A stretch of 64,000 nucleotides of DNA from Loripinus fragilis (lineage: Eukaryota > Mollusca > Bivalvia > Lucinida > Lucinidae). The notes beneath the pieces are model-generated. The model was not told where the DNA came from. It worked only from the letters and a program-made list of their open reading frames with translations, and did not search any database. Position numbers and translations under genes: made by a program. Below, piece by piece: positions 1 to 64,000 of the stretch (positions are counted from its first letter, which is position 1; each line of letters begins with the position of its first letter). The stretch covers positions 1 through 64,000 of the forward strand of contig CAXHUL010000503.1 of assembly GCA_964019695.1 (NCBI GenBank), read 5' to 3'.

Positions 1-347
1 TTTGGAAGCGACTGAACATCAGATTTTAGGGTTTACAGTTTGCATAGCAACACTATATTGTATGCAAAATACTCAATTGCAATATTTGATGATCAGTTTT
101 ATCGGCTATAGATACTTAAAATATCAAAGAAATTGAGTCGGTTGTGAGTTTTGCGAATTTGTTTTCTAAAATCGTTCCAAGACACATTTTTATACATGAG
201 ATACCCATTTGGGCACTTGTATGGAAGAACTTATTAAGCCCAGTTTCCAAGCAAAAACAGTCACATATAGGCTGTTTCTCATTTGAAAAATAGACTGAGT
301 GTTCCTCTAAACTTAAAAGAAAATCTCACACTTAAATACGCATTTTC
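1..347. other. Flanking genomic DNA left of the LTR element
   Basis: AT-rich sequence without a credible reading frame, tandem repeat or hairpin that I can see. It is the host sequence into which the LTR retrotransposon inserted; the matching right flank resumes after 29840. Confidence 0.6.
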
Positions 348-351
348 TTAG
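348..351. repeat. Left target-site duplication (TTAG)
   Basis: TTAG directly precedes the TG that opens the 5' LTR, and the same TTAG directly follows the CA that closes the 3' LTR at 29837-29840. Ty3/gypsy elements make duplications of 4 to 6 bp, so this supports a single insertion event for the whole 352-29836 unit. Confidence 0.85.
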
Positions 352-471
352 TGTAACATGTATGGTGTTTATCTGTTTCATATTTTGTTAACTTAGTTTC
401 TGATTGACCCAGATATTGGAGAAATTGATGGTAAATAAGTTATTGTAAACAAGGTATTTATTTGGTTATAA

Positions 472-694
472 GAATTTTCTAGAATGATGACTAATCATCT
501 ACAACCTAAAAATGCATTGTCATAGAAGGTTCTGGAACCTTGGAGAAAAGCCCAGAATTCGCTAGGTTTTTCTTTTCCATGCCAATAGAAGTTTCTGGAA
601 TTAACTGGAATCATTGAGTAATCTCTGGAACTTTCCGGAATAAATAAATATAGCATATGATATCATAATTCTTCCTGATTATTCCGGAACTTTC
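472..694 (+). promoter_or_regulatory. Cluster of five perfect heat-shock-element motifs in U3
   Basis: The binding consensus of heat-shock factor is alternating GAA and TTC units spaced by two bases, with three units sufficient. Perfect three-unit runs occur at 472-484 (GAA-TTC-GAA), 525-537 (GAA-TTC-GAA, continued by TTG and GAA to 547), 588-600 (GAA-TTC-GAA, with a further in-phase GAA at 608-610), 628-640 (GAA-TTC-GAA) and 682-694 (TTC-GAA-TTC). The last ends 8 bp before the TATA box. All five are unchanged in the 3' LTR. Heat-shock induction is inference; the motifs are seen directly. Confidence 0.72.
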
Positions 695-702
695 TTAAAG
701 GG

Positions 703-712
703 TATATATAAG
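703..712 (+). promoter_or_regulatory. TATA box of the 5' LTR
   Basis: TATATATAAG immediately downstream of the last heat-shock-element motif, at a position expected for the U3/R promoter of an LTR. The same string is at 29413-29422 in the 3' LTR. Confidence 0.7.
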
Positions 713-1027
713 AGTAAATTTTTCATAAGGGCATCTTTGAAATAATTTCACCTTTTAAAAGTCTAAACCTTTTGTGCTGGAATTCTATATTGGAATACTT
801 AGTGCTTAACTTATTCATTCTGGATTACTTTGGATTATTCAGTTTTGGATTCAGACTTCATGTTCATTTGGATTTATCTTCAAAATCTGGGATCAGAAAC
901 TGCTGAAAGACTTGTGTTGATAAATATTCTGAGGGACAGTTCGGACATACAAGGTATTGTAAATTAGACTTTCTTTGATTGTATAACTATTTTCCATTGC
1001 TTATTGTAAATGTTAATTTTTGTTTTT

Positions 1028-1033
1028 AATAAA
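1028..1033 (+). promoter_or_regulatory. Polyadenylation signal of the LTR
   Basis: AATAAA about 100 bp before the LTR end, conserved at 29737-29742 in the 3' LTR, where it would end the element's transcript. Confidence 0.6.
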
Positions 1034-1132
1034 TTTTGTTAAATTTTAAAAGTGCTTTTTGTTGACTTTCCAAATAGAAAAATTTTGGTTTCCTGAATTC
1101 TTTTCTAGTTACGCCTGGCACGTAACAGAAAT

Positions 1133-1153
1133 TGGGGGCTCAGAGTCCGGGAT
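1133..1153 (+). other. Primer-binding site, tRNA-Pro-like
   Basis: Five bases after the 5' LTR the sequence reads TGGGGGCTC, then AGA, then GTCCGGGAT. The two blocks together match the classical tRNA-Pro primer-binding site, interrupted by three extra bases. Position and the leading TGG (complement of the tRNA CCA end) support a primer-binding site; the tRNA assignment rests on recall of that standard sequence. Confidence 0.65.
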
Positions 1154-1241
1154 TGAAATTATTTTTGCACCAAATTAGTTTGAAATTTAAAAGAAATTTT
1201 CTGTTTGCTGTTTTACTAGCTGAAGCCAGCAGAAAGCAAAT

Positions 1242-2092
1242 ATGTCATTCAAACTTAGTGATTTTACTGCGTCACCTTCTCAGGAGCTGTTAGACTTAGC
1301 AAAAAAGTCTGATCTATTAGACATTGCTGATCATTATGGCCTACCCAATATCAAAAAGACCATGTTAAAACATGAAATGAAGAATATTCTCATTCAGTTC
1401 TTTGTGGACGAAGAAATATTTGATTCCTCAGCCACATCTCAGATCCTGGTTACCCAGACTGATTTGCAGCTGAGAGAATTAGAGATTAAAAGACAAGTTG
1501 AGATAGAAAAATTAAGGCTAGAACATGAAGAGAGATTGAGGCGTGAGAAAGAAGAGCGAGAGGAAAGAATAAGGGTACAAAATGCAGAGTGTGAAGAGAA
1601 ATTGAGACGTGAGAAAGAAGAGCGAGAGGACAGAATAAGGCTGGAAACATTAGAACGAGAAGATAGGTTGATGAGAGAAAAATTAGAACAAGATAAAATA
1701 AGATTAGAAATGGAGGAATGAGAGAGGGAAAAACAAAGAGAAATAGAAAGAGAAAAATTAGAACATTGTGAAATTAAGGCTAGAGATTGAAGAAAATGAA
1801 AAGAAATTAAGACTAGAAGCTGAAGAACGCATTGAAATTGAAAAAGAAAAATTACAATTTGAGTTAAAAATGAAAGAACTTTAGTTAGAAGGAAAATCTA
1901 AATCAAAACCTTTGCCTTTAGACTCTGGCAAATCTTTTGATGTGACAAAACAAATCTGACTTGTTCCTCCATTTCAAGAAAAAGAAGTTGATAAATATTT
2001 TTTACATTTTGAGAAGGTAGCAGAAAACCTGAAATGGCCAAGAGAGCACTGGACCTTACTTTTGCAGAGCGTTGTAATAGGCAAAGCACAAG
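1242..2092 (+). pseudogene. gag: gag, N-terminal part (broken)
   Basis: Structural protein of the retrotransposon. The 159-residue open frame starts with a short helical region (about residues 1-50, pattern of leucines and lysines) and continues as a long charged coiled coil rich in Glu, Arg and Lys from about residue 70. It ends at a TGA (1719-1721), beyond which the coiled coil goes on in shifted frames. Further down, at about 1890-2090, a capsid-type segment is readable (motifs PPFQEKEVDKYF, FEKVAENLKWP, QSVVIGKAQE) with another TGA at 1957-1959 and a TAG near 1882. The frame is then cut by a DNA transposon at about 2093. The ATG at 1242 is the first in frame after the primer-binding site. 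Confidence 0.8.
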
Positions 2093-3182
2093 AAAGGACC
2101 TCGGACAGTCTTAGTGAAGGATTGCCCATAAAAATGACCAGAGAACAGTTTCAAAGAAAATGATATTTTTTCTATGAAAAAGATAGTAGGTTCAACACTC
2201 GACTTATCCACAAAAGCCGTTTTCTCATTGGACAAGTAACAATTGAAAAATATGGGTTGATAACTCAGTTTTTGCTATTCAACATATAGAAAATAGAAAA
2301 AGTTTTACTGAAGTGCTTTCCATTCCCCACGCCCCCCCCCCCCCCCCCCCCCCACCCGTGACCAAACTTATCCTTTTGCATACAGTTGTAGTTTTACATT
2401 TCACACATCATATAAAAACGGCATGATTGGTCACGAGGGGGAACACTGTCAAAATGCTCAAAAACACTTTAGTATAAAAACGTATTAGAAACTTATTTTG
2501 TAAAAGCCTGTAGGTAAATATCAATATGCAATGGCATGTATCAGGGCGCTAGTTATGAGTGCTTACAAAGTAATTAATTGTCTCATTTCTCAACCAAAAC
2601 ATTTATGTTATGGGTACTCAAAAGAACCGTCTCAATGAGACAGTTCTTTTAAGCACCACAGTATAGGTTAAATCTAATGTGTAAGAAAATATTAACAATT
2701 TTACGCTCAAAAATTGTGTTTATCTAGACTGTGATATAAACAGTGTGCAGTTATAATACACCTCAGTACACAAGCCACACTGGTTGACCTTGAAACATTA
2801 CAGGTAATAGTCGAAAGTCATTGACAGCACACTTCTTTAGTTGAAACAATGGAATCTTCTCAATTCGAATTTTATGCAAACTTATCACTTTCGTCTCAAG
2901 TTTTATGCCGCAAACATAATATTTACATGTGCTTAGGTGAATACTCGACGAAACTTTGACTTTCTGTGAAATAAAATTTGGTCACAAAAAATACCCCCAC
3001 CCCCTAAACCCTAGAGTCCTGGCAAAATTATGCAATATTTTCAAAATATTTTTATTTTGTTAGGTGCACTAAATGTAAAGGTTTGATTTAAGCCCAAACC
3101 TATAGTTGTCAGTTATGTATTATCCTAGCCAGAGGCTGTCAAAATTTGGGCAGATTGAATAGGAAACTGTCCAAGGTCCTTT
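2093..3182. mobile_element. TIR DNA transposon (non-autonomous), copy 1, inside gag
   Basis: Ends are inverted: AAAGGACCTCGGACAGT at the left, and ACTGTCC-AAGGTCCTT at the right. Gag coding sequence stops before it and resumes after it in a matching context (GKAQE then YTHLSLEQ). About 1.09 kb, no reading frame. Contains a 22-base C run (2332-2353) and a palindrome near 2626-2652 (AAAGAACCGTCTC... GAGACAGTTCTTT). A second copy in opposite orientation lies at 14991-15883. I could not settle the target duplication or the superfamily. Confidence 0.8.
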
Positions 3183-3851
3183 ACACTCACCTTTCACTAG
3201 AACAAAGCTCAGATTATGACAAAGTAAAAGAACTTATTCTTAAGGCTTATGAGTTGGTCCCTGAAGTTTACAGGCAGAAATTTAGAGATTGTAGGAAAGA
3301 ATCTAACCAGACTCATGTGGAATTTGCTAGAACAAAAGAATAATTATTTGATAGGTGGTGCTCTTCAAAGAAAGTAGGTCCTGATCATGAAAAACTAAGA
3401 CAGCTCATGCTTGTTGAAGAATTCAAATGGTGTATAAATTCTGACGTCAGGGCTTTCTTAAATGAAAAAGAAGTTGAAAATTTGGATGTAGCAGCTAGAC
3501 TAGCTGATGATTATTCTTTAACTCATAAGGTTTCTTTGGTTAACAAGCCATTTCCTAGGAAACCATTTAACCCTCAATTGAAGTTTACACCTCAATCAAG
3601 ACCATTTTCCCCTCAGTCAAAACCATATTCCCCTCAGTCAGGTCCAAAATCCAACCCCAGTAATCCATCTGATAATTCCAGTCATTCATTTACTCCAAAA
3701 CCTAGATTTTCTGGTGAAAACAAATAAAAGGTCAAAGTCCATTATCCCCCCAGCCAATTTGCAATTATTGTAAACAATCAGGCCATATCATTTCTGAATG
3801 TATAGCTTTGAAAAGAAAGAGAGAACAAGAAATGTCACAGTCACGTGACGA
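3183..3851 (+). pseudogene. gag: gag, C-terminal part with zinc knuckle (broken)
   Basis: Continues the capsid segment after the inserted transposon: LSLEQSSDYDKVKELIL, then a VYRQKFRD motif, typical of this gag family. A stop at 3341-3343 and a frame change separate it from the next block (3407-3727), which ends in a proline/serine/lysine-rich linker with repeated PQSKP-like units. A single CCHC knuckle, CNYCKQSGHIISEC, is at 3760-3801 in a different frame from the linker, so an indel lies near 3725-3735. The sequence is then interrupted by the tandem-core element at 3852. Role: packaging of element RNA in cytoplasmic particles. Confidence 0.8.
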
Positions 3852-5756
3852 ATGCCCCCAAAGGAATTGGTTAAGCATAAGACACATTTGAGGAAAGTTA
3901 GCTGTAATATAGGAGATATGCTCCAGACACGATAAATCTAGAAACGAGGCCAGAAGTCAATGTCAAGGTCAAAGTGACCCAAAATGGTACGCACCACTCC
4001 ACCATCCCAAGAGGAATCAACACACCAAATTTGGGATTCCTACATCAAATAATATAGGAGATATGCTCCAGACACGATTATTCTAGAAACTAGGTCATAG
4101 GTCAAGATCAGAGTGACCTAAAAATGGTACGCGACACATCAGCATCTAAAGATTTATCCATACAGCAAAATTGGGATTCCCATCTCAAATAATATAAGAG
4201 ATATGTTCTGGACACGATAATTCTACAAACTAGGTCAGAGGTCAAGGTCATAGTCACCCAAAAATGGTACGTGACACTCCACCATCCAAAGTTGCATCCA
4301 CCCACCAAATTTGGGATTCATACCTTTAATAATATAAGAGATATGCTCTGGACATGATTTTTCTAAAAACTAGGCCAGAGGTCAAGGTCACAGTGACCTG
4401 TAAATGGTACAAGACACTCAACCATCCCAAGATGCATTCACACACCAAATTTGGGATTCCTATCTCAAATAATAAAAGAGATATGCTCCTGACACAATTA
4501 TTATTAAAACTAGGTCAGAGGTCAAGGTCACAGTGACCCGTAAATGGTACAAGACACTCAACCATCCAAAGATGCATTCACACACCAAATTTGGGATTCC
4601 CTTCTCAAATAATATAAGAGATATGCTCCTGACACAATTATTATTAAAACTAGGTCAGAGGTCAAGGTCACAGTGGCCAGAAAATAATATGTGAGACTCC
4701 ACCATCCCAAGATGCATATGCACACCAAATTTGGAATTCCTACCTCAAAGAATATAAGAGATATGCTCCTAACACAAAAATTCATAAAACTAGGTCAGAG
4801 GTCAAGGTCACAGTGACCCGAAATGGTATGTGTGACACTCTGTCATCTCAAGATGCATTTAGACACCAAATTTGGAATTCCTATCTAAAAGAATATAGGA
4901 GATATGCACCAGACACAATGCAGTTTCTAGAAATTAGGTCAGAGGTCAAGTTCAAGGTCACAGTGACCCAATTATGGTACGTGACACTTCCCCATCCCAA
5001 GATGCATTCACACACCAAATTTGAGATTCCTACCTCAAATAATATAAGAGATATGCTCCCGACACAATAATTCTAAAAACTAGGTCATAGGTCAAGTTAA
5101 AGGTCACAGCGACCCAATTATGGTACGCGACACTTTGTCATCTCAAGATGCATCATCACACCAAATTTGAGATTCCTAGCTCAAATATTATTAAAGATTT
5201 GCTCCGGACACGATAATTCTAATAACTAGGTCAGAGTTCAAGGTCAAGGTCACAGTGACCCAAAAATGGTATGTGACACCTCGCCATCCCAAGATGCATT
5301 TACACACCAAATTTGGAATTCCTATCTCATAGAATATAGGAGATATGCACCAGACTCAATGCAGTTTCTAGAAACTAGGTCAGAGGTCAAGTTCAAGGTC
5401 ACAGTGACCCAATTATGGTATGCGACACTTCGTCATCCCAAGACGCATCCACACACCAAATTTGAAATTCCTACCTCAAATAATATAAAAGATATGCTCC
5501 GGACACGATTATTCTAAAATCTAGGTCAGAGGTCAAGGTCAAGGTCACAGTGACCTGAATATGGTACGCGACACTCCGTCATCCCAAGATGCATCCACAC
5601 ACCAAATTTGGAATTCCTACCTCAAAGAATATAAGAGATATGCACCGGACACGAAGTGGGACGGACGGACTGACGGACGGACTGACGGACGGACTGACTG
5701 ACGGACGGACGGACAGTGAGATTACTATATGCCTCCCAAAGTTCCTTTGGGGGCAT
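3852..5756. mobile_element. Tandem-core element with terminal hairpin (pearl/HINE-like) inserted in gag
   Basis: Ends are short inverted repeats, ATGCCCCCAAAGGAA and TTCCTTTGGGGGCAT. The core is about 12 imperfect copies of a unit of about 145-155 bp, each with AAGGTCAAGGTCACAGTGACC-like text and ACACCAAATTTGGGATTCC. A (GACGGACG) run at 5658-5714 precedes a 3' hairpin at about 5728-5756 (GCCTCCCAAAG ... CTTTGGGGGC). This layout matches bivalve pearl elements and BIV160-type satellites, and Helentron-associated elements; the family name is inference. The short frames inside are products of the repeat. Confidence 0.75.
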
Positions 5757-5858
5757 AAAAAGAAAGACAGGAGAGTCCTAAACCCACAGGTCTCACCTCT
5801 TTAAGGCTAAAACCTCGGTCTTCTGATCAGGATGAGAATCCTAGTTTGGCCAAAAGGT
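5757..5858 (+). pseudogene. gag-protease linker of the retrotransposon
   Basis: About 100 bp between two insertions, readable as a polar linker (KERQESPKPTG... SSDQDENPSLAKR). It should join the protease segment that resumes after 25481, which shows that the 19.6-kb unit between them arrived after the retrotransposon. Confidence 0.55.
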
Positions 5859-6610
5859 GAGTCTAAATACCACAGACCACCACAGATCACCACAGACCAC
5901 CACAGACCACACCACAGACCACACCACAGACCACAATACAAATTATTTAAAATAAAGATAATAAATTTTAAACTAGTAAAATGTAAAAATTATTAAATTT
6001 AAGAGTTTTAGACCAAGATTGCCAAACATATAACACCTCAGACCATAAGTTCTATAATATAGATTGTTTGCACTCCTATTTAATATCTAATATATATTTT
6101 TATCCGACTTTTTTCATTTATTATTGTTATTATTTTCTATTATTGCTGAATATTTATCATTTTCTATTTATATTGCTGAATATATAACAATAACAAAATA
6201 TAAATGTCAGCATAAAAATGTGAAAAATAAATGTCAGATACCTGATCTCTCATATTATGGTAGTACACAGCCCTCACCTCAGATCAAAACATAACTTTCC
6301 ACAGACCAACATAGAACATAAAAAATATTAACTATTAAAATTAAATAAAATTTAAAAAATCGAATATACAGTGAAAATAAATACCATATTTTTTTTATAT
6401 TTTTGAGTTATATTGAGACCTTTATTGCCAAATTTAGAAGGTGAAAATGATGAAACAAATTGTATTTTTATTTCCTAACAAATGATTATTGACATTGTTA
6501 GAATATAAATGTAAAAGTAATTAACAAAACAAAAACATTGAAGAATCTGCATCCAACAATATAACAATTCAAATCATCACAAACTGCCGCAGACATAAAA
6601 TGCAATTAAT
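5859..6610 (+). repeat. Left long inverted repeat arm
   Basis: Begins with a run of CACAGACCAC repeats, then AT-rich sequence; pairs with 24731-25481. Landmarks shared by both arms include the CACAGACC repeats, TTTGGCAATCTTGG (as reverse complement), and AACTGCNGCAGACATAAAATGCAAT near the inner end. Confidence 0.85.
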
Positions 6611-8230
6611 TAGATTCAGAATAGGTTTGATAGAAGTAAAAAAGTTACAATGTGTGAATTTCACAATTCAAGTGAGAGATTTCCATTTAAGAAGATTTGA
6701 GATTATATAAAAAATTATAGGTACAATTTTATCAAATATATAAGTTGTTTGAAAGTAAAAAATTGAAAGATTATCAAGCTTTAGATTATGATCAATATTT
6801 ACCCATTGTAATGTAATGATGCAATATGATCAAATTTTCAATGGAAGGTAATCACCTTCTTTATTAAAAAAAATGCCCCCCCCCCCCCCCCACCACTCAA
6901 CTTTTATTATTGGAAAAAGATGAAAAATACTGGGCCATGTTTAAAGGACATTGAAATTCTAGTGCATACATTTGCCCTTTTTTGGTCTTAACCCTTGTCC
7001 TGTTGAACACAGAATTATCATTTATTGTAAATGCTTTAGATTCAGATCAGCTGATCCACACTGTTTTCTCCTCTGATTGAAAGTACTTGCTTACAGTTTT
7101 GTTGCAGTTTTACAAGATAAAATTTGCAGGAGTAAAGTATGAAGAAATAATTAGCATGGCAAGGGTTAAAAACTTAGAATGTAATTTGAGTTTTTCAGAA
7201 TTTCATTACCAAAATTATTTTATGAAAAAATAATTATATAAGTGAAGCATTGCACAATTCTTTGAAGTTGGTAAATCATATGTTTATACAAAAAATATGT
7301 CTACTCAAACAGAGGTGAGATATAAAAAAAAATAAAAAGAGAACATGCATTTTCATATGCGTGACATATATAATTATACAAATATGGAATATTGATTGAA
7401 TGCTTCAAATATATGTGCTGTGATGAGGGTTCCTATACACCTGTATCATCAGCGTTGAAAGCCTATGTACATTTTATTTTTGTAAGGTAACATTTTTTTT
7501 AGTGCCGTGTACAAAGGTATTAGGACACCCATGGATAAATGCCCAGTTGTAGACAACTTTTCATACCATGTACATAGCCTTATAACCCCCTCCCCCTACC
7601 CCAACCCCACACACTTAGGTTAGAAAATTGGCTCTGTGCCATGATAATCTGCTATACATCCAGATATGCTGCCATCAGTTGCATATGTAACATGATAATT
7701 ATCTCTGGGAAGTATCACAGATTTCATGACAAAAATATAATACTTTTTCTAAATATAAATACTTTGTCAACTCAATAACTGCACACTGTGACAAAAAGAA
7801 GTTCCTTTCTTATCTGTGTAAGAAAATAAAAAAACATATTAGTTGCTATAGTCTTTCTCAAACAAATAGAAATGAAATGACATAAGCTTTCCACTGAAAT
7901 TGCATTGCACTACCAAATTAGCTTAAAACGATTTGATCTGTCAAAACTAAAATAAAATATATTTTTATGTTGTAATAATTTAATTGCTCTTATGGTTTTA
8001 GTAACAATTATAAAAATATTATTTAATTTTTCCTGTTTTTTTTTCTGGCCCTTTTCATCCTCATAAATACTTGTAGGTACTAATTATGGGCTGTTAATTA
8101 TATTTTCATAAATTTAATTGTAAGCATGGTAACATCAGTGAGGTGCTAATTATATAAAGATCCTTGAGATAAATGTCCAAATGGCCGATAACTGATAAGC
8201 ACAGCATGCCAATTAGCAGATTATCTAGCC
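6611..8230. other. AT-rich stretch without recognised features
   Basis: No credible reading frame. A 16-base C run is at 6876-6891. The text is AT-rich with A and T tracts. Confidence 0.5.
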
Positions 8231-8440
8231 ATTAACCCATTGTAGACCAGAAAACCCTAAACAGGTAAATTGGCAAACAGTGAAGACCCAGATGGAATGC
8301 TGCATAATGTTCTCTCTGCTTTCTTTATAGAGAAAGAAATTCACTTTCTTTTTAATTATAACCTATATATATACAATGGACCATCCTGACATAATGTATC
8401 AAACTTTATTGAAAATTCCATTGGCCTGAAAAGGGTTAAT
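8231..8440. mobile_element. Short MITE with ATTAACCC ends
   Basis: ATTAACCC at 8231-8238 and GGGTTAAT at 8433-8440 are inverted. The interior (GTGAAGACCCAGATGGAATGC, TATATACAATGGACCATCCTGA) recurs at 32545-32768, showing a dispersed family. Confidence 0.65.
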
Positions 8441-9594
8441 CATCACGGAAACGTCTCCATGCGAAATGCACCCCAGATTTGCACCTAACATATAGTAACA
8501 CGAGGGGAATCGTGGGGTTGAAATAGCAAAAAGATAGTGCGTCTAAAAATGACCTACATTTCCTATAAAAAAGTATTTACAGCACCCAAAAGATTAAATA
8601 TATATAGAAACTAGTTAACTATTTAATTTATTTGATTTTTAATAAAATAAAATCATTAAATTGATATAAAAAAATATCATCGCACTTTTATAAATATTAC
8701 TACGCTGACTCGGCGATTTCCGGAAGCAGACATGTGGTACGATCGGTTTTTAGCTACACCATGGTAAAAGGTCATAGAGTTTCCAACCGTATAGAGCGCA
8801 AACTGGTCTGATCAGCTAGGAAACTTCCAAATTCAATTTGAAATATTTTCATGATTACCAACAGTATAGCTGTAAACCATTTTGTGCAACTGTGTAGGCT
8901 GATCTGCACCTTTGCTGTCCTCATAACATCGATCTCAGTTTTCTCAGGGGACGATTTGTCACACGGTTCGCGCGCTACAGAAAAGGAGCACTGTCACTTA
9001 ATAAGTACTAATGAATTAATATAAAATGTAGCTCAAAATCTGTCCGAAAATGCCTGTTGTGTCGGTGGCTGAGACATCTGAGTCGTCACTGTTTGCCAAA
9101 GTAGATATTTACTGGTATCCAGAATGAAAAGGATTAATATTTTCTTGACGACATAGCATTGCGGTACACAAGTAGGAATGTGTTTTTCATTTGGTACGGC
9201 TTTTGAAAACAGGAAGTCTGCAATACCCCGAGCAATAAAATGACATCTGGTTTTATAATCGTGTAACTTCTATTAAAATACACATCACCGAAACTGTGTT
9301 TAGATCTGTGTCTACATGTTATTACCCCTTTAGGCACTAATAGATTATTCCCTCTGGCTTGATACTTTAAACTTGGGATGGTCTTTTGTGTCACGGTATT
9401 GAGGTGCCACGTGTTACAAGTTGGAAATGAAATGTGCATTTCTATTCCTGAAAATCGTTTTGTCTACTAGTAGGCAAACAGTGAAGACCCTAATGAAATC
9501 TAGGTCTTTACTGTTTGCCAAAGTACACGATAAGGAGTTATAGGTATAAAAGGGTTGAAGCCCAAAATGGAACCTTCGCAAACAGTGCAGACCA
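8441..9594. other. Non-coding stretch with a near-perfect hairpin
   Basis: No credible gene. At 9473-9489 and 9503-9519 a 17-bp inverted pair (GGCAAACAGTGAAGACC; 16 of 17 paired) surrounds a 13-base loop. GCAAACAGTG text recurs at 8274 and 9584, so the hairpin probably marks ends of related MITEs. Confidence 0.5.
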
Positions 9595-9866
9595 ATAACA
9601 ATGTGGTATGTGCGACCAGCAAAAGCTCAGACCTGCATGCGCATACGCGCAGTCTGATCAGAGACTTTGCTAGAAGCATGGATATTTTATGATCCATGCT
9701 AGAAGCTTTTATATTCTATGAGTGTTTAAGTTACTGACCGAACATCATTTGGAGTGCTTAAGCTAAAAAGGCGGCTGCATAGGCTCATTGCATTCTATTC
9801 AAGCTCGTTGCATTCTATTCATGTGAAAATGCCACATTGACGGCGGAAATCTTATGACACGGCTCA
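9595..9866. mobile_element. MITE of the CCAACAATGTGG family, copy a
   Basis: Contains ACAATGTGGTATGTGCGACCAGCAAAAGCTC, GCGCAGTCTGATCAGAG, and ends ATGACACGGCTCA. Matches copies at 17064-17305, 33284-33514 and 56898-57109. No coding capacity. Confidence 0.6.
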
Positions 9867-10010
9867 AATGAGCTACCGCTCGAAGCAGGGTCAACATAAT
9901 TTGCTGTAAAAAAAAAAGCAAACTAAATAACTAGCAATCCCGTATATACAATTTAATCCGGTATAACTGGGTTAATAAAACACCATTGCATTTTCTTAAA
10001 ACAGCAAAGG

Positions 10011-10205
10011 GGGCTCGGTGGTAGAGTACTTGACTTGAGACCGAGGAGTTGCGGGTCTAAGCTTGCATTGTGTCCTCGAGCAAGATGCATTGATCTTTGC
10101 TAAGTACAGGATCACCATAGGATGACCCGTCCCGACATAGCTGATTTTTTGACTGGGACATAAAGAATCAAATCACACACAAAAAATCAAACAACACAAC
10201 AACAA
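10011..10205 (+). mobile_element. tRNA-derived SINE, family 1
   Basis: Head GGGCTCGGTGGTAGAGTACTTGACT resembles a tRNA with box A, and GCGGGTCTAAGC stands for box B. The body GTGTCCTCGAGCAAGATGCATTGATC and the tail CATAAAGAATCAAATCACAC are shared with copies at 21993-22140, 32249-32447, 35166-35295 and 43872-44056. Confidence 0.75.
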
Positions 10206-11198
10206 CTATGAATTTGTTTGTGCTAATTCTTTACATAACAGTCAACAATTTTTACAGTCATGTCGGGACAATTTCCCCGTCATCCCGGCTTGAACCTGTA
10301 CATAGCAGCGGATAAAGTGTCGGAGTCTTGCCCAGTGACTGGTGAGTCTCGGACGCTTCTATCCCCAGTTAATGACGTATATAGGTCACTGCCCCCAGCC
10401 TAACGCTCTTCCAGCCAAGTCACTTTGCCAGGTGCAATGGTTTCCAGGCCGGTTTAAACATGTTAAAGTTTTCACTAGGCACAGCTAGATACTGTCATTC
10501 AGTCGAATGGATTATAGTCAAACGACTTTGATCAGTCACTACTTCACAAAGAACTCTACAGATCAGGCAGGCTCGTTATGGCAAAATTCATGAGTTTGTT
10601 GTATGCAACAAACGGGTCAGCCTGCACATCCATGCCGTCTAAAGATTACTGCTAGTCAAGTCAGTAGGGCGTACGGAAAGTTAGTCAAAATGGGGTGCTA
10701 GTTGATGTTGCTGGTACTAACCAGTAAATGCGTCATGCGGCATCTTGACGGGGTCTGACCTGCCCGTAAGATGTTCATCGGCGGTACAGAATTAAACATA
10801 AGGTCCTATTTGAACAAAGATTTTTAAACGATGAGTGTTTGTTGTCCCTGTACACCGTTTAACCTGGGTTTTCGCTACTAACAAAATGTCCTTAAGCGGG
10901 AATGTACAAAACACATAAACTGGTGAAACGCACACAGTGAAGACACAGATCGACTGTCGCGCATTGATGTATATGGCCTGGCTTTGCACTGTTCAATCAG
11001 GTCAATCCAGATGAGGTCCGACGAAACTATATAACATCATTCCCGTATTAGCCATTCCTTTAATGTAGATATAAGGCTCACCTAGTTTCAAGCAGTTTAG
11101 ATCCAGAGCCGGACATTTTACGACCTGAGTTACATCCAAACTGCTTATTAATATTACCAGCAGCCATCTCTTGTGATCTTTACATATGTGTTAATACC
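10206..11198. other. Non-coding stretch
   Basis: No credible gene. Near 10215-10400 there is text resembling a degenerate reverse copy of SINE family 1 (CAGTCAACAATTTTTACAGTCATGTCGGGAC). The rest shows nothing I recognise. Confidence 0.4.
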
Positions 11199-11200
11199 AG

Positions 11201-11494
11201 GCCGCTTAGCGCAGTCGGTCGTACAAATGCGTGTCTGACTGCAGATCAAGGTGTCAGTGAGTTTGATCCCGGCCCGGTCCGATACTTTTGTGAAGATTGA
11301 TCATGAAATAAATTAATTTCTACGGTCATTCTCCACCATTCCATTGATTCATTCAAGAAGGGTTGCTGTCAAGAAAAGGCAAAAGTATGTGCACGAAGTA
11401 CTGGTTACCGCTTGTTCAAGCTTTGTTAAGTGAACTGACCGTCCCGACATGACCGTAGCTGGTGACTGGGACGTTAAACAGCAAATCATAAAAC
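11201..11494 (+). mobile_element. tRNA-derived SINE, family 2
   Basis: Head GCCGCTTAGCGCAGTCGGTCG with box-B-like GAGTTTGATCCC; body includes GATCATGAAATAAATT and tail GACTGGGACGTTAAACAGCAAATC. Reverse copies lie at 20860-21064 and 46622-46910, and a head fragment at 42530-42600. Confidence 0.75.
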
Positions 11495-11835
11495 TTTTTG
11501 TTAGGATTTACGCCTAATGAAATATCCTGAATTGGACCAGTCCATATCCGCTGTTGGGCGATATTTGTCATGTTTATTTAAATTTAAATAGAACATTATG
11601 TTTAGCAAACTGTGACGACCCTGATCAGACGGCGAACCATGTGGCGTCTAATCTGGATCAGCACTGTTTGTCCATTTCCCAAAATAAGGGTGGGTTAACC
11701 TGGCCTATCCAGGCCCTCTTACCTCTTGACAATTAAATTTTCTTCCCCTGGAGTCGTTATAAAAAGCATCTAAACACTTTCTTAACCGATGGAACCTTCC
11801 TGATTCAAGGTTTTCTGAATTACCGAAACCCCCAC

Positions 11836-12126
11836 CTACTCCTCTAAAAGCATGCACAGATACAGAGAGGGGCATGGGGTCCTGACCCCCTCAAAATTAC
11901 AAAAATAAAGGGTTTCTCAGCAGTACTGGTACAGATCCCCTGAAATTATCAAAATTCTCAAAGCTATCAAGCTAGTAAATGGCGTTTCGCTGGAGGGCCG
12001 TTGTTGGCCCGCTTTTAGTGGTATTTGGATCCTCTCTCCCTAAAAAAAATATTGTCAGTGTTGCAGAGTTGGACCCCCTCTGACAAAACTTTCTGGATCC
12101 GCGCATAAAAAGAATCAATATATCGA
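11836..12126. repeat. Dispersed repeat of the GGATCCGCGCAT family
   Basis: Contains GGACCCCCTCTG, AAATGGCGTTTCGCTGGAGGG and ends TTCTGGATCCGCGCAT. Related pieces lie at 16708-16850, 17936-18950 and 40346-41305. Confidence 0.55.
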
Positions 12127-12583
12127 TAATCTGATGCAAAACCAGCAGGCTCATTCCGGGGGTTACATATCTAGAGCGTGTCCGAGTGTGTAGACCAGAC
12201 GTGTAGAAAAATGTGTATACTCATAAGCGCTAAATGTTCTCTTAAACGTTTTCTTTTTCGCATCAAAGGCACCGAATTATGAGGGGTCGAATTTATGTGC
12301 CGATTAAATGCCAATTTTGCTTTGGGCTAAAATGTCCCAGACTCGTTTACAAATCGTATTGTTGGTTTTATTTTAGGAGAAACCCGCACTCAGAGTAGTT
12401 CTACACACCCGTGTCAGTAAACAACTTTTCAACTGCGTTTAGGCGGCTAGTAGGGAAAGCTTAGCGTAGTTATCAGACTCATTTTTTCTTTTTATTTATT
12501 TTTTTATATAGTCGTTGTACATTCGAGCATTATCAAGCCAGTTGTCGACGTCTACGAGGATAAGAACTCCCCAAAGTAACAAT

Positions 12584-12614
12584 CTCGAAGCAATATATTG
12601 TATATTGCTTCGAG
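12584..12614. repeat. Short perfect hairpin
   Basis: CTCGAAGCAATATA, loop TTG, TATATTGCTTCGAG: 14-bp arms without mismatch. No flanking element recognised. Confidence 0.7.
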
Positions 12615-13108
12615 TAACAATTACGCCTTCCAATATGAAACGCATTTACAGGAATTTGCACACTCTGATGAGAGTTTATTATTACAAAAACAATAATATG
12701 GGGAAATAAAGTAAAAACGTGCACAGACGATATATTAATGTTGCAGCAAACTTCTCCTGGTATTTCAAAAGCTAAATGACTGCTATTGGTTTAAAAAGCC
12801 AATACTTGTTCTGATACACTCGTTATCGGGTATATACAGAAATCTCCGATCAGCAGAAAGTAGTCCCGTAAATATTAAAATTCACACGGAGCCGTTTCCG
12901 TAATGTGATTTTCAGAAATACCTTGCATGAAACAGAACAGAATAGAAAGTTTATTTCACATCTCACATGAATAAGCCTTTCAGTAATTTTTGCCAATTGG
13001 TTTTTAACATTTTCGATCCTTTTAAGATGGAGTGTCCAATGTTCTAAAGGTCTAATCTATAAGCATTGTACCTTTCAAACCATTTTCAGAAAGGTTGGTT
13101 GCACGAAA

Positions 13109-13255
13109 TTTGAGGCTGTGTAGTGGATAAAACTTGCCTTGTAAACCAAGGGCTGCAGGTTCAATCCCTGGCTTCTCCAGTGTTCGATGAAACTAAACCT
13201 TTGCCCCATCACCATATGATCTTAGCTGTTTGTAGGATGTTAAACACACAAACAC
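13109..13255 (+). mobile_element. SINE-like tRNA-derived repeat, family 3
   Basis: GTGTAGTGGATAAAACTTGCC followed by GGTTCAATCCC, a good box B, and a tail AGGATGTTAAACACACAAACAC. The anticodon arm does not fold cleanly, so it is better called a SINE or tRNA relic than a working tRNA. An 11-base C run and CA repeat follow. Confidence 0.5.
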
Positions 13256-13786
13256 CCCCCCCCCCACACACACACACGGAAAGTGAACCCTATGTCTACT
13301 CCCTTTTCTCCCGTTCCCATTTTGTCTGCTCTCTTTTCACCTACTCTAGCTGTGTTTTGTGTCCTTTTAAGTTATCAGGGTAATTATTTCTCTTTGTCAA
13401 AATATTTCATTTTTATGTAGCATTAAATTTATATATTTAGTTGAAATAAATAGTACTTTAAAAACAATAACATGTCTTGTTCTCTATCCATTTTAAATGA
13501 GCAGGTGAGACAGGAAAATTTGAAAAATTTGAGAGCATAGGCAAAATGAGAAAAGGCAAATGGGACAAATCATTGGCAAAATGAGAGTTGGCGAAATGGG
13601 ACCAAATCAACCCTATTTTAGCCATTACATGTGAGACAGGTCATTGACATAGCTCAAATTAATCCATATCTCACATGGAAAGGAACTTAAAAGACAACAC
13701 AAGCGAATTATATGGGCCAGCACATGATTTTTGGATACTTATTGCTTATGCGTAAAGTCATGCTTTAAATATGCATGCTCAGCTAT

Positions 13787-14163
13787 CTTAAAGAGACTGG
13801 GACTGTAACTATGAACATTTTTTCGATAAAAAAGTATTTTCTTTTTAAATCATTTGTAAAAGTAGAATAAAGTTATGTTTTCACAATAAATATGTTCAGT
13901 ACAGCTGAAAACTTCATGGAAAAGTGAATTATCTTATCAGGTGTTTTTCTCTTATTGGTAATTATTTACGTCCCTCCAATAATTCTAGACAGTTGATTTT
14001 TAACATAAATGCTTTTGTTTTGACAGTGGTCATTTGTTAACATTTACGAAAATTGTAAAATTTTTACGTGAATTTGAGTTTTTTTTTTTATTGTATTCTT
14101 GAAAAATAGAACCTTTATTTTGAAAATTAAACGATCAAAAGTTGCAGACTATGCAGCTTTAAG
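13787..14163. mobile_element. 377-bp MITE with CTTAAAG ends
   Basis: Starts CTTAAAGAGACTG and ends TGCAGCTTTAAG. A clearly homologous copy in the same orientation is at 52807-53175, sharing AATCATTTGTAAAAGTAGAAT and CGTCCCTCCAATAATT. Confidence 0.7.
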
Positions 14164-14990
14164 TGGGCTAGAGGTCTAAAGTTTGGACTGAGTCTTTATC
14201 TACATCCATCCATACTTAGTGTGCTTGAGCATTTTGTTGCTTGATTCCTACTGTGGTATATTTCTCTTATACTGTCTAAAAGTTAATAAGTTGTCGGATA
14301 AAGAATGGTGTCTTTGAAGTGCAAAATAAATTAAAAATGTGTTTGAATCTTTTTAGATGATATCATAGGCATGAACTCATGCTAAGAATCAAGGTCTGCA
14401 TTTTGCACCCAAGATCATAATTGTGCAGCTAATAAAGATGGCCTATATAATCTGCAGATGAATAAATTAAACCAAGTGATATTAATATCTAGGTGTTAAT
14501 TGGAGTCCTAATAAATACAGGTGTCCATGACATTGGCATAAAATTTCTGGTAAATTAGTAAAGTGATCCTTTTAATCTTACTCTTATTGCATTTCAAATA
14601 TTTTTTTTGCTTTTGTTTCATATGAGTATGATAATCAAACAGTATTTGCATCAGCAATCGAGGACTCTTATAAATTTTGAAATTTATAACCTTCCATTTC
14701 TAAATGTCAATGATTTTTGATTTCCTTTCCCTTAATGTTTGATTTGCTGAAACTGGTTCCTAATTCAAATCTTATAAATTTACATAATGGTCACAAATTT
14801 ATAATATAATTTCAGAAAGAATAACAGACTTATTTCATACACATTATTAAATCTTAAAGCAAAAATGTAAGTTGAACATAATGCATATACTTTCACTGGT
14901 GAAATATAATATGTTTTTTTTTCACACTACAAGTGAAATCTAACATTTATGGAAAACTGCTATGATTTTTGTTTTCCCTTGGGCAAAGGG
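14164..14990. other. AT-rich stretch without recognised features
   Basis: No credible frame, tandem repeat or hairpin noticed. Confidence 0.45.
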
Positions 14991-15883
14991 AAAGGACCTC
15001 GGACAGTTTCCTATTCAATCTGCCCAAATTTTGACAGCCTGAGGCTAGGATAATGCATAACTGACAACCATAGTTTAGTGCTTAAATCAAACCCTTACAT
15101 TTAGTGCACCTAGCAAAATAAAAATATTTTGAAAATATTGCATAATTATGTCAGGACTAGGGTTTAGGGGGCGAGGGTATTTTTCGTTACCAAATTTTAT
15201 TTCACAGAAAGTCAAAGTTTCGTCGAGTATTCCCCTAAATACATGTAAATACAATGTTTGCGGCATAAAACTTGAGACGAAAGTGATGTGTTTGCATAAA
15301 ATTCGGATTGAGAAGATTTCATTGTTTCATCTAAAGAAGTGTGCTGTCAATAACTTTTGACTATTACCTGTAATGTTTCAAGGTCAACCAGTTTGAAGTG
15401 CACTGAGGTGTATCATATCTGCATACTATATAAATCATAGTCTAGATAAACACAGTTTTTAGTGTAAAATCGTTAATATTTTCTTACACATCAGATTTAG
15501 GCTATAATTTGGTGCTTAAAAGAACTGTCTCATTGACACGGTTCTTTTGAGCACCCACAACATACGTTTTGGTTGCGAAATGGGACAAGTTGTGAAATGT
15601 AAAACTACAACGGTATGCAAAAGGATTAGTTTGGTCACGGGGGGGGGGGGGGGGGGAACACTTCAGTAAAACTTTTTTTCTATTTTCTATATGTTGAATA
15701 GCAAAAACAGAGCTTTCAACCCATATTTTTCAATTGGTACTTTTCCAATGAGAAAACGGCTTTTGTGGATAAGTCGAGTGTTGAACCTACTATCTTTTTC
15801 ATAGAAAAAATATCATTTTCTTTGAAACTTTTCTCTGCTCATTTTTATGGGCAATCCTTCATTAAGACTGTCCGAGGTCCTTT
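14991..15883. mobile_element. TIR DNA transposon, copy 2 (opposite orientation to copy 1)
   Basis: AAAGGACCTCGGACAGT at the left and ACTGTCCGAGGTCCTTT at the right are inverted repeats. The interior is the reverse complement of 2093-3182, minus about 195 bp that copy 1 carries between its C run and the conserved palindrome. The family's homopolymer appears here as an 18-base G run (15639-15656), and the palindrome at about 15519-15552. Confidence 0.82.
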
Positions 15884-16241
15884 CCAAAATATTTCATTGA
15901 TTTACAAGTATAACCAGAAGAATTTTATTTTTTCTGCTCATAAAAATGGGGGAACACTTCAGTAAAACTTTTTTCTATTTTCTATATGTTGAATAGCAAA
16001 AACAGAGCTTTCAACCCATATTTTTCAATTGGTACTTTTCCAATGAGAAAACGGCTTTTGTGGATAAGTCGAGTGTTGAACCTACTATCTTTTTCATAGA
16101 AAAAATATCATTTTCTTTGAAACTTTTCTCTGCTCATTTTTATGGGCAATCCTTCATTAAGACTGTCCGAGGTCCTTTCCAAAATATTTCATTGATTTAC
16201 AAGTATAACCAGAAGAATTTTATTTTTTCTGCTCATAAAAA
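15652..16241 (+). repeat. 295-bp tandem duplication across the transposon end
   Basis: The segment GGGGAACACTTCAG ... CTGCTCATAAAAATG is repeated immediately with an offset of 295 bp. It carries the right end of the TIR transposon plus about 60 bp of flank, so a second right end lies at about 16170-16178. The two copies look nearly identical, implying a recent duplication. Confidence 0.85.
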
Positions 16242-17063
16242 TGTCTTTTATTTCATAAATAAAAAATGTTTTATGATCTGTAAAATATATCTTTTGATAT
16301 GCTCTATCTATGGAAGGGATTATCCGACAAAATTCTTTGCATACATGTTAGACTTTTTAAGTCAATAGTCTAGTTTTATTTTGTTAATTGTGTCATTATA
16401 TCATACCAATTTTTATTTACTAGTAGTTTCATTCAGAACATGTCATTTCTTGGTTTTCAAAAGGCATAACTAGATTGTGAAAAGACAATACTAAGTTGTA
16501 AAAAGACAAAACTAGGTTGTCAAAATACGAATGTGAATATGCTAAAAATTTTGACGCCAGAGGGTGCACATATTTTATCGGAAATAATAATTTCTCCCGT
16601 GCAAGTAGCACTCGCTACAAACGGTGTTGTGGATGATTTTTCCTACCACGAAATTCTCCCTATGAATTATCTATGAAATATTTGACCCTTCCTGCCTCAC
16701 ATCCTCAGGCATGTGCGGATCCAGAGGGGGGAAAGGGGGTCGGGATGCCCTGGAAAATCACAAGTTCTATGGGTTTCTTTAGAAATTAACATAAGGAAAA
16801 AGTTAGACCCCCTCCCCCTGGAAAATTCTGGACCCCCTCTGGATCCTTAGAAAAATACAGTTTTCTCTGTAATAAAACCATTGGACTCCCTCTGCTAACT
16901 GTAAAATAAGTTCAGGACTATAAAAAGACAAAGCAAAAAAAAATGACGTTGTCCAGACTGTTTTCCGGCCGTCGGACCTGGACCCCCCCCCCCCCCCCCC
17001 CCCCCTGAATAAAATTCCTGATTCTGCGCATGGACTCCTGCCAAGCATGGACACATCAATATA
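16242..17063. other. Non-coding stretch with repeat fragments and a 23-base C run
   Basis: Includes GTGCGGATCCAGAGGGGG text at 16708-16850 (GGATCCGCGCAT family) and an uninterrupted C run at 16983-17005. No credible gene. Confidence 0.5.
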
Positions 17064-17305
17064 TGAGCTGCAACACGTGATTTCCAACAATGTGGCGTTT
17101 TGACATGAATAGACTCAGATGAGCCTGACTGTGTATCCTCCTTTTAAGCTTAGGCAGTTCTAGTGATGTTTGATCAGTAGCTTAACAGACGTAGAATATT
17201 CAAGCAACTAGCAAAGGCTCTGACCAGACTGTCCATATGCGCTTGCTGGTCTAAGCCTTGCTGATCGCACATACCACAGTGTTGGAAATTTCATGACACG
17301 GCTCG
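17064..17305. mobile_element. MITE of the CCAACAATGTGG family, copy b
   Basis: Inverted ends TGAGCTGCAACACGTGATTTCCAACA and TGTTGGAAATTTCATGACACGGCTCG; interior AGCAACTAGCAAAGGCTCTGACCAG is shared with copies a, c and d. Confidence 0.7.
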
Positions 17306-17935
17306 ATTTCATGTATTTACTGGGTCAGTGGTAGTACAAAATGATACCACATATTTATATATATCTATACTTGTCTTGACTAACTTTACCTCCCTTTAAT
17401 TTTCAAAATTATCTATTTTTTCATGTTGTTATAAGAGCTGATGCATTCATAAAGGTTTTTTTTCTACAACTAAATTGATGGTAAATCTGGATGTTAGAAA
17501 AGACATTTCAACGAAATGAGAAAAAAATGTGTCATCTCAGTCAACTCATATTATTTGAAAAATCATATTTATTTAAACGATATAATAATTGCCATAATAT
17601 TAAATGTAGCCACCAAAGTATTGTGTATTTTTTTTGGCATAGGAATAAGCAAATAGACCCCCACCCCCCTGGAAAAAATGAACTGGCCCATATAATTTTT
17701 CTTAGCTTCTTTTAAAATAGACAAATGGGAATCCGCCCGCACCCCCCCCCCCCCTCTGTAAAATAAGTTAGACATAATAAATAAAAGAAACAATACCTAC
17801 AAATGAATTGGCATGGAAACGAAACTTCTCTTAAAGATATACGGTGAGGCTGTGTCTTTGGTGCTCGTAAATGCGACACGTACAAATTGAATCCAAAATC
17901 TTATGTGCTGGCTCATTAGGCTCCAGAAACAGGGT

Positions 17936-18950
17936 CAATTCTCGGTAGTTTGAGGGGGGGGGGGGGGGGGGGGGGGGTAGGGGGTAAGGGACAGGTGTCT
18001 GGACCCCCTGTAAAATCAGACAGTTATACGGTTCCTTAGCAATACTGGTCACCTCTGGATATCACAAAACTTCCAAGCCAGCATTCCTGATGTTCGGCCA
18101 CCATAGGTTCACCAGCGAAACGCCATTTAAATGGCGTTTTGCTGGCAATTTAAACGGCGTTTTGTTGGGGGGTCAATTATGAACCAATTTTAATGGTATT
18201 TGGCTCCTCTCTCTCCTCGTCAACTATAAAAAAATAGCAGAGTTGGACCCCTCTGAAAAAATCTTAATCTTCGCATGCTGGACTTTTTCTTCAAATTGTC
18301 GATAGTTTGAATTAAAGTCATTGCATGTAAATAGTATATGACCATCTTCATCTTAGGGCTGAACCATCTGCAATATTTAGTTTGTCTAAAAGCCAAATAT
18401 CTGAACTTCAATCGGCGTCCAACCTCTGAGAAGGCTCTATCGAGATTCCACATGTTCACTGACTCGTCTGAACCTTCTTCGCTCGCTATTGTGCTAAGTT
18501 CCAAATTTCATGAAAAAGATCGTGGTGTCGGGATGTAATTAAATGCTAAGTGCATTTTGTGACGAAGGTGTTCCCTTTTAATACATATTGAAAGACTAGT
18601 TTGGCTTTATTGTTTGAAGACAGATATGCGTTCATCAAATGTATGACATACAGCCGTCTTCTAAATATACTGTGGGTACCTCCTCCATGTGCATCCAGAA
18701 AGGGGGTCAAACGGCTCCAACTCTGTTGATGATCCCAATACCATTTTAAGTGAGCCATCATCGGCCTGTCAGCGAAACACCATTTAAATGGCGTTATGGC
18801 CTTTCGCTGGCGGGTTGAGCATGGCCCAACATTGAATGCTTTGTGATTCTCCAGGGGTTCGGACCAGTATTGCTAATGAATCGTTTAGCTTAGTAATTTT
18901 TCAGGGGGCGGGGTAAGGACCCCCTGGCACCCTCTCTGGATCCGCACATG
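17936..18950. repeat. GGATCCGCGCAT-family repeats with palindrome AACGCCATTTAAATGGCGTT
   Basis: Begins beside a 24-base G run (17954-17977). A near-perfect 34-base palindrome is at 18112-18145 (CCAGCGAAACGCCATTT and its complement), with a related form near 18770-18808. Repeated GGACCCCCTG and TGGATCCGCACAT text shows at least two copies. Confidence 0.55.
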
Positions 18951-20318
18951 TCTTCAATGGGATTATGACTATTAAAATATATTTAATGGCGAAATGCACA
19001 TTGTTCTGTAGATTGAATACGTTTTGCGAACTATACTTTTGCTTGACACGCTTCTATGTCTGGGCCATATCACCTACAATGTTAGATGGAATTCATTACA
19101 ATCTTACAGGATTATAACCTAAGCATGAAAGTGTGTGGCGAACAACACCTATAGCCAAACACTTACCTAAGCTGAACGCCAGAAAAACCTGCCGTCGGGT
19201 TGCGCACACAACAAAGGTGCGGACCAGCCTACTCATCCCACAGTCTGATCCGCCCCTTTGATATTCTCTTATATACTTAAGGAAAAAAGAAACGCAACAA
19301 ACGCTTTGATTCATTGCTAGCATACAATGTGACGTCAGTTTTTTTGTGAAAATGATGTAAATTCATGGGAGTGGTATGTCACCGTCAAATTACGACAGTT
19401 CAGCGTAATTATCAATTACGCATGCACGTTGCCTTAACATCATTAACGTCAACTCTGAATATTGCGTTAGATGCGTAAAATTTCTTTTCTGTTTGACTTT
19501 TTATTCAATATAAAGATGTTTCTTCAATAATTATGATTTAAGATCTTCATAAGTCAAACAAAAGTCAAATATGGCATCAAAATATGTTATCCTACATTTT
19601 AATGGTTTCCATAAGGTTTATGCGCTTTTCCAATGAGAGAATGGTCCAGTGACAGAATTTTAGTGTTTACTTACAGCATGTAATCAAGTGTTTTCATTTG
19701 CATTATGACGTGCTTAGTTTGGCTAACGTCAATATAAACACCCTGCTAGCATATTTCGACGGTATCTGAAAAGTCAGTTTTTTTTCTCCGAGAATGCATG
19801 TTCTGATGCCTCTAGGTTTGGTTTACACTGTATATAAACCAACGACACAAACTCGGCGGATCTAAGTGACGTCAATTGCTTATTCACGGCCTCCAATCTC
19901 TGCCTCCTTCTCCAAAAAGAGCAGAACGTAAAGGGAGGCGAAGGCCCTTCCGGGAAGCAGGCAGTGGGCATAAACAATGGAACACGGTAAGTTGTGTTGA
20001 CACATTTTCAATCATAAGTAAATTTTCAGCACAAAACTCGAAAATCTAAGAATGCTATGCTTCGGGCAATTGTTCAAGCTATCCGTAGAGCATGCTGTTT
20101 GCACATTTGAACTTAGTTTGTAAGCGTTAGAGCTTTTTTCCCGTTGCACAGTTGTCCAAGAAACGGTGGTTCCCGCATGGTTTTGCCTTCTAACCAAACA
20201 AATAGTAGCATTTGGACCCTTATTCATACTACCGAGGCCCCTCCACACCCATGTTGTCCCAAATGCAATTTTTTGAGATATTTCAATGATAATTGAGTGA
20301 TTTAGAGCCAAATTTCTT
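18951..20318. other. Non-coding stretch
   Basis: Several short frames, none with recognisable domain, composition or splice context. No tandem repeat seen. Confidence 0.45.
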
Positions 20319-20749
20319 TAGGAGCAGGAGGCGAAGGGCAGGAGAAGGAGGCTGGGAGAGGAGGAGCAGGCGGCGATGATATCAAAATTTGCATTGATTT
20401 TGCTTATTTTTAATAATATACTTATCCAATCTATATCAAACTTGCATGTATGATACGAATGATTAAACGCTATTGTTAACTGAATTATTCTGATCACAAA
20501 CATTGCTATATGTATACCTCTCTTATAATATATATACCTCTAGCAAGCTCATGACGTTCTGGGTTAAACAAACAACACAATGGGAGAATAAGCGTAATCA
20601 TTCGTATCATACATGTAAGTTTGATATAGATTGGATAAGTATACATTTGTATTATTAAAAATAAGCAAAATCAATGCAAAGTTTGATATCATCGCCGCCT
20701 GCTCCTCCTCTCCCAGCCTTCTTCTCCTGCCCTTCGCCTCCTGCTCCTA
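20319..20749. repeat. 431-bp inverted-repeat element with GGAGCAGGAGG ends
   Basis: TAGGAGCAGGAGGCGAAGGGC at the left pairs with GCCCTTCGCCTCCTGCTCCTA at the right. Arms of about 155 bp (to about 20471 and from about 20592) pair almost throughout, around a spacer of about 120 bp. No frame; a foldback MITE is likely. Confidence 0.8.
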
Positions 20750-20859
20750 TCATATCGTATCATATCGTAGCCTGCAACAAGCGAAATTCCAGTCAATAGG
20801 CCTACGCTAGTCTCTGTATCTGAACAGACTGTTGTAAGCAAGTCTTAACCGGAAAGACA

Positions 20860-21064
20860 GCTTTTAGAGACGCAAAACATGTACACCACACGTTTTTACT
20901 AGGCAAGCTTGACAAAGTAGTTAACCAGTACCAGTACTTCGTGCATATACTAAAAACCCTTCTTGACTCAGCGGAAGAGAGAAGAATTGCCAAAGAACTT
21001 ATTTCATGATCAATCTCCGCAATAGTATGGGGCTGGGCTGGGGTCAAACTCGCGACCCCTGGAT
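20860..21064 (-). mobile_element. SINE family 2, reverse copy
   Basis: Contains ATTTCATGATCAATCTCCGCAATAGTATGGGG and GGTCAAACTCGCGACCCCTGG (box B reversed), matching 46622-46910 and the reverse of 11201-11494. Confidence 0.65.
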
Positions 21065-21821
21065 GAAAAAGTTCAATCATTTAAGTAATGAATTCGATTT
21101 TTGGAAGGTTCATGGAATCATGAATACTTTGGGTCTTATCTCTGTGCTAAAGTTGGTACTAATCTTTTCTCAAAATTTTAACTTGTATTTCCACTAGGTT
21201 GCTTCCCTTTAAACTTAAGATGTTTTTATCTTTGTAATGTTTTCGTTGATATTCATTTTTAAGGTTTAAATGAGTTTATATTTATGGCATTTTAGATTGA
21301 TGTTTCTGTAAGAAATATCTTGCATCCTATAACAAACGTTTTACAAAAGGACGAAAGTTGAAACGCTTGAATTTTTCGATATATTTATTTGAAAATAAGC
21401 AGGTTCCATTTTCGGATAAACCATTCAGTCAAAACGTCTCCTGTCACCGTTTTCTGAAAAAGGGATACTCTATAAATTATAAATGAAAGTGCGCCCTCTG
21501 GCGTCAAAATATATAGCATAGGAAGAAGCGCGGTATTACCGACAATATTCAATGCTTGTTTCGTGTCACTTTATTATGTTGTTGATGCTATTTACAGTTT
21601 ACTTTGTATTATTTTTTAATTCTTCAGCAACATCCGTTGATCCAAGCTGTTATCATTAGGCAATTCACATGCTACAATGACATATTTTACGAAATTAAAT
21701 TGCAAACTTAAAAAAACAAAAACTAAAATGGACACATAGAATTTCGGCGGGAAATCCCTTCTATATCTATCAACTAAATGTATTACCTATCTGTTATTGA
21801 AAATACAGTTTTGACTTTCAT
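21065..21821. other. AT-rich stretch without recognised features
   Basis: No credible gene, repeat or hairpin seen. Confidence 0.4.
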
Positions 21822-22955
21822 TATCCCCTCGCTTTTTTAAAAAAGCGTCAGGGATATTGCAATCGCCTCCGTCCGTCACGCTATCTCCTTCTAAACCATT
21901 GGACAAAATCCAACCAAATTTGGTGTGTGAGTTACTTACATGAATGGGGTGTGCAACGGCACATTTTTTTGCCCCGCCCCCTGGGGCCCTGGTTTGATTG
22001 ATTGATTTGATTCTTTACGTCCCATCAACAATCTTTCAGATATAAAGGGACGGGTCTTCCTGGGTTGAACCAGTACTAAGCTAGGATTAATGTTCTTGCT
22101 CAAGGACACAACACAGTGACGCCGGTGAGGCTCGAACCCGCCCTGGGGCCCTGGGGAGGGGCCAAAAGGTCATATATCATTAAACATCATAGAATTTCAA
22201 TTACAAAGACAATTTCAAAGATTTTTTAACCAAACTTTGTGTGTCTTCTCACACATGAAAGATATAAAACATTTCAGACGGGATTTCATTTGGTCGCCTG
22301 GGTCATGCCCCAGGGGTCGGACTTAGGGGTACTGTGGGGGTTTGGGGGGTCAAATTTTTTTTTTGGAAATTCAACCAGATTTGGTGTGTGAGCCACTTAT
22401 ATGAATGGCACATGCACCGGCACCATTTTTTTGGTCCCCGCCCCCTGGGGCCTTGGGGAGGGGCCAAAAGGTCAAATATCATTAAACCTGAATAAAAAAA
22501 GTCAATTTCAAAGGTTTTTAAACCAAACTTTGTGTAACTTCTCACAAATGAAAGATATATAACATATCAGACGGGATTTTCATTCGGCTGCCTGGGTCAT
22601 GCCCAGGGGTGGGACTTGGGGGTACTTTGGGGGGTTGGGGGTCAAAATTTTTTTTTCTTCCGAAATTCAACCAGATTTGGTGTGTGAGTTACTCACATGA
22701 ATGGCACATGCACCGGCACAATTTTTTGGGTTCCCGCTCCCTGGGACCTTGGGGAGGGGTCAAAAATTTAATTTTCTGAACATGGCCATGTGGCATATCA
22801 AATTAAAGGGGATGAGCAGTAGACCACGATACACTGAACAATTTTAACCTACGATAAAACTGGTGACCTTGGGATGGGGTCAAAGGGACAATTACCATTA
22901 GATTTCTTCGAGAGCATGGGGATTTGCGATGGTGCGCCATCGAATGTGTTCTAGT
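21822..22955 (-). mobile_element. Hairpin-ended tandem-core element (reverse orientation)
   Basis: Opens with a hairpin, TATCCCCTCGCTTTTTT and its near complement to 21856, followed by CCGTCCGTC and then units of about 298 bp sharing AACCAGATTTGGTGTGTGAG, GCCCCCTGGGGCC and TTTAAACCAAACTTTGTGT. The layout equals that of the 3852-5756 element turned around. A SINE interrupts the first unit. Confidence 0.6.
21993..22140 (-). mobile_element. SINE family 1, 5'-truncated, with perfect 14-bp target duplication
   Basis: CCCTGGGGCCCTGG flanks the insert on both sides (21979-21992 and 22141-22154). The tail reads TTTGATTGATTGATTTGATTC on the plus strand, and the truncated head ends at box B (GGCTCGAACCCG). 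This pair fixes both borders exactly. Confidence 0.9.
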
Positions 22956-24730
22956 TTTGATATGACTTTAAAGAAATATCTTTCTTTGGAATGACAATAA
23001 AAGTTATGAAAAGGGCAAATCATGCTGAATTTTTTTTTTATCAAAATTCAAGTGATTTTCTACCACAAGTACCTGTACATATTTGTTAAAGTTTCACAAG
23101 TTACCATTTTCTACAGTAGTTTAGATACTTTTATTAACACTAATACTCCTACGCCAAAAGGTGGTGCGCCTACACAGGCGGAATATACATCCAAGAAAGA
23201 AAGGTTTAACAATTCAAGTGATTAGGAAATGTAATATTTATTCTGGAGGTTGAACTTATACTCAGACAATTACTCTGTGCAAAATATTCACAACCTATTT
23301 CCTGGCAAAAGAAGAGCAACTGTTGGGCCGGTTCGACCCATATATATATTAAATGGATCTAAAATTCTGAAAGCATTCATTATATTCGAGGCAGTCTTTC
23401 TAATTTCAAAGTGCTGCGGGTCACTTTTTCCAAATTATATACCTAATTATATGCCCCTTATTATGTACCTCTAGGTCTATACCTGTATGAATTAATGCAT
23501 ATTTTAAGACATTCATAACCTTAGACATTCTTGAAATTAAAAGAATGGTTCCAAGATACGAAGGCCATTCATAAGTAACCGGTCTACCCTACTTCTGATC
23601 CAGATAGGTCGCTTATTCTTTTATAAAATTAATCTCTAGCAAGATACTCTTTGACCTTATGTTTGAAAAAAAATATTATCTAATAATTTAACAAATATAC
23701 AGCCACCATTGAAAGTGTGCTAAAATAACTTGGAAATATGCAGTACTACTATGTTCAAGAGTCATTTTCAAAAGGCAAATTGCAAATTTTATACTTGTAA
23801 CTAAGCTATAATTGAAGCCAATAGAATTTTTTTTCATGTTTTTAAATGAGAATAAGTTTCAGTGCTTTTGAAAAAAATCAGTCTTCAAATTTAATTGTTA
23901 CATATTCCCTTAGAAGAAATGGAAATTTCGTTTGTGAAAATTTGAGAATTCAAACATTTTGCCCCTTTCTATTTTGACTAAAATGTATTAATAATTATAT
24001 TCGGATATTAATTGATATATTACATAAATAGTTGTTAAAAGTTTTACTTTCTGAGAGTTCCAACATGTCTGAAAAGAGTTATGGTCCAGACTCCTTAACC
24101 AAGGGTCATTTAAGTTAGTATTGTGATTTATCAAATTATGCAATATTGTTGTTTTCATGCCACCATGTAGGCGACAAATTTTCCGTTCCATTAGGCGACA
24201 AATTTTCCGTTCCATTGATATATTACACATACTCACACCATTTTTCATACTAAAGATAATTACCAAATAGTAAAATTTACGTAACAACCAAATTCGACGA
24301 AAACAAATCATTTGACTCACTGGCCGACCTCGAAGACGCAATAAATTACCAACTAATGAACCAATAATGTTTTAATTTTGGACATATGTCTTAAAATGGT
24401 GACGAAACACACTGTGTAAATCTTGACTGTATTGGTCATTTAGAAATAGGTCAGGCTGGTTACTTATTGAATCACCCTCGCAAGCATGAGAATATAAATC
24501 AAATTGAATTACAAATCTTCAAAAAAGATTAAGCATTATGATGAAATTAATTCTATTACCAAAATTTCAATGTCAGTGGGCCATTTAAAATGGCATTTAG
24601 CGGCTTTAAACAGGACGGGAAGGGTGCAAGGGGAGGGAGAAGGAAATATGAATGTGATGAAAGGAAATACAAACCAATGAACATAACATCAGGAAGACGA
24701 ATACTCTATATACCCCTTTCCGAAATTAAA
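22956..24730. other. AT-rich stretch without recognised gene
   Basis: A tandem pair of about 25 bp (GGCGACAAATTTTCCGTTCCATT) sits at about 24168-24217. Otherwise I see nothing supportable; short frames lack any domain. Confidence 0.45.
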
Positions 24731-25481
24731 ATGAATTGCATTTTATGTCTGCAGCAGTTTGTGATGATTTGAATTGTTCTATAGTTGGATGCGGATTCTT
24801 CAATGTTTTTGTTTTGTTAATTACTTTTACATTTCATATTCTAACAATGTCAATTTCACATATTTCCAAATCATTTGTTAGGAAATAAAAATACAATTTG
24901 TTTTATCATTTATGCCTTCTAAATTTGGCGATAAAGGTTTCAATATAACTCAAAAATAAAATAAAAATTATAGAAAAAAGTTGTAATTATTTTAATGTAT
25001 ATTCTATATTTTAAATTTTATTTAATTTTAATAGTTAATATTTTTTATGTTCTATGTTGGTCTGTGGAAAGTTATGTTTTGATCTGAGGTGAGGGCTGTG
25101 TAATACCATAATATGAGAGATTAGGTATCTGACATTTATTTTTTACAATTTTATACCGAAATTTGTATTTTTGTTATTGTTGAATATTCAGCAATATAAA
25201 TAGAAAATTATAAATATTCAGCAATAATAGAAGATAATAATAATAAATGAAAAAAGTCTGATTTAAAAATTTGAGATATTAAATAGAAGTGCAAACATTC
25301 TACATCAAAGAACTAATGGTCTGTGGTGTTATAATGTTTGGCAATCTTGGTTTAAAACTCTTAAATTTAATAATTTTTCACATTTTACTACTTTAAAATT
25401 TATCATTCTTATTGTAAATATTTTGTATTGTGGTCTGTGGTGGTCTGTGGTGATCTGTGATGCTCTGTGGTATTTAGACTC
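24731..25481 (-). repeat. Right long inverted repeat arm
   Basis: Reverse complement of 5859-6610; ends GGTCTGTGGTATTTAGACTC at 25462-25481, directly against protease coding sequence of the retrotransposon. Confidence 0.85.
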
Positions 25482-26133
25482 GCCCTCTGAGACTGATGCT
25501 GTTATGGAGATTTATGAACCATTCTTATCAGATGGTTCCGTGTCACTTAATAGTGACTTTGCCCAATCTACCCCTATTAAAATCTTACGAGATACTGGTG
25601 CTTCTCAATCCCTTATCTTGGCAGATACACTGCCTTTTTCTGAGAAGACTTCTTCTGGGACAAGTGTCCTTATCCAGGGTGTGGAGTGTGGATTTATTAA
25701 TGTACCGCTCCATAACATTTGTTTGTCCTCAGACTTAGTTACTGGTCTTGTGCCTGTAGGTATTAGACCTTCTTTACCTTTTAAAGGTGTTCACTTGCTT
25801 TTAGGCAATGATTTGGCTGGAGATAAGGTTGTAGTAGACCCACTTTTGACCAACACACCTTGTGTTGATCAACCGCCTGATCCTATTGAGCAGGAAATTC
25901 CTGACCTTTACCCTTCTTGTGCTGTCACTAGGGCAATGGTAAAGAAAGCCAAACAGAATAATGGGATGCAGGATATTAATTTAGCTGACACTTTGATAGG
26001 TCAGTCCTTTAATGATGAGATTTCAAATTCTCTTTCTCCCAGCCAGTCTGACATTCAGACTGACTTTGACATTTCAAGGTCAAACACTGACCTTTCACCT
26101 TCAATTTCAAATGTCAAGATCACAGCTTTGTAA
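25482..26133 (+). pseudogene. pol: Retrotransposon aspartic protease domain
   Basis: After an open run from the inverted repeat, element sequence begins with SPSETDAVMEIYEPF. The active-site motif LRDTGASQSLI (DTGA, at about 25588-25620) marks a retropepsin, which works as a dimer to cut Gag-Pol. A hydrophobic stretch ending in HLLLGNDLAGDKV fits the second conserved region of the fold. The frame stops at 26131-26133; integrase continues in the +1 frame with overlap from 26012, so either a programmed shift or an indel lies near 26110-26130. The Met at the start of the open frame lies in the inserted repeat and is not the true start. Confidence 0.85.
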
Positions 26134-26944
26134 GGAACAACATAGTGATCCTGAGATATCACCTTTCTTTGATAGAGCTTTAGATGAAAATGAAATGTCA
26201 CAGGTCCCTGTTTGCTATTATGTAAAAAATGACATTTTGATGAGAAAATGGCGTCCTCCTGATGTCTCAGCAGATGATGAGTGGACTGTTAACCACCAGA
26301 TTGTTGTCCCAAGAGCTTATCGTCCTGAAATTTTGAATTTGGCTCATGAAACTCCCATGTCAGGCCATTTAGGTGTAAATAAGACCTATCACAAGATTCT
26401 TAATCATTTCTTTTGGCCAGGATTAAAATCTGATGTTTCTCAGCACTGCAAATCCTGTCACACTTGTCAAATAGTAGGAAAACCCAATCAGACCATTCCA
26501 AAAGCTTCTTTACGGCCCATTCCTGCATTTGATGAACCTTTTAGCAGATTCATTATTGACTGTGTAGGTCCCCTACCCAAAACAAAGTCAGGTTGTCAAT
26601 ATCTTTTGACTATTATGTGTGCTTCAACACGCTTCCCTGAAGCCATTCCACTCAGAAATATCAAGACTAAGACAATTGTTACGGCACTTGTGAAATTTTT
26701 CACTTTTGTTGGCCTTCCAAGGTCTGTACAATCTGATCAAGGTTCAAATTTTATTTCAGGAATTTTTCAACAAGTCATGCATGAACTTGGTATCAAACAA
26801 TACAAGTCATCGGCTTATCATCCTGAAAGCCAGGGTGCCTTAGAAAGATTTCATCAAACTTTGAAAAACATGATCAGATCTTACTGCTTTGACACGGAAA
26901 AGGATTGGGATGAGGGCATACATTTGCTTTTATTTGCTGTTTGA
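26012..26944 (+). pseudogene. pol: Retrotransposon integrase, N-terminal and core domains (cut by TGA)
   Basis: Inserts element DNA into the genome. Zinc-binding domain: AHETPMSGHLG provides the two histidines and CKSCHTC the cysteines. Core: first Asp in FIIDCVGPLP, second Asp in SDQGSNF, Glu in SQGALERFHQTLK, so the DDE triad is complete. The frame ends at a TGA (26942-26944) in the middle of the domain (LLFAV-stop-ES), after which the same frame continues through SIGFSPFELVFGH; the stop fits a CGA to TGA change. This domain lies before reverse transcriptase, which defines the Gmr1-like order. Confidence 0.88.
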
Positions 26945-27001
26945 GAATCTGTACAAAAGTCTATTGGGTTCAGCCCATTTGAACTGGTATTTGGGCATAC
27001 T

Positions 27002-28913
27002 GTGCACGGACCTTTGAAACTTCTGAAAGAAAAATTTCTCTCAGATGATGACAGCTCTTTGAACTTACTTCAGTATGTGTCTGATTTCAAAAATAGACTA
27101 TCAAAAGCCTGTGAAGCTGCTCTGTCCAATCTCAAATCGGCTCAAAGCAAAATGAAATTGCTTTATGATGAAAATCCTCAGGGTAGAAATTTTGAACCTG
27201 GAGACAAGGTACTTGCTCTTTTGCCCATTCCTGCTAAACCATTGCAAGCTAGATATTATGGTCCTTATACTGTTGACAAAAAGTTAAGTGATGTTAATTA
27301 CACTGTTAACACTCCTGGGAGACGCAAACAAAAACAGTTATGTCATATCAACATGCTTAAAAAGTACATTGATAGGGATAGTTCTGATATTTCATCAGTA
27401 AATCTAGTAAATACTGTCCCTCTTGAACAAAATCAAATGGACTCTGAAGATATGAACTTTGTGAAATCTGATCCCGCGTCATCAAAACTCAAGAACTCTG
27501 ATATCTTAAAGGATCTTGACCAGAAATTGTCTCATCTTAGTTCAGGCAAGAAACTTGAACTGAAGCAATTAATTATTGAATATGAGCACTTATTTCCGGA
27601 TATTCCATCTAAAACTGACAAAATCTATCATGATGTTGAACTTATTGATGCTTCAAAACCTGTGAAACAACATTCATACAGAATGAACCCTGTAAAACAA
27701 CAAATTCTCAGAGAAGAAGTTCAATACTTGCTGGACAATGACTTTATAGAACCTAGTCAAAGTGAATGGAGTTCTCCTTGTATTCTTGTACCAAAACCTG
27801 ATGGGACATTTCGCATGTGTACGGACTATCGTAAAGTAAATTCTGTCACCAAAACAGACACATTTCCTATCCCACGAATCGATGACTGCATCGATAACAT
27901 TGGACAAGCCAAATATGCTATGAAATTCATCCTGCTTAAAGGATTTTGGCAAATACCTCTGACAAACAGAGCAAAGGAGATCTCAGCATTTGTTACTCCA
28001 GACGGATTGTATCAGTATAAAATTATGCCGTTTGGAATGAAGAACTCCCCAGCGACATGTCAATGCTTAGTTAACAACTTGATATTTAATCTGGCTGGCT
28101 GTAAAGCCTATATCTACGACGCTATCATCTTCAGTGAAGAATGGGAACGACACTTACAAACTATCAGAAATTTCTTCGACAGACTTAGTGAAGCTAAACT
28201 AACAGTTAACTTAACAAAGAGTGAATTTTGCCATGCAAATTTGACATTTTCAGGTCATCTGGTGGGACAAGGTCAGGTAAAACCTGTAAAGGCTAAAGTT
28301 GAGGCTCTTGCAGATTTTCCCGTACCTTCTGGCAAAAGACAACTGATGGACTTTCTTGGTATGGCTGGATATTACAGGAAATTCTATAATAACTTCTCTG
28401 TCATAGCAGAGCCTTTGACAAACTTACTTGGAAAAAGGGTCAAGTTTATTTGGACTGATAACTGTCAGAAGTCTTTTGAAAAGCTTAAAGCCATACTTAA
28501 AAGTGCTCCAGTTCTCTTAGCACCAAGATTTAACAAAGAATTTAAGTTGGCCGTAGATGCCAGTGATGTTGGTGCTGGCAGTGTATTGTTACAAGAAGAT
28601 GACAATGGTGTTGATCATCCTGTTTGTTACTATTCTAAAAAGTTTAACAAACATCAGAGAAATTACTCTACTGTAGAGAAAGAATGCTTATCTCTCATTC
28701 TTGCTCTTCAGCACTTCGAAGTTTACCTAGCCTCTTCAGTTGCACCTATTGTCATTTTCACTGATCACAATCCACTGACTTTCAGTCATAAAATGAAAAA
28801 CAAGAACCAGCGTTTACTCAGATGGAGTCTCATGTTGCAAGGGGCACAATCTAGATATCAGACATATTAAAGGAAAAGATAATATCATCCCAGATGCACT
28901 CTCTAGGGCTTAG
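27002..28913 (+). pseudogene. pol: Integrase C-terminus, reverse transcriptase and RNase H
   Basis: Same frame as integrase. Residues 1-125 hold the integrase C-terminal domain (GDKVLALLP, ARYYGPYTV). From about residue 195 follows reverse transcriptase: SSPCILVPKPDGTFRMCTDYR, FPIPRIDD, LLKGFWQIPL, MPFGMKNSPATCQ, AYIYDAIIFS. Two catalytic aspartates are missing: the motif A position is Ile (ATC, 27929-27931) and the first Asp of the YxDD box is Tyr (TAC, 28115-28117). RNase H keeps Asp (AVDAS), Glu (VEKE) and Asp (TDHN). The frame shifts near 28850; the conserved end of the domain (IKGKDNIIPDALSR) is read in another frame to the TAG at 28911-28913. Confidence 0.92.
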
Positions 28914-29049
28914 CTGCCTCAGCATTTTTGATATTGAGTTTGTGCTATTGCTCCTTATTGATCTGATGTGATTTCACATTATTGTTTTTTTTATATAATT
29001 GTTCATTATTGCAAAAGAAAGCTTTACTTCATAAAACTTTCTTTTCTTT
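28914..29049 (+). other. 3' untranslated region of the retrotransposon
   Basis: AT-rich, without a frame; no room for an envelope gene between RNase H and the polypurine tract. Confidence 0.7.
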
Positions 29050-29061
29050 GAGGAGGGGAAG
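29050..29061 (+). other. Polypurine tract
   Basis: GAGGAGGGGAAG directly before the 3' LTR; primes plus-strand synthesis in LTR elements. Confidence 0.85.
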
Positions 29062-29836
29062 TGTAACATGTATGGTGTTTATCTGTTTCATATTTTGTTT
29101 ACTTAGTTTCTGATTGACCCAGATATTGGAGAAATTGATGGTAAATAAGTTATTGTAAACAAGGTATTTATTTGGTTATAAGAATTTTCTAGAATGATGA
29201 CTTATCATCTAGAAACTAAAAATGCATTGTCATAGAAGGTTCTGGAACCTTGGAGAAAAGCCCAGAATTCACTAGATTTTTCTTTTCCATGCCAATAGAA
29301 GTTTCTGGAATTAACTGGAATCATTGAGTAATCTCTGGAACTTTCCGGAATAAATAAATATAGCATATGATATCATAATTCTTCCTGATTATTCCGGAAC
29401 TTTCTGAAAGGGTATATATAAGAGTAAACTTTTCATAAGGGCATCTTTGAAATAATTTCACCTTTTAAAAGTCTAAACCTTTTGTGCTGGAATTCTATAT
29501 TGGAATACTTAGTGCTTAACTTATTCATTCTGGATTACTTTGGAGTATTCAGTTTTGAATTCAGACTTCATGTTCATTTGGATTTATCTTCAAAATCTGG
29601 GATCAGAAACTGCTGAAAGACTTGTGTTGATAAATATTCTGAGGGACAGTCGGACATACAAGGTATTGTAAATTAGACTTTCTTTGATTGTATAACTATT
29701 TTCCATTGCTTATTGTAAATGTTAATTTTTGTTTTTAATAAATTTTGTTAAATTTTAAAAGTGCTTTTTGCTGACTTTCCAAATAGCAAAATTTTGGTTT
29801 CCTGAATTCTTTTCTAGTTACGCCTGGCACGTAACA
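29062..29836 (+). repeat. 3' LTR
   Basis: 775 bp, TG...CA ends, about 98% identical to 352-1127. Carries the same TATA box and polyadenylation signal. Confidence 0.95.
29182..29404 (+). promoter_or_regulatory. Heat-shock-element motif cluster in the 3' LTR
   Basis: Perfect three-unit motifs at 29182-29194, 29235-29247, 29298-29310, 29338-29350 and 29392-29404, each identical to its 5' counterpart. Placed here, the LTR promoter would read outward to the right, toward and antisense to the TPR-gene exons. Confidence 0.7.
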
Positions 29837-29840
29837 TTAG
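29837..29840. repeat. Right target-site duplication (TTAG)
   Basis: Matches 348-351. Confidence 0.85.
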
Positions 29841-30079
29841 AAGATACACCCGTTTTAGCTCTTAAAATCAGTAAAGGGGGGATGGGATGTATTTAGGGCG
29901 GCCGTGTTATGAATATGCTTTAGATTGCCATCTTGTCTACTTAGCAATACCAGGGACATGTCTGTTATGCATGAAAAAGCAAAATGGGATTGTATTATTT
30001 ATATGCAACCGCAAAAATTGAAATTCAAATTTGTTCAAATAAACATGAAACAGGTCTTGTATAATCTGGGCCAGTCTAG

Positions 30080-30895
30080 TGTTAGGCAAGCACCTAACCT
30101 TTGTTAGGCTAGCACCAATAATCATATTATAACCTGTGTTAAACAAACACCAATATACATTTCCTAACTTGTGTTAGGCAAGCACCAATAAATGTTTCCT
30201 AACTTGTGTTAAACAAACACCAATAAACATTTCCTAACTTGTGTTAGGCAAGCATCAATAAAGTTTCCTAACCTGTGTTAGGGATGCACCAATAAACATA
30301 TCCTAACCTGAGTTAGGCAAGCACCAATAAACATATCCTATCCTGTGTTAGGCAAGCACCAATAAAGATATCCTATCTCGTGTTAGGCAAGCACCAATAA
30401 AGTTTCTTAACCTATTAGGCATGCACCAATTAACATGTCCTAACCTGTGTTAGGCAAGCACCAAAAAACATAGCCTAGCCTATGCTAGGCAAGCACCAAT
30501 AAACATATCCTATCCTGTGTTAGGCAAGCACCAATTAAAATCCTAGCCTGTGTTAGGCAAGCACCAATAAAAATCCTAGCCTGTGTTAGGCAAGGACCAA
30601 TAAAAAATCCTAACCTGTGTTAGGCAAGCACCAATAAACATATCCTATCCTGTGTTAGGCAAGCACCAATTAAATCCTAGCCTGTGTTAGGCAAGCACCA
30701 ATTTAAATCCTAGCCTGTGTTAGGCAAGGACCAATAAACATATCCTAACCTGTGTTAAGCAAGCACCAATAAGTATATCTTATTAACCTGTGTAAGGCAA
30801 GTACCTTTGAGCATATTTAAACATGTGTTAGGCAACACTGATTCAGAATTTCAAACTTGTGTTAGGCAAGCACCTAACCTGTATTAGGCAAGCTG
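30080..30895. repeat. Minisatellite of about 35 bp, more than 20 copies
   Basis: Unit resembles GTGTTAGGCAAGCACCAATAAACATATCCTAACCT, with units of about 30 to 38 bp and many single-base changes. It lies in an intron of the TPR gene, ending about 40 bp from the exon donor site at 30934. Confidence 0.9.
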
Positions 30896-30934
30896 GTGAA
30901 AGATCAATAACCATTGATAATATTAAGTGCCTAC

Positions 30935-31146
30935 CTTTCTTTTCCATGAGTAGACCATAATGGTTATACACATCTTTACTCTCAGGGCTTATCTGCTCTG
31001 CTCTATTCAGGTGTTGGGCAGCTTCTGCTAAATTCCCCAGCTTTATTAAGGCTGCACTCACGGACACCAGGGCATCCACATACTGATCGTCTTCCTTGAG
31101 AGCTTTATATAACCAGTAAAGACCTTCTGAATGTTCACCACATTTA
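30935..31146 (-). CDS. TPR-repeat protein, internal exon
   Basis: Minus-strand exon of 212 bp. It begins after the acceptor TTTTCTGTTACAG and ends at the donor G|GTAGGCAC. It is phase 2 on entry and phase 1 on exit, 70 full codons. The peptide has tetratricopeptide pattern: YWLYKALKEDDQYVDALVSV, then LIKLGNLAEAAQHLNRAEQI, then SPESKDVYNHYGLLMEKKG. TPR units form helical hairpins that bind partner proteins. It joins the exon at 33119-33262 with matching phase. The family could be TMTC (ER O-mannosyltransferase with TPR tail) or another TPR protein; the fragment does not decide. Frame beyond the borders runs into intron sequence. Confidence 0.82.
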
Positions 31147-31357
31147 CTGTAACAGAAAACAGGCAAAGACCTTGCAAGGTTCATACAGGCAAATTCTAGT
31201 ACAATTCAAGGACTTTTCAAGGACTTCTAAAGACTATCCTACAGTTTTCAAGGACTAAAAGTTTATGAAAAACCTGATTTAAGTGTTAAAATTCTACTTC
31301 AGAAATGCTAGACTGAGATAATGGAGAAATAAGTACTAGAAAATTAGTATAAAATTG

Positions 31358-31405
31358 TTGTGCCTTTATTTGGTGCAGCAATTGCTGCAACAAATAAAGG
31401 CACAA
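31358..31405. repeat. 48-bp palindrome without loop
   Basis: TTGTGCCTTTATTTGGTGCAGCAA is followed directly by its complement with one mismatch. Intronic in the TPR gene; surrounding text repeats TTCAAGGACTTTTCAAGGAC. Confidence 0.8.
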
Positions 31406-31705
31406 GTTTTATTCTGATTTAGATCTCTATCAACAGTGTTAATTACTACATTAATAGAAGCATTCAAGGTCTTTTTCAAGGTCTTTGCCTGATTTTCCAG
31501 TACTTTCAAGGCATAATTAATTTTTAAGGACTTCTCAAGAAAGCCCTCCAAATTTAAGTACTTTTCAAGCCTGTGCAAAACCTGCCTTGATATGAGTGGT
31601 TTCTAGAAATATTGCTGTCCCTTTATGATCCTTTGTAATACTATGATAAGGGTCCATATAATAGGAATAGGGCGTTTTAAAAGTAAAATGACAGTATTAC
31701 AAAAT

Positions 31706-31748
31706 AATTATAGGAAAATGACCATTTTATGGTCATTTTCCTATAATT
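31706..31748. repeat. Perfect 20-bp hairpin with 3-base loop
   Basis: AATTATAGGAAAATGACCAT and its exact complement around TTT. Pairing continues imperfectly outward (ATTACAAA and TTTGTAAT), so it is probably a small foldback element. Confidence 0.8.
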
Positions 31749-32013
31749 CCTTTGTAATAATTTTCATATTGAAAAATAGATCTTTAAAGTTTAGAAGCCA
31801 AGATGACCGACTTGTGCATCAAGCATGCATGCACGGCAATCATGTGGTACAAGATGCGTAGATTTTGGTATGAACCTTATTTAACAATCTGTAAACCACA
31901 TACCAGGATCAAGATCACAAATAAAAAGAAGCTAAGCTGAGCTTAGACAAAGCAATGTTCCAAATCACTCAGTGCAATGCTAAGCCAGAGAAAGGAGGCA
32001 GAAACAGCTTGGC

Positions 32014-32207
32014 TTAACCCTTAAAGCGCCAAGAAAAAAGCATCTGAAATTTGACGTCTGCTGAAGTCGTCTGCTGCAAATAATTACCTAACATTACTGA
32101 CTAATTTAAGCATTGAAGTAAACAGGACTGTCATAAAGGCTTCATAAACATTTCAGCAGACAAGAAAAGCAGACGACTTTTGTTGCGATTGGCGCTTAAA
32201 GAGTTAA
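32014..32207. mobile_element. 194-bp MITE with TTAACCCTTAAAGCGCCAA ends
   Basis: The left end pairs with TTGGCGCTTAAAGAGTTAA at the right. The interior holds a second inverted pair (GTCGTCTGCTG and CAGACGAC). Non-coding. Confidence 0.75.
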
Positions 32208-32248
32208 AGCTAATGCATCACCAAGTCTAGCCGTTACTTGGGGAAAAT

Positions 32249-32447
32249 GGGAGCACAGTGGCCCATAGTAGAGTGCTTGACTCTTGACAGAGAGTTCCCG
32301 GGTTCAAGCCTCACCGGCATCACTGCGTTGTGTCCTTGAGCAAGACACATTAATCCTAGCTTAGTACTGGTTCAACCCCGGAAGACCCATCCCTACGTAA
32401 CTTAAAGATTGTTGAAAGGACATAAAGAATCAAATCAAACAAACAAA
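32249..32447 (+). mobile_element. Full-length SINE family 1 with 15-bp target duplication
   Basis: TTACTTGGGGAAAAT (32234-32248) and TTACTTTGGGAAAAT (32448-32462) flank it, 14 of 15 identical. Head CCCATAGTAGAGTGCTTGACT, box B GGGTTCAAGCC, body TGTCCTTGAGCAAGACACATTAATCC, tail CATAAAGAATCAAATCAAAC plus (AAAC). The best copy for defining the family. Confidence 0.88.
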
Positions 32448-32544
32448 TTACTTTGGGAAAATAGATTTAATTTCAGAGATGAAATTTAATAAATTTCCCA
32501 AAATACAAGTCAGTGGGAAGTGAAGGTTCACAATGGGTTGTTTT

Positions 32545-32768
32545 TCCCCAAAACAGTGGGGACCCAGATGAAATTCTGCATTGTGTGGCATTTCATCAGG
32601 GTCTACACGGTTTGCCAAGACAAAACCGATCTTCAGATCGGAAAAGAAATACAATATTTTCTTTGAAATTACATCCTTTGACCCCTCAATATATACAATG
32701 GACCATCCTGAAAATAATATTATATGTAGCTTTATGGAAAATTTCATTGCTCTAAAGGGTTATTAACT
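32545..32768. mobile_element. Second copy of the 8231-8440 MITE family
   Basis: Shares GGGGACCCAGATGAAATTCTGCA, CAATATATACAATGGACCATCCTGA and the closing AAAGGGTTATTAAC with 8231-8440. The left end is degenerate. Confidence 0.6.
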
Positions 32769-33118
32769 TTAAACATCCCAAAATGTGTCGCAGAACTCCG
32801 CGAATTTGTTATCTTTTATAATGATTAACTCTTTGTGTATTGGTAATAGCTACAAGTCTCGTATATTCTGACTACAAAACCTTTTTAAATAATCTAAATA
32901 TTGTTATCGCTAATGAAACACAGAGTTAAGGGACTTTGATGTCTTCTGACGTTATGTCATATGACGTCGTTTAGGATATTTTACGTTAGTAACCAGAGAA
33001 AGTTGTACAAGAACACGCGATATGTAACAATTATAAATAAACGTCCTTTTAATGTGGCACCAAATAAATATGGCAAACTTGTGTGTGTCTATGATTCTTT
33101 GCCACAAAATGTACTTAC

Positions 33119-33262
33119 AAGAGAAGATTTCCTAGATTCACATGAGCTCCGAGATGTGAAGGCGCAATCTTCAACGTCTCACGGAAGTGAACCTCGGCCT
33201 CAGTCCTGTTCTCCAGTATTATTCCAATATTGTTGTGTGCACTGGCATAAAATGGATCTACC
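33119..33262 (-). CDS. TPR-repeat protein, upstream exon
   Basis: Minus-strand exon of 144 bp between acceptor GTTTTTTTTAACAG and donor TT|GTAAGTAC, both strong. It is phase 2 on both sides. Peptide: VDPFYASAHNNIGIILENRT, EAEVHFRETLKIAPSHLGAH, VNLGNLL. This is the canonical TPR spacing (AHNNIGIIL, EAEVHFRETL, IAP, GAHVNLGNLL). It splices in phase to 30935-31146, giving at least three consecutive TPR units. AHNNIG/NLGNLL wording recalls TMTC-type or OGT-type TPR tracts, but the catalytic part of neither is visible here. Upstream exons must lie beyond 33262; I did not find one. Confidence 0.85.
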
Positions 33263-33283
33263 CTGTTAAAAAAAACAAGCACA

Positions 33284-33514
33284 TGAGCCCCGACATGTGA
33301 TTTCCAACAATGTGACATGTGCAGACTCACACGAGCTTGTGCAGCCTCCTGTTAAGCTTAGAAACTCCAAATTATGTTCGGTCAGTAGTTTAATATTCAT
33401 AGAATATTCAAGCGACTAGCAAAGGCTCTGATCAGACTGCGCGTATACACAGGCTGGTCTGAGCCTTTGCTGGTCACACATACCACATTGTTGGAAATCT
33501 CATGTCGCGGCTCA
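33284..33514. mobile_element. MITE of the CCAACAATGTGG family, copy c, at a splice acceptor
   Basis: Inverted ends TGAGCCCCGACATGTGATTTCCAACAATGTG and CACATTGTTGGAAATCTCATGTCGCGGCTCA (31 bp, few mismatches). Its near end is only about 20 bases from the acceptor of the 33119-33262 exon. Confidence 0.85.
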
Positions 33515-33670
33515 AATATTCACTACATTTTCGGTAAAATTGAACCTGACGCTTCATAAGGGAGCAATCTGAATACCATCATTTGGCAGTGACCTTGAAA
33601 GTAGGTCATGCTCATCCTTTATTATATACCAGTTACTGTTCTTCATCACACCCACATTTATAGCTACATT

Positions 33671-33868
33671 AAAACCTGTGTAAAACGGCCACTCAAAAAT
33701 AGACAAAACAAAGATCTTAATGACAAATAGTAGCTTAATGAAGGTCAAAAGTATTGCAGAATGCTCTCCTTGGAGCATTCTGCAATACTTCTGACCTGCA
33801 TTAAGCGATAATTGCTCTTGAAAACCAATTTTCTGTCTTTTTGAGAGTGACCATTTTACACAGGTTTT
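33671..33868. mobile_element. 198-bp foldback MITE
   Basis: AAAACCTGTGTAAAACGGCC pairs with the right end GGTCA...TTTTACACAGGTTTT. The centre is a perfect 17-bp stem (33750-33766 with 33773-33789) and loop TCCTTG. Confidence 0.8.
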
Positions 33869-33908
33869 ACTGTACACAAATCTGGCTGAATTCCCTCCAT
33901 GGGTTCCC

Positions 33909-34508
33909 TATAGCAGTCAGGCACTGGAAGGAAAACCTTCCAACAGATTTGGATGGAAATTCCTTCCAATCTAATAGTCTCTCAATTTTAGTTCTATTTC
34001 TGGAAATGGAAACATTTTTTTCTCATAAATAAGCCAAAGCATCTGTTTGTGATTACCTGGATTTCCATCCAGATTTATTTATAGTAACAAACTTATGTAA
34101 TATTGCATGCCTTGAAAAGATTTCTTCAAGAAGACCATCACAAGTTTGCAAACTTGACAAGAAAAGATTGATAAATGATCTTAATTAACTGTTACCTGTA
34201 TTGCAATAAGGTTTATCAAGTAGAAACATGATTTTTCTGCTTGGTTATGTAATGAAAACATACTAATTACATCATTAACACTGCGATCCGCTGTCTGATC
34301 AGATGCCAAATTTGCAATGAAAAGGATGTTTTGGAAGGATTTTCCATCTTGTTATTAAGATGGATGGTAAAACCTTCCAATGTTCAGTGAAAAAACTAAT
34401 TGGAAGGAAAATCCATCCATAGTGAAACTGTTAAGTTGGAAGGCTATTCCTTCCAAAAAGACATACTTTTGGCATGGAAGGTTTTCCTTCCAGTGCCTGA
34501 CTGTATAG
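33909..34508. mobile_element. 600-bp foldback element with GGAAGG motifs
   Basis: TATAGCAGTCAGGCACTGGAAGG at the left pairs with CCTTCCAGTGCCTGACTGTATA at the right; the terminal arms are about 34 bp. Inside, GGAAGGAAAACCTTCC-like palindromes recur (33958, 34336, 34401, 34438). Confidence 0.75.
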
Positions 34509-34801
34509 TGTGCACACAAGTACTTTATGGCTTAAAGATTATAGGGATCAAAACATGGGGTTTTCATGCATTAATGTTCGCTAGGTCTTGAGGGGTGATG
34601 TTAAAAACCAAGGGCAAAGCCAGAAGTTTTTTTCATCTCCCATTACAAGGAGCCTGGCAAACATTTATGCATTGAAAAACCATGTTTGATCATTATATAT
34701 AATGGCATGAATTCAACAACATAGTCACCTAAATTTACAAAATGTAAGAACTATATTTTGTCAAAAAGTGGTTGGACGTTTTCATTAATAATTGTGTTCC
34801 A

Positions 34802-35037
34802 GGGCCAATTGTCGCAATAAAACCTGTCTTCGGGGTTCCCGACAAAGTGACATTCAAACCTGCTCAACTACAGAGACTAGCTAGAAAATTGAAATTTCGT
34901 TCGTAGCAAGTCTAGATATGATACTTTCCAAAAAACGAATAATAAAGGTGTGATCAGACTGAGGGGATGCGCAGGCTGATCTGCGCCTGTATTTTGTTTG
35001 CAAACCCCCGAAGACAAGTTTTCTTGCGACAAGGCCC
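34802..35037. mobile_element. 236-bp MITE with GGGCCAATTGTCGCAA ends
   Basis: Left GGGCCAATTGTCGCAATAAAACCTGTCTTCGGGG pairs with the right CCCCCGAAGACAAGTTTTCTTGCGACAAGGCCC over about 35 bp. Confidence 0.75.
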
Positions 35038-35165
35038 ATATATGAGTGATAGAAACGGATAAGCTTTCTTATAATGTAGCACCATTATATTATATTGGGA
35101 TCTAAAAGTCTGGTTGCTGCAGTTGCAATTATAGTCTATTTTGTGCTGTTCACAGAGTTGTCCCT

Positions 35166-35295
35166 ACTTTATTGATGTTTTATATCCCAGTCAACAATTT
35201 TTCAGTTATGTCTGGACGGATCTTCCTTGACCAAGTATTAAGCAAGGATAAATGTGTCTTGCTCAAGGACACAACTCAGTGACGCCAGTGACACG
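35166..35295 (-). mobile_element. SINE family 1 fragment, reverse
   Basis: Carries TCAACAATTTTTCAGTTATGTC, TTGCTCAAGGACACAACTCAGTGACGCC. The head is missing. Confidence 0.65.
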
Positions 35296-35344
35296 GAGAT
35301 TGCCTTGTTAATACATGGGTTTGTGCTGGTTGAAACAGGACTGT

Positions 35345-37040
35345 AACTAGAGGACCTGACAGTCCTGAAGCGCTCACCTGATCTCCTTAATAATGTTAAA
35401 ATAGGTCAAGATCAACTACAGCTTATAATGAAACATATTTTGTTTTATGGGGGTTGCGGCCATTTTGGTCAAGTGACCTAAAACAATCTAATGAATACTC
35501 CATCAAACAGCCCAGTGATTTCTGAGGAAAAGATGTTTAGATAGGTATGTGACAGTCCAAATGAGTGGCCTTGAATAAAAGGTCACAGGTACTTATATAA
35601 AACCCTTGTCCCATTAGGTTAAACATTTCTTGCAAGAATTATTTAAGCCTAAACAGTTATAGAAAAATGAACATTTCAAGATTTTTCCCATATAAATGCA
35701 TTAGGGATCAAATTTGACCTTGCCATAAAGTAGGTCAAGGTCAACCTAGATTCATCATTTGTGCAAATCTAATAGGGCCCACATCCCCAATGCTACATAC
35801 CAAGTCACAAGGCCAAGGGTTCCAGAAAAGAAGATATTTAAAGGTATATTACCATATATGGGCATGGTGGCCATCTTGGGCATGTGACCAGCACAAATGG
35901 TATAAATTTTGTTTGGCTAACCTATCATAAGGAGTCTTCATATGAAATTTGAATTCAAATGGCCTAGTGGTTTCTGAGGGAACTATGTTTTAATGTGTTG
36001 ATGGGACTCCAATTTGAGCGACCTTGGCTGAAAAGTTAGAGGTCAACCTTGAGCTTTGAAACTTATTTATAGCCATTGTTTCATTTGGTTTAACATATCA
36101 GGTGAGAATAATGACTTGGCCTCAACAGTTTTCAAAAAATGAACTTTTCAAAAAAATTCCCATTTGAATGCATTAGGAAGCAAATCTGACCTTGACGTTA
36201 AGTAGGTCAAGGTCAACTTAGGTTCTTCATTTGAACAAACTTGGTAGGCCCCACATCCCCAATGCTACATACCAAGTCTCAAGGTCATCAGCCTTCTGGT
36301 TCTGGAGAAGAAGATTTTCAAATGTTTTTTTACCATATATGGGTGTGATGGCCATCTTGGTCATATGACCAAAATATTTTGCATAAATTTTGGCTAACTT
36401 ATCATAATGAGTCTTCACATGAAATTTGAGTTCTATTGGGCTGATGGTTTGTGAGAAAACTATGTTGCAATATATTGATGGGACTCAAATATGAGCGACC
36501 TAAGCTGAAAGGTCAAAGGCCAACCTTGACCTTTGGAACTTATTTATAGCCATAGTCTCATTAGGTTAAACATATCAAGTGAGAATAATGACTAAAGCTT
36601 CCACAGTTTTCAAAAATATCAACTTTTCAGAAATTTTCCCATTTAAATGCATATGGATGCAAATTTGACCTTGACGTTAAGTAGGTCAAGGTCAACCTAG
36701 GATCATCATTTGAACAAACTTGGTAAGCTCCACAACCCCAATGCTACATACCAAGTCCCAAGGTCATCCGCCTTCTGGTTCTGGAGAAGAAGATTTTTGA
36801 AGGGTTTTTACCATATATGGGCGTGGTGGCCATCTTGGTCATGTGACCAGGACCATTTGAACAAACTTTCGTTCCCCCAGCCTAAGGAGTCTCCATATGA
36901 AATATGAGTTCAATTGGCCCAGTAGTTACAGAGGAGAAGACGTTTGAAAATGTTGACGGACGACGGACGGACGCCGGACGCCGGAGTCACTGGTATACTA
37001 TTAGCTCACCAATGAGCCTTCGGCTCAGGTGAGCTAAAAA
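35345..37040 (+). mobile_element. Interspersed repeat 'CTAGAGGACCTGAAGGTCCT', copy A
   Basis: Starts AACTAGAGGACC with GCTCACCTGA, ends GAGCCTTCGGCTCAGGTGAGCTAAAAA. So subterminal GCTCACCTGA/TCAGGTGAGC are inverted, with a GAGCC-TTC-GGCTC-type hairpin at the 3' end and a GACGGACG-like run before it (36956-36985). The core has three imperfect units of about 460-480 bp marked by AGTAGGTCAAGGTCAACCTAG. The layout fits Helentron-associated (HINE-like) elements. Short frames in it are shadows of the repeat. Confidence 0.75.
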
Positions 37041-37052
37041 GTTGATTTAGGA

Positions 37053-38676
37053 AACTAGAGGACTTGAAGGTCCTGAGGCGCCCACCTGACCTCTTTAATC
37101 ATGTTGAAATAGGTCAAAGTAAGTAAGGGTGCAAAGATCAGGAATCGATACAATCAAGTACCACACCTGACCCAGGATACCAATGGGAAAGTGACAAACT
37201 CACAGCAGACACCACAAAAGATAGCCAAGAACTACAGCTTATGATATAACATATTTTGTTTTACCTTTATATGGGGGTTGCAGCCATTTTGGTCAAGTGA
37301 CTTAAAACAATCTAATGAATACTCCATCAAACAGCCCAGTGATATCTGAGAAACCAGTATGTGGCAGTCAAAATGAGTGGCATTGGATAAAAGGTCACAG
37401 GTCAGATTGACATTTGGTACTTATATAAAGCCATTGTCTCTTAAAGTTAAACATTTCTCGAAAGTATTATGATTTCTGCTTGAACAGTCATAGAAAAATG
37501 AACATTTCAAGATTATTCCCATATAAATGCATTAGGAATCAAATTTGACCTGCCATAAAGTAGGTCAAGCTAGATTCATCATTTGTGCAAACCTGGTAGA
37601 GACCCCATCCCAAATGCTACATACCAAGTCCCAAGGCCATTGGCCTTTTGTTCCAGAGAATTAAGATATTTAAAGGGTTTTTAACATATATGGGTGTTGT
37701 GGCCTTGACCTTGAAACTTATTTATAGCCATTGTCTCATTAGGTTTAACATATCAAGTGAGAATAATGACTTTGGCTTCAACAGTATTCAAAAAATCAAC
37801 TTTTCAAAAAATTTCACATTTAAATGCAATCGGAAGCAAATTTGACCTCGATTTTTAGTAGGTCAATGTCAACCTAGGATCATCATTTGAACAAACTTCG
37901 TAGGCCCAACATCCAAAATGTTACATACCAAGTCCCAAGGTCATCAGCCTTCTGGTTCTGGAGAAGAAGATTTTTAAAGGGTTTTTACCATATTGGGCAT
38001 GTCGGCCTTCTTGGTCTAGTGACCAAAGGAATTTGTATAAATCTTGGCTAACTTATTGTAAGGAGTCTTCATACGAAATTTGAGTTCAATTGACTTAATG
38101 GTTTCTGAGAAAACTATGTTTTAATATATTGATGGGACTCCAATATGATCGGCTTGGCTGAAAGGTCAAAGGTCAACCTTGACCTTTGGAACTTATTTAT
38201 AGCCATTGTCACATTAGATAAAACATATTGAGTGAGAATAGTGACATTTGCTTCAGTAGTTTTCAAAAAATCAACTTTTCAAAAATTTCCCCATTTAAAT
38301 GCATTAGGAAGAAAATTTGACCTTGACGTTAAGTAGGTCAAGGTCAACCTAGGATCATCATTTGAACAAACTTGGTAGGCCCCACAACCCCGATGCTACA
38401 TACCAAGTCCCAAGGTCATCAGCCTTCTGGTTCTGGAGAAGAAGATTTTTAAATGGTTTTATATATGGGCATGGCGGCCATCTTGGTCATGTGACCAGGC
38501 CCATTTGAACAAACTTTGGTTCCCCCATCCTAAGGAGTCTCCATATGAAATTTGAGTTCAATTGGCCCAGTGATTTCAGAGGAGAAGATGTTTGAAAATG
38601 TTGACGGACGGACAACGGACAGACAACGGAGTCACTGGTATACTAATAGCTCACCTCGGCTCAGGTGAGCTAAAAA
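37053..38676 (+). mobile_element. Interspersed repeat 'CTAGAGGACC', copy B, with inserted fragment
   Basis: Same ends and core as copy A, in the same orientation and only 12 bp away. At about 37095-37220 it holds a foreign fragment related to the reverse complement of 50294-50412 (see findings). Confidence 0.75.
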
Positions 38677-38987
38677 GCATGCAAAAATTAGCTATGACAG
38701 ATTTTGTAAGTGGCCAAGCTGAAGAAATTCTCATATGCCTTGGAATTTTGCAATTTATTGTTGTATAATGTGGGTGATGTAATGAGAAAAACTGACTTGG
38801 TTGCATGCAAATAGCAAAGACCCAGGCAAGTTAGTGCATCTGCACAGTCTGATCAAGGTATTTGTTATTTGCACTATTGATAATGTGATAGTAGATAAAG
38901 TTGCTACAAACCAAATTACAATATTTTTCACTAGTCTCTGTGGCTGAGCAGATTGATATTAGTCATAGAGTACACACAGGGGTAATA
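38677..38987. other. Non-coding spacer
   Basis: Nothing recognised beyond AT-rich unique-looking sequence. Confidence 0.4.
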
Positions 38988-40504
38988 CCAATTTCGCTAT
39001 TTTTGCTGGCGACCAGGACAGTACTGTGTAAAGCTGCTATCGACCGAGGAGTACGGCTTTCGACCGGTCGGTACGGCTGTCGGTATAGGGGGGACATGAC
39101 TTAAACCCCTATGGAGGGGTCATAGCGTACGTTATACCATCTAAACATGCTATAGAGTTTTTTCAGGAGACAATGTGCTATCAGTCTGATTAATTCTTAT
39201 AAGTTTGTGACGTCGAAAAAACACTATAAATTACAGGTTCTTTCGAAAAAATCAGTTTTCATAGAAAAGCAGTAATCTCATGCATTAAGAGTGATGTGAA
39301 AGCAATGAAACACCATATTTATATTATTTGTCTATTGTGCTTCTTCAATCAAGTGCGAATGGCATAATTTTTGCGCTATGTAAGATTATATGGACCCCAG
39401 AAAAATACCATGATACGGTTGTCGACTGCCAGTGATAGGACTGTCGAGGCTATCGTACTGTGAATGATACAACTGTCGATGAAATGTGAAAATTATCTAT
39501 CATGCACTGGGGTTAAAAAACATGATTTATTCTATGACCATAACTGAAATCTGCTTTTTCAGTCAGTTTTCACTAGCAACAATGAAGAAAAGTGTATGTT
39601 TTATGCGGATTTGTATCTAAAAGGCGTAACATTCACCAATAATAACCACCCCATTCCATCTCCCCCATATATTTAAACTCACACAACAGACTACAAAGCT
39701 GGTCATTGAAGCTAACTCACAGGTTTGGATAAAATATAAGCCTAAATTGTAAACCTTTCTTATCAATCAGATTTAACATGCGTTTGGTGCTCTAAAGAAC
39801 CGTTTCAATGAAACGGCTATTTTGATTACCCACAGCATATGTTTTGGTTGAGAAATCAGAAACAAATATATTGGTTACGCTCTATAGACTAAAGGCCTAA
39901 TACTTAAACATATAAAAGGCCAATACTTATAGATTAATACTGAAATCTATAACATGAGATAACTTAAACATTAAAAAGGCCAATACTTAGACATATAAAA
40001 GGCCAATATCAGATAAAGAAAATATACAGCTCAATCTATGTTAAAGGAATAGGATTGCAAACATCAATAGAAACTCTTGAAGAATGATGTTGGATAAATA
40101 TTGGCACTTGAAGTTTAAATACTAATAAGTATATTTTGAAAGAAAAAATATTTAGGCTAGATGAGCCATTTTGAAAAATTAAAGTTGGCGTACAGCATTT
40201 ATGAAGTGGCGGGGTGAAAACAGAAGTTCACGCGCCTGTGTAGAGAGGAAAATTTCTCAACAATTCACCTTTCTGTAAAACATGCAGACTAATAAAAGCG
40301 AGCATCCATTTACTGTAATGTTTAAAGATTGCATACCCGGATCCATATTCTTGATTTAAGGGGAGGGGACCAGGTGTTTTGCTGGTAGGCGGATGATGGC
40401 CTGGCACTGAATGCTGACCGGGAAGCTTTTTGAATTTTCGTCGTGGGGGGGGGGGGGGGGAGTCAATACCTGTATTCAACAGACAAACCTTTCTGATTCT
40501 GCGC

Positions 40505-41305
40505 ATACAGTCTTATAACATAATTTTAGACCTACACACCTCTACAAATATCAAGTAAAAATGGCCTGACAGCAAAACGCCATTTCAACAGCGTTTCGCT
40601 GGAGAGCCAATAATAGCATGCTCTCCAGACAAACGTTTCTCGATCCGCGCATGACATTTCAGCAAATACTCATTAAGAGAAATTTCAGTCTTATAACAGA
40701 AATTAAGACCTATACACCTCTACAAATATTAGCCAGCAAAACGCCATTTCATTAGCGTTTAGCAGGAGGGCAAATAATAGCCTGCTCTCTAGACAAAGGT
40801 TTCTGGAACAGCGCCTGACATTACAGCAAATGCCCATTAAGAGAATTTCAATTGTAATGACTGTATGCAGACGTTTAACGGAACTTTAGACCTACACACC
40901 TCTCCAAATATCAGCTTAAATTGGCCCGCCAGCAAAATAGCTGGAGGGCCAATAATAGCCCTGCTCTCAGACAAACGTTTCTGGATCCGCCCATAACATT
41001 TCAACAGATGCTAATTAAGTGAAATTTCAATCGCAATGACTGTATACAGTCGTATAACGGAACTTTAGACGTACACACCTCTACGAATATCAGCTAAAAT
41101 TGGCCTACCAGCAAAACGCCATCCATTTAAATGGCTTTTCGCTGGAGGGCACATAAAAGCTAGTAATAGCCTACTCTCTAGATAAAGGTTTCTGGATACG
41201 CGCATGACATTTCAGCAAATGCTCATTAAGAGAAATTTCAATTGCAATGACTGTATACAGTCGTATAACGGAACTTTAAACATACACACCTCTACAAGTA
41301 TCAGC
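40505..41305. repeat. Tandem repeat, unit about 180-210 bp, about 4 copies
   Basis: CACACCTCTACAAATATCA recurs at about 40534, 40713, 40893, 41073 and 41284. Units share GCCAGCAAAACGCCATTT, CTGGAGGGCCAATAATAGC, TTCTGGATCCGCGCATGACATTTCAGC, so the array is an expansion of the GGATCCGCGCAT family. A 16-base G run (40445-40460) lies just upstream. Confidence 0.8.
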
Positions 41306-41355
41306 TTGGTCTATGCAACGCAACGTTGGTTTGTGACAGACATACTTAAATTCAG

Positions 41356-41357
<2 letters not shown>

Positions 41358-41388
<31 letters not shown>
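41358..41388. repeat. (TAA)n microsatellite
   Basis: About ten TAA repeats without interruption. Confidence 0.9.
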
Positions 41389-41389
<1 letters not shown>

Positions 41390-41424
41390 CAGGCAGGCTT
41401 TCCAGGACCGCCGAGAACCTGAAC

Positions 41425-41577
41425 TTAAGTATTTAATAACCAGCTGAGCTGCTTCCTGAGCTACCCAGGTGGCCTCAATTTTTAGGCTCCTTCCGCTGTT
41501 TACTCTGGAGGGAACTATATGTTAACCCTCTCTTTGTCCGTCTGTCCGTATGTTTCTCCGCTAAAATCTATAACATG
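41425..41577 (+). repeat. Direct repeat, first copy
   Basis: AACCAGCTGAGCTGCTTCCTGAGC ... CTGGAGGGAACTATATGTTAA ... TCTGTCCGTCTG; nearly repeated at 42655-42796. Confidence 0.75.
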
Positions 41578-42529
41578 AGATAACTAAAAAATCTTCAAAC
41601 TTGCTGTATGAAACTTGGTATGTGATTAAAGCGACTGTCACACCTTACCGGATTGCGCTAACAGACGTTCACATGCTTTCTCTTGTCAGTTCCTCGTGCG
41701 GTGAATGCGTTCCGTGTCAGGTAATATCCGTTTTGTCCGGTCTTATCCTTTGGCGAGTTTTGAACAAGTATGTTCAAAACTTGGAACGGACGCCACCGGA
41801 TATATATATTCGGTGGATGAACGTTACTTGTGCGTTAGTATGCGGTTTGTCTGGTTCTCATGCGCCAGGCATCCTGTAGATATATTGTATGTATCTGTCG
41901 ATGTCTGTTCAACCTGAGTTGTGGAACGGTCAACCTCAGGACATGTAACGGTTAAAACGGACGAGTACCGCATGTTAAACGGACATGAAACGCATATAAC
42001 AGAAGCAGAGTGGTTCATGAGATCAAAACAATGGAACAAGATTTAACTCCATCCCCACTCCCATTCCTACCACAACCCAATATATCATACTCATTTCGTT
42101 TCTTAACTTCACATGATCAGATGTTTAAGAATAAAGGAGACTCATAACAGAAACACAAGACCATGGCCTGTCCTGTGAGAGGCTTTGAATGAGAGAAGGA
42201 GGAGATGGAGATCTTACAGTCTTCTTATGCCCCCAGGGGGAGGAGGGGGAGGATAACCTCATTTTTCTTGCTACGTAGACTTGGACCAAGTATCTACTGT
42301 TCACCCCCCCCCCCCCCCTAAAAATCAGGCATCACCCCAAAAATCATTGAAAGTTAGCAACCCCCAAAATATTCAATTTCTGTATTTTAACCTTAAGAAA
42401 AAACCCTAGAATGTTTAGAAATAACTCCCAAAAATAGTCCAGTTTTGCGATAGCCCCCTAAAAATATCCACAGTTTCATCATACCCCCATCCAACCCACT
42501 CAACCCAACCCCCTCCCCCCCACCGGGCC

Positions 42530-42600
42530 GCATAGCGCAGTCGGTAACGTGTCTGGCTACAGATGCGTGTCTGACTGCAATTCCAGGGGTCGCGAAAATG
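42530..42600 (+). mobile_element. SINE family 2 head fragment
   Basis: GGGCCGCATAGCGCAGTCGGTAACGTGTCTGG..., followed by GATGCGTGTCTGACTGCAATTCCAGGGGTCGCG. Short, without body or tail. Confidence 0.6.
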
Positions 42601-42654
42601 GTTTGTGATAGACAGTTAACACAGAAGGACAGGCAGTCACACTCTTGGAGCAAA

Positions 42655-42796
42655 GTTAAGTATTTAACCAGCTGAGCTGCTTCCTGAGCTACCCAGGTGG
42701 CCTCAATCTTTAGGCTCCTTCCGCTGTTTACTCTGGAGGGAACTATATGTTAAACCTCTCTCTGTCCGTCTGATTCTCTGCTGAAATCTATAACAA
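42655..42796 (+). repeat. Direct repeat, second copy
   Basis: Matches 41425-41577 with few changes; the 1.2 kb between them may be a duplicated or inserted block. Confidence 0.75.
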
Positions 42797-43871
42797 ATGT
42801 TTCTGGAACAGCGCCTGACATTACAACAAACCATTTAAAAGTCCGTTAGTTGACCGTTCTTTGTCTGTTACATATGCGCTACTCATGCGTTTTATGCGCC
42901 CCTTACACGTTCCGCGAAGACCCTCATAGCCACCGAAACGACCTTCATCACCTTAACAATTTTTGCATTTTTTATGTCCGATCATCGTCTGTTACCCTTA
43001 TCCGGTAATCTGGGACAGCACCATAAGTGGCAATACGCTTATTATGAATGTCAATTATTTCCCCATCGCAAAAACATTGCATTTGCTTTGGTAGCAAAAA
43101 TTGTCAAATTTTTGGGAAAATAAAATCCCGAGATAAAGGCCAGCTTGTTGACACTTGATACATACAGGTGCTGATTATGCACGTTATTTTTGCCGTCATA
43201 TCAAATTGATTGTGGATGGTTGCTATGGTAACAAAAAATAGTCCAAATGGTGTATCAGTAGGGGGCTCATGCGTTGCGGACAACATCTGCTACATTTAGG
43301 GGTCATTTCTACACATTAAAGGGTCTTTTTTTAAGGTCAAGGTACAGAATGGGGATATTTTTGGGGTTTGCTAAGATTTCAAATACTTTTTTTGGGTGCT
43401 TAAAAGTCTTAATTTTTGAACCCCATATCCGCCCTTGCTGATCTGGTCCTCCAGTGATCAAGACGGGAATGTTCTCCCCCTGGTTATCAGGTGGCAGGAT
43501 CATCAGAAAGTCAAACAGTAAGGGGAAAACCGTGAGAATATAACTGTTTTATAAATACTGTTCAGACAGGAACCAGGAAAAGGGTTATTCAGCATCTCTA
43601 TCCTTGCATGCTCAGCCCAAACAGGAGCTTAACACTCACAGATTCATATAAACATTTTTGACAGTAAAATTGAAAGCATTTTATTATCCACCTGTTTAAA
43701 CATATGTTGTTGGTCCTCAAAAGATATTTGGATGCTCTACAGAGCCGTTCCATTGAGACGGAACTTTTGAGACCCACAAAATATGTTTTGATTGAGAAAT
43801 AAGAAATTTAATTTTATGCTACTTACTCTTTATAAAATGTCTGAACACTGGTGCTTTGGCAGAATTTCTGT
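42797..43871. other. Non-coding stretch
   Basis: No gene seen. At about 43735-43800 is GAGCCGTTCCATTGAGACGGAAC plus ATATGTTTTGATTGAGAAAT, related to the internal palindrome of the TIR transposon at 2093-3182. Confidence 0.45.
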
Positions 43872-44056
43872 TGTTTGATTGATTTGATTCAACAATTTTT
43901 CAGTTATGTCCGCACAGATCTTCCTTTGTTTAACCACTATTAAGCAAGGATTAATGTGACTTGCTCAAGGACACAACGCAGTGACGCAGATGAGGCTCGA
44001 ACCCGCAATTGGTCAGTCTCTAGATATGCACTTGACCACTGAGCCACTGCTCTCTC
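43872..44056 (-). mobile_element. SINE family 1, reverse, near full length
   Basis: Tail TTGATTGATTTGATTC, body TTGCTCAAGGACACAACGCAGTGACGC, box B GGCTCGAACCCG, head ACTTGACCACTGAGCCACTG. Confidence 0.78.
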
Positions 44057-44419
44057 AAAAGTTTCTGGTTAGAATGTGTAGATGTACATACAGGCACGTC
44101 TAAACCTTTGCTGTACTTATATGCAAAAACTGTAGTTTCCCGCTTCACAGTTAACATGCAAAAGTAAGTGAGCATGATCAGGAAATACCACAATCACACA
44201 CTGCAGACTAACCCAAAGTACCATGAGGAAGAACCACAGAACACAAACAGTCACATATAATAGGGAAGACAATTAGAGCAAAGTAATCAGCTCTCTCTTC
44301 CTCTTCATTATAATTGCAAAACTAGAAAACACATGAAGTAATAACCAATTTCATAGATTAATAGTTTCTGACTAGCTGTAGTCCAATATGCAAATCCAAA
44401 TGGCTCCTTACCAATTACA

Positions 44420-44605
44420 ATGGCAGCTCAGATTGGTACAGCATTAGACTGGGGATTGAACGGTTGCTAGCTCCAGAATCGTCAGAGACAGTGAGTTATT
44501 TTCTTGAGTCAGACACCATATCCACTGTTCAGTGCTAGTTCAACCCAGGAAGACAGGGAATCGTCCCAGTATGACTGAAAAACTGTTAACAGGGTCATAA
44601 TACAT
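44420..44605 (+). mobile_element. Diverged SINE family 1 relative
   Basis: GGCAGCTCAGATTGGTACAGCATTAGACTGG, CTAGTTCAACCCAGGAAGACAG, TGACTGAAAAACTGTTAACAGGG. Recognisable order but many changes. Confidence 0.45.
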
Positions 44606-45067
44606 AAACACTAATGAAATGACAAAGAGAGTTATATTTTTTCAAAGTTAAATTTACAGTGAAGAAATCTGTTACATTCTTTTTGAATCGTCAACATCCG
44701 TATCCAGTAAACGGCGACAACCGTACCCAGCAAATTAACAGTTCATCAACAGCAGTATCACAAAAACTATAAAAGTACCACAGAGGCATATAACTACACG
44801 TACATTCACAGATTAAAGTTAATCATGTTTGTTTATGATGTGTCTACCTCATATCGCCCCGATTTGCCAATTTTCTTGGAAATACTGATTTTATTTAGTT
44901 TTTGTTGAATATCCGTTGAAATCCACTCAGCGTTAAAACAGGCAAGCAGCCAGGCTTGCAAATCATTTAAAACAATAGCAATCTTTTAAAGAAACGGTTT
45001 AAACACCCAAATGTTGGAACACACACTAAATTAGCACACTTACCGTCGAACTTGATGTTTTTTTAAC
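44606..45067. other. Non-coding stretch
   Basis: Nothing recognised besides GATACGG/CGACAACCGTACC text near 44697-44735 similar to 39405-39425. Confidence 0.35.
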
Positions 45068-45792
45068 TGTCGACAGACGTATCGACCGGTCGAAAGCCGT
45101 ACTCCTCGGTTGATAGCAGCTTTACACAGTACCGTCCCGATTGCCAGCAAAAATAGCGAAATTGGTCCCTTTACAACACACCTCGTTATAACTCAGATTT
45201 GGATATAACACTGTCATGCTGTGATTCCCAATTTCTTTTACCATGGAATTTTACAAAGAAGTTATAGGTAAATGACTATGAAATGGTAATTTTCCTTTAA
45301 AATGTCTTTGTAAAACTGTTTGACATTCAGTTGGTCTTCCGGAGACATATTAGCAAAAATGGTGAAAAAAAGAGGGCTCAAGGAGCCCTGGATTGCTCAC
45401 TTCAGGTCAAAAGGTAATAAAACTTTTTTCATGCCCAACTCATATGAGCATGAAATTTATCCCGCTCTTAAATGTTAAAATGACAACAATTGTAGGAATT
45501 TTAACAATTATTAGCAAAATAAATAACCACATCTGAGAGACTGATAGCAAAAAAACTTCTTTATTTGTCTATATTTTAGTTTTAATGAGTATTAATTGCA
45601 CATGAAAAGTTATTTATCATATGACGTTGTGTCTAGGAGTGATTATAACGCCATGCAATAAAATCGATAAGCCACTAGTGGTTTACAGATTTTCAGGAAA
45701 TGTTATGACATCCCTAACAACGTTGCGTACATAATGATGAAAAAAAATTATGCCAGAAATGAGATTTCAAAGTAATGTTAATGTCATATAAA

Positions 45793-45934
45793 TAGAACCT
45801 ACGATTTGTGCTCCTGTATTATTGAATTTATTAAATGTGTTGCGAAAATGCTTGAAAAGCCTCGCATTTTATCGCTTTTCCCCAACTTGTTTTATAATTT
45901 CAATAAAACAGGAGCACTAATGTAGGATCCTCTA
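45793..45934. mobile_element. 142-bp MITE
   Basis: TAGAACCTACGATTTGTGCTCCTGTATTATTGAA at the left pairs with TTCAATAAAACAGGAGCACTAATGTAGGATCC at the right. Confidence 0.7.
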
Positions 45935-46621
45935 TATACATGTACATGTGAATTGAGAAAAGAATCAATTTTATAAGATAAAGAGGAATTAACATGAGTG
46001 CTTAATGTTTATGGTTTTCATGCAATGATGCATTTCAAACAAGTTGAAAGAATTTGAGGCTGGTGTATAATAGACATTTCCTAACCATGCCCATAATGTC
46101 ACTTGTAAGTTACCTGAAAACCGACCAATGCAATGATTATTTAGCATATGACATATATTGTATCAGAAACAAAATTGCATGTGAACTTTCTCCATCAATT
46201 AATCTGAGGTTTATTTTACAGCTAGTGGATTTAACTCTTTGCTTGCTGGGTAATATTTCTTGTTTTTTGTCATCTGCTGAATGATTTCCAAACTCATATT
46301 ATTTGTATATTTTTTTCAGGAATACCCCAGGAGGAATACCACCGGAGTGTCAAACATTTTGGATCCCAATCAGGCCTGACATGATGTCCAGCCTGATCTT
46401 GGTCCAAACTATTTGAAAATTTTAAAAGCAACTGACTCTAGTAACTAATCTAAACAGAGTTAAAGTAGGCTTAGCCAGGAGAATAAGTTTTATAAAACAT
46501 AGAGACTTTTAAGCAAGTTATTATTTCATATAAAAATTATTAAATGAGCCGGAACTGACCAGTTACATAATTAGGGGATATTTATATTAAAAAAATTCAT
46601 TTGTTGATTTGCTTGATTATT
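45935..46621. other. Non-coding stretch
   Basis: A short frame at 46054-46284 has no recognisable domain and no clear splice context; I see nothing else. Confidence 0.4.
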
Positions 46622-46910
46622 TTGTTGCTTTACGTCCCAAGTCAACAGCTATGATCATGGCGGGACGGTCAGTTCACCTAACCACACTTTTTCCTGGGCA
46701 AGCTTGAAAAGAGGTTTACCAGTACTGTAACTGACAACAAACCTTCTTGAATTATCAGCGGAAGGGAGGAGAATGACCGTAGGAATTATTTCATGATCAA
46801 TCTCCACGAAAGTATGAGACCAGGCAATGATCAAACTCGAGACCCCTGGATTTGCAGTCAGACACGCATCTGTAGCCAGACACATTACCGACTGCTCTAC
46901 GCTGCCCGGT
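46622..46910 (-). mobile_element. SINE family 2, reverse, full length
   Basis: Tail TTTGTTGCTTTACGTCCCAAGTC; body GATCATGGCGGGACGGTCAGTTCAC, ATGATCAATCTCCAC; box B ACTCGAGACCCCTGG; head ACTGCTCTACGCTGCCCGG. Confidence 0.78.
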
Positions 46911-47289
46911 ATCATTTGTTGAGGTAAATCTTCAGATTTAATTTTGTAAATTTATTTTACTGGGTTGCTTCAATATGGTGACCTCAACTCCAATTTGCAT
47001 CTATAGGTTGACCTCAAATTAAAGTGTTGCCAGCTGCATAAAGCCGCATGTCATTCAACAAAATATGAAATTAATTACGTCAAACTATTTCCAACAGTAT
47101 ATCGCATGATTTACTGTTGCAAGTTTTGGATATTATCAAATCAGACGTAGCGTTACAAAGGTAATTTAAGTGCATCAGAATGAAACAATTATTGAATTTT
47201 CATCTGGTGTTCAAGGTGTAACAGGAAAATTAAATAAATAACTCCGCTACTGCAAAGGTCTTTTTTTGTTCTTAGGAATAATGCAACAA

Positions 47290-47513
47290 TTATTCCTCCA
47301 TATCTAATAAAATAGATTCGATTTTCTTTTTGATTTTAAACTGAAATCTTTCTATTATTCCTTTTATTTTCTCATTTCTAGAAATGTCTTTTCCCTTTCT
47401 AAATATATTGTTTATGATTTTGTCTTCTTCTGGACCTATTGAACCATCATCTCCCACAGCCTTCTTTGTTAGGTCTACTACTTGGTCAGTTGAAAGCCTG
47501 CACTTGGTTGATT
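47290..47513 (-). CDS. Terminal exon of an unrecognised gene
   Basis: Minus-strand exon: acceptor TACTTTTTTCTTGCAG, then 224 bp to the TAA at 47290-47292. It enters in phase 1, giving E (split codon) then STKCRLSTDQVVDLTKKAVG, then DDGSIGPEEDKIINNIFRKG, then a basic helical tail KDISRNEKIKGIIERFQFKI and an acidic end LLDMEE. The start Met seen further upstream in the same open frame is intronic. Phase matches the donor of 50914-51335, so the two are probably consecutive. Composition is like a helical, coiled-coil protein; I do not recognise the family. Base composition and clean splice signals argue for a real exon or a recent relic. Confidence 0.65.
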
Positions 47514-47774
47514 CTGCAAGAAAAAAGTATTTAAATTGGGAGACAGAGGATAGATAATTCACACTATTTGTTGCAAAAACTTAAATGGAAAAACATTGAT
47601 TTCTCTCCCTTTGTATGTGGATGATATAAGACCAAACACAAATGCTCCCTGAACATAAGCAATACACAGTAGAGATGCATTGAACCTTTGAGCATGTATT
47701 ATTCAAAAGTAGGTCAATGTCATATATATTTTGATATGTCCAAAGATTTAATAAGGCCCCTTCAAAATGGAGTT

Positions 47775-48021
47775 ATTAACTCAAGAGCAATTCAAGAACA
47801 GTTCTTGAAATTTAGCAAGAATTCTTGAATTGTTCAGAACATTTGTACTTGAACTGTTCATGAACATAAAATAGGAACAGTTCAAGACCTTTTTAAGAAT
47901 TTGTGATGTTCTTGATTTTTTCATAAACCATTCTTGAACATTTTAATGATTTTTAGTGAATGATTTGTTGACTCTGGTGTTCTTGTACTGTTCATGAACA
48001 TAATGCATTCTTGAACTGTTC
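47775..48021. repeat. TTCTTGAACTGTTC-rich repeat, left part
   Basis: Irregular repeats of TTCTTGAACTGTTC and its near complement GAACAGTTCAAGAA. It continues at 50098-50300 on the far side of the LINE, so the LINE inserted into it. Confidence 0.65.
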
Positions 48022-50097
48022 TTTTTTTTTTCCGTCTTCATATTTTATTTTGTAATCATTTACAATCACATATATATATACATACACACATTTACTAATT
48101 TAACAAACATGGTTTTGAATTTCCTTGTTATGTACTCTCTCACCAGCTTTCTTCCTTCTTTCTTTAATTTCTTCAGGTTATGCCTTAATATAGTGTCTAT
48201 ACCATATATCTCCTAATGATTTAAACATCAGGATATTTTGAATTTATTGTGCAGATTAATTACACTGTATGTTCATTCCACCCAGGTTGCACAGTTAAAG
48301 ACCCTCTGATCAGGATATACACCATTTTCCAACTTGGATATAACAGTTTGCTCAAATTTATGTGCAAACTGTACTATATAAGGACAAACATGGTAGATTA
48401 GGATTGCCATGTAATTAAATGCAGTCTGGTATCCTGTATTCTTTATTTTAACCTCTGAGTCACTGTCCAAATATTTAGGAAAAATATGGTATATTATGGA
48501 AATTAAAATGTAGTGCCTATAATTATGAAGTTCCTTTATCTATGAAGACAGTTTCATTCTGACTTGTTCTGCATGTCCTGTCAATACATGTGGCTCTATA
48601 AGTTTTTATGAATGACTTATGATATCATTTCACACCACAATCTTTATCTTGAGTAGTGGTTCAAGGTAAATACCCCTGTTGTGGAGTCCTATGTATCTTC
48701 TAGTACTCGATGTAAAGCGGACCATTTAGCTTGAAATTTATCTTGTCTATTGTGAATCTTTGAAGTGTATTTTTCATTTTTATATTTTCTCCTCAAGTAG
48801 ATAAGAAAGTTTTCTAAAATTATACGGTTGGCACAAAACTTTGTTTTGTATATAAAATACTTTGCTAAATGTAGTATGTGATTTAATAATCCATTTTTTG
48901 TGTGTTTTAAAAACAGAACATTTTTTGCTGTTAAAATTCAAGTTCAATACTAGCTTGAATTCTCAACCAGTTCTGAAGGGCTACCCATATTTCTTTTACT
49001 TTATTGCAAAGAAAGAGGATATGTATTATTGTTTCAGATTCCTGATTACAAAAAGAACACCTACCAATGTCTACCTTTTTGATTTTGAGTAGAAAGGATT
49101 TTGTAACAAGTATATGATAATTGACTTTGAATTGAAATTCCTGTAATTTTACCTCTTTAATATTTTTAATTAAAGTGTTATAACTATTCCACTCATTTTC
49201 TGATATATTCCCAATTGTGTTCACCCATTTTCGCAGTGGAGGAGTTAAATCCTTATTTCCTATAAGAATAACATAAATTGTCCTGCTATCTTTTTTATCT
49301 TTGCACAATATTTTGATATAGCAATTTTTAGCCACATTTTGCCTCAAATTTTTACATTTCACACTATTTTGGTTTATTTTATTTTTCCAGAAGGCAGGTA
49401 ATTTTCTCAAAATTGACTGATAGTCTAAAAAGGTTCCATGTATATCATAAGTGTCTTTTAGTTCATTAAAATGATAAAACTGTCCTTTAGCATTTAATAA
49501 ATCTATAACATTCCTGATACCTTTATCATGCCATTCTTTAATAAATTAATTGTGTCCCCTATTCAAGTTAGAATTAAACCAAATTGGACTGTATAATATC
49601 TCTTCCAACCCCTTGGCAAAATTGTTTCCAACTTAAGAGCATGTCTTTCCAAAAAGGATCGTTTATTTCATATGCTTTTATATGTGCGTAGTTGCCTCCT
49701 TTAGTTAGCAAACTGCTTATATTTATGTTTGACAGACTGCTCCAAGAGCAATCAGTCTGTGCAATTTGCCATCTAAACTAAGTTACTTTAAATGCTGTGA
49801 CAAAGCTATTAATTTTAATCATTCTCAGACCCCCTTTAGTAATATCTTTAATTATATAATTGTCTTTTTATTCTGTCAGGTTTTGAATTCCAAATGAATT
49901 TGTAAAATAATTTATTCAAGGTTTTTACCAGATTTCCAGGAGGTTTAGGTAGAGTTAAAAAAAAGGTGAGCTTTTGCAATGGCTAATGATTTTATGATAG
50001 TTATTTTCCCTTGCAATGAAAGTCTCCTTTTTGACCAAGTTTTTATAGTATTTTCCACTTTTTTCAAGATATCTGTTGTGCTTTGGTCCCATATGTA
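48022..50097 (-). pseudogene. L1-type LINE, 5'-truncated, inserted in a repeat
   Basis: The plus strand opens with a T run (poly-A tail of a minus-strand insert). The longest frame, 48931-49410, is the C-terminal region after reverse transcriptase, with pattern VNYHILVTKSFLLKIKKVD, then CSFCNQE, ETIIHILFLCNKV and EIWVALQNWL, i.e. the zinc-binding domain (C-x2-C ... H-x4-C) found in L1/Tx1-like LINEs. Broken upstream pieces read KVENTIKTWSKRRLSLQGKI (about 50000) and NKLFYKFIWNSKP (about 49880), the end of the reverse transcriptase domain. Many stops and shifts between them. About 900 bp of AT-rich 3' region follow. A target duplication of about 10 bp (AACTGTTCTT against AACAGTTCTT) is possible but lies in repetitive text. 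Confidence 0.8.
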
Positions 50098-50300
50098 ACA
50101 GTTCTTAAATTTGTTCTTGACTCTTTCAAAGACTTTTCTTGAACATAATGTGTTCTTGAACTGTTCTTACATTTTGTTCTGGAACTGTTCTTACATTTGT
50201 TCTTGATTATTTTGAGAGACATTTTCATTAACATAATGTGTTTTTGAACTGTTCCTTTATTTGTTCTAGATTATTTCAAAGATTTGACTGACCTCTTGGC
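50098..50300. repeat. TTCTTGAACTGTTC-rich repeat, right part
   Basis: Continuation of 47775-48021: GTTCTTGAACTGTTCTTAC, TTTGTTCTTGATTATTT. Confidence 0.6.
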
Positions 50301-50412
50301 TCTCGTTTGTGATGTCTAATTGTGACATTGTCACTTTCCCATTGGTATCCTGGGTCAGGTGTGGTGCTTGATTGTATTGATTCCTGATCTTTGTCCTCTT
50401 TCTTACTTTGAA
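50294..50412 (-). repeat. Fragment with open frame PHLTQDTNGKVT
   Basis: On the minus strand this 120-bp piece is open throughout (KIRNQYNQ, PHLTQDTNGKVT, ITNESQEV). A second copy on the plus strand in 37095-37220 preserves the same frame (PHLTQDTNGKVTNSQ). I cannot name the parent. Confidence 0.6.
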
Positions 50413-50470
50413 CACAATGTGTCTAACTTAATTTATGGCAGCTAAGTTGTGATATCTAAACTCAAGTATC

Positions 50471-50800
50471 TATACCCCTCGCAAACTTTGTTTGTGGAGG
50501 GTATACTGTTTCCACATTGTCTGTTCGTGCCTATGTCCGTCTGTCCATCCATAACGTTTTGTTTCCTTAATATCTTGAAGAGTCATTGCTGGAATTTCAT
50601 CATGCATGACTAAGTCAGGCTGACAAAATCATGCCGTCTAAACAGCCCTTATGATGGAGATGGTACTGGTGAACCTTTCTTGTGACCCCAAGATCAAAGG
50701 TAAAGTTATGTATTTTCTTGTGACCCCAAGATCAAAGGTAAAGTTATGTATTTTCTTGTGAATGCATCTTGCAATAAGTGAAAGAAGCCTGTAATTTCAA
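50471..50800 (-). repeat. Hairpin-ended repeat fragment, reverse orientation
   Basis: Hairpin TATACCCCTCGCAAAC ... GTTTGTGGAGGGTATA at 50471-50505, then GTCCGTCTGTCCATCC, then a 42-bp tandem pair (CTTGTGACCCCAAGATCAAAGG twice, about 50679-50755). Same architecture as 21822-22955. Confidence 0.55.
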
Positions 50801-50913
50801 TGCTGTATTCTAGTTTTACATTGTGGTTATGTGTGGTTTCTAATGCGAATGATTGTAGCATTTCTTGGTTATTGTGTATTTTATAACCATTGGTTTTATT
50901 AAATAGTAGTTAC

Positions 50914-51335
50914 CTGCATATTTCATTAGCTTATCAGCATGGGCTTGGGCATTTTGCCAAGATAACGATCCAGTTTCTTTGATGAAGACTCTTTTAGTAG
51001 CTTCCTTCTGCTTCTAAATTGTCAACCAAGTGCAGACTTTTGCTGACAATTCCTGCACTGCCATCTTAAGAGTAACACTTCTAGTGTCTTGATTCTCAGC
51101 CTGTAACACTTCTAGTGTCTTCATTCTCAGCCTGTAACACTTCTAGTGTCTTCATTCTCAGCCTGTAACACTTCTAGTGTCTTCATTCTCAGCCTGTAAC
51201 ACTTCTAGTGTCTTCATTCTCAGCCTGTAAAACTTCTAGTGTCTTCATTCTCAGCCTGTAACACTTCTAATGTCTTGATTCTCAGCCTGTAACACTTCTA
51301 GTGTCTTGATTCTCAGCCTGTAATTGCTTGAATAG
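50914..51335 (-). pseudogene. Exon of an unrecognised gene, disrupted by a minisatellite
   Basis: Minus strand, acceptor TTCTGTTTCAG, donor GCAG|GTAACTAC. Starts LFKQLQAENQDTRSVT in a coiled-coil style, then eight copies of a 31-bp unit. After the array, in the frame expected if only one unit were present, it reads KMAVQELSAKVCTWLTI, a TAG, then KQKEATKRVFIKETGSLSWQ, NAQAHADKLMKYA. The last codon is split in phase 1 and joins the 47290-47513 exon. Seven extra 31-bp units add 217 bp, not a multiple of three, so the frame is lost. With the TAG this points to a pseudogene, or to a gene whose transcript skips this exon. Function unknown. Confidence 0.55.
51073..51320. repeat. Minisatellite, 8 x 31 bp
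   Basis: Unit TAACACTTCTAGTGTCTTCATTCTCAGCCTG at 51073, 51104, 51135, 51166, 51197, 51228, 51259 and 51290, with only a few single-base changes. The homogeneity suggests recent expansion. Confidence 0.95.
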
Positions 51336-51480
51336 CTGAAACAGAATTATATTTTATCTTCTACTGAAATCTTAAAAAATTCTTAGCAAAAATGCATGCT
51401 GGAACCTTTGGCAAATGTTTAAGTCCTAAATCAAACAGAGAAAGCATGCCCAAATATATTACCAGTCACCAATTATTCTA

Positions 51481-52743
51481 TAAATGAACAAGAGGGCCCT
51501 GGAATGTTAATAAGTTTAGAGTTATTGCCCTTGATTTGTGTTGAAAATTGGTTTCCATGCTCTATCTTGGACATTTTTAGCAGATTCTCTTCAAACTTTT
51601 TATTGAAGTTGATATTGAGCATGAGTGGTTCGGATTATAGATGGGTAAATTTTTAAATGAACACAAGAGTTAGTGCCCTTTATTTATGTTGAAAATTGGT
51701 TTCTGTGCCTCATGGGCATGTTTTGGCCAATCCTCATCACGCTTTGTATACAAGTCGTCATTAGGGAGGAGTGGTTTGGGATTATAGATGGGTAAATTTC
51801 TTCAAATAACTATGCACAGGTTATTGCCCTTTATTTATGTTGAAAAATGGTTTTGGTGCTCTATCTTGAGCACTATTTTTTTAGAAAAAGGTTGTATAGA
51901 ACCCAATTTCTAATTACAAACTTATTTTAACAGCTGTTTTAAATATTGTAGATGAAATGCCACAGACAATGTTAAGGCTCAAGAAAAATTGCCTTGTTTG
52001 CTTAGATTCATGCTCACAGTAATTTGTTGCTTAATATATCACTGGCTGGATGTCAGTCATTAAAGTAAAACAAAAATTGTGTTTATGAAACACTGTGCCC
52101 CAAACCATATGCTTGTCCATTAGAATGATCTCACCAGGTATTCTACTCACAATCCTCTATCAACTGACCAAATCTGAGGCAACTAGCTGTAATGGTTTCG
52201 AGATTTATCTTTGTTTCAAGTTTTCTATGTGCAAACGTGCAAGGGCAATAACCCATAAAATGCAAAGGGCAATTACTCGAAAAAATAATATAACTTTTTC
52301 CCTAAATTTTCACTAGGTTATCTACTCATTATCTTCAATCAGCTGTCCCAGTTTGAAGCTCCTAGCTGTAATAGATTTTGAGATATCAAGCTTTCTATGT
52401 TCAAATGTTCAAAGGGCAATAACTAAAAAAAAAATTTTCTTTAAACTTTCACCAGGTAATCTACTTATTATCCTCTTAAAGTTTGAAGCTCCTGTTATAT
52501 TTTTTGAGATATCTTGATGACAAAATTTCATTATGACCCTTTTAAAAGGGGCATATAACTCCACAAATGGAGATAAATAGGACTAAAAATTAAGGGTGAA
52601 CTATTTTTTGATGACAAATCTATTATGAAATTTCAAAACTGTAACTTAATTTTGTAACTGACGCACAAATGGATGGATAAAAGGAAAGATGGACAAGCAC
52701 AAAGCATTATGCCACTTCAACTTTTTCAAAGTTGGGGGCATAA
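51481..52743 (+). mobile_element. Tandem-core repeat with 3' hairpin
   Basis: Imperfect units of about 130-170 bp: TTATTGCCCTTTATTTATGTTGAAAATGG in the first half, then GTTTGAAGCTCCTAGCTGTAAT and AAAGGGCAATAACT in the second. It ends in a hairpin TATGCC-ACTTCAACTTT ... AAAGTTGGGGGCATA at 52708-52743. Same general plan as 3852-5756 with other sequence. The frame at 52095-52316 is a product of the repeat. Confidence 0.6.
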
Positions 52744-52806
52744 TAAATCATGAGGGTGAAGTGTGAGTGATTTATCTACTTGTGACTCACTGACAGACAG
52801 TGATAT

Positions 52807-53175
52807 ATTAAAGAGACTAAGTCTGCAACAATGAACATTTTTCGAAATTTTTTATTTCCTTTTTAAATCATTTGTAAAAGTAGAATTAAGTTACGCTTTC
52901 ACAATAAATATGTTCACTATAGCTGAAAACTGCACGGAAAAGTGAATTATCTTATAAAAACAAGTGTGTTTTTTTGCGTCCCTCCAATAATTATAGACAG
53001 TTTATTTTAACGTAAATGCTGTTGTTTTGATACTGATAATTTGTTTAGATTGACGAAATTGGTAAAATGTATACCTGAATTTTAGTTTTTTTAGTATTTT
53101 TACTGTGTTCTTGAAAAATAGAAACATTAGTTCTAAAATTAAAAGATCAAAAGTTACAGACTATGCAGCTTTAAG
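52807..53175. mobile_element. MITE, second copy of the 13787-14163 family
   Basis: TTAAAGAGACTAAGTCTGCAACAATGAAC ... CAGACTATGCAGCTTTAAG; clearly homologous along its length with small indels. Confidence 0.75.
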
Positions 53176-53489
53176 CAACAAATCACTGACAGTGTGAATC
53201 TTTTTCGATTCTAACTCATAAATGGATTAAAATATGAATGAATCCTTCAGATTCTGTAACAATTCTGCCATCTTGATCAGAGTGTTAGAATTTCCCGTAA
53301 CCCTTGTTTGGACTGAAACACATATTTTTACGTACACCAGCCCATGCATGTTGAAAAGAAAGATTATAATTAATTTACTGAACAGCAACTTATCAAATTT
53401 GAAGGTCAGAAGCTTGTTTGAGTCAGTGTCCAAAGTATACTTTTGGAAATCCATTTATTAATTCTAATTTATAATAGTTTTTTTTAAAC

Positions 53490-53801
53490 TCTGGCAGCCA
53501 TTTTGTTCTGGGGAGAAGAACTATTTTTAGAACTATTGGCAGCCGGCCTATTGAGCAACATTTGTTCCGGGAAGCAGAACCATTTTTAAAACTATTAGTA
53601 GCTGACCTATTGAGCAACATTTGTTACGTGGAGCAGAAACATTTTTAGAACTATTGGTAGCGGGCCTATTGAGCAACATTCGTTCTGGGGAGCAGAACCA
53701 TTTTTAGAACTATTGGTAGCGGGCCTATTGGTCAACATTTGTTCCCGGGGAGCAGAACCATTTTTAGAATTATTGGTAGCGGGCCTATTGAGCAACATTT
53801 G
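53490..53801. repeat. Minisatellite of 59 bp, about 5 copies
   Basis: TTGAGCAACATTTGTT... recurs at 53551, 53610, 53669, 53728 and 53788; units contain GAGCAGAACCATTTTTAGAACTATTGG. The two minus-strand frames here only reflect a period that is not a multiple of three. Confidence 0.9.
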
Positions 53802-54158
53802 TGTGAAATTATTTTGAATTTAGGCCAAAAGTTCAGATGTTCTTTATTCATTTCTCTACTTTTACCTCTGTTGGCCATTTTGTGGTTTTAGTAGAACCAG
53901 TTATCAAATTTTGGTAGAACGAAGGTCATAATACAGTACCATTCAAATGTCTTAACATCTAGTTAACATTTAGTTAACTAGGAGCCAACTATGTTCAGAA
54001 TACAAATAAACCATGATGTTGACTAGTGGTTTGGCATGGATTTAACTAGACATTTTTTCCATTGCACAAATGCTTAAAGTATTATAATATATACATATAT
54101 ATTCCGAAGAAGAAAAAAATTCAGTCCATAATACGGGTAAAAAATAATTAAAAATTAA
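53802..54158. other. AT-rich spacer
   Basis: Nothing recognised. Confidence 0.4.
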
Positions 54159-55854
54159 AACTAGAGGACCTGAAGGTCCTGAGGCGCTCACCTGATCTCC
54201 TTAATAATGTTAAAATAGGTCAAGGTCAACTACAGCTTATAATGGAACAAATTTTGTTTTTACCATATACATTTTGGTCAAGTGATCTAAACAATCTAAT
54301 GAATAATCCATCAAACAGCAGAGTGATTTCTGAGAAAAAGATGTTTAGATAGGTATGTGGCAGTCCAAATGAGTGGCCTTGGATAAAAGGTCACATGTCA
54401 GCTTGACATTTGGTATTTAATAAACCATTGTCTCAATAGGTTTAACTATTATGAATTCGGCTCAGTTATAGAAAATGAACATTTTAAGATTTTCTCCATA
54501 TAAATGCATTAGGAATCAAATTGGACCTTGCCATAAATAGGTCAAGGTCAACCTAGATTCATCATTTGTGCTAACCTGGTAGGGCCCACATCCCCGATCC
54601 TACATACCAAGTCCCAAAGCCAATGGCCTTTTGGTTCCAGAGAAGAAGAGATTTAAAGAGTTTTTACCATATATGGGCCTGGTGGCCATGTTAGTCAAGT
54701 GACCATATCAATTTGTATAAGTTTTGGCTAACCAATCATAAGGAGTTGTCATATGAAATTTGGTTTCAATTGGCCAAGAAATGTCTGAGAAAACTATGTT
54801 TTAATATGTTGATGGGACTCCAACATAAGCGACCTTGGTTGAAAGGTCAAAGATCAACCTAGACCTTTGAAACTTATTTATAGACACTAGATTGAACATA
54901 TCTAGTGAGAATAATCACTTTGGCTTCCACAGTATTCAAAAAATCAACTTTTCAAAAAATTTCCCATTCAAATGCATTAGGAAGCAAACTTGACCTTGAC
55001 GTTAAGCAGGTCAAGGTCACCCTAGGATCATCATTTGAACAAAATTGGTAGGCCCCACATCCCCAATACTACATACCAAGTCCCAAGGACACTGGCCTTC
55101 TGGTTCTGGAGAAGAAGATTTTTAAAAGGTTTTTACCATATATGGGTGTGGCGGCCATCTTTGTCATGTGACCAAGATATTTTGTATAAATTTTGGCTGA
55201 CTTATCATAAGCATTCTTCACATGAAATTTGAGCCCAATTGGGCTAATGGTTTGTGAGAAAACTAAGTTTTAATATGTTGATGGGACCACAATATGAGCG
55301 ACCTTGGCTGAAAGGGCAAAGGTCAACCATGACCTTTGAAACTTATTTATAGCCATTGTCTCATTAGTTTCAACATATCAAGTAAGAATAATCACTTTGG
55401 CTTTAACAGTATTCAAAAAATCAACTTTTAAAAAAAAATCCCATTTAAATCTACTAGGAAGCAAATTTGACCATTACGTTAAGTAGGTCAAGGTCAACCT
55501 AGGATCATTATTTGAACAAACTTAGTAGGCCCCACATCCCCGATGCTACATACCAAGTCCCAAGGTCATCAGCCTTCTGGTTCTGGAGAAGAAGATTTTT
55601 AAAGGGTTTTTACATATATGGGCATGGCGGCCATCTTGGTCATGTGACCAGGAACATTTGAACAAACTTTCGTTCCCCCATCCTAAGGAGATTCCATATG
55701 AAATTTGAGTTCAATTGGCCCTGTGGTTTCAGAGGAGAAGATGTTTGAAAATGTTGACGGACAGACGGACGAAGGAAGGACGGACGACGGACGCCAGAGT
55801 CACTGGTATACTAATAGCTCACCTCGGAGCCTTCGGCTCAGGTGAGCTAAAAAA
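54159..55854 (+). mobile_element. Interspersed repeat 'CTAGAGGACC', copy C
   Basis: Complete: AACTAGAGGACCTGAAGGTCC to GAGCCTTCGGCTCAGGTGAGCTAAAAA. Core units repeat AAGTAGGTCAAGGTCAACCTAG every about 480 bp; a GACGGACGGAC-like run is at 55755-55795. Confidence 0.78.
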
Positions 55855-56089
55855 GACACACTGGAACACTTTAAGTTTTTCAATTAATTTTTTCAGCAAC
55901 CGGTATCATCATTGAATTTTCAAGCTGTTTGTTAACGTTATTATTACGTTGACGTAACAAAAATCTTATTTGGCGTAGTGCACGTATAAAGTAAAGAGTT
56001 TGGCCCTCTTTATGATGCTACTTAATTAGATTACTTGTTAAAGTTAATTTTTAGTTAGAAACATTTTTTATGCTCAACATACATTAGCA

Positions 56090-56800
56090 TGAAACTCGCA
56101 ATGCTCATGTCCCAACAATTGTTGGCATTTTAACATCCATAAGCATGACAAAGACAGTACTTTTATCATGCAGTTACATAATTTGAATGTTTGTAAAAGA
56201 TTTGTAAAAGAATTTTCAATCGACCCATGTTTATCGCATACGCAACAATATCAATCTTAAAACATTCATGAAACTCTTCATGCTCATAAATGTTAAAATA
56301 CCAAAAATTGTTGACATTTTAACATCCATCAGCATGACAAATCAATCTTAAAACATTCATGAAACTCGTCATGCTCATAAATGTTAAAATATCAACAATT
56401 GTTGACATTTTAAAGTCCATCAGCATGACAAAGACAGTACTTTCATGAAGTTATATAATTTGAATGTTTGTAAAATATTTTTCAGTCGATTTATGTTTTT
56501 TATCGCATACGCGACAAGATCAATCTTCAAACATTCATGAAACTCGTCATGCTCATGAATTATAAAATACCAACAATTGTTGACATTTTAACATCCACTA
56601 GCATGACAAATCAATCTTAAAACATTCATGAAACTCGTCATGCTCATAAACGCCAAAATACCAATAATTGTTGGCACTATAACATCCATCAGCATGACCA
56701 AGACAGTACTTTTATGAAGTTACATAATTTGAATGTGTTTGAAAGTTTTTTTAGTCAACTCTTGTTGTGTATCGCATACGCGACAAGATCAATTAACAAC
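56090..56800. repeat. 269-bp tandem repeat with inner duplication
   Basis: ATCGCATACGC recurs at 56233, 56502 and 56771, exactly 269 bp apart. Each unit contains AACATTCATGAAACTCGTCATGCTCATAAA and a palindrome TTAAAATACCAACAATTGTTG-ACATTTTAA twice, so the unit itself is a partial duplication. Confidence 0.85.
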
Positions 56801-56897
56801 TATCTAGTGGGGCAAGATGCCTAAAATTTCGGACTGTGTATTCTCCCATGTCCCGAAGCTACCAATCTCTTCCATTCTCATTCTAAGCGTTAAAATA

Positions 56898-57109
56898 TGA
56901 GCCAGCGCATGAGACCTCCAACAATGTGATATGTGTGACCAGCAAAACCTCAGATCAGCCTGCGCATATGCGCAGTCTGATCAGAACCTTGATAGTCGCT
57001 TGAGTATTCCATGACTGCAAAGCCACCGACTGAATACCACCTGGAGAAAATTGCACGTCATGCGATAGATAACCCAGCCTTTGTTCCTACAAACATGACA
57101 AATGAGCCT
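56898..57109. mobile_element. MITE of the CCAACAATGTGG family, copy d (diverged)
   Basis: TGAGCCAGCGCATGAGACCTCCAACAATGTG, AGCCTGCGCATATGCGCAGTCTGATCAGA; the right end is degenerate. Confidence 0.6.
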
Positions 57110-57452
57110 GCTTTAAGTTGATTCTGCATATGCACGGTAAATTCTGAGTATGTTAACGGCAGTTTTATGTTATGCACAGCCTTTGAAGAACAGGATATAC
57201 ACCGCTTCCGAATATTTTTTGAAACTACCCCTTTCTGTCACGCCTATACGAATTATACCTGTCATTAAAAGACTTAGAAATTTAGGACGAATTCAATTTA
57301 TTGCAAAATCTTCATCTATATACACAAAAAGCTCTTCATGCCACAAGCACCAGACCTTTTGGAGAAGTTGGCGGAAATTTTCCTCTACAACTTTCATCGC
57401 GAACACATTTTGCTAAAAGTTATTGTGAAAAATTAGGTCTAAAAACTTATCA

Positions 57453-57702
57453 GCTGGAGTTTAATTGTAATTTCATTGACCACTGATTCCTTATGAGGGC
57501 ACACAGAGAGATACGCAGCATTCAATCGTAACGGATCATTTTTCAGAGACTATGTCAAGGCATTGTCTCTTGTACTTTCCACGAGACAAGGCCTTGACTC
57601 AAGCAAAATTTGAAAGAATCAAGTTACAAGGGATGGGAGGGTGGGTGTGTGCCCTCTTAAGGAATCAGTGGTCAACAAATTACAATTAAACTTCAACTCC
57701 CC
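57453..57702. mobile_element. 250-bp foldback MITE
   Basis: GAGTTTAATTGTAATTTCATTGACCACTGATTCCTTATGAGGGCACAC pairs with GTGTGTGCCCTCTTAAGGAATCAGTGGTCAACAAATTACAATTAAACT. A second hairpin TCAAGGCATTGTCTC / GAGACAAGGCCTTGA sits at 57555-57598. Confidence 0.75.
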
Positions 57703-57917
57703 CTCTACAAAGGTAAGTCTCATTCAATTTTCCAATTTCGTTTCCCACCTGATTCCTAAAAATGGCCCCACAGAGATTTTTGAGATGGTTCTTTCCAATT
57801 TAAAATATCAACATTCAATAAATGTGTGAAGCTTAACCTATATCTGTTATACACTAAACATCAATAGGTAAATGAAGTAATATGTACTGGATAATATATA
57901 TATCCCTAAACTCATAC

Positions 57918-58475
57918 TCATGTTTCTTCCAAAATTCCTTGTTGGACAGTTTTTGAATTTTCTTTAACAGGTTTATCATAATGTTTTGAAAACACTTTGG
58001 CGTTTGCCCAACCGGCTGTCTTAACAATCACTTGAAGTGGGATTCCCCCTTTCTTAGCTTTTGATGTACAAGCTGCCCTAATACTATGTGGTTTAAACAT
58101 ATTGTTTATCCCGGCTTTGTTCATGGTTTGCCTAATCCATCTTGCCACTGTGTCTTTAGATACTGCCTGGTGGGGTTTAATTGTGCTTATTAAAAGTTTT
58201 TGGCTGTTTCGAAGATGTTCAGTCCTTTCTAAATATTCCGATAATACTGAGACAAAACATAAGTTCTTATCTTGTTGAAACTTTTCAATTTTCATGACTT
58301 CTAAATGTTGTCCGGGCTTAGAGTGTTGTAATTAGTGATTAGGACAAATAATTACTTGATTTGTGCTAATTTTAACATCCTTAATTTCCATTAAGTTCAG
58401 AGTTTGACATCTCTGAGCTGATGTAAGTAAAAACAGCATACACAACTGACAAATGATTTGAAACAAAGTAAAGTA
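57918..58475 (-). pseudogene. Tyrosine recombinase C-terminal domain, DIRS-type remnant
   Basis: Minus-strand sequence reads LLTSAQRCQTL (catalytic Arg in the QRCQTL box), then a TAA at 58332-58334, then a 125-residue open frame with KPHSIRAACTSKA (HxxR box) and KTAGWANAKVFSKHYDKP (late Trp and nucleophile Tyr in HYDKP). These are the residues of the tyrosine-recombinase active site that cuts and rejoins DNA. The QRCQTL and HSIRAA wording is typical of DIRS-type retrotransposons in animals; Crypton-like origin is the alternative. N-terminal part and reverse transcriptase are missing; truncation near 58475 coincides with the start of another repeat. Confidence 0.8.
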
Positions 58476-58760
58476 CTGCCGCATTAATAAGAAACGCGAA
58501 AAATCGACTTTAAGTGCATCTTTTCATGCTATTTTCTCTTGAACTTTTCGATATGCGGGTAGAAAAAGCTGCAGTATTTTTTGACAAAATTTTCAACCTG
58601 ATGTTTTTGCTGTGTTTTCCTGTAATTAGATGGAATTTTGGCATAATTTTGGTTCTTTTCAACGGGGGAGTATTACTGTTGGTAGAATGGATATAAACTG
58701 ACCCAGTTTATTAATAATATGCAACGGTTGACTAAATCATTTGATTTCGTTTCAGGTCAG
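58476..58760. repeat. Dispersed repeat, AGTACTGCCGCATTAATAAG family
   Basis: Starts AGTACTGCCGCATTAATAAGAAACGCGAA; a diverged relative begins at 59983 (AGTACTGCTGCATAAATAAGAATCGCGAA). Both continue with a CAGTATTTTTTGACAAAA-like segment. No gene. Confidence 0.5.
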
Positions 58761-58885
58761 TGATCGCCATGTAGGTTATCTACTGAACAAAAGTGAAAAC
58801 GCTACACCTGAATTGTTTGCCGTTTATATGCAAAATGATGCAAGCCACAAAAGCAAATGAAACTGTGTCTGAATGTTCAAAGACT

Positions 58886-59146
58886 GGGTTATCACGCTAG
58901 TGAACCACTGTACTCGAACAGCGCAGTCATTGCGTAGTGGTTGCAGTCGAAGAGTGCACAAAAATTGCATACCTAGCCGCTTATAAAGGTAATATTTTGG
59001 ACATTTGAATATTTTCATAAGTAAAATATTAACCAAAATATAACCCTTTTAAACAGCTAGGTTCACAATTTTGTGCACTCGTCGACTGCAACCACCACGC
59101 GATGACTGCACCTTTCGAGTACATATGTTCTTTAGCGTGGGTTATG
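58886..59146. mobile_element. About 260-bp foldback element
   Basis: GTACTCGAACAGCGCAGTCATTGCGTAGTGGTTGCAGTCGAAGAGTGCAC pairs with GTGCACTCGTCGACTGCAACCACCACGCGATGACTGCACCTTTCGAGTAC over about 50 bp; outer ends GGGTTATCACGCTAG and TAGCGTGGGTTAT pair loosely. Confidence 0.75.
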
Positions 59147-60765
59147 CATAAAAGTAAAAGGTGTATGGATGTTGTCACGAGGAAACACTTGAAAGTCATT
59201 TAAATGTGACATGGGTCCAATTTTTCAGGTAGCAAATTTGAACAGAAATCGCACACAGTTTAGGCCTTCTGAAACCCCCTGCCAACCAGATCCGACTGAA
59301 CGAAATGGTAGTCTTTGGCATGTGACAACCAGAAATGTGAAAGACTTACCAAAAATGTGTTGTGATGTTTAAGTAAAGCAACCTTAGAAAGCGGGGTTTT
59401 CATCAAATTGTCCAAGCTTGAAATCGCCATAGGAAAATCAATGTGTTGTTGCATCTTAGTCTGAGGAGATTACTGGTCGAGAAATGATAGGGACAATGTG
59501 CTGATAGGTCTACCTGATTTCGCATATAGAAAGAAAGTTATCGAAAATCGTGATAAATCGAAGATTATCAAATATTTAATATTCCATATTTGTTTTTATC
59601 AAAGGGAGACAATTTACAAATCTTTTTACAAATTTGATAAATTAGAAATTGACTTCTGAGCTTTTTTCAAGTGATCAGACAGTTTTCTTGTGTTTTAATG
59701 CAACACAACTTCGAGTATGACAAATTCTAATAAGCATAGCAATCTTTTGTTGCGCATGCGCCTTTGCAAAATTCAGTGAATAAAGTTTTAAACACAAAAA
59801 GGAACATAACTTAGACATCAAAAGAGACAAATTGGTGGAGTTTTGACGAATCGTTTGTCTGGAAAACATTATTAAGCTTTAGTAAATACTTTTCGTCCAA
59901 TACTTTCTCACAAAATATAAAGTATTGTAGTGTAGTGTTTTCACTTTTGGTCAGTATAGCATAAAGTGTATCGTACATATACAGTACTGCTGCATAAATA
60001 AGAATCGCGAATATATGACTTGAGATGTACGTTTTCAATTTATATCACCTTGAGCCATCAATAATCATGAATCATTTCAGGCAGTATTTTGACAAAAGAT
60101 ATTGCCTGGTATTACGACTATTGTTTGCTCTTATAATTCTGATGGTAGAATTTGGGCATTTATTCCACTTATTTGACACTTGACAGGGATAATCCTGGGA
60201 TGGGTCTAATACATTTTGTGAGAAAACTGTTATTGTTCTGTTAAAATGGACTTCATTTTTCGCTAGGCCCCATATATAAGCTGTTTAAGTCTCATGTCAA
60301 TTATGCTCTAATAAAGATATTAGTTAAGGATTCTTGGGCCCATCAAATTTTGCAAAGGGCCCATAGAAATTTCAAAAGGCCAATTAAAATTATGTAATTT
60401 GCATGTATTTGAATGGGAAATGGGCCATTGACCCATTTTAGGGGCCCACGGTCATTTTGGTCAAGGATTATCCCTGACTTGAGTGTTACCATTGGAAGAA
60501 TGTATGTAAACAGCTCAAATTAAATAATTTCAGAAAATGAATGGCTGACTATAAAAAACATATACCATGTAGTTGATAATGTTAGGCCTTTTACCACTGT
60601 AAGAGTTGTTTTATAAAACTGTCCATAATAGTCACAGTTTTAGTAGAAAATGTCCTTACAAACCAAGCAAACAGTATTTACCCGGATCAAACTGATCGTA
60701 TTGGATCAGTTGGATATGTGTCTACGCTGATTGAACCGATACTATCAACTGAATAGCAGTGCTTA
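59147..60765. other. Non-coding stretch
   Basis: Apart from the repeat at 59983 to about 60180, I see AT-rich sequence without a supportable gene. GGGCCCATAGAAATT-type text near 60350-60460 may be another repeat edge. Confidence 0.45.
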
Positions 60766-61340
60766 AACTAGAGGACCTGAAGGTCCTGAGGCGCTCACCT
60801 GATCTCCTTAATAATGCTAAAATAGTTCAAGGTTAACTACAGCTTATTTTGTTTTACCATATATGGAGGTTGAAGCCATTTTGGTCAAGTGACCTAAACA
60901 ATCTAATGAATAATCCATCAAACAGCCCAGTGATTTCTGCGAAAAAGATGTTTAGATAGGTGTGTGGCATTCCAAATGAGTGGCCATGGATAAAAGGTCA
61001 CAGGTCAGCTTGACATTTGGTACTTAATATAAAACTATTGTCTCAATAGGTTTAACTATTATGAATTCGGCTTAAACAGTTATAGAAAAATTAACATTTT
61101 AAGATTTTCTCCATATAAATGCATTAGGAATCATATTTGACCTTGCCATAAATTAGGTCAAGGTCAACCTAGATTCATCATTTGTGCAAACCTGGTAGGG
61201 CCCACATCCCCAATGCTACATACATGAGAAAACTATGTTTTAATATGTTGATGGGACTCCAATATGAGCGACCTTGGCTGAAAGGTCAACCTTGACCTTT
61301 GAATCTTATTTATAGACACTAGATTGAACAAATCAAGTGA
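60766..61340 (+). mobile_element. Interspersed repeat 'CTAGAGGACC', copy D (truncated)
   Basis: Begins AACTAGAGGACCTGAAGGTCC as in A-C, has an internal deletion near 61222, and loses its right two-thirds where the higher-order array begins. Confidence 0.75.
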
Positions 61341-64000
61341 GAATAAAAGCACCGCAATTACTGCATAATACCCCGCCACTGCTGGGGGCACCAAAAGTTA
61401 TTTTGTGAGATATATAATGCCTAAATAGCAACAGAACTGAGATAGACAGTGATATGACGTCCTTAGTCACAATATGTAACCTTTGATGGTCAACATATCT
61501 GTGAAGTTTCATTCAGATACTCCATATAGTAAATGAACTACTGGTCAAAAACCATTTTTCAGATCAATCAAGGGCGGATAACTCATGAACTGGAAATGTA
61601 AGGGTGACGGTCCTTACTAAAAATATGTAACCTTTGATGTTCAACATATCTGTGAAGTTTCATTCAGATATTCCATATAGTAAATGAACTACAGGTCAAA
61701 AACCATTTTTCAGATCAATCAAGGGTAGATAACTCATGAACTGGAAAGGTAAGAGTGAAGATACTTAGTCACAATATGTAACCTTTGATGATCAACATAT
61801 CTGTGAAGTTTCATTCAGATATTCCATATAGTAAATGAACTACAGGTAAAAAACCATTTTTCAGATCAATCAAGGGCAGATAACTCATGAAATGGAAAGG
61901 TAAGAGTGATGGTTCTTTGTCACAGTATGTAACCTTTGATGTGAAACATATCTGTAAAGTTTCATTTAAATATTCCACATAGTAAAGGAACTACGGGTAA
62001 AAAACATTTTTTAATTCAATCAAGGGCGAATAACTCACAAACAGGAAAGGTAAGAGTGACGGTTCTTAGTCACAATATGTTACCTTTGATGTGAAACATA
62101 TCTGTGAAGTTATATTCAGATATTCCACATAGTAAAGGAACAATAGGTCAAAAACCTTTTTTCAGACCTATCAAGGGCGGATAACTCACAAACTGGGAAG
62201 GTCAGAGTGACGGTCCTTAGTCACAATATGTAACCTTTGATGTGCAACATATCTGTGAAGTTTCATTCAGATATCATGAACAGTAAAGGAATAACAGGCC
62301 AGAAACCATTTTTTCAATACGAATAAAAGCACCGCAAGCACTGCAGAATACCCCGCCACTGCTGGGGGCACCAAAAGTTATTTTGTGAGATATATAATGC
62401 CTAAATAGCAACAGAACTGAGATAGACAGTGATATGACGTCCTTAGTCACAATATGTAACCTTTGATGGTCAACATATCTGTGAAGTTTCATTCAGATAC
62501 TCCATATAGTAAATGAACTACAGGTCAAAAACCATTTTTCAGATCAATCAAGGGCAGATAACTCATGAACTGGAAATGTAAGGGTGACGGTCCTTACTAA
62601 AAATATGTAACCTTTGATGTTCAACATATCTGTGAAGTTTCATTCAGATATTCCATATAGAAAATGAACTACAGGTCAAAAACCATTTTTCAGATCAATC
62701 AAGGGTAGATAACTCATGAACTGGAAAGGTAAGAGTAAAGATACTTAGTCACAATATGTAACCTTTGATGATCAACATATCTGTGAAGTTTCATTCAGAT
62801 ATTCCATATAGTAAATGAACTACAGGTCAAAAACCCTTTTTCAGATCAATCAAGGGCAGATAACTCATGAACTGGAAAGGTAAGAGTGATGGTTCTTTGT
62901 CACAGTATGTAACCTTTGATGTGAAACATATCTGTAAAGTTTCATTTAAATATTCCACATAGTAAAGGAACTACGGGTAAAAAACATTTTTTAATTCAAT
63001 CAAGGGCGAATAACTCACAAACGGGAAAGGTAAGAGTGACGGTTCTTAGTCACAATATGTTACCTTTGATGTGAAACATATCTGTGAAGTTATATTCAGA
63101 TATTCCACATAGTAAAGGAACAATAGGTCAAAAACCTTTTTTTTCAGACCTATCAAGGGTGGATAACTTACAAACTGGGAAGGTCAGAGTGACGGTCCTT
63201 AGTCACAATATGTAACCTTTGATGTGCAACATATCTGTGAAGTTTCATTCAGATATCATGAACAGTAAAGGAATAACAGGCCAGAAACCATTTTTCCAAT
63301 ACGAATAAAAGCACCGCAAGCACTGCGTAATACCCCGCCACTGCTGGGGGCACCAAAAGTTATTTTGTGAGATATATAATGCCTAAATAGCAACAAAACT
63401 GTGATAGACAGTGATATGACGTCCTTAGTCACAATATGTAACCTTTGATGGTCAACATATATGTAAAGTTTCATTCAGAGACTCCATATAGTAAATGAAC
63501 TACAGGTCAAAAACCATTTTCAGATCAATCAAGGGTAAATGTTTCAGATCAAACATTTCGGATAACTCATGAACTGGAAAGGTAAGGGTGACGGTCCTTA
63601 CTAAAAATATGTAACCTTTGATGTTCAACATATCTGTGAAGTTTCATTCAGATATTCCATATAGTAAATGAACTACAGGTCAAAAACCATTTTTCAGATC
63701 AATCAAGGGTAGATAACTCATGAACTGGAAAGGTAAGAGTGAAGATCCTTAGTCACAATATGTAACCTTTGATGATCAACATATCTGTGAAGTTTCATTC
63801 AGATATTCCCTATAGTAAATGAACTACAGGTCAAAAACCATTTTTCAGATCAATCAAGGACAGATAACTCATGAACTGGAAAGGTTAGAGTGATGGTTCT
63901 TTGTCACAGTATGTAACCTTTGATGTGAAACATATCTGTAAAGTTTCATTTAAATATTCCACATAGTAAAGGAACTACGGGTAAAAAACATTTTTTAATT
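61341..64000. repeat. Higher-order tandem array: about 980-bp units of six 151-bp subunits
   Basis: GAATAAAAGCACCGCAA marks unit starts at 61341, 62321 and 63303. Within the first unit AATATGTAACCTTTGATG recurs at 61471, 61622, 61773, 61924, 62074 and 62225, steps of 150-151 bp, then after 226 bp the cycle restarts. A linker of about 75 bp per unit holds a hairpin-like CCCCGCCACTGCTGGGGG. Subunits at the same position in neighbouring units are more alike than neighbours within a unit. The array leaves the window. Confidence 0.92.

Follow-up and report, generated by a model that had tools for sequence, protein, structure and literature searches.

Clustered heat-shock elements in the long terminal repeats of a high-copy Ty3/gypsy family in the bivalve Loripinus fragilis: a likely HSF-driven promoter

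The window, i.e. the whole stretch of 64,000 nucleotides of Loripinus fragilis DNA analysed here, contains an LTR retrotransposon, the features of which are collected in Table 1. Between its LTRs follow one another gag fragments, a protease-like fragment, integrase, reverse transcriptase (RT) and RNase H, the zinc-binding domain of the integrase (~26306) lying upstream of RT (~27788) on the same strand. The best PDB match of the pol fragment is Ty3 Gag-Pol (E 2e-80), and, judged from its sequence, the element is a Ty3/gypsy retrotransposon with GMR1-like gene order. In the gag region, the N-terminal fragment has no Pfam match, and the SCAN-like match (PF02023) of the second gag fragment scores 21.5 bits, below the curated cut-off of 27. 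The DTG motif is taken to be protease-like, and the primer binding site resembles a tRNA-Pro site with 3 extra bases.

Table 1. Features of the retrotransposon in the window (HSE, heat-shock element; positions are those of the window)
Feature	Position	Strand	Basis and remarks
Target-site duplication TTAG, left copy	348..351		Sequence; right copy 29837-29840
5' LTR, 776 bp, TGTAACA...CGTAACA	352..1127	+	98% identity to 29062-29836
HSE H1, three perfect units	472..484	+	Sequence; GAAnnTTCnnGAA at 472
HSE H2, perfect core 525-537 (GAAnnTTCnnGAA at 525)	524..548	+	Five units, one mismatch
HSE H3, three perfect units	588..600	+	GAAnnTTCnnGAA at 588
HSE H4, three perfect units	628..640	+	GAAnnTTCnnGAA at 628; core in 23/23 young LTRs
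HSE H5, perfect core 682-694 (TTCnnGAAnnTTC at 682)	671..695	+	Five units, one mismatch
TATA box TATATATAA	703..711	+	Sequence
Polyadenylation signal AATAAA, probably close to R end	1028..1033	+	Sequence
Primer binding site, TGGGGGCTC-AGA-GTCCGGGAT	1133..1153	+	Sequence
gag N-terminal fragment, 165 aa	1224..1721	+	Position only
gag fragment, weak SCAN-like match	3344..3727	+	PF02023, E 2e-4
Fragment with DTG motif	25267..26133	+	Open reading frame; no Pfam match
Integrase, zinc-binding and core domains	26000..26944	+	PF17921 1.9e-21, PF00665 4.6e-13
Integrase C-terminal domain, then RT and RNase H	26945..28870	+	PF22938, PF00078, PF17919, PF17917
Polypurine tract GAGGAGGGGAAG	29050..29061	+	Sequence
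3' LTR, 775 bp	29062..29836	+	Alignment to 5' LTR

The window copy is broken, with interrupted frames and, inside it, a 140-bp tandem array and a 19.6-kb stretch. The array (3905-5654), with a GGAC run after it, is made of ~12 units of 140-149 bp with AGGTCAAGGTCA and has the look of a nested repeat of its own. The 19.6-kb insertion separates the gag fragments from the protease-like one; it is bounded by inverted repeats of ~0.74 kb (5889-6611 and 24730-25471, 88% identical) and is possibly a large DNA transposon. From inside it, 7 ORFs gave a single match in Pfam, weak and below the cut-off. The window copy can be seen as an older interrupted member of its family, and such a copy could at most be a source of LTR-driven RNA.

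The initial annotation of this DNA pointed to five perfect three-unit HSEs at 472-694, in a number beyond chance and directly upstream of a TATA box. All this holds exactly: the five motifs (H1 to H5) are repeated in the 3' LTR (at 29182, 29235, 29298, 29338 and 29392), H5 is separated from the TATA box by 8 bases, and none of 20,000 shuffles of the LTR with dinucleotides kept reaches five three-unit HSEs (maximum 3). Outside both LTRs, the 62,448 bases of the window contain no three-unit HSE. In all five HSEs the centre is TTC-YR-GAA (pyrimidine–purine), a feature not demanded by the search pattern. Two other claims had to be amended. A single motif had been described as extending to five units with one mismatch, but two arrays (H2 and H5) do so. 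Likewise, the absence of LTR–LTR differences from the motif cores is correct as a count (13 places, one of them a gap, none in a core) but carries no weight, because, with 45 core positions in 776, chance alone gives this outcome with P = 0.43. CpG dinucleotides are few in U3, with 3 in 351 bp in the window and 1 in 327 bp in L079.

The genome searched comprises 1.99 Gb in 685 contigs. For the nearest relatives of the window LTR, the best 40 places out of 1,578 candidates were scored, and the 38 outside the window were compared. In 31 of these 38 none of the five HSE cores is altered, and core positions differ in 11 of 1,710 cells (0.6%) versus 278 of 11,628 (2.4%) in the remaining U3. This conservation was rejected as proof of function, since 34 of the 38 have the outer flank of the window on at least one side; the flank being common to the window, these relatives are not independent evidence and most likely descend from one insertion. 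The LTRs without the window flank belong to L044, L045/L046 (one element) and L047, with 5, 5, 5 and 4 three-unit HSEs, respectively.

The flanks belong to a dispersed host repeat that surrounds the element (337-351 and 29837-30092 in the window). With up to 2 mismatches allowed, its empty site with a single TTAG has 574 occurrences in the genome (mirrored control, 0), and the simplest reading is that of a single insertion into a dispersed repeat, the filled copy being later multiplied. Solo LTRs with both flanks account for 8 of the 38 copies compared. Small contigs and regions towards chromosome ends hold many of the multiplied places, among them the final 17 Mb of contig C16 and the end regions of C12 and C11; C342 is one of the other contigs concerned. 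HSE promoters would thereby be placed inside a multiplied repeat block, loosely comparable with satellite III, which is heat-induced.

Beyond the multiplied group, the element belongs to a dispersed family. In the protein searches, the best 69 of 5,963 candidates were scored (best 69 of 5,605 in a second search). An unbroken frame of 1,604-1,688 codons with a stop-free match is found in 39/69 scored copies and an internal stop in 6/69; once the window's own multiplied group is set aside, the pol identity of the scored copies to the window is 92-94%. The 3' LTR regions of 24 of the 69 copies were fetched, and a polypurine pattern lies directly 5' of the LTR in 23 of them; L094, with no polypurine tract match, was dropped. 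Among the 23 LTRs retained, hereafter the young LTRs, all but L074 have a recognised end, and the 3' flanks of these 22 are all different. LTR length in the family is 733-776 bp. The 5' and 3' LTRs of a copy differ by 0-4 substitutions in 12/12 pairs and by none in 4/12 (one pair also has a gap), and matching 4-bp duplications are present in 11/12 copies, the exception being L096. Copies with such near-identical LTR pairs are young insertions. The primer binding site has two forms (as compared in the window and L095-L106), the extra AGA being present in 6/12 young copies and absent from 6/12, which perhaps corresponds to a changed tRNA pairing. No relatives were found among viral contigs.

Perfect three-unit HSEs are present in 23/23 young LTRs, and 22 of them have two or more. 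The mean per young U3 is 2.5 for three-unit arrays and 5.6 for arrays of at least two units, and every one of the 23 contains an array of five units with no more than one mismatch, as compared with 0/5,000 shuffles of one member. The H5 core is found in 22/23 young LTRs; H3 is absent from the corresponding place in all 23. The spacing between TTC and GAA in the young U3s is strongly uneven, with 108 occurrences at 2 bases and 61 at 12, as opposed to 9-24 at 4, 6 and 10 and 0-1 at 0, 1, 3, 5, 7, 8, 9 and 11.

Copy number was approached with short pieces of the LTR. A 31-base piece of R, with no HSE inside, has 997 matches genome-wide at up to 3 mismatches, and a 31-base piece covering H5 and the TATA box has 775, with mirrored controls of 0 for both; the two sets are not paired one-to-one. 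A sample of 15 LTRs was taken on R alone, one per pair on contigs C6 and C9 with U3 disregarded, one C9 copy already examined being left out. All 15 contain a three-unit HSE, and 13 contain at least two. Five additional LTRs were chosen beside which no exact H5-TATA match was listed; four carry one or more three-unit HSEs, one of them 6. Together these samples represent 20 of the 997 matches and, being drawn from the 100 exact R matches listed, lean to young copies. The scan of other genomic copies, proposed as a check in the initial annotation, thus yields a three-unit HSE in 42/43 family LTRs scored, L129, in which the LTR start was not recognised, being without one. The related copies lacking the motifs, which had been named as a refutation, are limited to L129 among these 43. 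A distant relative is also devoid of them: in L001, from another family (pol 56% identical), the 5.5-kb contig with its probable 3' LTR contains no three-unit HSE, and the HSE array is therefore not common to all of the GMR1-like clade. The contig of L001 (NJBF01000101.1) is filed under a Heimdallarchaeota MAG; it encodes an animal-type GMR1-like retrotransposon and is probably eukaryotic contamination.

On a midpoint-rooted U3 tree (L113 and L129, with LTR starts not recognised, were left out), three-unit HSEs number 1-4 in the young group (1-3 in most members) and 4-6 in the other lineages, L120 and L128 among them. The six of L128 (G000:C3:21704280-21704731), a divergent lineage on this tree, are the most seen in any LTR. 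As to the genomic background, TTCnnGAAnnTTC has 52,486 matches genome-wide versus 18,835 for the mirrored control pattern, and L050-L069 contain 1 three-unit HSE in 73,353 bases.

Conservation of cores and spacers was compared in H4 and H5. Among the 23 young LTRs, 17 of the 18 core columns show no variation. When the window is set against the commonest letter of the young LTRs, none of the 18 core positions differs, as against 4 of the 8 spacer positions and 63 of the 309 other U3 positions (mean identity is 91.5% for the window versus the young LTRs and 95.7% among the latter). When random template pairs were drawn 20,000 times, 1.6% were of equally low diversity, 14% had equally few window differences and 0.9% had both, so that the test gives modest support. 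The H1/H2 columns are not conserved above the remaining U3 (0.14 versus 0.09). Taken together, the core/spacer comparison, the behaviour of H1-H3 and the counts on the tree therefore indicate that the HSE property is kept while single sites turn over, and selection on this property appears likely from these sequences.

The promoters of host heat-shock genes offer a reference. The genome has 57 hsp70 matches, and in the four intron-containing genes examined from this larger set, perfect three- or four-unit HSEs are invariably found 5' of the first coding exon, with a TATA-like box 41-103 bp downstream of the HSE in three. The intronless hsp70 L048, the 626-aa protein of which shares 84-86% identity with hsp70 of Mercenaria, Mactra, Ruditapes and Mya, has a perfect motif of two units only. 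A perfect HSE of three or more units within ~100 bp upstream of a TATA box, typical of hsp70 promoters, is found in the LTR and not in L048. That the array was captured from one of the examined hsp70 loci was considered and rejected, the only match being one of 18 bp at U3 positions 20-37, outside the HSEs. HSF-domain matches occur at three places in the host genome, and the reverse strand of L070 reads as an HSF1-type exon. A further hsp70/DnaK gene, L049 (G000:C558, 168 kb), is bacterial-looking; its separate contig may come from a symbiont or be a contaminant of the assembly.

From the arrays, the LTR of this high-copy Ty3/gypsy element is likely to be an HSF-driven, heat-responsive promoter. 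Trimers of the host HSF are predicted to bind the HSE arrays beside the TATA box; under heat or proteotoxic stress, HSF would raise transcription from the LTR, probably beginning ~25-30 bp past the TATA box, and the RNA product would be reverse-transcribed and integrated by the element's own proteins, in cells including those of the germ line. Of the HSF-driven animal LTR element that had initially been proposed, the sequence half is borne out by arrays that are family-wide and hsp70-like, and the functional half stands as a prediction. A further step is put forward only tentatively, namely that the family is presently mobile, that heat waves cause bursts of its RNA and germ-line insertions, and that ~1,000 mostly HSE-bearing LTRs may wire nearby genes to the heat-shock response.

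HSF could also act on the LTR in development, being active without heat in the germ cells or the early embryo and making the heat response a by-product. This alternative is rather unlikely. HSFs have germ-line roles in other animals, which favours it, and many family copies resemble recent germ-line insertions, from which germ-line activity of the promoter can be presumed. The likeness of the LTR arrays to those of the host hsp70 promoters would be a point against it, but does not separate the two settings. It is improbable that the arrays are relics of one ancestral HSE promoter, spread by copying and of no current use or under no current selection. Descent contributes, since young copies of recent shared ancestry would partly owe their arrays to it, and the lower HSE counts of the youngest lineages, together with the 34 close relatives of the window multiplied with the host repeat, fit such a history; the H4/H5 cores that do not differ between the window and the young lineages, while half of their spacer positions do, and the rich arrays of L120 and L128 outside the young group speak against it.

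Less probable still is that the motifs serve a factor with related sites (STAT or ETS) instead of HSF. TTC...GAA does resemble STAT sites, TTCCGGAA includes an ETS-like GGAA, and the young H4 retains GGAA and TTCC, but the usual STAT gap is 3 bases, a spacing seen once between TTC and GAA as opposed to 108 cases at 2 bases. In addition, the young H5 GTTCTAGAACTTTCT (21/23) is without GGAA or TTCC, and alternation in 5-base steps over up to five units is the grammar of HSF. Finally, chance motifs in AT-rich DNA, where GAA/TTC words and single motif matches are common, can be dismissed in view of the scarcer mirrored pattern, the 20,000 shuffles, the near absence of three-unit HSEs from the 62,448 and 73,353 bases scanned and, already by itself, the family-wide count.

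The preferred reading, an HSF-driven LTR, has precedents, mainly in plants. HSFA2 binding and heat induction are demonstrated for ONSEN/ATCOPIA78 (PMC3907296), and for Brassicaceae COPIA elements predicted three-unit HSEs go along with heat transcript rises of up to ~100-fold and four-unit HSEs with rises of up to ~1,000-fold (PMC5059998). These heat-responsive elements resemble the present one in their clustered nGAAn heat-shock elements within the LTR, and ONSEN also in the scarcity of CpG, of which its U3 has none. ONSEN is, however, a Ty1/copia element of a plant, whereas the element described here is a Ty3/gypsy of an animal; its LTRs have a greater number of arrays each, and its copies are far more numerous. 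In animals, Drosophila copia is reported to respond to heat and to have heat-shock consensus sequences in its promoter; PMC3907296, which cites this, describes it as transcribed without heat, responding more weakly and lacking at least three more nGAAn copies, and describes no array. The copia and gypsy LTRs of Drosophila have one predicted HSF site each in Table 5 of PMC10745035. HSF1 is reported to act on the LTR of HIV-1 (PMC4870680 and PMC9367301), a vertebrate retrovirus. Caenorhabditis Helitrons (PMC6927752) carry HSEs and likewise spread them in an animal genome, but are DNA transposons with a described effect on nearby host genes.

As regards the element itself, integrase before RT is the arrangement given for GMR1 in PMC6238403, and it is shared here on a Ty3-type pol; the SCAN-like gag match is weak and below the cut-off. 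Steamer, a bivalve gypsy of the C-clade with an LTR of ~177 bp and a tRNA-Leu primer (PMC8905726), is likewise a bivalve Ty3/gypsy LTR element and shares the LTR start TGTAACA; the longer LTR of the present family sets it apart from Steamer. In the open-access literature searched, no HSE array was found for any gypsy-type or mollusc element. Elements with strong HSF arrays in their LTRs are established in plants, and the animal case cited, Drosophila copia, is described as weaker; an animal, gypsy-type variant of this heat-triggered LTR principle would be new. Bivalves are a group exposed to marine heat waves, and whether heat stress mobilises animal retrotransposons becomes directly testable with a young family of this kind, in which frames are unbroken, LTR pairs nearly identical and promoters hsp70-like. 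The family would also provide neighbouring genes with a large supply of ready-made HSEs.

A minor observation concerns similar palindromes of the AAAAGAACCGTCTC...GAGACGGTTCTTTT type, which lie in the hsp70 locus L048 (~905-960), in the HSF locus L070 (~1390-1437) and, in L071, just past the LTR. Recurring at unrelated loci, the palindrome is probably a small dispersed inverted-repeat element.
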